From Eggerthellaceae bacterium (lineage in GTDB: Bacteria; Actinomycetota; Coriobacteriia; Coriobacteriales; Eggerthellaceae): DNA of 43,402 nt. The DNA is taken from the NCBI GenBank assembly GCA_022644775.1, contig JALCHN010000013.1, positions 1 through 43,402 of the forward strand, read 5' to 3'. The position numbers and the translations under genes were made by a program. Every line of letters starts with the position of its first letter. Positions within the stretch are counted from its first letter, which is position 1. The notes below the pieces were generated by a model, which was not told where the DNA came from, did no database searches, and saw only the letters and a program-made list of their open reading frames with translations. Positions 1 through 43,402 of the stretch are shown in pieces.

Positions 1-6
1 AACAAG

Positions 7-37
7 CTGTGACAACATCACGCGCCCCCGTCGTCAC
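7..37. repeat. REP-like palindrome arm, cut by the window edge
   Basis: This 31-nt arm differs by one base from the right arm of the palindrome at 2403-2433: the terminal GTTGTCAC reads GTCGTCAC here. Its mirror arm would lie just before base 1, so the window seems to begin inside a second copy of the same element. It lies beyond the 3' end of the MoeA-like gene. Confidence 0.6.
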
Positions 38-47
38 ACGCGATCAT

Positions 48-73
48 GCAGGGCCCCGCGCACGGGGCCCTGC
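48..73 (-). terminator. Hairpin downstream of the MoeA-like gene
   Basis: An 11-bp perfect stem (48-58 with 63-73) closes a CGCA loop eight bases after the stop codon of the minus-strand gene. No T-run follows on the minus strand, so it may be a weak or factor-assisted terminator or an mRNA 3'-end stabiliser. Confidence 0.45.
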
Positions 74-81
74 GGGATGCG

Positions 82-1401
82 CTAGAGCGCCGAGGCGAGG
101 CCCGGGTTGCGGAACTCGATCTCGATCACGTCGCCGGCCGTGGGCACCGGGATGCCGCCGCCGGTCGGGCACATGAAGAAGGCGTTGGCGCGCTCGGCCT
201 CCATCGAACCGGGACGGCCTCCCACCGGCGTGGCCAGAAGCGTGCCGTCGCTTCCGGTCGTCACGTTCAAAAAGCGGATGCCGAAGAAGGACGCACCGGC
301 TTCGGGCACTTTGAAGGGCCGGTCCTCGCCCGCCGGTGCATGGCCGCCCTTGGGACCCTTGCCGCCGTGCGGCCCGCGCGCAGGCAGGTCGGCCGTGAGC
401 TTGGCGGGCACCTTGGCCGGCACGGGGTCGAGCCCCAGCCAGCGGCGCATAAGGGGCAGCAGGTAGAAGTCGAGCGTGAACGACGCGCCGGCCGGCGGAC
501 CCGAAATGCCCACCACGGGCGTGGCGTCGACGACGGCGAAGCTCGAATGATGGCCCGGCCCATGGTTGGTCTCGTGGCAGAGCACGGCGCCGATCTTTTC
601 GAGCTCCTCGATGTTCCAGTCGGCCGACCCCTTCGACGAGCCGGCGTTGAGCACGACGATGTCGGCCATTGCCACGGCGCGCTTCACAGCCTGCTCGATC
701 TGCGCCGGGTCGTCGGGCACGATGTCGAAGGGCACGAAGTCGCCGCCCCAGGCTTCGACCTTGCCGCGGGCGAGCAGGCTGTTGGTTTCGATGTTCTTGT
801 CCGCCGGCACATGGGCGCTGCCGGGCACGACGAGCTCGTCGCCGGTGGGGATGAAGGCCACGCGCGGCTTGCGCACCACCGGCACGCTCGCCACGTTGGC
901 GCCGGCCACGCGGGCGGCCACGTCGGGCGTGACGACCTCGCCGGCGAACGCCACCACGTCGCCCGCCTTGCGCTTGCTGCCCGGGGCGCGCGTGCCGGCG
1001 AAACGGGCGGACGGAGCCGCGTCGATCTGCACGTGCTGCTCGTCTTCCGACACGCGCACGTGCTCGATCACGATCGCCGTGTCGAAGCCTTCGGGCATGG
1101 CCACGCCCGTGTTGGCGAACTCCCAATCGATGCCGCGCTGCCAGTCGGTCGTGTCGGGCAGGGCGCCTACGGACAGGTCCTCGAAGGCCGCCCAATGCAC
1201 GGCGATCGAATCCATGTTGCAGGTAAGAGCCCCGGGGACGTCGATTCGCGAGGTCACGTTGCAGGCGAGCACGCGCCCGTAGGACTGCCCCACCGGCACG
1301 TGTTCGATGCGCCGCTCGATTTCGGGAGGGACGGTGGCCTTCAGAATCGCCGCCACGGCCTCTTCCCGCGTAAGCTCGATGTGATGTGAATGGTCGCGCA
1401 T
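82..1401 (-). CDS. Divergent MoeA-like molybdopterin-binding protein
   Basis: 439 residues. The family (MoeA/gephyrin E domain) inserts molybdate into adenylylated molybdopterin in the cytoplasm. Recognisable elements are the N-terminal domain with the GQSYGRVLA segment (res. 38-46), the central MoaB/Mog-type fold with TGDEL (186-190), the NAGSSKG loop (252-258) that corresponds to the usual GG-S-G loop, and GISGPPAGA (298-306) in place of the usual G-PGNP-A. The usual DNSAMDGYA active-site stretch is replaced by CNMDSIAVHW (61-70), and a Gly/Pro-rich insert occupies about 340-365. It is therefore a divergent paralogue and may not be the housekeeping MoeA. The ATG at 1401 is chosen because AGAGGAGG lies just upstream; the frame stays open further upstream but has no such site. 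It runs alone: a terminator separates it from the next gene upstream. Confidence 0.75.
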   Translation of the reverse strand: MRDHSHHIELTREEAVAAILKATVPPEIERRIEHVPVGQSYGRVLACNVTSRIDVPGALTCNMDSIAVHWAAFEDLSVGALPDTTDWQRGIDWEFANTGVAMPEGFDTAIVIEHVRVSEDEQHVQIDAAPSARFAGTRAPGSKRKAGDVVAFAGEVVTPDVAARVAGANVASVPVVRKPRVAFIPTGDELVVPGSAHVPADKNIETNSLLARGKVEAWGGDFVPFDIVPDDPAQIEQAVKRAVAMADIVVLNAGSSKGSADWNIEELEKIGAVLCHETNHGPGHHSSFAVVDATPVVGISGPPAGASFTLDFYLLPLMRRWLGLDPVPAKVPAKLTADLPARGPHGGKGPKGGHAPAGEDRPFKVPEAGASFFGIRFLNVTTGSDGTLLATPVGGRPGSMEAERANAFFMCPTGGGIPVPTAGDVIEIEFRNPGLASAL

Positions 1402-1495
1402 GGGCAACCTCCTCTTCGGTTGGTCGGACTCGGTATCATCCGTCTCATGCATTGTAGCCCTGCGAGGATAAGCGGGGCTGAAATCGCGCGCATAC

Positions 1496-1527
1496 AAAAA
1501 CGGGCGGGCTCCCGTGGAACCCGCCCG
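1496..1527 (-). terminator. Rho-independent terminator of the zinc-ribbon gene
   Basis: A GGGCGGGTTCC/GGAGCCCGCCC-type stem at 1501-1527 is followed on the minus strand by five T (1500-1496). It ends the minus-strand gene that stops at 1541 and insulates it from the MoeA-like gene. Confidence 0.85.
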
Positions 1528-1540
1528 CCTCAGAGCTTTC

Positions 1541-2275
1541 TTACGCTTCCGGCTTTTCCGCAGCGTCCGCCTTGGCCGCCGGGGCGGCTTCCGGCGCGGA
1601 GCTTGTCGGCTTCTCGACTTCGGCAGCCGGCTGGGCTTCGTCGTCGACCGGCTCGACGATCGCGTCGACCGCATCGGGCGAGCCTTCGACGATCGGGTTC
1701 GACGGCGTGCCCTTGGCGACGGCCGCCTCGCGGTCGATCGGCTTGCCGCAGCTCTGGCAGAACTTGTCGGCGTCGCCCACGATGGCGCCGCAGTTGGGGC
1801 AGATGAGCGCGCGGGCGGCTTCGTCGGCGGCGGCCTTCGCGGCGGCCTCCTCTTCCTCGCGGGCGCGGCGCGCTTCCTCGCGGATTTCCGCCACCGGCTT
1901 GCCGCAACCCGGGCAGAAGGACGCGGAGTCCTTCACCTGCGTGCCGCACACGGGGCAGGTGTAGGTCTTGCGGGCGATCGCCTCGGCTTCGGCCTGCGCC
2001 TCGATTTCGGTGAGCTCCGCCTGCAGGGCCTCGCGCTGCTCGTCGACCGCAGCGATGCCCTCATAGAGCGATTCGCGCCCTTGGGTGAAAGCCGGGTCGT
2101 CCTTGGTGGCTTCGTAGAGGCTGGCACCGAGCTGGGCGGCCAGGTCGGTGCGCTGGCCGGTGAGGTCCGACAGCTTGCTTTTCAGCTTCAGGGTGCGCGC
2201 CGTGCGCGAGGTGGCCGCGCTGCCCTGGCTGATCGCGTCGGAAATGCTGTTGGAAAGATTGTCGAAGAATCCCAT
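1541..2275 (-). CDS. Coiled-coil protein with two zinc ribbons
   Basis: 244 residues of unknown function. The N-terminal 100 residues are helical and rich in Ala/Glu/Leu, probably coiled coil. Two treble-clef/zinc-ribbon modules follow, with cysteines C107, C110, C121, C124 and C159, C162, C173, C176 (CPVCG...CPGCG and CPNCG...CQSCG), joined by a charged Ala/Glu/Arg helix of about 30 residues. The C-terminal 60 residues are a low-complexity Ala/Pro/Glu tail. There is no signal peptide or membrane segment, so it is cytoplasmic. The ATG at 2275 is preceded by AGAGAGG; the longer frame upstream has no binding site. Such zinc-ribbon proteins often act as adaptors or in stress responses, but nothing here assigns a substrate. 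Confidence 0.75.
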   Translation of the reverse strand: MGFFDNLSNSISDAISQGSAATSRTARTLKLKSKLSDLTGQRTDLAAQLGASLYEATKDDPAFTQGRESLYEGIAAVDEQREALQAELTEIEAQAEAEAIARKTYTCPVCGTQVKDSASFCPGCGKPVAEIREEARRAREEEEAAAKAAADEAARALICPNCGAIVGDADKFCQSCGKPIDREAAVAKGTPSNPIVEGSPDAVDAIVEPVDDEAQPAAEVEKPTSSAPEAAPAAKADAAEKPEA

Positions 2276-2367
2276 TGCAAGCCTCTCTTCGAAGTGTTCG
2301 ATGGGCTCATTGTACCAACGGGTAGGCGCTTCCAAGCCGTGTAGCGAAACCGTAACCGCATCCCTAT

Positions 2368-2433
2368 GTGACAACGGGGGCGCGTGATGTTGTCACAGTA
2401 AGCTGTGACAACATCACGCGCCCCCGTTGTCAC
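2368..2433. repeat. REP-like perfect palindrome, 31-bp arms
   Basis: Arms 2368-2398 and 2403-2433 are perfectly complementary around a TAAG loop. Each arm also has 8-bp inverted ends (GTGACAAC...GTTGTCAC) around a 13-nt GC-rich centre, which is the structure of a paired REP unit. An extra GTTGTCAC follows at 2435-2442. It sits between two divergent genes, upstream of both, so it is not a terminator for either; it abuts the -35 of the cation-efflux promoter. Confidence 0.85.
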
Positions 2434-2442
2434 CGTTGTCAC

Positions 2443-2470
2443 TTGCAGGCGCCTTCGGGGCTGTTATACT
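2443..2470 (+). promoter_or_regulatory. Sigma-70-type promoter of the CDF gene
   Basis: TTGCAG (2443-2448), a 16-nt spacer, then TATACT (2465-2470). Transcription would start near 2477, about 95 nt before the ATG at 2572. The promoter directly abuts the REP-like palindrome. Confidence 0.6.
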
Positions 2471-2571
2471 AGCGAGCTAAACTTTCGGGCAGCGGCCGGC
2501 ACGTGGCGCAGGCGCGCACCCCTCGCACGCACGTGCGCACGACCTCAAAGCGCCCACAGAAAGGCCGCGTC

Positions 2572-3498
2572 ATGCGTTCCACCGTATACGCTTCCCAACC
2601 CAACCCCTCTGCCCTCTCGCCCGAAGAGCGGGGCCGCGTCATACGCCGCATCCTGTGGGTGATCATGTTCCTGAACCTGGCGGTCGCCCTGGCCAAGTAC
2701 GCCTACGGCGCCCTCACCGGATCGGTGTCGATGAAGGCCGACGGCATCGCCTCGATGTTCGACGCCGCTTCGAACGTGGTGGGCATCGCGGGCATGGCGC
2801 TCGCCGCCCGCCCCGCCGACACCGACCACCCCTACGGGCACGCCAAGTTCGAAACCTACGCGTCGGTCATGATCGGCATCATGCTCCTCTTGGCCGCGTG
2901 GAACGTCTTTTCCGACGCCTACGCAGCCTTCACGAGTCCCACGTCGCACATCGAAGTGAACGCGGGCAGCTTCATCGTGATGGTGGGCACCCTGGCCGTG
3001 AACCTGGGCGTGTCGCGCTACGAGCGGCGCCGCGGGCGCGAACTGGCAAGCGAGCTGCTCACTGCCGACGCCATGCACACCGCCTCCGACGCGCTCGTGA
3101 CCATTTCGGTCATCGTGGGCTTGGTCTTCGTGCTCGCCGGCTTCCCCATCGCCGACCCCATTTGCTCGCTGATCGTCGCGGTCGCCATCCTCCATTCGGC
3201 CTGGGAGGTCTTCCAGCAGGCCAACGAAACGCTCTCCGACATGGCCCGCCTGCCCGAAGCCGAGGTGCGCGCCTGCGCCGAAAGCGTGCCCGAAGTGCGC
3301 CAGTGCCACGAGGTGCGCACGCGCGGCACCGAAGGCGAGGTCCACATGGACCTGCACGTGCTCGTCGACCCCGAGATGACCATCCGCGACGCCCATGCGG
3401 TGGGCGACCGGGTCGAAGCGGCCATTCGCAAGGAGTTTCCGCAGGTTGCCGACGTGGTCGTGCACCTGGAGCCCGACTGCCCCGAAGAGCGCCGCTAG
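2572..3498 (+). CDS. Cation diffusion facilitator family transporter
   Basis: 308 residues; the family exchanges divalent metal for protons across the inner membrane and protects against metal excess. TM1 is about 25-47, TM2 about 55-80, TM3 about 98-118, TM4 about 133-150, TM5 about 168-190, TM6 about 195-212. The HPYGHAKFE motif (86-94) after TM2 and a C-terminal cytoplasmic domain (220-300) ending in VVVHLEP are typical. In the metal site TM5 keeps H169 and D173, but in TM2 the pattern is A60-S-M-F-D64, so the first of the two usual ligands (His, Asp or Asn) is Ala. The metal therefore cannot be inferred. The internal ATG at 2572 is preferred over the open frame from 2503 because homology begins there and GAAAGG precedes it. 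Confidence 0.9.
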   Translation: MRSTVYASQPNPSALSPEERGRVIRRILWVIMFLNLAVALAKYAYGALTGSVSMKADGIASMFDAASNVVGIAGMALAARPADTDHPYGHAKFETYASVMIGIMLLLAAWNVFSDAYAAFTSPTSHIEVNAGSFIVMVGTLAVNLGVSRYERRRGRELASELLTADAMHTASDALVTISVIVGLVFVLAGFPIADPICSLIVAVAILHSAWEVFQQANETLSDMARLPEAEVRACAESVPEVRQCHEVRTRGTEGEVHMDLHVLVDPEMTIRDAHAVGDRVEAAIRKEFPQVADVVVHLEPDCPEERR

Positions 3499-3593
3499 CC
3501 GCGCCGCGGCCGCCTACGCTTCGAGCGTCCCAACGCGCGCCGTCGCGGGCCCGATCCCGCTCCCGCCGCCCACGCAGCCTATCTCCTCGTACG

Positions 3594-3629
3594 AAAAGGC
3601 GCCCGCAGCTCGATCGAGCTGCGGGCGCC
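3594..3629. terminator. Terminator between convergent CDF and gatB genes
   Basis: 3598-3629 is a fully self-complementary 32-nt palindrome. On the minus strand four T (3597-3594) follow, which makes it the terminator of gatB, whose stop is at 3661. It can also fold in the CDF transcript. Confidence 0.8.
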
Positions 3630-3660
3630 TTCGCACCTGCGGATATCCGCGCTGCCGGCC

Positions 3661-5223
3661 CTAGCCGTTGAGCTTCTGGGCGAGCATCTGGTTGATGAGC
3701 TTGGGATTGCCCTGGCCGCGCGTGGCCTTCATGCACTGGCCCACGAAGAAGCCGAGCAGACCGGTCTTGCCGCCCTTGTAGGCGGCGACCTTGTCGGGAT
3801 TGTCGGCGAGCACCTTGTCGATCACGGCCTCGAGCGCGCCGGTGTCGGAGACCTGCTTCATCCCCTTTTCCTCGACGATCTGGGCGGGGTCCTTGTCCTC
3901 GTCGAGCACGGCCGCGAGCACCTGCTTGCCCTGTTTGGACGAGATGGCGTCGCTCGCGAGCAGGCCGACGAGCTCGACCGCGCGCGCCGGCGAGAGCGGG
4001 CTTGCGGACAGGTCGAGGCCGTCGTTGGCCATGGCGGCCAGGTCGTTGATGATCAGGTTGGCGAGCGGCTTGGCGAGCTTCGCGTCGGCCGTTTCCATGC
4101 AGGCCTCGAAGAAGTTGGCCGTCACGCGATGCTCCACCAGGTGGCGGGCATCGTAGGCCGAAAGGCTCCAGGTCTCCTGGAAGCGCTTGACCTTCTGGTC
4201 GGGCAGTTCGGGAAGCTTGGCGCGCACGCGCTCGATGAATTCGTCGGACAGGTCGTAGGGCGCCAGGTCGGGGTCGGGGAACATGCGGTAGTCGTCGGCC
4301 GTTTCCTTGGTGCGCATCACGATCGTGCGCTTCTTCGACGCGTCCCAGTGGCGCGTTTCCTGGTAGATCACGCCACCCTCTTCGAGCACTTCGGCCTGAC
4401 GGCAGATCTCGTAGAGAAGGCCGTCGTGCAGGCTCTTGAAGGAGTTGATGTTCTTCAGCTCGGTCTTGGTGCCCAGCTGGTCGGTGCCGCGACGGCGCAG
4501 GCTGATGTTGCCGTCGGCGCGGATCGAGCCTTCCTCCATCGAGCAGTCGGAAATGTTCAGGGCCAGGAAGATCTGGCGCAGCTTTTCCATGAACAGGCGC
4601 GCCTCTTCGGGGCTGCGGAGGTCGGGTTCGGTCACGAGCTCGATCAGCGGCGTACCTGCGCGGTTGTAGTCCACCAGCGAATGTGTGGCGCCCTCGATGC
4701 GGCCTTCGGCGCCGCCCACGTGGATCATCTTGCCGGCATCCTCTTCCATATGGATGCGGGTGATGCCCACTTTGGCCGTGTAGCCGTCTTCGGTGCGCGT
4801 GACGTTTTCGAAGGTCTCGCCGGGCGCGAGTTCGGCCACGCCGTAGCGCTCGTTGATGTTCTTCTCGTCGACGTCCAAGTCGAGATGCCCGCGCATGCAG
4901 AAGGCCTTGGGGCCCTGCGTGGTTTGGAAGTTCTTGGCCATGTCGGGGTACATGTAGCCCTTGCGGTAGAACATCGTGTGCTTTTCGATGTCGCAGTTGG
5001 TCGCCAGGCCGGCGAGCACGATCGATTCGATGGCCGCCTTGTTGGGCACGGGCAGGGCGCCCGGCAGACCCAGGCACACCGGGCAGGTGTGGGTGTTGGG
5101 CGCCGCGCCGAACTCGAGCTTGCAGCCGCAGAACATCTTGGTCTCGAGCTTGGTGAGCTCGCAGTGCACTTCCAGGCCGATGACCGGCTCCCAGTCCTTC
5201 AGGACCTCTTCTATTTTCTTCAT
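3661..5223 (-). CDS. gatB: Aspartyl/glutamyl-tRNA amidotransferase subunit B
   Basis: 520 residues, normal family length. GatB binds Glu-tRNA(Gln) or Asp-tRNA(Asn), activates the misacylated residue with ATP and amidates it with ammonia released by GatA. The N-terminal cradle domain shows the zinc-binding cysteines C32, C34, C47 and C50 (MFCGC...TCPVC), the GLEVHCEL segment and HMEEDAGK. The C-terminal YqeY-like tRNA-binding domain fills the last 150 residues and ends in the conserved region with FVGQ and ATRGQGNP. The ATG directly follows the gatA stop (TAGATG), so it is translationally coupled as the last gene of gatCAB. Its presence suggests Gln- and/or Asn-tRNA is made by transamidation in this organism. 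Confidence 0.97.
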   Translation of the reverse strand: MKKIEEVLKDWEPVIGLEVHCELTKLETKMFCGCKLEFGAAPNTHTCPVCLGLPGALPVPNKAAIESIVLAGLATNCDIEKHTMFYRKGYMYPDMAKNFQTTQGPKAFCMRGHLDLDVDEKNINERYGVAELAPGETFENVTRTEDGYTAKVGITRIHMEEDAGKMIHVGGAEGRIEGATHSLVDYNRAGTPLIELVTEPDLRSPEEARLFMEKLRQIFLALNISDCSMEEGSIRADGNISLRRRGTDQLGTKTELKNINSFKSLHDGLLYEICRQAEVLEEGGVIYQETRHWDASKKRTIVMRTKETADDYRMFPDPDLAPYDLSDEFIERVRAKLPELPDQKVKRFQETWSLSAYDARHLVEHRVTANFFEACMETADAKLAKPLANLIINDLAAMANDGLDLSASPLSPARAVELVGLLASDAISSKQGKQVLAAVLDEDKDPAQIVEEKGMKQVSDTGALEAVIDKVLADNPDKVAAYKGGKTGLLGFFVGQCMKATRGQGNPKLINQMLAQKLNG

Positions 5224-6711
5224 CTAGGCACCTGCCTTCACGTCGGCGAAATCGGGCGCGACGCGCGCGGTGCCGTACGCCTCCTCGAGCGCTGCGGCCA
5301 CGCGCAGCATGTTCATGTCGTGGAACGCCGGAGCGATGAGCTGGGCGCCCACGGGCATCTGGGAATCCTCGCCCAGGCCCACCGGCACGCTCATGCCGCC
5401 GTTGCCGGCGATGTTGATCGAAATGGTGTACAGGTCGGTCGCGTACATCGTGGCTGGGTCGGAAATCTGGCCGAAGGCGAACGCGGTCTGCGGCGCCACG
5501 GGCGCCAGGATGCAGTCGACCGTTTCGTAGGCGCGCTCGTAGTCCTGGGTGATCAGGGTGCGCACCTGCTGGGCCGGGTAATAGTATTTGTCGTAGACGC
5601 CGGCGGAGAGCAGGTAGCTGCCCAACATGATGCGGCGGCGCGCTTCGGGGCCGAAGCCCTTGGCGCGGCTGGCTTCGTACTGGCCGGCCAGGCTCTTGTG
5701 GCCCGGATCGCAGAAGCCGTAGCGCACGCTGTCGAAGCGGGACAGGTTGCTGAAGGCCTCGCAGGGGGCGATCACGTAGTAGGCGCTGATGGCGGCGCGC
5801 ACGTGGGGCAGCTCGACCTCCACGATTTCGGCGCCCATCTCGCGGAGCTTTTCGGCGGCGCCCTCGATCGCGTGCTTCACTTCGGAGGTGAGGCCGGCGG
5901 CGTCCATGAATTCGGGCACGATGCCGATCTTCATGCCCGACACGCCGGCGTCGAGCCCGCGCGTGAAGTCGATCGTGACGTCCTGGCTCGTGCAGTCGCG
6001 CTCGTCGCGGCCGGAAATGGCGTTGAGCGCGAGGGCCGCATCGTGCACGCTGCGGGCGAAGGGGCCTACCTGGTCGAGCGAGCTGCCGAAGGCCACCACG
6101 CCGTAGCGGGACACCACGCCGTAGGTGGGTTTCACGGCGACCACGCCGCAGAAGCTGCCCGGCTGGCGGATCGAGCCGCCCGTGTCGGAGCCCAGCGTGA
6201 CCGTGGCCATGCCCGCGGCGACCGCCGCCGCCGAGCCGCCCGACGACCCGCCCGGCACGCGAGAGGTGTCCCAGGGGTTCTTGGTGGTGCCGAAGGCGCT
6301 CGATTCGGTAGTGGAACCGAAGGCGAACTCGTCCATGTTGAGCTTGCCGAGCGGCAGGGCGCCCGCGTCGATCGCGCGCTGGACGCAGGTGGCCGTGTAG
6401 GGCGACACGTAGTTTTCCAGCATGTGGGAGGCGCAGGCGGTGTGGGTGCCCGCGAGGTTCATGTTGTCCTTGAAGGCCACCGGCACGCCGGCGAGCGGGC
6501 CCAGCTCGTCGAAGGCGCCCGCCGCGATCGCGGCGTCGACCTCGTCGGCCTTGGCCAGCGCCGCTTCGGGCGTGACTTCCAGGAAGGCGTTCACGGTGCC
6601 GTCGACCGCGTCGATGCGGGCAAGCGACTGCTCGGCCACCTCGCGGGCGCTGAACTCCTTGGCGGCCAGCCCCGACCGGATGGCTGCGATATCCATGGTG
6701 CCGAATTCCAT
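5224..6711 (-). CDS. gatA: Glutamyl-tRNA(Gln) amidotransferase subunit A
   Basis: 495 residues. It is the glutaminase subunit of GatCAB, of the amidase-signature family. The catalytic triad is visible as K81 (VAFKD), cis-Ser S156 and nucleophile S180 inside VPGGSSGGSAAAVA (152-165) and GSDTGGS (174-180). The ATG at 6711 shares its A with the TAA stop of gatC (TAATG), and GGAGG from the end of gatC lies 8 nt upstream; an alternative Met five codons later lacks this spacing. Ammonia produced here is channelled to GatB. Confidence 0.97.
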   Translation of the reverse strand: MEFGTMDIAAIRSGLAAKEFSAREVAEQSLARIDAVDGTVNAFLEVTPEAALAKADEVDAAIAAGAFDELGPLAGVPVAFKDNMNLAGTHTACASHMLENYVSPYTATCVQRAIDAGALPLGKLNMDEFAFGSTTESSAFGTTKNPWDTSRVPGGSSGGSAAAVAAGMATVTLGSDTGGSIRQPGSFCGVVAVKPTYGVVSRYGVVAFGSSLDQVGPFARSVHDAALALNAISGRDERDCTSQDVTIDFTRGLDAGVSGMKIGIVPEFMDAAGLTSEVKHAIEGAAEKLREMGAEIVEVELPHVRAAISAYYVIAPCEAFSNLSRFDSVRYGFCDPGHKSLAGQYEASRAKGFGPEARRRIMLGSYLLSAGVYDKYYYPAQQVRTLITQDYERAYETVDCILAPVAPQTAFAFGQISDPATMYATDLYTISINIAGNGGMSVPVGLGEDSQMPVGAQLIAPAFHDMNMLRVAAALEEAYGTARVAPDFADVKAGA

Positions 6712-7019
6712 TAGGCTTCGCCTCCGCCCAGAATCGAGGGGATGAGGAAACTGCCGTCCTGCTGGGCGGGCGCGTTGGAAAGGGCCTCTTCCTGCGTGAA
6801 GCTTTGGCCCTCGACGTCCTCGCGCATCACGTTCGACAGGTCGCCGATCGGGTGGAAGGTGGGCTCCACTCCGGTAAGGTCGTATTCGGTGATGGGGGCG
6901 AGCTCGTCGATGATAGCGTTCAAATCGGCCGTCATCTGCGGAATCTCGCTGTCGGCGAGCCCGATGCGGCAGTACTCCGCGATATCGCGCACGTCCTTTT
7001 CGGTCACATGCTCTGTCAT
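6711..7019 (-). CDS. gatC: Amidotransferase subunit C
   Basis: 102 residues. The small GatC wraps around GatA and GatB and stabilises the complex; it has no catalytic residues. The family's helical N-terminus (VRDIAEYCRIGL), the DELAPITEYDLTGVEP stretch with the conserved V/I-EP, and a C-terminal F-I-P segment are seen. AAAGGAT precedes the ATG. It is the first gene of gatCAB, with the stop overlapping the start of gatA. The short intergenic region to the divergent kinase gene at 7197 must hold both promoters; TATCAT-like boxes are present near 7095 but no convincing -35. Confidence 0.93.
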   Translation of the reverse strand: MTEHVTEKDVRDIAEYCRIGLADSEIPQMTADLNAIIDELAPITEYDLTGVEPTFHPIGDLSNVMREDVEGQSFTQEEALSNAPAQQDGSFLIPSILGGGEA

Positions 7020-7196
7020 TGCACATCCTTTGCTGTTCGCGGGCGCGAGGGTGGATTCGCTCGTGCCGAGAAACCGGCTGCTTGGTCGCACGCTATGATA
7101 GCAAACCATTGTGGCGGGCGGGCGCGGTGCGGGCCCGGCGCATCCTACGCGACGAGCGGCCCCGCATCTGCGAGAATGGGAGGCGAGGTACTTGCT

Positions 7197-8147
7197 ATGA
7201 ACGAACATTCCTTCCGCACCATAGAGATCGTCGCCAACCCGACCGCCCACAACGGCCGCGCCGCCCAGGCCGCCGCCTGGCTGCGCGAGTGCGCCGTGCC
7301 CGCCGGCCGCTTCGGCAACGCGCCCGCTCGCATCACCGTCGTCGACACCGCCCAGCCCGGCGACGCCTGCCGCATCGCGCGCACCACGCCCGCCGACGTC
7401 GTGGTCGGCCTGGGCGGCGATGGCATTGCCCACGAAATCGCCCAGGGGCTCATGGCTCGGCCCCGCGGCGAGCGGCCCACGTTCGGGCTTCTGCCCTTCG
7501 GCAACGGAAACGACTACGCGCGCACGATCGGCATGCCCGCCAACGACATCGAAGCCGCCTGGCGCGCGCTCGACGCCGCGATCGCCCGCCCGCTCGACGT
7601 GGGCGCCTGCAACGGGACCTACGTCCTGCAGACCGCGAGCTTCGGGCTCGACGCCGCGATCGCCCTGGGCACGCAGGAGCGCCGTGCGCGCACGGGGGTC
7701 ACGGGCACCCGGCTGTATTTGGAAGAGGGCTTCGACCAGCTGGCCCGCCACCTGGTCACACGCGAGGCCACGATCGCGCTCGACGGCGGCGAGCCGTTTT
7801 CGTTCCCGCTCATCCTGGGCGCCGTGCAAATCGGCCGCACCTACGGGGGCGGCTTCGACATCTGTCCGGCCGCCGACCCCGCCGACGGGATCTTCGACAT
7901 CTGCCTGGCTGCGGGACCGGCGACGCCCGCGCAGGCCCTCTTCGTCTTCCTGAGAGCGAAAAACGGCCGCCACCTGGGCAACCGCCACATCACGAGCCTG
8001 CGGGCGCAGCGCGTGGAGATCGCCTTCAGCGAGGCGCCGCCCTGCCAGGTCGACGGCGAGCGGCTCGAAGGGACGCGCTTTGCGCTCGAGGTGGTCCCAC
8101 GGGCGCTCGACGTCCTCTGCGCCCCGGGGGCCGGCCGGCGCGGCTAG
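7197..8147 (+). CDS. Diacylglycerol/lipid kinase-family protein
   Basis: 316 residues, typical for the DagK/YegS family, cytoplasmic or membrane-peripheral enzymes that phosphorylate diacylglycerol or sphingoid-type lipids with ATP. The N-terminal nucleotide-binding domain shows NPTA (res. 14-17), GLGGDGIAHEI for the GGDG motif, and LPFGNGNDYART for the P-x-GT-N-D-A-R motif. A C-terminal beta-sandwich domain ends in the QVDGE motif. AATGGGAGGCGAGG precedes the ATG at 7197; an in-frame ATG seven codons upstream (7176) is less well placed. The stop overlaps the stop of the convergent MBL-fold gene by two bases (CTAG). Confidence 0.85.
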   Translation: MNEHSFRTIEIVANPTAHNGRAAQAAAWLRECAVPAGRFGNAPARITVVDTAQPGDACRIARTTPADVVVGLGGDGIAHEIAQGLMARPRGERPTFGLLPFGNGNDYARTIGMPANDIEAAWRALDAAIARPLDVGACNGTYVLQTASFGLDAAIALGTQERRARTGVTGTRLYLEEGFDQLARHLVTREATIALDGGEPFSFPLILGAVQIGRTYGGGFDICPAADPADGIFDICLAAGPATPAQALFVFLRAKNGRHLGNRHITSLRAQRVEIAFSEAPPCQVDGERLEGTRFALEVVPRALDVLCAPGAGRRG

Positions 8148-9133
8148 CGGTTGGGATAGTAGCGGGCGACGCCGTCTTTCATCTCGCGGGCCACCGCGTG
8201 GGAGGCGCGCAGGTAGGACAGGTAGACGATGCCCTCGCTCGAGATGTAGCGGCGCTGGCGGATGTCGATGTCCTCCCAGGCGTCGTGGGGCACGTTCCAA
8301 GTAAGCGAGCGCACCGTTTCCTCGCCGGTCATGCCCGGATGCGCGGTGATGTTACGCAGAGCCTCGTGCAGGCGCTCGCGATGGTGGGCGGACAGGTAGT
8401 CGATGCGGTCGCGCACGCCCTTGCGCAGGGGGCCGTGCGAATGGAGCAGGGCCACGGGGTGGATCGAGCGAACGCGCTGCAGGCTCGAGAAGTACTGGGC
8501 GAGCGCGTCGTCGTAGCCGGGCAAGAACTCGATGCCGGGCGACAGCTTGAACAGGATGTGGTCGCCGCCGAAGAGCAGGCCGCTTTCGGGCTCGTAGAGG
8601 GACGCGTGCCCCGGGGTATGGCCCGCCGTGTCGACCACGCGCAGCGAGAGCTCGCCCACCTGCAGGGCGTCGCCCGGGTAGACGAGCGCGACGTCGTGGC
8701 GGCTCTCGTCGAAGACGTCGCCTTCGTGGGCCTTGCGGGCGATCTCGCCGTAGGTGTCCGGGCAGCCTTCCGCGACCATGCGGTCGCCGATCATGTCGAG
8801 CCAGTCGCTCACCTGCGACAGGCGCATCACGTGATGCTCGCGCGCCGTGAGGTAGACCTTCTGGAAGGGCTGCGCGATGCGGTCGAGCAGGCCGATGTGG
8901 TCGAGGTGGGTGTGGGTGACGAAAAACGAGGTGCGCGCCGGGTCGAGCGCGAGTTCGGCCAGGCCGTTCTTCAGTATTTCGAAGCCGTCGTCGCTCGGGG
9001 CGCCCACGTCGATGACGAGGGCCTCCCCTTCGCTGCGGACGACGTAGCAGTTGGTTTCGTTGGTGGCGAAGTTCTTGAAGGGCACCCGAACGAGAAAGAC
9101 ATCGGGGCTGGTATGGATCTGGTGGGCGATCAT
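8144..9133 (-). CDS. MBL-fold metallo-hydrolase (glyoxalase II/ RNase-Z-like group)
   Basis: 329 residues. The metallo-beta-lactamase fold is shown by H74-x-H76-x-D78-H79 (THTHLDHIGLLD), a later His in VDTAGHTPGHASLY, an Asp in FGGDHILF and His in ALLHSHG, which together bind two metal ions. The substrate is not deducible; members hydrolyse thioesters, lactones or phosphodiesters. A C-terminal 80-residue helical extension follows the MBL domain. AAAGGAGG lies 9 nt before the ATG, and the ATG overlaps the stop of the VanZ-like gene (ATGA), so the two are co-translated. The C-terminal end meets the convergent kinase gene with overlapping stops. Confidence 0.85.
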   Translation of the reverse strand: MIAHQIHTSPDVFLVRVPFKNFATNETNCYVVRSEGEALVIDVGAPSDDGFEILKNGLAELALDPARTSFFVTHTHLDHIGLLDRIAQPFQKVYLTAREHHVMRLSQVSDWLDMIGDRMVAEGCPDTYGEIARKAHEGDVFDESRHDVALVYPGDALQVGELSLRVVDTAGHTPGHASLYEPESGLLFGGDHILFKLSPGIEFLPGYDDALAQYFSSLQRVRSIHPVALLHSHGPLRKGVRDRIDYLSAHHRERLHEALRNITAHPGMTGEETVRSLTWNVPHDAWEDIDIRQRRYISSEGIVYLSYLRASHAVAREMKDGVARYYPNR

Positions 9134-9603
9134 GCGCGCACTCCTCCTTTCGGCTTCCCGGCGGAAAGCGTGCCGCGCGCGGCCTGCACCGCGGCCACGA
9201 TCGCAACTCCCAGGGCCGCCCCGCAGGTATCGGTGGCCCAGTCGAGCACGTCGACGGTGCGGCCGGGCACGAAGGACTGGTGGAATTCGTCGGTGACGCC
9301 GTAGCCGCTCGCGATGGCCAGGGCCAGCAGGCAGGCGGCCGGCCAGCCCATGTGGCTGTGCAGGGCGTTGGCGAGCAGCACGCCGAAGAGCAGGTACTCG
9401 TTGAAATGGCAGAAGGGCGACACGGGGTCCTCGTGATAGCCGAAAAGGGCGTTGAGCACGCCGGCCAGGGCCTCGCGGACCTCTTCGAAGAAGCCTTCGC
9501 CCAGCTCGTTTGACGTATGGGCCGACATGAAGAAGATGAAGCCCGCCATGCAGGCGACGAGCACCCAGCTCACGGCGGTATAGGTTTTCGAACGTGTGGG
9601 CAC
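9130..9603 (-). CDS. VanZ-like family membrane protein
   Basis: 157 residues. The VanZ signature is clear: a TM helix at about 10-28, then FCHFNEYLLFGVLLANAL (85-102), a helix at about 107-122, and the hallmark DEFHQSFVPGR followed by DVLDWATDTCGAALG. There are four membrane helices. VanZ itself gives low-level teicoplanin resistance; most homologues have no established role. It is upstream of and coupled to the MBL-fold gene. Nothing in the neighbourhood suggests a glycopeptide-resistance cluster, so a resistance role should not be assumed. Confidence 0.88.
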   Translation of the reverse strand: MPTRSKTYTAVSWVLVACMAGFIFFMSAHTSNELGEGFFEEVREALAGVLNALFGYHEDPVSPFCHFNEYLLFGVLLANALHSHMGWPAACLLALAIASGYGVTDEFHQSFVPGRTVDVLDWATDTCGAALGVAIVAAVQAARGTLSAGKPKGGVRA

Positions 9604-9606
9604 GGC

Positions 9607-9634
9607 TTCCCTCCTCTGACGTTCGCTCTATACT
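9607..9634 (+). promoter_or_regulatory. Putative promoter of the DNA glycosylase gene
   Basis: A good -10 TATACT lies at 9629-9634; the best -35 match, TTCCCT at 9607, is poor. The start of transcription would be near 9641, giving a 5' leader of about 30 nt before the ATG at 9670. Confidence 0.4.
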
Positions 9635-9669
9635 AGCGCCTGAACGCAAGCTTCACGAAAAGGGCGCGA

Positions 9670-10194
9670 ATGGCCAACGAGTATAGGCATATCCCCCACG
9701 GGTTCGACCCGGTATTCGACGGAAGGTCGAGGGTTCTCGTCCTGGGAAGCTTCCCGTCGGTGCTCTCGCGCGAGAACCGCTTCTACTATGGAAACCCCCG
9801 CAACCGGTTCTGGACGGTGGCGGCGGCGGTGCTCGGCGCGCCCGTGCCGCCCAACGAGCCCATCGAGGCGTCGATCGCGGCCAAGAAGGCGCTCCTGCTC
9901 GAAGGCGGCATCGCCCTGTGGGACGTGGTGGCCAGCTGCGACATCAAGGGATCCTCCGACGCGAGCATCCGCAACGTGCGCGCCAACGACATCGGGCGGA
10001 TCGTTTCCGCCGCGCCCATCGAGGCCGTCTTCGCCAACGGGCGGGCCGCCGAAAAGCTCTATAGGGCCCACGTGGAACCAGCAACGGGCATGCCGATTCG
10101 GTGTCTTCCTTCCACCAGCCCCGCCAACGCCGCTTGGCGGGCGGGCCGGCTTGTGACAGAGTGGAAGCACGCCCTTGTTCCCTACCTGAAATAA
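9670..10194 (+). CDS. DNA-deoxyinosine glycosylase-like (UDG superfamily)
   Basis: 174 residues, the length of the UDG family 6 (hypoxanthine/deoxyinosine DNA glycosylases). Motif 1 is LGSFPS (residues 25-30) followed by FYYGNPRNRFW (38-48), in which the Asn-rich NPRN is characteristic. A LWDVVASCDIKGSSD segment and the C-terminal LPSTSPANA (about 144-152), the equivalent of the UDG HPSPL loop, complete the pattern. The expected role is excising hypoxanthine or uracil from deaminated DNA before AP-site repair. The ATG has AAAAGGG upstream. It lies 24 nt before aroE on the same strand and is probably co-transcribed with it. Confidence 0.85.
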   Translation: MANEYRHIPHGFDPVFDGRSRVLVLGSFPSVLSRENRFYYGNPRNRFWTVAAAVLGAPVPPNEPIEASIAAKKALLLEGGIALWDVVASCDIKGSSDASIRNVRANDIGRIVSAAPIEAVFANGRAAEKLYRAHVEPATGMPIRCLPSTSPANAAWRAGRLVTEWKHALVPYLK

Positions 10195-10218
10195 CCCGCC
10201 CGCCATCGAAGGAGCCAC

Positions 10219-11079
10219 ATGAAGCCAATTTCGGGACGCACCAAGCTCATCACCGTCATCGGAGACCCGATCGAGCACAGCCTTTCGCCGCAGATCCACA
10301 ACCGCGCGCTTGAAAAGGACGAGCTCGACTACCGCTACCTGGCCTTCGACATCCTGCCCGACCAGGTGCCCGCCTATCTGGATGCCATGCGCACGATGGG
10401 CATCGTGGGCACCAACGTCACCATGCCCGACAAGCGCACCGTGTTCGACAACGTCGACAAGGTCGACCCGGTCGCTCAGCTCGTGGGCGCCTGCAATACC
10501 GTGGTGAACGACCACGGCACGCTCACCGGCTACACCACCGACGGCTACGGATTCATGAAGACCTTCGAATCGGCCGGAATCCCCGTAGCCGGGCGCAAGT
10601 TCGCCCTGCTCGGCATGGGCGGCGCCGGCACCGCCGTGGCGGCCCAGGCGGCCGTGGACGGCGTGGGCGAGCTCGTGGTGTTCAACCGCGCCAACGGCCG
10701 GTCATGGGCGACCGCCGAAGTCGAGATCGAAAAGATCCGCGAGGCCACGGGCGCGACCATCCGCCTGTGCGATTTGAACGACCGCGAGCTGTTGAAGCAC
10801 GAGCTGGCCACGACCGATTTCCTGGCCAACACGACCCCGATCGGCATGGCCACGCAAATCGGCCTGTCGCCGGTGCCCGACGTAACCTACTTCCACCCCG
10901 GCATGGTCGTGCAGGATGCGATCTACGCGCCGGAAGAGACCGAGCTGCTGCGGCTGGCGCGCCTGGCGGGCTGCAAGGCCTTCAACGGGAAGTCGATGCT
11001 CTTCTGGCAGGCGTCGCGGTCCTACGAGCTCTGGTTGGGGCACCCGATGCCGATCACCATCGAGGAAGCCTACGCGTAG
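10219..11079 (+). CDS. aroE: Shikimate dehydrogenase
   Basis: 286 residues. The enzyme reduces 3-dehydroshikimate to shikimate with NADPH in aromatic amino acid synthesis. The shikimate-binding Ser pair is in EHSLSPQIHN (19-28), the catalytic Lys is K72 (TNVTMPDKR) and its partner Asp is in TTDGYG. The Rossmann domain has GMGGAGTAVA, and the family's NTTPIGM is present. NFNGKSML near the C-terminus fits the usual G-x-xML. GGAG stands 8-10 nt before the ATG. The stop is followed by a strong hairpin (11135-11175). It could also be a shikimate/quinate dehydrogenase paralogue, since no other aro gene is nearby. Confidence 0.93.
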   Translation: MKPISGRTKLITVIGDPIEHSLSPQIHNRALEKDELDYRYLAFDILPDQVPAYLDAMRTMGIVGTNVTMPDKRTVFDNVDKVDPVAQLVGACNTVVNDHGTLTGYTTDGYGFMKTFESAGIPVAGRKFALLGMGGAGTAVAAQAAVDGVGELVVFNRANGRSWATAEVEIEKIREATGATIRLCDLNDRELLKHELATTDFLANTTPIGMATQIGLSPVPDVTYFHPGMVVQDAIYAPEETELLRLARLAGCKAFNGKSMLFWQASRSYELWLGHPMPITIEEAYA

Positions 11080-11096
11080 GTCTTCCCCACCTGTCC

Positions 11097-11334
11097 GCCC
11101 CGCCCGGCGCGGGCGCGGAGTCGCGCGGTTCGCGGTCGCATCCCCTGAGGCGCCTTGCGCCTCAGGGGATGCGACGTTCCGGCCGCGAGCGTGCTGGGAA
11201 AGCGCGTGATGGGTTGGGCTCCCGTCATCTCATGCCCCAGCCGCTCGACCAACGGTTCTCGCTTACGCGCTTTCTTTAGCGCGCGCTCGGGGCCGGCGCT
11301 CACAGCGCTCCCCCGCGCCCGCGCCGGGCGGGGC
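11097..11334. repeat. Long-range inverted repeat around the aroE hairpin
   Basis: The 22-nt segment at 11097-11118 is the exact reverse complement of 11313-11334. The ends are about 194 nt apart. The arms are almost pure G/C, so some of the match could arise from composition, but 22 consecutive pairs is more than expected. Confidence 0.6.
11135..11175 (+). terminator. Strong hairpin downstream of aroE
   Basis: A 19-bp perfect stem (11135-11153 with 11157-11175) with a three-base CTT loop begins 56 nt after the aroE stop. Only GTTCC follows, so it lacks a T-tract. It is probably a terminator or 3'-end block, but could be part of the larger repeat structure. Confidence 0.45.
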
Positions 11335-11413
11335 TGCCGCTAGCGGGTTGGGCCTGCAGCTACCCGAGGTGATACCGACATCGCAGGTGCGGTGCGGGGA
11401 GGGAAAGTGGTTT

Positions 11414-11492
11414 TTGCCCCTCGGGGGCGGGGTCGCGCGGCTGTTTCGGGCTGCGCCCGAAAGGCGCCGGCTCCCCCGCCCCCGAGGGGCAA
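11414..11492. repeat. Nested cruciform
   Basis: Outer arms 11414-11432 and 11474-11492 pair over 19 bp (TTGCCCCTCGGGGGCGGGG type) and enclose an 8-bp TTTCGGGC/GCCCGAAA hairpin with a TGC loop (11444-11462). Flanking AAAGT and ACTTT continue the symmetry loosely. A separate 11-bp hairpin, TTCCTTCGGGC with a TTC loop, follows at 11503-11527. Confidence 0.65.
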
Positions 11493-11564
11493 CTTTTTAC
11501 TTTTCCTTCGGGCTTCGCCCGAAGGAAGGCGTGCGTTGGCGGTTTCGGGCTTCGGACTTCACCA

Positions 11565-11603
11565 AATAAAAGCCTCCCGGTTCCTGGCGGAACCGGGAGG
11601 CTT
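11565..11603 (-). terminator. Rho-independent terminator of ychF
   Basis: A 15-bp stem (11570-11584 with 11589-11603) around a four-base loop. On the minus strand it is followed by TTTATTTGG. It ends ychF, whose stop is at 11630. Confidence 0.88.
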
Positions 11604-11629
11604 GCGCGTGAGTCCAGGACGCTGCTCCT

Positions 11630-12694
11630 TTACACGTTGAACTTGAAGTTGAAGATGTCGCCGTCTTGCACGACGTAGTCTTTGCCTTCCATGCGCAGCT
11701 TGCCGGCATCGCGGCAGCCTTTTTCGCCGCCCAGCTCGTCGTAGTCTTCGAAGCTGCAGGTTTCGGCCTTGATGAAACCGCGCTCGAAGTCGGAGTGGAT
11801 CACGCCGGCGGCTTGCGGGGCCTTGGCACCGATCGGCACGGTCCAGGCGCGCGATTCCTTTTCGCCGCTCGTGAAGAAGCTCTGCAGGCCCAGCAGCTTG
11901 TAGGCCTCGCGGATGAGGCGGGCGAGGCCGCTCTCTTCCAGGCCCAGGGCTTCCAGGTACTCCTTGGCCTCGTCGGGGTCGAGTTCGGCCAGGTCGGCTT
12001 CGATCTTGGCGCAGATGGGCACCGGGGTCGTGCCGTCGATTTCGGGCAGGTCGGCGTCGAGCTGGTCCTCGTCGACGTTGGCGATGTAGAGCATGGGCTT
12101 CATCGTGAGCAGGCAGAGCTCGCGGATCGCGTCGGTTTCGTCTTCGGAAAGACCCAGGGTGAGCGCACGATGGCCCTCGTTGAGTCCGTCGAGGACCTTC
12201 TGCGCCGTTTCGAAGGTGAGTTTGCGGGACTTGTCGCGCTTGGATTCCTTCTCGAGGCGCGGCAGGGCCTTTTCGAGCGTGGCCATGTCGGCCAGGATGA
12301 GCTCGGTCTTGATGGTTTCCACGTCGCTTTCGGGGTTCACCTTGCCGGCCACGTGCACCACGTCGGGGTCGCTGAAGAAGCGCACGACCTCGCAGATCGC
12401 GTCGGTCTCGCGGATGTTGGCCAAGAACTGGTTGCCCAGGCCCTCGCCCTGGCTGGCGCCCTCCACCAAGCCGGCGATGTCGACGAATTCCACGGTCGCG
12501 GGCACGATGCGAGCCGGATGGTCGATTTCCGCCAGGCGGTTCAGGCGCGCATCGGGCACGGGCACGACGCCCACGTTGGGCTCGATCGTGGCGAAGGGGT
12601 AGTTGGCGGCCAGTCCACCCTTCTTGGTAAGCGCGGTGAACAGGGTCGATTTGCCGACGTTGGGCAGGCCGACGATACCGATGGAAAGCGACAT
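11630..12694 (-). CDS. ychF: Redox-regulated ATPase/GTPase YchF (Obg family, OLA1-type)
   Basis: 354 residues, typical length. YchF is a ribosome-associated P-loop NTPase that prefers ATP and modulates stress responses and translation. Walker A is GLPNVGKST (9-17); DIAGLVEGAS is the G3 region; a coiled-coil helical insert (about 130-200) follows; and the C-terminal TGS domain starts near 275 and ends with YVVQDGDIFNFKFNV, the signature end of the family. AGGAGATAACCT precedes the ATG. A TATGAT box on the minus strand at 12773-12778 is a candidate -10 about 80 nt upstream. It is monocistronic, with its own terminator. Confidence 0.97.
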   Translation of the reverse strand: MSLSIGIVGLPNVGKSTLFTALTKKGGLAANYPFATIEPNVGVVPVPDARLNRLAEIDHPARIVPATVEFVDIAGLVEGASQGEGLGNQFLANIRETDAICEVVRFFSDPDVVHVAGKVNPESDVETIKTELILADMATLEKALPRLEKESKRDKSRKLTFETAQKVLDGLNEGHRALTLGLSEDETDAIRELCLLTMKPMLYIANVDEDQLDADLPEIDGTTPVPICAKIEADLAELDPDEAKEYLEALGLEESGLARLIREAYKLLGLQSFFTSGEKESRAWTVPIGAKAPQAAGVIHSDFERGFIKAETCSFEDYDELGGEKGCRDAGKLRMEGKDYVVQDGDIFNFKFNV

Positions 12695-12866
12695 AGGTTA
12701 TCTCCTGAATTTCGAAAGTTGCGCCCGAACCCCGCGCCGCTCGCAGGCGACGCGGGACGCTCGAGCCATCACATCATAGCAAAGCCGCTGAAAGGTAGGT
12801 GAAATTGCCCGCAGGCATCACCGGAACGACGCGAAGGACGCCCGGGATTCGTCGCGCCCGTACACA

Positions 12867-12901
12867 AGAAGGGCGCCCCGGGATTCCCCGAAGCGCCCTT
12901 C
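12867..12901 (-). terminator. Hairpin terminator of the NSS transporter gene
   Basis: An AAGGGCGC/GCGCCCTT stem with an inner CCC/GGG extension lies about 25-60 nt after the stop of the minus-strand gene. The minus strand continues CTTCTTG, a weak T-tract. Confidence 0.6.
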
Positions 12902-12924
12902 CGCATCGCATATTGCGCACGCCG

Positions 12925-14301
12925 CTAGAAGCTGAAAATCCCGAACTGCGCGCCCACGTAGGCGACGAGGATCACGATCAGCAGGATGGGCGCCACGTAC
13001 TTGACCATGATCGTCCAGGCCTTTTCGGCGCGGAAATCGGCCGACTGCTTGATCTCTTCCACAAGCACCTTGGGCTTGATGATCCAGCCCACGAAGATGA
13101 CGGTGAGCAGCTCGACGATCGGCATGATGACCGAGTTCGAGATGAAATCGGCGAAGTCGAGCAGGGTCGAGCCCTCGCCAAGCGGCTGGATGAACGACAG
13201 GCCGTTGTAGCCGGCGTTGATGAACAGGCCCATGGCCACCGTGTAGATGAGCACGCCGATGAGCGCCTTGCGGCGCGACCAGGCGGCCGAGTCGACCACG
13301 ATCGACACGCAAGCTTCGATGAGCGAGATCGCGCTCGTGAGCGCGGCGAAGAACACGAGCAGGAAGAAGGCGAAGCCGATGATCGGGGCCATCGCGCCCA
13401 TCTGCTCGAAGACGCCGGGCAGGGTGATGAACATGAGCGAGGGGCCCGATTTGGCCGCCACGGCTTCGGCCGAACCCATGGCGATGAAGGCCGCGGGCAC
13501 GATCATGAAGCCGGCGAGGATCGACACGGTGAGGTCGGCGCCGCCGATCCACATGACGCTCGTGGTGAGCTTTTCCTTCTTCGACAGGTAGGAGCCGTAG
13601 GTCACCATGATGGCCATGGCCAGCGACAGGCTGTAGAACATCTGGCCCAGGGCGCCCACCACCAGTTCGGGGCTGAACTTGCTGAAGTCGGGCGTGAGGT
13701 AGTAGGCGATGCCGTCGGCCGCGCCCGGGAAGGTGGCCACGTAGATCGCGATGGCCACGGCTGCGACGAGCAGCAGGGGCATCATGACGAGGTTGGCCTT
13801 CTCGATGCCGCCCTTCACGCCCAACGACACGACCAGAAAGGCCGCCGCCATGAAAACGAGCATGAACAACGAGCTCGCTTCAGGGCTCGTGATGAAGGTG
13901 CTGAAGAACGAGCTGCCGTTGGCCACGTCCGCCGGCGCGTCGGTGACGTAGGAGACCATGTACTTGGTCACCCAGCCGCCGATGATGCAGTAGTAGGGCG
14001 TGATGATGAAGGGCACAATCGCGGCGAGGATGCCGATAAAGGAGTACTTCTTCCCGAAGGAGCTGAAGGCGCCGATCACCGATTGGCCCGTCTTGCGGCC
14101 CAGGGCCGTTTCGAGCAAGAGCATGCTGATGCCGAACGTGAACACGAGCACGACGTAGGTGAGGATGAACATGCCGCCGCCGTATTTGGCCGCCAGGTAG
14201 GGGAAGCGCCACATGTTCCCCAGGCCCACTGCGCTCGCCGCGGCGGACAGGATGAACATCCACTTGCCCGACCAGGAAGCGCGCTCTGCGATTTCTGCCA
14301 T
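12925..14301 (-). CDS. Sodium-dependent transporter, NSS/SNF family
   Basis: 458 residues, with twelve predicted membrane helices as in bacterial NSS (LeuT/MhsT/TnaT-type) transporters, which import amino acids or related amines with Na+. The TM1 signature is SAVGLGNMWRFPYLAA (22-37), which contains the unwound substrate- and sodium-binding segment. TM6 (about 240-270) with QMFYSLSLAMAIMVTYGSYL matches the second unwound helix. The C-terminus lacks a regulatory extension. The ATG at 14301 has GGAAGG upstream and is the only start that puts the signature at the usual distance; upstream codons open from 14385 are not supported. The substrate cannot be deduced; tryptophan, tyrosine or branched-chain residues are possible. 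Confidence 0.92.
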   Translation of the reverse strand: MAEIAERASWSGKWMFILSAAASAVGLGNMWRFPYLAAKYGGGMFILTYVVLVFTFGISMLLLETALGRKTGQSVIGAFSSFGKKYSFIGILAAIVPFIITPYYCIIGGWVTKYMVSYVTDAPADVANGSSFFSTFITSPEASSLFMLVFMAAAFLVVSLGVKGGIEKANLVMMPLLLVAAVAIAIYVATFPGAADGIAYYLTPDFSKFSPELVVGALGQMFYSLSLAMAIMVTYGSYLSKKEKLTTSVMWIGGADLTVSILAGFMIVPAAFIAMGSAEAVAAKSGPSLMFITLPGVFEQMGAMAPIIGFAFFLLVFFAALTSAISLIEACVSIVVDSAAWSRRKALIGVLIYTVAMGLFINAGYNGLSFIQPLGEGSTLLDFADFISNSVIMPIVELLTVIFVGWIIKPKVLVEEIKQSADFRAEKAWTIMVKYVAPILLIVILVAYVGAQFGIFSF

Positions 14302-15213
14302 AGGATTCCCTTCCGATGAGGCCGCGCGGGTGACTATCCGCGGGCTCTGTAAAAAACGCGTTAAGTATACGCTATCTTGCAACAATCATTTCCACCGAGA
14401 GGGAAAAGCGCGCCGATATGCCCGTGAGCGCCCCGATCGCAGGCGGAAGAGCCATGCGCCAGGGGAAAGGCGGACACTCGTCGGCCGCCCGCGCGCATGC
14501 GCCGCAATGGGCCAGGGCATGACGTGTGCCCATGTAGCGAAGCGCGATCGTCGAGATGGCGTATCTCTGGGGTTGCGCGCCCCCGGCGCGGGCGGCGGCC
14601 GCAACAGCCGTCGACATCTCGAGCGAAGCGAGGTTGCCCTGAGGGGCCGGCCGATACGCCCCTGAGGCTAGCGCGCTCATGGGACGAGCCAATGCGACCG
14701 CGGAACTAGCGCTCATGGGCTTGCCGATGCGCTCATGACGCAGGCCCAATGCGCCCGCAATGCAGTCCAATCACATGTCCACCCAGAATTGCATGCCTGC
14801 CCTAACACGCTGAGATCCTCCGCATGGTCTGCCGATCAAGTTTTCGACAAATTCGACGCCTTTCGACTACGTATGGCGAATAGATATTCAACGTTCTTTC
14901 TTATTTTGTTCAGTGTTAAGCCTTTTTGAACGCCATTCAGAAGCAAATCGCCTCGAAAACTTGATTGGCGTGCCATAGAGCCACGATTTTCGTTTCAGGC
15001 AAGGTCTACGTCGACATCAAACGGTGTCGCGCGGGGCGGCATCCCCACGCCCTACCCACGCGCCGGCCCCGCATACAACCCTGCGCCGACCCCGCATACG
15101 ACCCCAGAGGCGGCGGCTCGCGGGGCGATGCGCTCGCGTCCCGCCCCGCACCGGTTGCGGCAAGGGGCATCAGGTGCCCAAAGCCGCCCAGAGAGGGACG
15201 GCACGGCGCCGGC
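14302..15213. other. 0.9-kb region without a convincing gene
   Basis: Several open frames of 60-150 codons exist on both strands, but all lack plausible composition and binding sites. The region holds a -10-like TATACT on the minus strand (14364-14369) that may serve the NSS gene; three short direct copies of GCGCTCATG (14673, 14709, 14729); the AT-rich MITE-like element at 14824-14976; and, from 15000, GC-rich sequence with repeated CCCCGCATAC. The first 500 bases could be decayed coding DNA. Confidence 0.5.
14824..14976. mobile_element. MITE-like element, copy 1 (153 nt)
   Basis: The ends are imperfect inverted repeats: on the plus strand ATGG..TGCCGATCAAGTTTTCGA from 14824, and on the minus strand ATGGCACGCCAATCAAG from 14976, matching at 20 of 24 positions. 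The core is markedly AT-rich against GC-rich surroundings and contains TTTCTTATTTT (14897-14907). The minus-strand end matches the left end of the second element (36311) at 20 of 23 positions. No protein is encoded, and no clear target-site duplication is visible. Confidence 0.6.
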
Positions 15214-15411
15214 TTAGGCGAAACGGGCGGTGCGGACCGAAGTGAGGTGGCCGCGCTCGTCCTCGAAGACGGCAAGGCGCCCGTCGCGGGAGGTGTAGAT
15301 CGAGCGGAAGGTCGCAACGGCGCGGCGCTCGGCCTGCGCCGCCGGTGCGCCCGCCCCGTTGCGCACCTCGGCTTCGCGCGCATCCTGCTCGCGCTCGCCC
15401 GCCGCGCTCAT
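15214..15411 (-). CDS. Small uncharacterised protein coupled to truA
   Basis: 65 residues, function unknown. The ATG (15411-15409) overlaps the truA stop as ATGA, which argues for coupled translation. The first 30 residues are Ala/Glu/Arg-rich and probably helical; the second half (TFRSIYTSRDGRLAVFED then HLTSVRTARFA) has the alternating pattern of a small beta-sheet domain and looks constrained. No cysteine pair, signal peptide or membrane segment. It is too short for a confident family. The position suggests a passenger or helper of the truA-dnaE transcript. Confidence 0.55.
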   Translation of the reverse strand: MSAAGEREQDAREAEVRNGAGAPAAQAERRAVATFRSIYTSRDGRLAVFEDERGHLTSVRTARFA

Positions 15412-16199
15412 CGGGCCTTCCATTCCAGGTTGTCGTAGGCCACGTTCCAGAACACGAGCCCAGCCGCCGGGGCCTTCTCGCCAGCCGCCTCGCGGTCGCG
15501 CGCGCAGAGCACCTCGTCCACCCAGACGGGTTGCCGCAAGCCGCGGCCCACGGCCACCAGGGTGCCGGCGATCGTGCGCACCATCGAATGAAGGAAGGCG
15601 TTGCCCGTGATGTCGATCGACACGAGCCCTTCCCCGCCCATCTCGACGCGCCGCACCGAAAGGGCGCCCACGTAGCGGTGCGTGGGCTTGTCGACGGCGG
15701 AGGCCGCCACGCAGAAGCTCTTGAAATCGTGCTCGCCGATCAAGTAGGCGGCGGCTTCGTTCATGGCGTCCACGTCGAGCGCGCCCGAGCGCACGTGCCA
15801 GCAGAACTCGCGCATGATGAGCGGCGCCACGGGGGCGTCGCTCACGAAGTAGCGGTAGGTGCGGCTGCGCGCGTCGAACCGGGCCGAAAAGCCCTCGGGC
15901 GCCTGCACGGCATCGCGCACGCCCACCGCTTCGTGAGTGAGCGCGTTAAGCGAGCGCACCAGTGTGCGCAGGGGCCGGGCCGCGAACTCGTCTTCGGAAA
16001 GCTCGAACGACACCACCTGGCCCAGGGCGTGCACGCCCGTGTCGGTGCGGCCCGCGCACACCGTGTCTACCGGCCGGCGGTACACGGTCGAGAGCGCCTC
16101 TTCCAGCGTATCCTGCACGGTGGCGATGGCGCCGGGCTGGCGGGCGAACCCGTGGAAGGGGGCGCCGTTATAGGAAACGAGCAGGGCGACCGTGGGCAT
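15408..16199 (-). CDS. truA: tRNA pseudouridine(38-40) synthase
   Basis: 263 residues. TruA isomerises uridines 38-40 of the anticodon stem of many tRNAs. The catalytic Asp is D53 in the canonical AGRTDTGVHALGQVV motif (49-63). The N-terminus VALLVSYNGAPFHGFARQ and the C-terminal half with FLHSMVRTIAGTLVAVG complete the two similar domains. The ATG shares its A with the dnaE stop (TAATG), so it is co-translated with the polymerase gene; the frame open upstream to 17069 lies inside dnaE and is not used. The 3' end overlaps the small ORF at 15214. Confidence 0.96.
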   Translation of the reverse strand: MPTVALLVSYNGAPFHGFARQPGAIATVQDTLEEALSTVYRRPVDTVCAGRTDTGVHALGQVVSFELSEDEFAARPLRTLVRSLNALTHEAVGVRDAVQAPEGFSARFDARSRTYRYFVSDAPVAPLIMREFCWHVRSGALDVDAMNEAAAYLIGEHDFKSFCVAASAVDKPTHRYVGALSVRRVEMGGEGLVSIDITGNAFLHSMVRTIAGTLVAVGRGLRQPVWVDEVLCARDREAAGEKAPAAGLVFWNVAYDNLEWKAR

Positions 16200-19100
16200 T
16201 AGGACGCAGCGCCCCAGATCTTGCGGCCGAAGAGCTGATGGAGCTCCTGATAGAAGTTGCGGTTGTGCGAGTCGACGGTAAGGGGCAGCTCTGCGCGGAA
16301 TTTGCGCCCGTCCTGCTGGCGCACGTAGAGCACGGCGCCGTCCTGGCCAGGGTACTTCTTCAAAATCTGCGTGAGGAACTGCAGGTTGCTCTGCGACAGG
16401 TCGTGCTGCTGTACCGACAGCTCCACCGTGCGCGGCTTCTGCTCGCCGGGCGCGTCGGGCAGTTCGATCCGCTCGACTTCGAAGGCCATGAGCTGGTTGC
16501 GGTCGCCCGCTTCGTACTTGCCCTTGACCTTGACGATCGCGTCTTCCTGAATCGCATCGCCGCACTCTTCGAACTTGAAGCAGACGCAGTCCACGTGGCC
16601 CGTGGTGTCTTCCAGCGTGAACGTGGCCATGCGCTTGCCCTTCTTGGTGAGCTTGGTGACCACGTTGGACACCATACCCACGAAGGTGGCGTTCTTGATG
16701 TCGCGCTCGCGTTCGGCCAAATCGCCCAGGCGGAACTTCGACAGCTTGCGCAGCAGGTCGCCGTAAGGCCGCAGCGGATGGTCGGACACGTAAATCTTCA
16801 GGATCTCCTTTTCGTAGGCGAGCAGGGTGCGCTTGTCCCATTCCACGCCGTCGGGCGCGGGCACCTCTTCGGCGAAACCCGAATCCTCTTCGTCGGAAAA
16901 CATGTCGAACATGCTGATCTGGCCGCGGTCGCGGTCCTTCTGGCGCTTGGCGGCGCTTTCCAGAAGCGGGGTCTCGTCGATGAAGTACATGCACTGCTTG
17001 CGCGTGTAGCCCGTCGAATCGAAGGCGCCGGCCTTGATGAGAGCCTCGAGCGTCTTGCGGTTGTAGCACTTCGAGTCCAGACGGTTCACGAAGTCGTGCA
17101 GGCTCGTGAAGGGGCCGTTCTCCTCGCGTTCGGAGATGATCTGCTCGACCACCGCCGCGCCCACGCCGCGCACGCCGGCAAGGCCGAAGCGAATGCCTTC
17201 GTCGGTCGGGGTGAACTCGAGCTTGGACGAGTTGATATCGGGCGGCAGCACGGGCAGGTTAATGGCCTGGCAGCTCGCGATGTAGTGGATGAGCTTGTCG
17301 TTGTTGGTCAGGTAGCTAGAAAGCACCGCCGCCATGAACTCGGTCGGATAGTGGGCCTTCAGGTAGGCCGTGCGCATAACGAGCACGGCGTAGCAGGCCG
17401 AATGCGACTTGTTGAAGGCGTACTGGGCGAACTTTTCGGCGTCGGACCAGATCTTCTTCGAGACCTCGAGCGAGTAGCCGTTTTCCACGGCGCCGTTGTT
17501 CCAGTCTTCCTCGAGCGCCTTCATGACCTCGAGCTTCTTCTTGCCCATGGCCTTGCGCAGCTTGTCTGCCTTGCCGGCCGAAAAGCCCGACATGCGCATC
17601 GAGATCTGCATCAACTGCTCTTGGTAGACGATCGTGCCGTACGTTTCTTCCAAGATGGGGCGCAGGCGGTCGTCGTAGTAGACGACGGGCGTCTTGCCGC
17701 TCGCGCGGTTCACGTAGTCGTCGACCATGCCCGATTCCAGAGGGCCCGGGCGGTTCAGGGCGATCGATGCGACGACGTCGGAGAACTGGCGCGGCTTCAT
17801 GCGGGCGAACAGGGTGACGTAGAGGTTGCCTTCCACCTGGAAGAGGCCGTCCATATTGCCGCCGCACATGAGCTTGTAGGATTCGGGGTCGTCGAGCGGG
17901 ATGTCGGAGGGGTTGATGTCGACGCCGAAGCGCTCGCGCACGTTGTCGCAGGCGCGGCTGATCACGCCCAGGGTGCGCAGGCCCAGGAAGTCCATCTTCA
18001 ACAGGCCCAGTTCGGGCGTGTAGTGGCCGTCGTACTGGGTGATGATGCCGCCGCCCTTGGTGTCGCGCTTGACGGGCACGTGGTCGGAGAGCGGGTCGCG
18101 GCAGATGATCGTGGCGCAGGCGTGCACGCCCTCGCCGCGCACCTGGCCTTCGATCGACTTGGCGGCGTCGATCACGGCTTTGGTGTCGGGCTCGGTTTCG
18201 TAGGCGGTCTTCAGGTCGGGATTGGTGTCGAGGGCCTGCTGGATCGTGATGCCCAGCTCGCCGCCGATCAGCTTGCAGATCTTGTCGCCCACGTTGTAGG
18301 GGTAGCCCAACACGCGCGCGGCGTCGCGCACGGCGTTTTTGGCCTGCAGCTTGCCGAAGGTGATCACGCCCGAGATATGGTCTTCGCCGTAGAACTCGCG
18401 GACGTGCTCGATCACGTCCTGGCGGTGCTGGTCGTCGAAGTCGACGTCGATATCGGGCATCTCGACGCGCTCTTCCGAAAGGAAGCGTTCGAACAGGAGG
18501 CCGTACGGAAGCGGGTCGAGGTCGGTAATGCCCATCGCATAGGTGACGATGGAGCCGGCGGCCGAACCACGGCCCGGGCCTACGCCGATGCCGTTGTTCT
18601 TGGCCCACATGATGTATTCCTGCACGATGAGGAAGTAGGCCGGGAAGCCCTGCTTGATGATGATGTGGGCCTCGTGCTCGTAGCGCTCGATGACGTCGGG
18701 GCGCAGCTCGCCGAGCTCTTCCATGTTGGCGCACTTGCCCTCGCCGTAGCGCTTGACCAGGCCCTTCTCGCATTCCTTGCGGAACCAGCTGACTTCGGTC
18801 TCGCCATCGGGCACGGGGAATTTGGGCAGAATGGAGTCGCGCTCGAGCACAACGTTGCACTTTTCGGCGACCTCGAGGGTGTTGTCGCAGGCTTCGGGGA
18901 AGTCCTTTAAGGCCTCGCGCATCTCCTCTTCGGTCTTCATGTAGAACTGATCGGTGGAAAAGCGCATGCGATTGACGTCGTCGACCTGGCTGCCCGTACC
19001 GATGCAGAGCATGATGTCCTGGGCCTTGGCGTCTTCGTGCGTAAGGTAGTGGAAGTCGTTGGTCGCGATGGTCTTCAGGCCGCATTCGCGAGCGATCTGC

Positions 19101-19696
19101 GCGAGCTGGACGTTGAGCTCCTGCTGGGTGTGGCCCGCGTCAGTCACCACGCCCTGGTTCTGCAGCTCGATGTAGAAGTCGCCCGGCTCGAAGCAGCTGG
19201 CGAGCTTCTTGGTCCAGGCCACCGCGTCGTCGTACTGCATATTGTCGAGCAGGCGCGGCACGATGCCGGCGATGCAGGCCGTGGTGCCGATAATGCCCTT
19301 GCCGTACTTCTGCAGCATGGCGAAGGTGGTGCGGGGCTTGTAGTAGAAGTTGTCGACATGAGACTCGCTCACCAACTTGATGAGGTTGTGGTAGCCGTCG
19401 TTGTTCTTGGCGAGCAGGACCATGTGGTAGAGGCGGGGCTTGCCCTCGCGCTTGAGCTCGTCGTCGGTGGTGAAGTAGATCTCGCAGCCGAAGATGGGCT
19501 TGACCTTCTGGCCCGTTTCCTTTTCGAGCGCCGTGCAGGCGTCTTCCAATTCGGGCACGCCGCTCATGACGCCGTGGTCGGTGATGGCGACCGCGGGCAT
19601 CCCCAGGTCGGCGGCGCGTTTGACCATGTCCTTCACATGCGTCGCGCCGTCGAGCAGCGAATACTCCGTATGATTGTGCAAGTGAACGAACGCCAT
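16199..19696 (-). CDS. dnaE: DNA polymerase III alpha subunit
   Basis: 1165 residues. The replicative polymerase of the C family. The N-terminal PHP domain has VHLHNHTEYSLLDGA (4-18) and ITDHG. The palm contains PDIDVDFDDQHRQDVI with the catalytic Asp residues and an upstream GPGRGSAAGS phosphate-binding loop. A helix-hairpin-helix part follows, then an OB fold near 1000-1090 (VSNVVTKLTKKGKRMATFTLED), which puts it in the DnaE1 class and not DnaE3 or PolC. The ATG at 19696 has AAGGCGA upstream. It is the first gene of dnaE-truA-small ORF. The upstream region carries an extended -10 and two repeat units. Confidence 0.98.
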   Translation of the reverse strand: MAFVHLHNHTEYSLLDGATHVKDMVKRAADLGMPAVAITDHGVMSGVPELEDACTALEKETGQKVKPIFGCEIYFTTDDELKREGKPRLYHMVLLAKNNDGYHNLIKLVSESHVDNFYYKPRTTFAMLQKYGKGIIGTTACIAGIVPRLLDNMQYDDAVAWTKKLASCFEPGDFYIELQNQGVVTDAGHTQQELNVQLAQIARECGLKTIATNDFHYLTHEDAKAQDIMLCIGTGSQVDDVNRMRFSTDQFYMKTEEEMREALKDFPEACDNTLEVAEKCNVVLERDSILPKFPVPDGETEVSWFRKECEKGLVKRYGEGKCANMEELGELRPDVIERYEHEAHIIIKQGFPAYFLIVQEYIMWAKNNGIGVGPGRGSAAGSIVTYAMGITDLDPLPYGLLFERFLSEERVEMPDIDVDFDDQHRQDVIEHVREFYGEDHISGVITFGKLQAKNAVRDAARVLGYPYNVGDKICKLIGGELGITIQQALDTNPDLKTAYETEPDTKAVIDAAKSIEGQVRGEGVHACATIICRDPLSDHVPVKRDTKGGGIITQYDGHYTPELGLLKMDFLGLRTLGVISRACDNVRERFGVDINPSDIPLDDPESYKLMCGGNMDGLFQVEGNLYVTLFARMKPRQFSDVVASIALNRPGPLESGMVDDYVNRASGKTPVVYYDDRLRPILEETYGTIVYQEQLMQISMRMSGFSAGKADKLRKAMGKKKLEVMKALEEDWNNGAVENGYSLEVSKKIWSDAEKFAQYAFNKSHSACYAVLVMRTAYLKAHYPTEFMAAVLSSYLTNNDKLIHYIASCQAINLPVLPPDINSSKLEFTPTDEGIRFGLAGVRGVGAAVVEQIISEREENGPFTSLHDFVNRLDSKCYNRKTLEALIKAGAFDSTGYTRKQCMYFIDETPLLESAAKRQKDRDRGQISMFDMFSDEEDSGFAEEVPAPDGVEWDKRTLLAYEKEILKIYVSDHPLRPYGDLLRKLSKFRLGDLAERERDIKNATFVGMVSNVVTKLTKKGKRMATFTLEDTTGHVDCVCFKFEECGDAIQEDAIVKVKGKYEAGDRNQLMAFEVERIELPDAPGEQKPRTVELSVQQHDLSQSNLQFLTQILKKYPGQDGAVLYVRQQDGRKFRAELPLTVDSHNRNFYQELHQLFGRKIWGAAS

Positions 19697-19737
19697 GGGA
19701 ATCGCCTTAGATACGTGCTGGAATCTTTCAGGCCCTC

Positions 19738-19746
19738 ACTATACCA
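19738..19746 (-). promoter_or_regulatory. Extended -10 promoter of dnaE
   Basis: On the minus strand TGGTATAGT combines TATAGT with the TG extension. No convincing -35 is seen. The start of transcription would be about 35 nt upstream of the dnaE ATG. Confidence 0.5.
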
Positions 19747-19823
19747 GCCGCACACTTGTTCGTGGTGGGGCAACCGTGGAGTTTGCCGGATGCGCAAAGC
19801 GCCCGCCCCTCCCCTGGTCCGAT

Positions 19824-19885
19824 TAACACGCCCTTCGCGCGAAATTCGCCGGATCGGGCTGGAATCGGTCGAGAAAGGCGCGTTA
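19824..19885. repeat. 62-nt intergenic repeat, unit A
   Basis: Begins TAACACGCCCTTCGCG and ends GTCGAGAAAGGCGCGTTA; the two ends are near-complementary, so the unit folds as one hairpin. Its last 25 bases are identical to those of unit B, 104 nt downstream. Confidence 0.75.
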
Positions 19886-19927
19886 TCCGCTGCAGCGGGC
19901 CACCTGTGCCGGCCTCCCCAGACCAAT

Positions 19928-19989
19928 TAACACGCCTTTCGCGTCGAGAAATGCCTGACGGGCGGGAATCGGTCGAGAAAGGCGCGTTA
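19928..19989. repeat. 62-nt intergenic repeat, unit B
   Basis: Begins TAACACGCCTTTCGCG and ends GTCGAGAAAGGCGCGTTA. The terminal complementarity is better than in unit A, and the central bases differ from unit A while the same-length hairpin is retained, which points to conservation of structure. Confidence 0.75.
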
Positions 19990-20114
19990 CTGCCGCGGTG
20001 GAACGTGGCGGGCCCGACCCAAAATCCGCAGGCGTTGCACGTAGCCGCACGTCGACGTCGCCGGAAGGCCATCGCACACGCCCCGCACGCGCACTGTCCT
20101 GTTCAACGCATACG

Positions 20115-20141
20115 AAAAGGGCGCCCCGAAGGGCGCCCTTT
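20115..20141 (-). terminator. Terminator of the ATP synthase operon
   Basis: An 11-bp perfect stem (20116-20126 with 20131-20141) has a tetraloop and is followed by TTTT on the minus strand. It lies 25-50 nt after the atpC stop. Confidence 0.9.
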
Positions 20142-20165
20142 ACATGCGATGCGGAACCGTATGCG

Positions 20166-20573
20166 CTAGTTAGCGGAAGCGGCATGCTCCAGAATGCGGT
20201 ACCACGCCAGGTTGACCTCGGCGAGGTTCTTGTCGGCGGAGTCGTCTGCCTTGGAAATCTCTTCTTCGGCAGCCGAAATCTTCGCACGGACGTCGTCGAG
20301 ATCGATGTCCTCGACGGGAAGAGCCCGGTCGGCCAAAATGATGACCTTGTCCCCTGTCACCTGCACGTAGCCGCCCTGCAGTGCAAAGCGATGGGCGACG
20401 GTGCTGGCGTCGGAAAGCACGCGGACCGTACCGTCGGCCAAAGTCGACATGAGCTGGGCGTGATTCACCAGAAAGCCCATCTCGCCTTCGATGCCGGGAA
20501 CGACGACCATATGGCATTCCGAGGTAAACAGCTTCTTCGCCGGAGTGACAATGTCGCAGGTCAACGTAGCCAT
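20166..20573 (-). CDS. atpC: ATP synthase epsilon subunit
   Basis: 135 residues. Part of the F1 central stalk; it couples rotation and inhibits ATP hydrolysis. The N-terminal beta-sandwich has TCDIVTPAKKLF, VVPGIEGEMGFLVNHAQL (24-41) and the GGYVQV segment. A two-helix C-terminal domain follows (about 88-135). The ATG follows the atpD stop with no gap (TAAATG). It is the last gene of the operon, before the terminator. Confidence 0.97.
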   Translation of the reverse strand: MATLTCDIVTPAKKLFTSECHMVVVPGIEGEMGFLVNHAQLMSTLADGTVRVLSDASTVAHRFALQGGYVQVTGDKVIILADRALPVEDIDLDDVRAKISAAEEEISKADDSADKNLAEVNLAWYRILEHAASAN

Positions 20574-22010
<1,437 letters not shown>

Positions 22011-22934
22011 TTAGTCCTCCAAAGCTGCGGCGCCGCCGACGATCTCGTTGATCTCGGTCGTAACGGCACCTTGACGAACACGGTTGTAATAGCGATTAAG
22101 CGTATCAATCATGTCGCTTGCATTGTCTGTTGCAGATTTCATAGCGTTGCGGCGAGCGCCCTGCTCACCGGCCGCGCTGTCGATCAGTGCATGGTAGATC
22201 ATCGTGTTCACGTACGCGGGGAGCAACTTGTCGAGCACGTCTTCGGCGCTCGGCTCGAAGATGATGCTGCCCGGGATGTCGCCCTCGGGGTCCTTCTCCT
22301 CGGTGATCGACGAGCCTGTCACGGCAGGGTCGACGTCCTTGGCGAGCTTGGACGCGTCGATGGGGAGCACGGTTTCCTGGCGGAGCACCTGCTCGGCGGC
22401 GTTCTTCGCGTGGTTGTAGAACAGGATGACCTGGTCGAACGTTCCTTCTTCGTAGCCTTTGATGGCCTTAAGGGCGATCGCCTGGGCTTCTTCGAACGTG
22501 GGGTCGGCCGAAAGGTCCTTGAAGACCATGTCGAGCGTAATCCCGCGGAAGGAGAAGTAGCTGATCGCCTTCTTGCCGCAAGCCACGACCGTCGACGAGA
22601 TGCCCTGCGCCTCGTTGCTGCGGATGAGCTTCTCGGCGTTGCGAAGCACTTCGGAGTTGAAGGCGCCGGCCAGGCCGCGGTCGGAGACCACGGCGATGAC
22701 CAACACGTTCTTCACTTCGCTGTGCTCGCGCAGAAGAGGGTTCTCCGTGCCACCTGCACTGTCGGCAACATTGCCCAGCATTTCGGCCATTGACTCCGCA
22801 TAGGGCAAAGCAGCCTGCACGCGGGCCGTTGCGGCACCGATCTTGGCAGCAGACACCATTTCCATGGTGCGGGTGATCTGCTTCGTCGAAGTGACGGAGT
22901 TAATGCGCCGTTTGATGTCGTGTAGGGTTGGCAT
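22011..22934 (-). CDS. atpG: ATP synthase gamma subunit
   Basis: 307 residues. The rotor shaft of F1. The N-terminal helix DIKRRINSVTSTKQITRTMEMVSAAK (5-30) and the C-terminal helix (about 240-307) that together form the coiled coil are canonical, with VSDRGLAGAFN in the Rossmann-like domain. An acidic insert near 208-225 (EEKDPEGDIPG) is typical of actinobacterial gammas. Its gene stops immediately before the atpD ATG. Located 12 nt after atpA. Confidence 0.97.
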   Translation of the reverse strand: MPTLHDIKRRINSVTSTKQITRTMEMVSAAKIGAATARVQAALPYAESMAEMLGNVADSAGGTENPLLREHSEVKNVLVIAVVSDRGLAGAFNSEVLRNAEKLIRSNEAQGISSTVVACGKKAISYFSFRGITLDMVFKDLSADPTFEEAQAIALKAIKGYEEGTFDQVILFYNHAKNAAEQVLRQETVLPIDASKLAKDVDPAVTGSSITEEKDPEGDIPGSIIFEPSAEDVLDKLLPAYVNTMIYHALIDSAAGEQGARRNAMKSATDNASDMIDTLNRYYNRVRQGAVTTEINEIVGGAAALED

Positions 22935-22946
22935 TGGCTAACCGCC

Positions 22947-24527
22947 TTACTCTGCCGACGCGGTAGGAGCGAACTGCTTCTTGAAGGCCTCGATGGCCTC
23001 GTTCGCCTCTGCCTTGATCTCGTCGGTCCACTTGCCGACCGAACGCAGGTCCTCGAACACCTTCTTGTGAGAAGCGCGCACGAAGTCGAGCAGCTCGGTG
23101 CGGAAGCGCACCACGTCTTCCACGGCCACATCGTCGAGGTAGCCCTGGTTGCCGGTGTAGATAGCGAGAGCCTGCTCCCAGAAGGGCATCGGGGTGTAGC
23201 GACCCTGCTTCAGCAGTTCGGTCATGCGGGCGCCGCGGTTCAGCTGCTGCATCGTGGACTTGTCCAGATCGCTGCCGAACTGGGTGAACGCCTGCAGTTC
23301 GCGGTACGCAGCCAAGTCGAGGCGCAGCGTGCCGGCGACCTGCTTCATGGCCTTGGTCTGCGCGGAGCCGCCGACGCGGGATACCGAAATACCCACGTTG
23401 ATAGCCGGGCGCTGGCCCTGGAAGAAGAGGTCGGTCTGCAGGAAGATCTGACCGTCGGTAATGGAAATGACGTTGGTGGGGATGTAGGCGCCCACGTCGC
23501 CGGCCTGCGTCTCGATGATAGGCAGGGCGGTGAGGGAGCCGGCACCGTACTCGTCGGACATCTTCACGGCACGCTCGAGCAGGCGGCTATGCAGGTAGAA
23601 GATGTCGCCGGGGTAGGCTTCGCGTCCCGGCGGGCGACGCAGGGTCAGCGACATTTGACGGTAAGCGACGGCCTGCTTGGACAAGTCGTCGTAGATGGCC
23701 AGAACGTGCTGGCCGGGGTTCTGCGCGTTGGCAGGCTTGCCGTCTTTGCCGTTGTAGACGAAGTACTCGCCGATGGCGGCACCCGTCATCGGGGCGAGGA
23801 ACTGAAGCGGTGCGGCGTCGGCGGCCGTAGCGGACACGATGATCGTGTAGTCCATGGCGCCGTGCTTGAGCAGCGTTTCGTAAATGCCCGCAACCGTGGA
23901 GGCCTTCTGGCCGATTGCCACGTAGATGCAGATCATGTCCTCGTTCTTCTGGTTGATAATCGCGTCGATGCCGATGGCCGTCTTACCGGTCTGGCGGTCG
24001 CCGATGATCAGTTCGCGCTGGCCACGACCGATAGGAATCATCGAGTCGACGGCCAGGATGCCCGTCTGCATGGGCTCATGCACGGGCTGACGGGAAATAA
24101 CGCCAGGAGCCTTGAATTCCACCGGGCGGGTGGCCACGGTGTGGATGGGGCCCTTGCCGTCGATCGGCATGCCCAGAGCATTCACGACACGGCCGCACAT
24201 TTCGGGGCCGACGGGAATCTCAACAAGACGACCGGTGGTCTTCACCTGGTCGTTTTCCTTGATTGCGGTGACGTCACCAAGCAGTACGGCGCCTACCTCG
24301 TCTTCTTCGAGGTTCTGGGCCATGCCGTAGACGGTCTGGCCGTTGGAACTCGTGAATTCGAGAAGCTCGCCAGCCATCGCGTCCTTCAAGCCGTCGATAC
24401 GGGCGATACCGTCGCCGACCTGGATGACCGTGCCGACTTCGCGGGATTCGACGCTCGTGTCGAGCGAATCGAGCTGCTTGCGCAGTGCGTCGTCGATAGA
24501 CTGTGCGGTGATTTCAGTCACTAGCAT
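22947..24527 (-). CDS. atpA: ATP synthase alpha subunit
   Basis: 526 residues. The non-catalytic nucleotide-binding F1 subunit. Walker A is GDRQTGKT (176-183); the family's [21 protein letters not shown] and the arginine finger region with [11 protein letters not shown] are present. Two starts compete: ATG at 24527, which lies only three bases after GGAGG, and the GTG two codons later (24521-24519), which overlaps the atpH stop as TAGTG at a better distance from GGAGGTGA. The GTG is slightly more likely, by analogy with the overlapping starts elsewhere in this operon. Confidence 0.97.
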
Positions 24528-25096
24528 TCACCTCCATCAGTGTCTTTCAGCACACTGCGAGCGTTGGCGAGCATGGTGTCCATGCTGGCGTCGATACGCT
24601 TGCCGTTTGCGTTCATGATGATGCCGCCCAACATGTTCTTATCGATCTTCTCGTTAAGAAGGATGTCGGTGCCCAAGTCGGCTGCGGCCTTGTTCTTGAT
24701 AACCTCGCGAAGATGATCGTCGAGGGATACGCGGGTCGTCACGTCGAAAACCGTCACGTTCAGTTTTTCAGCGAGCAGGTCGTTGAAGAGACCCCTCACC
24801 TTCGGCAGTTTGTCGAAATCGCCACGTTCGGCCATAACGCCCAACACGCTTACCAGCTCGGGCCGGCAATCGGAAAAGACCTTCGCGATGACCTCCCTGC
24901 GCTGCGCACCCGTGTAGGCGACGTCGGTGAGGAAGTCGTGCAGTTCCACGTGGGACCTGTTGTACGAAACGATCTGATCTAGCTGGGCGCGAACAGCCAT
25001 GACGGCGTCCAAACCGCCTTCGGCTTGCGCCGCGTCCACCAGGGTGGACGCATATACCAGAGCTTGCGCCTGTTCAACGTGACGATTAGTTGGCAT
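24521..25096 (-). CDS. atpH: ATP synthase delta subunit
   Basis: 191 residues. Part of the peripheral stalk joining the b subunits to the top of F1. The N-terminal helical domain starts near residue 5 with [14 protein letters not shown], and the C-terminal conserved [18 protein letters not shown] (about 155-172) matches the family GG-x3-x-D...DxS. Its 5' end overlaps atpF by 11 nt and its 3' end overlaps atpA, so translation of the three is coupled. Confidence 0.95.
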
Positions 25097-25685
25097 TGAA
25101 ACTACCTGCCTCGTTCACGTAGCGCTCAATGAGCTTACGGTGCTCGTCGTCAGAGAGATCGGAGCCGATGAGCTTCGAAGCCACAGCGATGGAGGTGTCG
25201 GCGATAGAGCCCTGGAGCTCTTCGATCGCCGCCTTCTTTTCGGCTTCGATGGCCTGCTGGGCCTTAGCGATCATGTCGGCGGCTTCCTTCTGAGCCTGGG
25301 CCGTGATGTCGGCCTTGGCGGCTTCGCCGGCCGTCTTGGCGTCGGCGACGATCTGAGCAGCCGTGGTCTTCGCGTCGGCGAGTTCGCGCTTGTATTCAGC
25401 AAGCACGCGTTCGCTTTCCTGACGCGCTTCCTCGGATTTCTCGAGAGAGTCCTTGATCGTGGTTTCGCGCTTGACGAGCATTTTGTCAAACAGCGGCCAA
25501 CCGAACTTCGCGAGGATGATCCACAGAAGAATGAAGGCGATGAGCATCGGGATGAACTCGTCCATCACGGGCATGATGGCTTCGATGCCACTAGCCGCGA
25601 AGGCCGGGACCGGGCAGAGAACAGATGCCATGACCGCAGCTGCGATGCCGCTGGTGCAGGTACGCTTGCTGTTCTTGATGTTCAA
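25086..25685 (-). CDS. atpF: ATP synthase b subunit with N-terminal signal-like extension
   Basis: 199 residues. The membrane anchor and stator of the F1Fo enzyme. The start codon is TTG (25685-25683), chosen because AAGGAGG lies 7 nt upstream. Residues 1-32 look like a signal peptide: basic start (NIKNSKR), hydrophobic IAAAVMASVL, and an AFA-A cleavage-type site. The canonical anchor helix follows (about 46-68, FIPMLIAFILLWIILAKFGW), then a long charged coiled coil with EARQESERVL and a C-terminal domain that binds delta. Uncut, the protein would have two membrane helices; most b subunits have only one and begin right at the anchor. Confidence 0.95.
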   Translation of the reverse strand: MNIKNSKRTCTSGIAAAVMASVLCPVPAFAASGIEAIMPVMDEFIPMLIAFILLWIILAKFGWPLFDKMLVKRETTIKDSLEKSEEARQESERVLAEYKRELADAKTTAAQIVADAKTAGEAAKADITAQAQKEAADMIAKAQQAIEAEKKAAIEELQGSIADTSIAVASKLIGSDLSDDEHRKLIERYVNEAGSFNAN

Positions 25686-25744
25686 CTGCTTGCCTCCTTT
25701 TCTTTCTTCTTCAGTACGTGCTTCTAGATGGTTCCGGATGCAGG

Positions 25745-25963
25745 TTAACCGATGAAGAACAGAACCAGGCCGAGCAGTGCAAGAGCCTCGGACATTGCAG
25801 CGCCGATGAAGAAGTAGCCCATGAGCTGACCCTTCATCTCAGGCTGGCGAGCAGCGGAGACGCACAGGCCGTAGGTGGCGATACCGATACCGATACCAGG
25901 GCCGATGGCGGCGAGACCGTAGCCGACGACCTTCAGGGCGGCTAGCGCAATAGTGATATCCAC
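25745..25963 (-). CDS. atpE: ATP synthase c subunit (proton type)
   Basis: 72 residues, two membrane helices. It forms the rotor ring of Fo. The loop RQPE (39-42) contacts F1, and the ion-carrying carboxylate is E59 (AAMSEALALLG). Sodium-coupled rings need Gln near position 26 and Ser/Thr after the Glu; here these are I26 and A60, so the ring should carry protons. The start is GTG (25963-25961), with AAAGGAGG 6 nt upstream. A leader of 124 nt separates it from atpB, and the very strong binding site fits the need for many copies of c. Confidence 0.97.
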   Translation of the reverse strand: MDITIALAALKVVGYGLAAIGPGIGIGIATYGLCVSAARQPEMKGQLMGYFFIGAAMSEALALLGLVLFFIG

Positions 25964-26087
25964 AATTACCTCCTTTGGTGGACCCAGAGCCTTTCTCGTG
26001 GGTTCCTTCCTATATTGCCCAGCTGAAGTTTACGTACCAGCTGTAGTACCGAAGTGAATCCGCGGCGCGGGCCGCGGGCTTCCCGCA

Positions 26088-26879
26088 TCAGTGGGGATGA
26101 ACCGCCATGCCGATGTAGGAAGAGGTGAGAATCGTGAACACGTAGGCCTGCAAGAACGCGACGAGCGTTTCGAGGGCATACATGAACAGGAGCAGTGCGA
26201 ACCAGATGATGCCCACCAGGCCGGTGGCGAAGCCGCCCATGGCCAGGAAGGTGTACTGGAAGAACACGGTGGTGGCGATGGAGAACACGCCCAGGATCAT
26301 GTGACCGGAGAGCATGTTGCCGTAGAGTCGGACGGCCAGCGTGAGCAGACGCAGGATCAACGAGAAGGTTTCGAGCACCCAGATGACCGGCTTCATGGGG
26401 CCGGGGACGGCGCTGGGGCAGATGCTCTTGATGTAGCCGAAGAGGCCGAGCGTCTTGAAACCGTAGAAGTTGAAGTAAATGAAGGCGATCAGGGAAAGGG
26501 CCCAGGTGACCGACATGGTGCCGGTGGCCGCTTTCGCGCCAGGGATCAGGCCGATGACGTTGGCCGTGAGGATGAAGAAGAACAGCGTCGCGAGGAAGGG
26601 GATGTGCTTCTTGTAGCCTTCGCCGATAACGTCGCGGCCCACGCTTTCGCCAATGAAGCCATAGAGGTATTCGAGAATGGCCGTGCCCTTGCTATGCGGC
26701 ACGAGCTGCAGCTTGCGCGCGCCCACGAGCACCATGATCAGCACCAAGGCCAAGATGATGAACATGTAGAGCGTGTACTGCGAGATGTTCCAGCTACCGA
26801 TGGAGAAAACGGTTTGGGAGTCGAAGGTAGGCGCAATGCCCTGCGCCAGCTTCACGAACTCTTGTAAGGCTTCGCCCAT
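26088..26879 (-). CDS. atpB: ATP synthase a subunit
   Basis: 263 residues, about six membrane helices. It forms the proton half-channels beside the c-ring. The essential Arg is R184 in LTLAVRLYGNMLSGH (179-193; usually L-x-x-RLFGN). The C-terminal helix AFLQAYVFTILTSSYIGMA includes the conserved Gln. The ATG follows the stop of the atpI-like gene directly (TAAATG). Confidence 0.97.
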   Translation of the reverse strand: MGEALQEFVKLAQGIAPTFDSQTVFSIGSWNISQYTLYMFIILALVLIMVLVGARKLQLVPHSKGTAILEYLYGFIGESVGRDVIGEGYKKHIPFLATLFFFILTANVIGLIPGAKAATGTMSVTWALSLIAFIYFNFYGFKTLGLFGYIKSICPSAVPGPMKPVIWVLETFSLILRLLTLAVRLYGNMLSGHMILGVFSIATTVFFQYTFLAMGGFATGLVGIIWFALLLFMYALETLVAFLQAYVFTILTSSYIGMAVHPH

Positions 26880-27206
26880 TTAATCCAAGTCCCCTTTGCT
26901 ATCGTCTTCCAATTTCTTTTCACGGCGGAACACGCGGTTGCGCCACATGAAGTATATCGATGTGACCGCGATGAAAGCCGCAATTTCGCTGATACCGAAC
27001 GGGAGAATCGAGGGACGGTCGAGCCAGGCGCACAGAAGCATGGCCACCACGAGCACCACCAACGACACGAAGACGCCCGCCAGGCTCTGCCCGGCCGTGG
27101 CGACCATGGTAAGCGACTCGCTTGCTCGGGAAAGCTTCAACGCGAAGAACAGCGGGACGAAGCCCACTACTCCCGCAAGGATTCCGCATGCTATGGCAAG
27201 AGCCAA
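26880..27206 (-). CDS. atpI: ATP synthase-associated membrane protein (AtpI-like)
   Basis: 108 residues with four predicted membrane helices (about 2-24, 38-58, 66-86, and a weak segment near 76-90) and a basic C-terminal tail (WRNRVFRREKKLEDD). AtpI proteins help c-ring assembly and ion supply; they are poorly conserved, so the call rests on position as the first gene of the atp operon, topology and length. The start is TTG (27206-27204), preceded by AAGGAC; no ATG or GTG is available in a good position. Confidence 0.75.
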   Translation of the reverse strand: MALAIACGILAGVVGFVPLFFALKLSRASESLTMVATAGQSLAGVFVSLVVLVVAMLLCAWLDRPSILPFGISEIAAFIAVTSIYFMWRNRVFRREKKLEDDSKGDLD

Positions 27207-27366
27207 CCGAATATGTCCTTCCCTATCCTGCCTTAGGTAAACGATGCGTATATTAACGCATAAACAACGGGCTATTTACAGCTCCGCGAAAAAAAGCGCG
27301 GACAAATTGCCGTTTTTGGGAAAATCACCCGTATAGGCTTACGGCAAATCGCTCCATCTGGGGGAT
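27207..27366 (-). promoter_or_regulatory. Probable promoter region of the atp operon
   Basis: The region is AT-rich. It contains a TGCGT-ATATTA-ACGCA interrupted palindrome (27245-27260) that overlaps possible -10 boxes (TAATAT, ATATAC) on the minus strand, and a CCGCG-T7-CGCGG hairpin near 27284-27302 that may help end the upstream sensor-kinase-size transcript. No -35 can be fixed. Confidence 0.35.
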
Positions 27367-30300
27367 TCACTTGTCCCATCCTTCTACCATTTCGGCGCTG
27401 ATGAGCAGCGCGAAGCGCACGTTCCCATAGCTGCCGTTGGTTACCCACCTGCCCGCGTCGAGCACGCGCACGCGCACGCCGTCGGCCCGCACGATGTGGA
27501 AGGACACGAAGTCGCGGCTGGAACGGGACCCACCGCTTCTTTGCGCGCGGATGACGGTCTCCACCCGATCGCGGTCGTCAGGGGCCACGATGGCACGGAA
27601 ACTGCCACCGCAGTAGGACATGAAGCCCTCGATGCTGTCGCAACCGAACAGGTCGGCGCACAGGCCGTTGGCGAACACGATTTCTTCAGATGCATCGTCC
27701 TTGAAAACGAGCAGGGCCGCGGGAATCCCCTCGACGATATCGTCGAGGCTGAAGCCGATCATGGTGCGCGCATCGGAGCGCATGCCGTCGTTGTATTCGA
27801 ACGCGCCGCCCCGTGCGAGCTTGGCATGGTAGAGCGCCACGTCGGCCTTCCGGCAGAGCTCGACGAATGATTCCCGGCTCCCGCTGCGCCGCACGTAGCC
27901 CGCACAGCAGCGGTAACGGTAGGTCTCCCCGTCCGCTTCGAACGCGTGCTCCCGGCTGAAGAAATCAGCTATACGGGCCATCGCGTCGTCGTCGGGGTCG
28001 ATCATGATCGCCTGGAACTCGTCGCCGCCGAAGCGCGATACGTACGGCTTGCCGAACAGATTCTGCAACTCGCCGGCGAGCGACTCGAGCGCCGCGTCGC
28101 CCACATGGTGGCCGAAGCGATCGTTGAAGACCTTGAAGTTGTCGATGTCGACGGCCACGAGCGCGACGTCGTCGGCCCCCGAAAGGAAGAGGCGCTCGGC
28201 CTTTTCGTCGAATCCGCGGCGGTTGAGCACGCGCGTGAGCGCATCGGTGCGCGACTCGCGCATGAGCACCGCGTTCTCGCGGCGCAGGCTTTCGTTGGCG
28301 GTGCGCAAATCGCCGCCCGCCCGCAGCCCGGCAGCCTGCGACGCACTCGCGCGCCCCGCAGGGGCGAACCGCGCTTCGGCATAGGCGGTCATCTCGCCGA
28401 TATCTTCGCTTTCCGAATAGAGGGCCGTGCCCACCATGGCGTACACGGTACAGGGCGCGCCCGCTACCTGGGTAATCGCGCCCAGGACGCTTTCCACGGC
28501 ATCGCAGACCTCCCCCAGGCGCTTGGCGTCGCAGGGACTCACCACCATCGCGTAGCGAGTGGGGTAGCTGCGCCCCACCGTTACGTCCGGGCCCAGCGTC
28601 TGCAGGGCGCCGGCCACGGCACGCTGCAATTCGTCGAAGGCTTCCGTTCCGTAATCGTCGAGAAAGCGATGCGCACCCAGCAGCTGCACGACCGCGAGGC
28701 CGAAGTCCTCGCGCGTGCGGGCGAAGGCGCGCTCGCGCTGCACGCAGACGCGGTGGATGCCGTTCGCGTTGGGCAGCCCGGTTATGCTGTCTATGTAGGC
28801 CTGGTTGCGCAGGGGCTTGAGCTCCTCTATGCCCACGTTATCGAGAGCATCGATCATATTGGACACGTCGAAAAAGCGGCCCAGCAGTCCCACGATCCTA
28901 TCGCCGCGGTAGACGGGAGCCTTGGTGGCCATGATCGAATGAACCTCATCGCCCACCAGGCAGGTGCCGACCACGTTCGAAACGACGGTTCCATGCTGCA
29001 GAACGTCGAGCTCATCGTGCTTGAAAGGTTCGGAGTCGGGGTGCCAGCCCATGTCTTCGTCGTTTTTGCCCAGAATGTCGGATAGTTCGAGGTTGTAGTA
29101 GCGCAGGAAGGTGCTGTTGGCGCCCAAAAATCGCCGGTCGGCGTCCTTCCAGAACACGCCCGATGTCGCCGAAGACAGCGATGCCGTCCACAGTTCTTCC
29201 GCCGAAAGATTTCCCGCCTGCACGGGAGTGGCGAGTCGCGATTGCTCGAGGGCTGCCTGCGTCAGGCCCGCCGCATCGGTCATCACGCAGAGCAAGAAGC
29301 CATCGACCGAAGAGGACAAAGGCGTGCGGCACAACACGACGCGGCGCAACTCATAGACGCCTTCCTCCACACGCAGACGGAAGAAGCCGCTTAAAATCCC
29401 CTTCGACGCTCCGTCGACGCGCTGAGCGACCGTGGCCGGATCGGCAAACGCGCGGAATGCCTCGACATCGGACGGATAGATCAAACTCTGGGCAATGCGG
29501 TCGATCTCTTCGGGGTACGACCGCGGCCCGCGCTCGCCATCGCTTATCCCATTCGCGCTGTACCAGGTGACGATGCGACCGGAAGCGAGGTCGACCACAT
29601 CGATGGTGGCGATCAGGGGACTCACGACGCCGAACAGGTCTTCGGAACTCGCAACGCCCCCGCTCGACACGACGCGCGCTCGAATAAGGTAGGCGCGCCC
29701 GTAGGGGCGATCCGACACGCACCGCATGCGCACGGCGATTTCCTTGTCGTCCCATACATCGATAAACGTGCGCCCCTTGCCCATCCCCTCGGAAGCGCGC
29801 AGCCCTGCGCGCAAATGCCAGGCGACCGACGAATCGCCGGCAAGCCGGCGGTCGATTTGAAGAGCATCGCTCACGTTCAGGTAGGTTTTGAGCGCGCGGT
29901 TGGCGTACACCGTTCCGAGAGAGCCGTCGCGCTCGACGATAACGGCCACCGCTTCGTCCCGACCGTTCTGAAAACCGTCTTCGGGTCCATAGGGCGCAAG
30001 GCCGCCCTGCACGTCGACGCGCGCGATGTCGTCGAAGAGAAGGCGGGCAGGTGCCGCCAGATAGGAAAAGCCTTTACGGGAAAGGTTGCGTTCGGCCTGA
30101 GCCAGCGGCAGGGGACGCGCGCACCAGTACCCCTGGGCAAGCGAGCAACCCACCTCTTTGAGAAAGCGGAACTGATCTTCGGTTTCAACGCCTTCGGCCA
30201 GGGTCTTCAGGCCCAGATGCTTGGCCATTTCGACCAGATCGCCTACGAGCATGCGCGATTTCCCGCTTTCGGAGCGCAAGAAGAGCATGTCGAGCTTCAC

Positions 30301-31926
30301 ACAATCGAAATCGAAACGCTGAAGGGTGTTCAACGAGCTGTAGCCGCTGCCGAAATCGTCGAGCCACACCTCGTAGCCGCGCTCGTGGAAGATGCGCAGG
30401 TGCCGGGCGATGAGGTCCTCGTTATCCACGAGCGCCGTTTCGGTGATTTCGATGCGAATGAGGCGATGGGGCACGCGATGAGCCCCGAGGATCGCATCGA
30501 TGCGTTCGTGGATATCGGGAAGGTCGAGGTCGAAACGCGACAGGTTCACCGACACGGGCACGAAGGGAGCGAACTCACGCCGCTTCTCCTCGATGATCGC
30601 ACAGACTTGATCGAGTATGGCGAGGTCGAGCAGGTAGGCCTGGCGGGTGTGCTCGAGCACGTCGACGAACGCAGCCGGGGGCAGCATCCCATGAGTGGGA
30701 TCGTCCCAGCGGGCGAGCGCTTCGAATTCTTCCACCTTGCCCGAAAAGGTCCCGACCATCGGCTGCAGATACACCTTCACCCAGCCTTTGGCCACCGCTT
30801 CGCGCACATGGGTGGCCACGTAGTTTTCAACCGCAAGGCTCGTTTCCATCTGCCCCGAATAGCGGCGCCAACAGTTGTGGAAGTCCTCGCGCACGGTCCC
30901 CTTGGCGATTTTGGCGCGATCGAGCGCCTGCGACGTGCTCGTTTCGCTGCCGTCGATCGTATAGATGCCACCCGTCACGTTGACGCGATAGTCCTGTTCT
31001 TCCCTCATCTTGGCGTGCACGACGTCGACGAGGGCCTCTGCCCGATCGTCTTCCACGAGCGCGTAGAAATGGTCGGCTTCGGTGCGACAGGCGCAACCTT
31101 CGCCCGCCTCCTCTTCGAGCAGGGCGCCCAACCGCGTCAGCAGCCAATCGCCCCGGTCGTAGCCGCGAATCCGGTTGAAGGATTTGAAATCGGCAATATC
31201 GAGAAAGACGACCGCCTTAGGCGCAGCGGAAGAGCCTTCGCGGGCGGCGCGAATGGCCGCGTCGACCGCATCCGACATACCCCGCACATTGAGCAGCCCC
31301 GTGAGCCGGTCGCGGGTGGGCACCGCACAGTAATTCGTCCAGTGGCCCCGGCGTTCGAATTCCGCGGAAAGGATGAGGGCCGCCTGCTTCATGAGAAGCG
31401 CCCCGTCGCGAAAGACCGCAGGAGCCGGATGGTTGACGCCCACGAAGCCGCACAGCTCGCCTGCAACCGTAATCGGCGCAATGATGAAGGTATTGAAGCT
31501 TTCGCCCGCGAAGTCGCGCGCCACCGCCGGGTCGTGGGCGCGGAACGCATTGATGTCGGAAACGGCGTAGGCCTCCCCCGCCCGCAGCGCGTTCCATATA
31601 TCCGGTCGGTAGATAGATTCCGACATATCCTGCAAGTCGGCGCGCTGAGAGGGTACGCCCGTCGCGCACCATTCGAAGGTGTTCTGGTAAGTGCCGCGGC
31701 CGTTTATCTCGAACACGAAGGCACGATCGGCGCAGAATCCCCGCCCCAGCCGCGCGAGAAACACGTCGATGCGCTCGCGAGAGTCGCCTTCCCTGTTCGC
31801 CACCGTAACGGCGTCGTCGAGCAGCACGAGGCATTCCGCAAGATTCGATGGCGCTGATTCCGGCGCGTCTGGAAGTCGCAGAGGGCCATAGCCCCGACCG
31901 CCGCACGCTGCGTTAGCTTTCCCCAT
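27367..31926 (-). CDS. Giant soluble c-di-GMP turnover protein: GAF-GGDEF*-EAL-PAS3-GGDEF*-GGDEF-PAS
   Basis: 1519 residues, no membrane helix. Domains in order: GAF (about 30-190); degenerate GGDEF (203-345, EADHF at 283-287 in place of GGDEF); EAL (362-610) with E402-A-L, NLSRFD, EITET, DDFGSG (523-528), VKLD, AEGVET and a late Gln, so phosphodiesterase residues look intact; three PAS-like domains (about 655-755, 760-875, 910-1025); a second degenerate GGDEF (1040-1175); a canonical GGDEF (1222-1375) with GGDEF at 1300-1304 and no RxxD inhibitory site in front; and a C-terminal PAS (1390-1515). It can probably both make and break c-di-GMP, tuned by several ligands. The ATG overlaps the 3' end of the upstream cyclase by 14 nt and has only a weak binding site, which suggests translational coupling. 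Domain bounds are by eye. Confidence 0.88.
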   Translation of the reverse strand: MGKANAACGGRGYGPLRLPDAPESAPSNLAECLVLLDDAVTVANREGDSRERIDVFLARLGRGFCADRAFVFEINGRGTYQNTFEWCATGVPSQRADLQDMSESIYRPDIWNALRAGEAYAVSDINAFRAHDPAVARDFAGESFNTFIIAPITVAGELCGFVGVNHPAPAVFRDGALLMKQAALILSAEFERRGHWTNYCAVPTRDRLTGLLNVRGMSDAVDAAIRAAREGSSAAPKAVVFLDIADFKSFNRIRGYDRGDWLLTRLGALLEEEAGEGCACRTEADHFYALVEDDRAEALVDVVHAKMREEQDYRVNVTGGIYTIDGSETSTSQALDRAKIAKGTVREDFHNCWRRYSGQMETSLAVENYVATHVREAVAKGWVKVYLQPMVGTFSGKVEEFEALARWDDPTHGMLPPAAFVDVLEHTRQAYLLDLAILDQVCAIIEEKRREFAPFVPVSVNLSRFDLDLPDIHERIDAILGAHRVPHRLIRIEITETALVDNEDLIARHLRIFHERGYEVWLDDFGSGYSSLNTLQRFDFDCVKLDMLFLRSESGKSRMLVGDLVEMAKHLGLKTLAEGVETEDQFRFLKEVGCSLAQGYWCARPLPLAQAERNLSRKGFSYLAAPARLLFDDIARVDVQGGLAPYGPEDGFQNGRDEAVAVIVERDGSLGTVYANRALKTYLNVSDALQIDRRLAGDSSVAWHLRAGLRASEGMGKGRTFIDVWDDKEIAVRMRCVSDRPYGRAYLIRARVVSSGGVASSEDLFGVVSPLIATIDVVDLASGRIVTWYSANGISDGERGPRSYPEEIDRIAQSLIYPSDVEAFRAFADPATVAQRVDGASKGILSGFFRLRVEEGVYELRRVVLCRTPLSSSVDGFLLCVMTDAAGLTQAALEQSRLATPVQAGNLSAEELWTASLSSATSGVFWKDADRRFLGANSTFLRYYNLELSDILGKNDEDMGWHPDSEPFKHDELDVLQHGTVVSNVVGTCLVGDEVHSIMATKAPVYRGDRIVGLLGRFFDVSNMIDALDNVGIEELKPLRNQAYIDSITGLPNANGIHRVCVQRERAFARTREDFGLAVVQLLGAHRFLDDYGTEAFDELQRAVAGALQTLGPDVTVGRSYPTRYAMVVSPCDAKRLGEVCDAVESVLGAITQVAGAPCTVYAMVGTALYSESEDIGEMTAYAEARFAPAGRASASQAAGLRAGGDLRTANESLRRENAVLMRESRTDALTRVLNRRGFDEKAERLFLSGADDVALVAVDIDNFKVFNDRFGHHVGDAALESLAGELQNLFGKPYVSRFGGDEFQAIMIDPDDDAMARIADFFSREHAFEADGETYRYRCCAGYVRRSGSRESFVELCRKADVALYHAKLARGGAFEYNDGMRSDARTMIGFSLDDIVEGIPAALLVFKDDASEEIVFANGLCADLFGCDSIEGFMSYCGGSFRAIVAPDDRDRVETVIRAQRSGGSRSSRDFVSFHIVRADGVRVRVLDAGRWVTNGSYGNVRFALLISAEMVEGWDK

Positions 31927-33075
31927 CCTGTGTATGCTCTCCTTTGTTCGCGCGCTTAGCCTTATAGAGGTTGGCGTCCGCAAGGGCGAACAGCTCTTCG
32001 GACGTCCGAGCGTCCGCCCCCATATGGGAGGCGCCCACCGATACGGTAAGCGGGTAGGCAACGCCCGCCTTCTGCGCCGCGCGCACGACCGATTCTCTCA
32101 CCCGAGCGGCGAAGCTCTCTTCCTCCGCCGGGACCACATTCGCTACAATTGTAAACTCATCGCCGCCGTAGCGGGCAAGAAACGCATTCGGTTCGTCGGC
32201 AATGGCGCGCTTCAAACCCCGAGTGACCACCGCAAGAGCTCGATCGCCTTCCAAGTGACCATAAGTGTCGTTGATGTGCTTGAAGCCGTTGACGTCGACC
32301 ATGAAAAGGCTCACGTCGCCGTCGCCCGCCTTCATGCGCTCCCTCACGTGATTGAACAGCAGGTAGCGGTTGTTGAGGCCCGTAAGAGGATCGGTGGAAA
32401 TGAGCGTGTCGAGATAGCCGATGTAGATGACGACGAGGGCGAAGGTGGCTCCCGGCGCCAGGTAGGAAACCCCTGGGAGCGGGCAGCCCAGTATCGAAAA
32501 GGCGATAAGGGCAACGGGATAGAAAGCCAATAGAAACACGCGCTGTCGGTCGATCAACGACATTTTCGCGCGAGCCCACGCGCCGCAGGCCACGGCGCAG
32601 ACCAGCTCGACGGCAAGCAGGGCGTGAACGGCAATATCGAACGTATCGAGCGCGCGTACCTGGGTACCCTCCACGTAAATGAGGACGTGAGTGACCGGGG
32701 ACGCGCAGATGAAGGCGACGATGGCCGCCGTGATCACGTTGATTGTGAGCACGGCATAGGAACGCATCTGGTCAGAGACGTCAAGGTAATACACGAGCAA
32801 GATGAACCACGACCGCGCCGCCATGAAGATGAGCACGGCAGCCGCAAGCGCCACCGCAAGCGCTGCCGCCGCTTCAGCGAAACCGGGAAATCGGTCGGCA
32901 TGCCCAGATTGCCGGGAACAAGGGCGAGAGCGGCGGCAATGTGCCAGGCGAGCATGTTGCGCAGTTTGAGCTGGCGGAGCTGGCGGTCGCCGCGCTGCAC
33001 GACGCGCAGCAGGATATAGCCCATCACGCTCAGGCACAGAACGTCGAGCTGAAGCACGACACTTGGAAAATTCAC
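31913..33075 (-). pseudogene. Membrane diguanylate cyclase, apparently frameshifted
   Basis: The C-terminal GGDEF domain (RYGGDEFTIV, intact signature) and several membrane helices lie in one frame, which ends at 31913. The matching N-terminal membrane part (starting VLQLDVLCLSVMGYILLRVV and continuing LAWHIAAALALVPGNLG) lies in another frame, with a GTG start at 33075 behind AAGGGGGAG. The two frames meet around 32881-32895, where MPTDFP in one becomes DRFPGF in the other. Adding one base (for example to the CCC run) gives a continuous 387-residue protein with an N-terminal multi-TM sensor (about 7 helices) and a C-terminal GGDEF at 304-308. As read, translation would stop at 32734. Sequencing error, a real mutation, or a frameshift switch are all possible. 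Confidence 0.75.
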
Positions 33076-33082
33076 CTTTGAG

Positions 33083-33110
33083 AGCTCCCCCTTGAACGCA
33101 CGAGAGAGCT
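33083..33110 (-). promoter_or_regulatory. Hairpin masking the ribosome binding site of the cyclase
   Basis: On the minus strand AGCTCTCTC (33110-33102) can pair, with two G-U pairs, with GGGGGAGCT (33091-33083), which contains the AAGGGGGAG binding site of the GTG start at 33075. It lies just after the c-di-GMP riboswitch and is a natural translational expression platform. Confidence 0.5.
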
Positions 33111-33133
33111 TCCGCGCCGCAGTGGAACGGCTG

Positions 33134-33206
33134 GGTGCAGCTGGCTGCCATCGGATGGAAGGCCCTCTAGCTTTGCGTCACCGTCTTTCGACGGCTTTGC
33201 CAAAAT
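33134..33206 (-). ncRNA. Cyclic-di-GMP-I (GEMM) riboswitch
   Basis: On the minus strand the conserved parts come in order: GGCAAA (33201-33196); P2 stem CCGTC-GAAA-GACGG with the GNRA loop (33194-33181); the invariant GACGCAAAGC (33179-33170); then P3, GGGCC...CCAT-CCG-ATGG...CAGCC (33166-33143). The class I riboswitch binds one c-di-GMP between P1/P2/P3. It starts about 10 nt after the predicted start of transcription. The regulated gene is a membrane diguanylate cyclase, so the circuit would be feedback control by the product. No other copy of the motif was found in the window. Confidence 0.88.
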
Positions 33207-33222
33207 CATATTAGGAATCTTT

Positions 33223-33251
33223 ATTATAGAATGGTCGCCGCTCACCGAAAA
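33223..33251 (-). promoter_or_regulatory. Promoter of the riboswitch-cyclase-giant sensor operon
   Basis: A perfect TATAAT (33228-33223) on the minus strand; the -35 at about 33246-33251 (TTTTCG) is a weak match at 17-nt spacing. Predicted start near 33216, immediately before the riboswitch. Confidence 0.65.
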
Positions 33252-33319
33252 CCGCTCGAAAGAACTTTCATACTCTGCTGATATCGGGGGTTTTCCCGAT
33301 TCCAACCGGGCGTTTCACA

Positions 33320-33325
33320 TACAAT
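33320..33325 (+). promoter_or_regulatory. Possible -10 of the GGDEF-EAL gene
   Basis: TACAAT is the best -10 match on the plus strand upstream of the gene at 33636; no matching -35 is found. It would give a leader of about 300 nt, which includes short hairpins (GGCGG...CCGCC and TGGGA-cat-TCCCA) and a small ORF. Confidence 0.3.
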
Positions 33326-33424
33326 GCAGCTGTACAACTTACGTAAAGAGAACGACCCATCTCTCTGGCGGCGCCGTCGCAACCGCCCCACCGACCTGGG
33401 ACATTCCCACGAAAAGGAGCGGTC

Positions 33425-33613
33425 ATGGCAGAGGAGCTGCTTGAGGTTTCGCATGCGCTTGCGTTCGGCAGCGCCTGGAGATTGGGGGGGTCAAACCCAG
33501 GCCCCGCTCGTGGCGGGCGGCCACAGGCGCACGATGATCGTCCGTCGGTGCGCGCGATAGGCTCGCTCCATGTCCGCATTCAGCACCAGTCCCTCGAACG
33601 GCGCTTCGCCTAG
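33425..33613 (+). CDS. Possible leader ORF before the GGDEF-EAL gene
   Basis: 62 codons, starting with ATG behind a good AAAAGGAG site and ending in TAG 22 nt before the ATG of the large downstream gene. The first 20 residues (MAEELLEVSHALAFGSAW) look helical; the rest is Arg/Gly/Pro-rich and does not look like a folded protein. It resembles nothing I know. It may be an upstream ORF that affects reinitiation, a decayed gene start or chance. Confidence 0.3.
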   Translation: MAEELLEVSHALAFGSAWRLGGSNPGPARGGRPQAHDDRPSVRAIGSLHVRIQHQSLERRFA

Positions 33614-33635
33614 CAGCCGGGAGAGGCGCGAAACC

Positions 33636-36080
33636 ATGCAGAATACCGACGTAATGACGAGCTTAATCGGCCTCGCAAAGCTCACAAGCGAGAACAAGGC
33701 GTTTTTCAAATCGGCAGAATTCAAACGATCGATCGCCGAATACAACCTCACGGCTGGAATCGCCACCTCGGCGATCGCGAGCTTGGTGGGCGTCGCCGGC
33801 ATCGTGGGCAACACGCTCATCACACCGGTCGACACCGTTTACCCCGCGCTCCCCAATCTGGTCGTTTACATTCTTATACTGGTTGTCAATCTGCCGCACA
33901 TCGCCTTGCTCGCCCGCTGTCGGGCGCTGCGGGAAAAGCCCTCGCTCCTGTTGAACGTCGAATTGCTCAACCTGTGCTTGAACGCCGTCCTCGCCGGACT
34001 CACCGTACTCGACACGGAAATAGGAAGCAGCTTTTTCCTGGAATTCGTGCTCATCATGATTGCGATATTCATGATTCCCTATATCCGCAGGGGCAACGAA
34101 TTTCTCATTGCCGCGGTGAGCATCGTCGCCCTCCTATTCTTCGTGAGCCTCCCCAATCGGCCTATCGCTTGGCAAGACACCTATGACATCCTTATGTTCT
34201 ATTGCCTTTGTTGGGCAGGTCAGGTGATGCGGCGCTGGTGGTTCAACAGCACCCAGCTGCTCTCGCACCAGCCGTCCGAAACCAACGCGCACCTCAAAAC
34301 GAGCAGCCGCACCGACGAACTCACCGGCCTGCTCAACCGCACGGCGCTGCGCGAAGACTACCCCACCATCACAGGCCCGCGCACCGCCGTCGCGATGCTC
34401 GACATGGACGACTTCAAGGAGGTCAACGACCGCTTCGGCCACGAACGTGGAGATTCGGTACTCAGAGAGCTGGGTCGCACTATCACCGAATGTTTCAACC
34501 ATGCCAACGAACGTTGCTACCGCTACGGAGGCGACGAGTTTCTCGTGGTGGCCACCGGCGTCGACGAACAGGAGTTCACCGACAGGCTTTCTACCGTCGT
34601 AGGTGCCTACGGCAAACGCGTCACGCTAGGCGACCCGGAAAGCATCAGCGTGGGCTACTGTTACGGCGCCGTGGAAAACGAGCGCAACCTGCGCAGCTTC
34701 CTACGCGTGGCCGACGACAACCTCTACGCCGCTAAATCCGCCGGCAAGAACCGTGTGGTGGGAGAGGTATTCCACCCCGGCGTCACCGAAGCCGAAGCTT
34801 CCGACGACGAACGACGCCTGATCGACCCGCTTACCAACCTGCACAACTACACGGGCTTCGAACGCGTGCTCGCCGGCTCGAAGGAGAGCCTCTATCCGGG
34901 CAGCATCGTCTTCTTCGATATCGACCGTTTCCAGGACCTCAACAAGACATACGGCTATCATGGCGGCGACAAGGTGCTCGCGCACATCGCGCAGCTCATT
35001 GAACGCAACTTCCCCGGCTGCGCCGCCTGCCGCTACGACACCGACCACTTCGCGCTCTTCACCCGCGACGCCGACCCGCTGCCAGCCGCCCAAGCCGTGC
35101 AGAACGGCATCGCCCATGCCGTGCCCCACTTCTACATCTTCCTGCGTATCGGCATCTACCGTCTTGAGCCCGACTTCACCTTGGGCGACCTGACCAACGC
35201 CGTGGACAAGGCCAAATACGCTAGTGACACCCTGCGCCGCCAGCACGCCATGCTCTACCGCTACTATGACGGGAAACTCACCTTGGAACGCGAACGCGAG
35301 GCTTTCGTGCTCGGCCATTTCGACGAAGCCCTGAGCAACGGGGCAATCGCTCCTTACTTCCAGCCAGTCGTAACACTCGCCGACGGACGCTGCCACGGCT
35401 TCGAGGTGCTCGCCCGCTGGCAAGACCCCGAGCGCGGGACTCTGTCGCCCGCTGTGTTCGTGCCCGTGCTCGAGCGGTCCTTCGACACCTATCGGCTCGA
35501 TTCCTACATGCTCGACCGCGCCTGCGCCCAGCTCGCCACCCTGTCGCCGAAAGCGCTCGAATCCGCCTACGTCTCGTTCAACGTGTCGCGCAACGATTTC
35601 GCGATCGAAGACGTTGCCGCCACCGTCGACCGCATCGTGCGCGCGCATGGCATTTCGCCTCGTTCCATCCGCGTTGAAATCACCGAATCGGTGCTCAACG
35701 ACAGCAGCGATATTCGCCGAACCCTTTCCGACTTGCGCTCGCGTGGCTACCAGATCTGGCTCGATGACTTCGGGTCGGGCGAATCGTCGCTCAACGTGCT
35801 GAAGAACTACGAGATCGACGGGGCCAAGCTCGACCAGGCCTTCCTGCGAGACTTCGACAGCGACAACGAAAAGTCGCGGACGATCGTGCGCGCGCTCATC
35901 CAGCTGTGCCACACGATTGGCGTTCAAGCGGTGGTCGAAGGCGTGGAAACGGAAGAGCAGCTCGCGTTCGTGCGCCAGTGCGGCGGCGACATCGTCCAGG
36001 GGTACTACTACAGCAAGCCGATGCCGGTCGACGTCCTTGTGTCGTCGCCTTTCTGGAAAGGCCTGGAAAAGGAGGACTAG
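33636..36080 (+). CDS. Six-TM GGDEF-GGDEF*-EAL protein
   Basis: 814 residues. Six membrane helices (about 39-62, 69-94, 103-125, 131-150, 154-172, 179-198) form a MASE-like sensor. Then a canonical GGDEF domain (225-375, GGDEF at 298-302, preceded by RY), a degenerate GGDEF (395-540, DTDHF at 468-472), and an EAL domain (553-800) with E590-V-L (the common EVL variant), NVSRND, EITES, DDFGSG (710-715), AKLD and VEGVET. Both synthesis and hydrolysis of c-di-GMP look possible. GGGAGAGG lies 9 nt before the ATG at 33636; the frame open from 33570 has no binding site. It is divergent from the riboswitch operon. The C-terminus is complete and ends 20 residues after the EAL core. Confidence 0.9.
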   Translation: MQNTDVMTSLIGLAKLTSENKAFFKSAEFKRSIAEYNLTAGIATSAIASLVGVAGIVGNTLITPVDTVYPALPNLVVYILILVVNLPHIALLARCRALREKPSLLLNVELLNLCLNAVLAGLTVLDTEIGSSFFLEFVLIMIAIFMIPYIRRGNEFLIAAVSIVALLFFVSLPNRPIAWQDTYDILMFYCLCWAGQVMRRWWFNSTQLLSHQPSETNAHLKTSSRTDELTGLLNRTALREDYPTITGPRTAVAMLDMDDFKEVNDRFGHERGDSVLRELGRTITECFNHANERCYRYGGDEFLVVATGVDEQEFTDRLSTVVGAYGKRVTLGDPESISVGYCYGAVENERNLRSFLRVADDNLYAAKSAGKNRVVGEVFHPGVTEAEASDDERRLIDPLTNLHNYTGFERVLAGSKESLYPGSIVFFDIDRFQDLNKTYGYHGGDKVLAHIAQLIERNFPGCAACRYDTDHFALFTRDADPLPAAQAVQNGIAHAVPHFYIFLRIGIYRLEPDFTLGDLTNAVDKAKYASDTLRRQHAMLYRYYDGKLTLEREREAFVLGHFDEALSNGAIAPYFQPVVTLADGRCHGFEVLARWQDPERGTLSPAVFVPVLERSFDTYRLDSYMLDRACAQLATLSPKALESAYVSFNVSRNDFAIEDVAATVDRIVRAHGISPRSIRVEITESVLNDSSDIRRTLSDLRSRGYQIWLDDFGSGESSLNVLKNYEIDGAKLDQAFLRDFDSDNEKSRTIVRALIQLCHTIGVQAVVEGVETEEQLAFVRQCGGDIVQGYYYSKPMPVDVLVSSPFWKGLEKED

Positions 36081-36103
36081 GGCGACCGTCCGACCCGCCG
36101 CGT

Positions 36104-36280
36104 GCCAGCTTCCGCAACCGCCGCGGCTGGCCGCGCATCGCCATCCGCGATTGCCCAGCCTTCAGCGTCAGAATATGCCGCCGAAGGCGTCCCCGTACCG
36201 CCTTTGACGGCCGCCCCGTCCTCCGCGCATCGCCTTCGGCGGCTGGCGCAGTCCTCCGCGCGCCAGCTTCCGCAACCGCC
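36104..36280 (+). repeat. Pair of 19-nt direct repeats
   Basis: The two copies start at 36104 and 36262, 158 nt apart, and are identical. The intervening DNA also repeats TCCTCCGCGC. This looks like a local duplication or the remains of a repeat family, not coding DNA. Confidence 0.6.
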
Positions 36281-36306
36281 CAGTCCGCCCGTTACGAAAA
36301 TGGCGG

Positions 36307-36478
36307 CGAAATGGCACGAGAATCAAGTTTTGGCACGCGGTCACCCTCGCTGAGAGCCATTTAACGCTCATATATGAACATGTTTCTTATTTTCGTTTAT
36401 TATCTTAAAGCAAGTCCCCCACAATATTAAGAGTTTGTCCGTTTCGCCCTGCCAAAACAGGCTTCCCGTGCCATTTCG
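36307..36478. mobile_element. MITE-like element, copy 2 (172 nt)
   Basis: Inverted ends: on the plus strand CGAAATGGCACGAGAATC from 36307, on the minus strand CGAAATGGCACGGGAAGC from 36478, sharing 12 leading bases, GAA, and a later GTTTTGGCA. The AT-rich core includes TTTCTTATTTT (36383-36393) in the same orientation as copy 1. The left arm matches the minus-strand arm of copy 1 at 20 of 23 positions. No protein coding capacity. Confidence 0.65.
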
Positions 36479-36590
36479 GGCCCGAAAACGTTTTGAAAGG
36501 ATGGTGGAAGCAGGAGCGCTTCGGGGAGATACGTGCAGAGGAACCCGCAATAGCGTCGCGGAACCAATACGGCGTATCTTCGCCACAACG

Positions 36591-36626
36591 AAAAACGGGA
36601 GCAGCCGCATATGCGGTCGCTCCCGT
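36591..36626 (-). terminator. Terminator of upp
   Basis: An ACGGGAGC/GCTCCCGT stem with an inner CCGCAT/ATGCGG extension is followed on the minus strand by TTTTT (36595-36591). It ends the glyA-upp transcript. Confidence 0.9.
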
Positions 36627-36664
36627 TCGTTTCGCTCTATGGCCGCGTCCCGAAGATGCGCTCC

Positions 36665-37309
36665 TTAGGCCACCGTACCGAAGATGCGGTCGCCCGCGTC
36701 GCCCAGGCCGGGCACGATGTAGGCCGCGTCGTTCAAGCCCTCGTCGATCGCGCAGGTGTAGATGTGCACCTGGTCGTCGGCGGCGAGCAGGGCGTCGAGT
36801 CCTTCAGGCGCCGAAACAAGCACCATGACCTTGATGTTGTCGACGCCGCGCTCGCGCAGAAGCTTGACGGCGGCGATGGCCGAACCGCCCGTGGCGAGCA
36901 TGGGGTCGACCACCAGGCAATCGCGGCTAGCCACGTCGACCGGGACCTTTTCGTAGTAGGGCTCGGGTTCGTGGGTCTCTTCGTTGCGCTGCATGCCCAG
37001 CACGCCCACGCGGGCGCTCGGCACCAGGTCGAGCACGCCGTCGACCATGCCCATGCCGGCGCGCAGGATGGGCACGATGGCCAGCTTGGGGCCGGCGATG
37101 CGCTTGGCGTGCGTGCGGCAGATCGGCGTTTCGATCTCGTAGCTTTCGGTTTCAAGATCGGCGGTGGCGAAAATCGCCTCGATATGCGCGAGCTCGCGCA
37201 CGAGCGTGCGGAACTGAGACGTCGGCGTGGCGCTTTGACGGAGGATTCCCATCTTGTGCTGTACCAACGGATGATCGACAAGCGTGACGCGCGGGTTCGC
37301 GTAGGGCAT
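36665..37309 (-). CDS. upp: Uracil phosphoribosyltransferase
   Basis: 214 residues. It converts uracil and PRPP to UMP in pyrimidine salvage. The PRPP-binding motif VVDPMLATGGSAIAAV (about 130-145) and the uracil-binding C-terminal DEGLNDAAYIVPGLGDAGDR are canonical. The ATG has AGGGAA upstream and lies 15 nt after the glyA stop, so it is co-transcribed with glyA. In many Firmicutes the next gene on this strand is atpI; here the c-di-GMP block intervenes. Confidence 0.97.
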   Translation of the reverse strand: MPYANPRVTLVDHPLVQHKMGILRQSATPTSQFRTLVRELAHIEAIFATADLETESYEIETPICRTHAKRIAGPKLAIVPILRAGMGMVDGVLDLVPSARVGVLGMQRNEETHEPEPYYEKVPVDVASRDCLVVDPMLATGGSAIAAVKLLRERGVDNIKVMVLVSAPEGLDALLAADDQVHIYTCAIDEGLNDAAYIVPGLGDAGDRIFGTVA

Positions 37310-37324
37310 GGCGGTTCCCTTCAG

Positions 37325-38575
37325 TTAGTTGAATTCCGGATAGAGAGGATGCGCGGCGATGATCTGGGAGATGGTCTCCTTGATTTCGGCCAGCTTGGCC
37401 TCGTCGTTCTTGTTGAACACCACGCCGGCGATCGATTTGCCCACCGTGTAGAACTCGTCTTCGGTGAGGCCGCGGGTGGTGCCGGCGGCAGAGCCCACGC
37501 GGATGCCCGAGGTCACGGCCGGCTTTTCGGGGTCGTGCGGGATGGCGTTCTTGTTGACCGTGATGCCCACCGCTTCGAGCAGGTCTTCGGTTTCGGCGCC
37601 GGTGGCGTGCGCGGGGCGCAGGTCGACCAGGCAGAGATGGTTGTCGGTGCCGCCCGTGACCAGGCGCAGGCCGCCTTCGGTCATGCCGCGGCCCATGGCG
37701 GCGTTGTTCTTCACCACGTTGTCGATGTAGGTCTTGAACGCGGGCTGCAGGGCTTCCTTGAAGGCCACGGCCTTGCCGGCGATCACGTGCATGAGCGGGC
37801 CGCCCTGAGTGCCGGGGAAGACGGCGCTGTTGAGCTTCTTGAAGAGGTCCTCGTTGTTGGAGAGGATCATGCCGCCGCGCGGGCCGCGCAGGGTCTTGTG
37901 CGTAGTCGTGGTGACGATGTCGGCGTAGGGCAGGGGGCTCGGGTGCGCGCCCGTGGCCACAAGGCCGGCGATATGGGCCATGTCGACCATGAAGTAGGCG
38001 CCGTTGTCATGGGCGATCTTGCCCAGGCGCTCGAAGTCGATGACGCGGGGGTAAGCCGACGCGCCGGCGACGATGACCTTGGGCTGGTACTCCTTGGCCT
38101 TCTTTTCCACGTCGTCGTAGTCGATGCGCTCGTCGTCGTTCAAGCCGTAGGGCACGACGTTGTAGAGCTTGCCCGAGAAGTTGACCTTCGAGCCGTGGGT
38201 GAGGTGGCCGCCCGCGTCGAGGCTCATGCCCAGAATCGTGTCGCCCGGCTTGATGATGGCCGCGTAGGCGGCGTAGTTGGCCTGGGCGCCCGAATGCGGC
38301 TGCACGTTGGCATAGGCGCAGTCGAACAGCTTCTTGGCGCGTTCGCGGGCGAGATCTTCGACGATGTCGACCTTCTCGCAACCGCCGTAGTAGCGGTGTC
38401 CCGGATAGCCTTCGGCGTACTTGTTGGTGAGCACCGTGCCCATGGCCTGCATGACGGCAGGCGACACGATGTTTTCGGACGCGATGAGCTCGATCGTGTG
38501 ACGCTGGCGGTCGAGCTCGGCACCGATGGCGTCGGCGACTTCGGGGTCGGTTTGCTGGACGTAGGTAAGGGCCAT
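37325..38575 (-). CDS. glyA: Serine hydroxymethyltransferase
   Basis: 416 residues. PLP enzyme that converts serine and tetrahydrofolate to glycine and methylene-tetrahydrofolate. The PLP lysine is in [14 protein letters not shown], with [22 protein letters not shown] and the HSGAQAN motif all intact. The ATG at 38575 has GAAAGG upstream; the frame extends further, but residues before this Met do not belong to the family. A 125-nt gap to rpiB may contain its own promoter. Confidence 0.98.
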
Positions 38576-38700
38576 AGTGAACCTTTCTCGCGATGCGCGA
38601 TTGCGCTTGTTTCGGGGTTCATGGTAGCACAACGACACACCGCCAACCCCAGGTCAACGGTGTGCAATATGCTCGAAACGGGCGGGCGGGAAACGTGCGC

Positions 38701-39141
38701 CTAGAGCTCGTCGATCTCCATGATCTTGGCGACGCGGCCCGTGTGGCGGCCGCCGCCGAAGGCCGTGGACAGGAAGACGTCGAGGATCTCCTCGTTGGTC
38801 TGCAGCTCGACGAAGCGGCCCGAAAGGGTGATCACGTTGGCGTCGTTGTGCTCGCGGCAGAGGTCGGCGAACTGCGGGGTGACCACGTTGGCCGCGCGCA
38901 CGCCCGGTACCTTGTCGGCAGCCATGGCCATGCCGATGCCCGTGCCGCACACGAGCACGCCGCGCTCGGCCCGGCCGGCGGCCACGTCGAGGGCCACGGG
39001 CTTGGCGAAGTCGGGGTAGTCGACGCGCTCGTCGCTGTAGCAGCCGCGGTCGACGACGTCGTGGCCCTTGCCCTGCAGGTAGGCCTTGAGCTGCTCCTTC
39101 TGGGCGAAGCCGGCGTGGTCGCTTCCGATCGAGATCTTCAT
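38701..39141 (-). CDS. rpiB: Ribose-5-phosphate isomerase B
   Basis: 146 residues. It interconverts ribose-5-phosphate and ribulose-5-phosphate. The catalytic Cys is C65 in CGTGIGMAMAADK, with GSDHAGFAQK (6-15) at the start and SGRFVELQ near the end. AAAGGAT precedes the ATG. Members of the RpiB/LacAB family can act on other sugars; the neighbours sua5 and glyA favour RpiB. Confidence 0.95.
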   Translation of the reverse strand: MKISIGSDHAGFAQKEQLKAYLQGKGHDVVDRGCYSDERVDYPDFAKPVALDVAAGRAERGVLVCGTGIGMAMAADKVPGVRAANVVTPQFADLCREHNDANVITLSGRFVELQTNEEILDVFLSTAFGGGRHTGRVAKIMEIDEL

Positions 39142-39223
39142 GGGAATCCTTTCCATAGAAGGGCGCGCCCGCTTGGGGCCGCGCGCGTTGAGCGCGGGGC
39201 GACATGAGCCTGCCCCGCGCGCG

Positions 39224-39835
39224 TTACCAGAGTGCCTTGATGTCGTCGAGCGAGACGGCGCCTTCGCGCAGGATGACCGGGTGGCCCGTGGAGCAGTCGA
39301 CCACGGTGGAAGCCACGCCGCTCTTGCCTTCGTCGGTGGCGTCGACCACCACGCCGGCGACCTTGGCCGTGAAGGCCGCGTCGAGGTCGGCCGCCGCGCA
39401 GACGGGCTTGTTGCCCGCAAGGTTGGCCGACGAGGCGGCGATGGGGCAGCCGAGCGCGCCGATGAGCTCGAGCGCGGTGGGGTTTTGGGGCATGCGCAGG
39501 CCTATGGTGTTCTGAGCCGAACGAAAGGCGGCGGGCACCGCGTCGCTCGCCGCGACGACGATCGTGAGCGAGCCGGGCCAGAAGGTGCGCGCGAGCGACT
39601 TCACTTCTTCCGGAACGATCTTGCCGTAGACGTCGAGGGCGTCGACGCTGTCGACGAGCCAGGCGATCGGCTTGCGATGGCTGCGCTCTTTGGCCCGGTA
39701 GATAACTTCGGGCGACGGCGCGTCGCGCACCGACACCCCTACCCCGTAGACGGTATCGGTGGGAAAGACCACCGCTTCGCCGGCCCGCAGCAGGCCGACC
39801 GCCTTTTCGACGTTCACGTAGTTCGCTTCAGCCAT
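39224..39835 (-). CDS. sua5: L-threonylcarbamoyladenylate synthase (YrdC/TsaC family)
   Basis: 203 residues. It makes threonylcarbamoyl-AMP for t6A37 on ANN-decoding tRNAs. The fold is shown by VVFPTDTVYGVG (22-33), IYRAKERSHRKPI (45-57), PGSLTIVV and LRMPQN, with SSANLAG later. It is the short YrdC/YwlC form without the extra Sua5 domain. The ATG shares its A with the stop of the preceding oxidoreductase (TAATG). Confidence 0.94.
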   Translation of the reverse strand: MAEANYVNVEKAVGLLRAGEAVVFPTDTVYGVGVSVRDAPSPEVIYRAKERSHRKPIAWLVDSVDALDVYGKIVPEEVKSLARTFWPGSLTIVVAASDAVPAAFRSAQNTIGLRMPQNPTALELIGALGCPIAASSANLAGNKPVCAAADLDAAFTAKVAGVVVDATDEGKSGVASTVVDCSTGHPVILREGAVSLDDIKALW

Positions 39836-41553
39836 TACTCGTTCCTCGCTTGACTCATATCCTGCGCGACGCGCTGCGCCACGCGCATCCCGTCGCAGGC
39901 GGCCGACATGATGCCGCCTGCATAGCCCGCGCCTTCGCCGCAGGGGTAGACGCCGCAGCCCGCCGGGTCGCCTTCCGCGCCGGGGGCGGCGCCGGGCAGC
40001 CAGGCCTGCAGGGTCTGTTTTCCGCGACAGATGCGCACCGGCGACGACGACCGCGTTTCGGGCGCCGTGAGCACCGCCGCAGGGTCGGAAAAGCCCCGCA
40101 AGCGCGCGTCGAAGCGCGGGAGCGCATCTGCAATCGTATCGCAAACGAAGCCGGGCAAACAGGTGCGCAGATCGGCTGCGACCGTGCCGCGCGCGTAGGT
40201 GGGGCGCACGCGCTTGCTGCGGGCGGCGGGCACGGGCCTGCCCATGGCGGCCAGGAAGTCTCCGACCGTCTGCGCGGGCGCCTGGTAGGGCGCACCGCCC
40301 GCCTCGAGCGAGGCGCGATAGGCGGCCTGCTCCACGCTGCGCTGCAGGGCCACGCCGGCAAGGGGGTCGGGGCCGGGGAAATCGGCGGGATCGACGTTGA
40401 CGAGCAGGGCCGCGTTGGCGTTGCGGCCGTCGCGGGCGTAGTTGCTCATGCCGTTGGTCACGATGCCGCCCTCCTCGCTCGCGGCGCAGGTCACCGTTCC
40501 GCCCGGGCACATGCAGAAGGTGTAGGCGCTGCGGGTAGGGCTCACGTGCACGGCCATCTTGTAATCGGCGGCGCGATGGGCGAGCGCCGGATGCGCGGCG
40601 AAGGTCCCCCACTGGGCGCGGTTGATCTGCGCCTGCAGGTGCTCGATGCGCACGCCCATCGAGAAGGGCTTCTGCTCGAGGGCCACGCCCCAGCCGCGCA
40701 CCGCTTCGAAGGTGTCGCGGGCCGAATGCCCCGGAGCCAAGACCATGCGGGTCGCGGGGACGGTCTCGCGGGCGCCGAAAGCGTCTTCGAGCACGACCGA
40801 TGCGAGGGTCCCGTGCGCGAAACGGGCGTCGACCAGGCGGCAGCCGAAGCGGACCTCGCCGCCTAGAGCGACGATTTCTTTGCGCATGCGGGCCACGACG
40901 GCGGGCAGCCGGTCGCTGCCGATGTGGGGCTTGGCGTCCCACAGGATGTCTTCGGGCGCGCCGGCGTCGACGAACCAGCGCAGGACGTAGGGGGCCATGC
41001 GGTGCTTGGTGTTGGTGGTGAGCTTGCCGTCGGAAAAGGTGCCGGCCCCGCCTTCGCCGAACTGGATGTTGGTGCGCTCGGAAAGCGGGCCGCCGGCGTC
41101 GAAGGCCGCCACCTGGCGGGCACGGTCGTCCACGGCCGCGCCGCGTTCGACCACGAGCGGGCGGGCGCCGGCGCGGGCAAGGTAGAGGGCGCAGAAGAGG
41201 CCGGCGGGGCCCGTGCCCACCACGACGGGACGGGGCGCGTCGACAGGCGCCGCAACCTGCGGGATTGCAAGGGGTTGGGGCGACGCGTAGGCCTGGGCCT
41301 TGTGGGAAGCGACCGCGGCCGCTTCGGCCGCCGGCGTGGAAAGCTCGGCTGCGGCCGTCACGTTGAAGTGGACGTGCGAGCGTTTGCGCGCGTCGATGCT
41401 GCGGCGCAGGACGCGCGCGCGGACCACCTGGGCGCGCGGCAGCGACAGGGCGCGGGCCACCGCGGCGCAAAGCGGACCGCCCGTGCGCCAGGCGCCGCCG
41501 CGCGCGGCCGCTTCCGCATCGAGCTCGAGGGAAATGTTGGGCACGCGAATCAT
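39835..41553 (-). CDS. FAD-dependent oxidoreductase, COG2509-type
   Basis: 572 residues. An N-terminal region of about 100 residues with a small alpha/beta domain (SIDARKRSHVHF) precedes a FAD-binding Rossmann motif VVGTGPAGLFCALYLARAG (about 111-128), TFSDGKLTT, and a C-terminal CGEGAGYAGGIMSAACDG motif for FAD. This order matches the uncharacterised 'FAD-dependent protein' family common in anaerobes; substrate unknown. A CMCPGG motif lies in the middle. The ATG at 41553 overlaps the stop of the upstream flavoprotein (ATGA), which decides the start. Confidence 0.85.
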   Translation of the reverse strand: MIRVPNISLELDAEAAARGGAWRTGGPLCAAVARALSLPRAQVVRARVLRRSIDARKRSHVHFNVTAAAELSTPAAEAAAVASHKAQAYASPQPLAIPQVAAPVDAPRPVVVGTGPAGLFCALYLARAGARPLVVERGAAVDDRARQVAAFDAGGPLSERTNIQFGEGGAGTFSDGKLTTNTKHRMAPYVLRWFVDAGAPEDILWDAKPHIGSDRLPAVVARMRKEIVALGGEVRFGCRLVDARFAHGTLASVVLEDAFGARETVPATRMVLAPGHSARDTFEAVRGWGVALEQKPFSMGVRIEHLQAQINRAQWGTFAAHPALAHRAADYKMAVHVSPTRSAYTFCMCPGGTVTCAASEEGGIVTNGMSNYARDGRNANAALLVNVDPADFPGPDPLAGVALQRSVEQAAYRASLEAGGAPYQAPAQTVGDFLAAMGRPVPAARSKRVRPTYARGTVAADLRTCLPGFVCDTIADALPRFDARLRGFSDPAAVLTAPETRSSSPVRICRGKQTLQAWLPGAAPGAEGDPAGCGVYPCGEGAGYAGGIMSAACDGMRVAQRVAQDMSQARNE

Positions 41554-42722
41554 CGCTGGGCCACCGCCTTTCCGGCAATAAGGCCCGAGGTCCAGGCCCA
41601 ATGAAGGTTGAAGCCGCCGCAGGGCGCGTCGACGTCGAGGGCTTCCCCGCAGGCGAAAAGGCGCCCCGGGGCCGCGACCTGCATCGAGGCGGGATCGACC
41701 GCCGCGACGTCGATGCCGCCGCGATGGACCTGGCAGCGGGACGCGTCGCCGATTCCCGTCACCGTGAGGGGGAAGGCGCGCAGCATGCGCCCGAAGACGG
41801 CAAGGCCGGCGGGCGCGGCAGCGGCACGCGGGTCGAGGCCGGCGCGCGAGATGGTTTCGCGACCGATGAGGGGCAAAAGCATGCCGCAGCAGAATTCCCC
41901 CCAGGTGCAGGGGGCGAGCGTCGCGAGCCGGGAGGCAAGGAAGTCCCGGGTCGCCGCGAGGTCGAGCTCGGGGAGGAAATCAATCGCGATCTCGTCGCCC
42001 GGGCGCGCGACGCGCGACAGGTTGAAGGCGGCGATGCCGCTCACCCCGTAAGTGCGGAAGGTGGCCTCCCCCTCTTCGCGGAAGCCCCCGCAGGAAAGCG
42101 CGCATTTGGCCCGCAGCTTGTCCCACTGACGGGGCGCCCCATCGCAGGCCAGGGGCCCGAGTACGGGGCGAGCGGGCAGCACGGGCACGCGCGGAGGCAG
42201 CATGCCGGCAGGCAGGGCGCCGCCCGCGCAGATTACGGCCACACGGGCCACGAGCGCCTGCCCGTCTGCGCATTCGACGCGCCAACAGTTCTGCTGGGGC
42301 GCCACGCGCTCGACGCGGCGGCCACACGCGATGCGCACCCCCGCGCGGCGGGCGGCCCAGAGCAAGGCGTCGACGACCGAAGCGGCTTTGTTGGCCTGGG
42401 GGTAGAGCCGGCCCTGGCCCTCTTCGCGCATGACGATGCCCGTGCTGCGCAAAAAGTCGAGCGCCTCTTCGGGCGCGCAGGCGTCGAAAGCCCGGCCCAC
42501 GAAGGCGGCGTTGCGGTAGACCTGCGCCTGGGTACCGGCGTTGGCGATGTTGCAGCGGCCGTCGCCGGTGACGCGGATCGACCGGCCCGGCTCGCGCGCC
42601 GCTTCGAGCACGACGACCTGTCGGCCGGCGCGGGCGGCGGCGATCGCGCAGGCGAGGCCCGAAGCGCCGGCGCCGATCACGACGACGTCGCGGCGGTTGG
42701 ATGTTGCATGTCCCTTGGTCAT
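41550..42722 (-). CDS. HI0933/BaiN-family NAD(P)/FAD-dependent protein
   Basis: 390 residues. Rossmann FAD site VVIGAGASGLACAIAAARAG (14-33), the family hallmark GDGRCNIAN (53-61), and a C-terminal CGEALDVDAPCGGFNLHWAWTSG motif. Members include BaiN (bile acid dehydroxylation) and uncharacterised reductases, so gut bile-acid or flavin-related reduction is possible but unproven. The ATG at 42722 has no recognisable binding site; a TATAGT box (42734-42729) lies just 6 nt before it, consistent with a leaderless transcript. It is the first gene of the set ending with sua5. Confidence 0.88.
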   Translation of the reverse strand: MTKGHATSNRRDVVVIGAGASGLACAIAAARAGRQVVVLEAAREPGRSIRVTGDGRCNIANAGTQAQVYRNAAFVGRAFDACAPEEALDFLRSTGIVMREEGQGRLYPQANKAASVVDALLWAARRAGVRIACGRRVERVAPQQNCWRVECADGQALVARVAVICAGGALPAGMLPPRVPVLPARPVLGPLACDGAPRQWDKLRAKCALSCGGFREEGEATFRTYGVSGIAAFNLSRVARPGDEIAIDFLPELDLAATRDFLASRLATLAPCTWGEFCCGMLLPLIGRETISRAGLDPRAAAAPAGLAVFGRMLRAFPLTVTGIGDASRCQVHRGGIDVAAVDPASMQVAAPGRLFACGEALDVDAPCGGFNLHWAWTSGLIAGKAVAQR

Positions 42723-42753
42723 GAGTCCACTATACCCCAGGCATCTTTGTCAG

Positions 42754-42822
42754 GCGCGACAGGGGGACGGAGGTTGTTGTCACGCAAAAAGCGTGACAAC
42801 AACCTCCGTCCCCCTGTCGCGC
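42754..42822. repeat. REP-like perfect palindrome, 32-bp arms
   Basis: Arms 42754-42785 and 42791-42822 are exactly complementary around a five-A loop. Each arm reads GTGACAACAACCTCC then GTCCCCCTGTCGC. It shares GTGACAACA...CCCCC and near-TGTCAC ends with the 2368-2433 palindrome but differs in the centre, so the two are related subfamilies. Confidence 0.85.
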
Positions 42823-42824
42823 GC

Positions 42825-42853
42825 AAAACGGGCCGCCCCGAAGGACGGCCCGA
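42825..42853 (-). terminator. Terminator of the desulfoferrodoxin gene
   Basis: A CGGGCCG/CGGCCCG stem lies 23-47 nt after the stop and is followed on the minus strand by TTTT. It abuts the REP-like palindrome but is separate from it. Confidence 0.8.
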
Positions 42854-42875
42854 CCAGACGCCGTTGCGCGCTGCG

Positions 42876-43256
42876 CTAGATTTCGGCCTTCCACAGACCG
42901 TGCTTGTTGCAGTACTCGTAGGCTGCGACCGGCTTGTCGCCTTCGGCAACTGCGAAGGTGGCTTCGGGCTTCTGGCCCGGGGCGAGCGGAGCGGTCTGAT
43001 AGCCCTTTTCGGTTTCCAGAACGATGAAGGTGATGTAGTGGTCGTCGGCCATGGGGTGCTCGACTTCGCCGACGACGACCTTGACGGCAGCGCCGTCGAC
43101 GGTGACGACGGGGACGTGCTTTTCGGTAGCCGCATCGACCGTATTGGGCTCGAGCAGGGCCATCTTCTCGCCGCAGCAGAACAGGGGCACGCCGCTGTCG
43201 AAGGGCTTGATCGCGATGTTGCCGCAGTGAGCGCACTTATAGAATTCCAGAGCCAT
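42876..43256 (-). CDS. dfx: Desulfoferrodoxin (class I superoxide reductase)
   Basis: 126 residues. It reduces superoxide to hydrogen peroxide without releasing oxygen, a protection typical of anaerobes. The N-terminal desulforedoxin-like centre binds Fe with C8, C11, C27 and C28 (KCAHCG...FCCG). The catalytic iron is held by H47 (with E45-K46 in front), H67 (VEHPM), H73, C116 and H119 (CNKHG). AAAAGGAGG precedes the ATG. A TATCAT box at 43287-43282 on the minus strand is a possible -10. It stands alone, with its own terminator. Confidence 0.97.
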   Translation of the reverse strand: MALEFYKCAHCGNIAIKPFDSGVPLFCCGEKMALLEPNTVDAATEKHVPVVTVDGAAVKVVVGEVEHPMADDHYITFIVLETEKGYQTAPLAPGQKPEATFAVAEGDKPVAAYEYCNKHGLWKAEI

Positions 43257-43402
43257 AGGTCCTCCTTTTACCGGATGGCTAATGATAGGTACACTGTAGC
43301 ATTTTGCCGGCAGCGGAGGGGCGGCGCGTCGGCACATGGGAAAAATTTAACCGAAGCGTTGCGCAGACGAGTCAGAGAGATGTGACCCCTTTGACTCATT
43401 GA
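43257..43402. other. Window end: intergenic DNA with a GAGTCA/TGACTC hairpin
   Basis: No gene. GAGTCA (43368-43373) and TGACTC (43391-43396) form the ends of a hairpin whose centre contains GTGACCCC, in the style of the REP-like units but too short and too close to the edge to assign. Confidence 0.3.

Follow-up and report, generated by a model that had tools for sequence, protein, structure and literature searches.

A c-di-GMP-I riboswitch aptamer ahead of a frame-broken diguanylate cyclase gene and a giant GGDEF/EAL gene in an Eggerthellaceae bacterium

The window analysed here, the whole of a 43,402-nt stretch of DNA from an Eggerthellaceae bacterium, carries on its minus strand a c-di-GMP-I (GEMM-I) riboswitch aptamer. 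The aptamer sits in the 5' leader of a diguanylate cyclase (DGC) gene, 57 nt ahead of a GTG start at 33075, and this gene is followed by one encoding a giant protein with GGDEF and EAL domains, downstream of which lie ATP synthase genes. A divergent GGDEF-GGDEF(degenerate)-EAL gene (33570-36080, plus strand), conserved in a genome of the same genus (G070), adjoins the riboswitch operon; two or three c-di-GMP enzyme genes thus cluster beside the ATP synthase operon. The features of the locus are as follows.

33223-33228, minus strand: -10 box TATAAT, read from the sequence
33133-33211, minus strand: c-di-GMP-I (GEMM-I) riboswitch aptamer, matching Rfam RF01051 with 56.4 bits over the full model
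33181-33194, minus strand: aptamer P2 hairpin CCGUC-GAAA-GACGG with its GAAA tetraloop, from the cmscan alignment
33103-33168, minus strand: possible competing helix of 11 bp between the P3 5' strand AGAGGGCcUUCC (33168-33157) and GGAAGCUCUCU (33113-33103), from the free fold of a longer leader
33083-33110, minus strand: 9-bp hairpin AGCUCUCUC/GGGGGAGCU that pairs the Shine-Dalgarno (SD) sequence GGGGGAG (33091-33085), fold -12.5 kcal/mol
32734-33075, minus strand: DGC frame A, with the GTG start at 33075 and the conserved N-terminus MNFPSVVLQLDVLCLSVMGYILL..., out of frame after about 32890, from the match to the Baileyella DGC and GC3
32872-32925, minus strand: stretch holding a -1 frame shift and containing T_TTC_CCG at 32890-32884, from homologue alignment and sequence
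31913-32890, minus strand: DGC frame B, with the remaining membrane domain and an intact GGDEF domain (PF00990, Pfam E 3.8e-32), stop TAA at 31915-31913
27367-31926, minus strand: giant GAF-GGDEF(degenerate)-EAL-PAS-GGDEF(degenerate)-GGDEF-PAS protein, from Pfam and start context

An earlier note on this DNA had proposed a c-di-GMP-I riboswitch within 33134-33251, an interval that takes in the aptamer together with the promoter region, the aptamer proper being confined to 33133-33211. The proposal is borne out by a cmscan search of the whole window with Rfam 15, in which RF01051 matches the minus strand at 33211-33133 (E 1.6e-8, model positions 1-87 of 87), above the curated gathering score of 35 bits, and is the sole Rfam match across the entire window. 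The GEMM elements that the note had named are all located in the aptamer: GGCAAA at 33201-33196, P2 with its GAAA loop, GACGCAAAGC at 33179-33170 and P3, whose strands lie around 33172-33161 and 33149-33139. On this evidence 33133-33211 is almost certainly a genuine GEMM-I aptamer. None of the 14 control genomes matches RF01051, and there is no genome with a demonstrated RF01051 signal among them. The position equivalent to G20 of Vc2, which bears on ligand selectivity, is G in the cmscan alignment (the first G of GGCAAA, 33201). Since A20G converts the cGAMP-selective GEMM-Ib to c-di-GMP selectivity (PMC6456294), c-di-GMP is the expected, and likely, ligand of this aptamer. A search of the source genome for c-di-GMP-II gave no match, but its control gave no signal either, so this negative is no evidence of absence.

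The perfect TATAAT placed by the note some ten bases ahead of the GEMM elements is confirmed at 33228-33223, 11 nt ahead of the aptamer match and 21 nt ahead of GGCAAA; a consensus promoter scan found no -35 partner for it, and transcription would start near 33216. Towards the start codon, AGCUCUCUC (33110-33102) is the strand that pairs with the SD of GTG 33075. When the upstream leader is dinucleotide-shuffled with the SD held fixed, an equally strong SD arm arises in 2.8% of the shuffles (z -1.9), and the stability of the leader as a whole resembles that of the shuffles (z 0.13). The suggestion that the hairpin at 33083-33110 hides the downstream binding site holds insofar as the hairpin is real and covers the SD, but folding shows no aptamer-dependent change in SD exposure: the SD stays paired in nearly every model ensemble, whether the aptamer is formed or not, its unpaired fraction being 0.00 with the aptamer forced versus 0.01-0.18 in free ensembles. 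The duplex between AGAGGGCcUUCC and GGAAGCUCUCU reaches -14.4 kcal/mol, and the fold that contains it differs from the SD-hairpin fold by no more than about 1 kcal/mol; it stands at chance level, 0.23 of shuffles giving as strong a duplex, and with this helix formed the SD still partly pairs with UUUUCC of the coding sequence. The pairing of the SD with and without the aptamer, together with the chance-level competing helix, means that the models support an SD-hiding platform in this leader and make ligand-driven switching of it only possible. Two other kinds of platform were considered and rejected, a transcription terminator, none lying between aptamer and start, and a downstream arm pairing with the aptamer 3' strand as in related copies, for which the window leader falls at a fraction of 0.68 of shuffles and is not above chance.

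The first gene does not run from a start codon as one continuous frame, a shift lying within 32925-32872. Frame A matches residues 8-53 of the DGC of Baileyella intestinalis (E 5e-15) and frame B its residues 70-381 (E 1e-59), while the fused product of the two frames aligns with the same protein from end to end (E 5e-75). A second intact homologue (G721) has a continuous frame and shares its N-terminus with frame A. Over 33075-32925, frame A has a GC3 of 0.80 and frame B one of 0.33; further downstream the value for frame B is 0.75. Judged by these comparisons, GTG 33075 is the true start of the DGC, and this assembly has the gene in broken form; frame A by itself gives a 113-aa product that ends at the stop at 32734. 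A 412-aa open reading frame at 31913-33151 was rejected as the DGC: its ATG at 33151 lies inside the aptamer, and its first ~90 residues have low GC3 and no counterpart in the Baileyella homologue; the frame break serves as a warning against annotating it. The motif RYGGDEF of frame B is of the GG(D/E)EF type, and the DGC has E-x-x-A (ADEPNAFLARYGGDEF) at the position expected for the RxxD inhibition site (I-site).

The giant gene begins at ATG 31926 with its own SD (AAAGGAG) and overlaps the end of the DGC by 14 nt. The motifs EAL, DDFG and EGVE can be read directly in the EAL domain of its product, and of the three GGDEF copies the last alone has an intact motif; control of this gene by the riboswitch is presumptive. 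The description of the locus as a c-di-GMP-producing operon, with a DGC and a giant GGDEF/EAL protein as the regulated genes, is thus accurate as to the GGDEF and EAL domains that follow the aptamer on the same strand, and fails as to the DGC, which is not intact here. Elsewhere in the source genome a partial EAL domain with an in-frame TAG (G000:C10:16665-16955) is probably a pseudogene, and no PilZ domain was found in that genome, against 14 GGDEF and 6 EAL domain matches.

GEMM-I is present in 14 of 138 genomes of the family and in 80 of 396 of the class, and the source genome has two copies. We surveyed 61 other copies, a non-random sample that comprises all family copies and mostly the best-scoring class copies, a few of them on contigs that end soon after the aptamer. 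A GGDEF enzyme is the first gene in four of these (L021, the source genome's own; L034, its orthologue in G070, fronting the same GGDEF gene; L119; and L127) and the second gene in one (L023). Several further copies stand before genes for large secreted proteins that carry Flg_new, SpaA or cell-wall-binding domains; four copies of a single genome, G063 (L024, L029, L032 and L033), each precede a large secreted protein, with Flg_new repeats in three. Behind L119 (G354:C29, minus strand) the GGDEF-EAL gene has an apparent in-frame TAG about 396 nt after the aptamer (…MMRER*DFFSNGQ…), a second case of an enzyme gene that seems to be broken behind a GEMM-I. The GEMM-I core has no exact match in viral contigs. 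In four leaders (L026, L027, L030 and L035) a downstream arm pairs with the aptamer 3' strand GGCAGCCAGUUGC (z -3.8 to -5.8), an ON-switch layout that makes them strong candidates for transcriptional ON switches; the arm of L026, for example, reads GCAGCTGGCTGC-TTTTTT and is complementary to that strand.

What is the history of the sensor and the enzyme at this locus? Synteny between the window and G070 takes in the divergent gene, the giant gene and the ATP synthase genes; the aligned blocks are separated by 907 bp in G070 versus 2159 bp in the window, and both aptamer and DGC are absent from the syntenic place. The membrane domain of the DGC has no close relative among the 138 family genomes. 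The best DGC homologue in a scan of genome contigs belongs to Baileyella intestinalis (L058), where a GEMM-I, the only one of that genome, lies about 1.5 kb upstream; between this GEMM-I with its terminator-like hairpin and the DGC, positions 4266-5809 hold a transposase gene bounded by inverted termini (GGACAAAAAACGTGTT...AACACGTTTTTTGTCC). A GEMM-I was also sought ahead of the G721 homologue, and none was found in the roughly 390 nt before the contig ends. Because the Baileyella DGC is preceded by its genome's only GEMM-I, sensor and enzyme recur together in a distant genome; from this comparison we infer a transfer of the pair and its direction. Tentatively, and with more doubt than confidence, we suggest that GEMM-I and one membrane DGC form a self-limiting unit that is acquired and lost as one block and recurs among gut-type bacteria of distant relationship, and that the GEMM-I copies found in the source genome all serve c-di-GMP metabolism and none of them surface or motility genes.

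For the action of the aptamer we lean slightly towards a translational OFF switch exerting product (negative) feedback on c-di-GMP metabolism, similar to that of Vc2. The transcript from near 33216 would open with the class-I c-di-GMP aptamer recognized by the covariance model, and binding of c-di-GMP would lock its P3 helix. With P3 locked, the pyrimidine strand at 33110-33102 would pair with the SD and close the GTG start, less DGC would be made, and the giant protein would also be reduced, through coupling or through decay of the transcript. In the ligand-free state, the P3 5' strand could pair with GGAAGCUCUCU and open the SD hairpin, a possible step that does not rise above chance. As the DGC is frame-shifted in this assembly, the switch would here be left with the truncated product to act on, and with the giant protein at most. 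The DGC being devoid of the RxxD inhibition site, feedback by its product could depend mainly on the RNA. The aptamer, the SD hairpin, the gene order and the frame break are present at the locus; what we infer is ligand binding in vivo, the OFF direction and the effect on the second gene.

Several observations speak for this OFF feedback: the RF01051 match, the SD-sequestering hairpin and the selectivity G; the position of both GEMM-I copies of the source genome in front of a GGDEF gene and then a GGDEF-EAL gene, set against the mere four of the 61 other surveyed copies (one of them L021 itself) that have a GGDEF enzyme first; the description of Vc2 as a translational OFF switch; the occurrence of the nearest DGC homologue found behind its own genome's only GEMM-I; and the lack of a terminator hairpin from aptamer to start, unlike in L026, L027, L030 and L035. 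Against it stand the nearly constant pairing of the SD whether or not the aptamer is formed, the competing helix at chance, the broken DGC frame, and G070, which keeps the giant gene without aptamer or DGC, so that this gene does not need the switch. The earlier claim that the enzymes are under the control of their own product therefore survives in part: the aptamer fronts GGDEF/EAL genes, but the DGC is broken and control of the giant gene is presumed. The reverse arrangement, an ON switch in which c-di-GMP binding exposes the start and gives positive feedback, as predicted for related copies that front cell-surface proteins, appears unlikely. It draws on the four leaders whose downstream arm pairs with the aptamer 3' strand, where ligand should prevent termination, and on L034, the leader of the G070 DGC, in which aptamer GUUGCAC could pair with GUGCAAU over the AUG, a pairing noted by eye and not significant in shuffles; the window leader has neither an arm for the aptamer 3' strand nor a terminator. 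That the RNA is a chance look-alike, or some RNA other than GEMM-I, is scarcely credible given an E value of 1.6e-8 across the full model and the GEMM-I aptamer upstream of the homologous DGC of another genome; no support for such a reading was found.

The frame break itself admits more than one explanation. Programmed -1 frameshifting at T_TTC_CCG (32890-32884) would make the full DGC and so place translation under a further control after the riboswitch. With its X_XXY_YYZ layout, the heptamer is in the frame and orientation that such slippage requires and falls inside the crossover stretch, and heptamers of this type number 5 in 4326 codons of window genes, which corresponds to about 0.02 expected per 18 codons. 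The two intact homologues, however, do without a shift, and an A-site CCG codon re-pairs poorly as CCC. A single base gained in the T or C run would yield an identical heptamer; mutation or assembly error is therefore the likelier cause of the break, and we regard programmed frameshifting as very improbable. More weight, though short of an even chance, belongs to a decaying module, in which sensor and enzyme arrived together, the DGC has since become a pseudogene, and the riboswitch survives by chance or just for the giant gene. The frame break, the lack of both sensor and DGC at the syntenic place in G070 and the insertion sequence between sensor and DGC in the Baileyella genome are consistent with such decay. 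Yet no stop interrupts the GGDEF frame before its end, its GC3 is high (0.75), and both the GGDEF motif and the core of the aptamer are preserved, so any decay would be recent; an assembly error of one base is just as possible.

How does the window copy compare with known systems? With the RF01051 consensus it shares a full-length match, GGCAAA, the GAAA-capped P2, GACGCAAAGC, P3 and the selectivity G. It differs in having U at the positions before GG where the Rfam consensus has A, a U found there also in related copies, and in its 5' flank, a short A+U stretch (AUAUGAUUUUGGC) with no evident P1 partner: no P1 pairing between 33211-33202 and 33138-33129 is evident by reading, and the Rfam model has those columns unpaired. 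Vc2 of Vibrio cholerae is described as a translational OFF switch (PMC9262584), and the two have in common a ribosome-binding site within a hairpin downstream of a GEMM-I aptamer. The window copy stands before another gene, has no platform sequence in common with Vc2 and no evident P1, which is central to Vc2, and its switching is a prediction. The second operon of the same genome (G000:C12, L021) has a GEMM-I followed 85 nt downstream, at +86, by a GGDEF-PAS gene and then by a GGDEF-EAL gene, and differs from the window operon in its unrelated N-terminal membrane domain, its other leader sequence and its intact reading frame. The Baileyella locus shares with the window the closest DGC homologue found and the upstream GEMM-I, but has a transposase gene between aptamer and DGC and a leader with a terminator-like hairpin rather than an SD hairpin. 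With the usual protein-level inhibition site lacking in the window DGC, the source genome would be a simple system for asking whether RNA can replace the I-site as product feedback. According to a 2019 review, c-di-GMP riboswitches rarely control genes for the metabolism of their own ligand, unlike most riboswitches (PMC6366702). Many GEMM-associated genes are nevertheless tied to c-di-GMP production, degradation or signalling, and a 2020 review lists production and degradation genes with the associations through which the ligand was identified (PMC7266159). The source genome offers a compact example, with enzymes of c-di-GMP metabolism behind both of the GEMM-I copies found in it, and the copy in the window is a new member of a known riboswitch class, in a role that is less common though already known.
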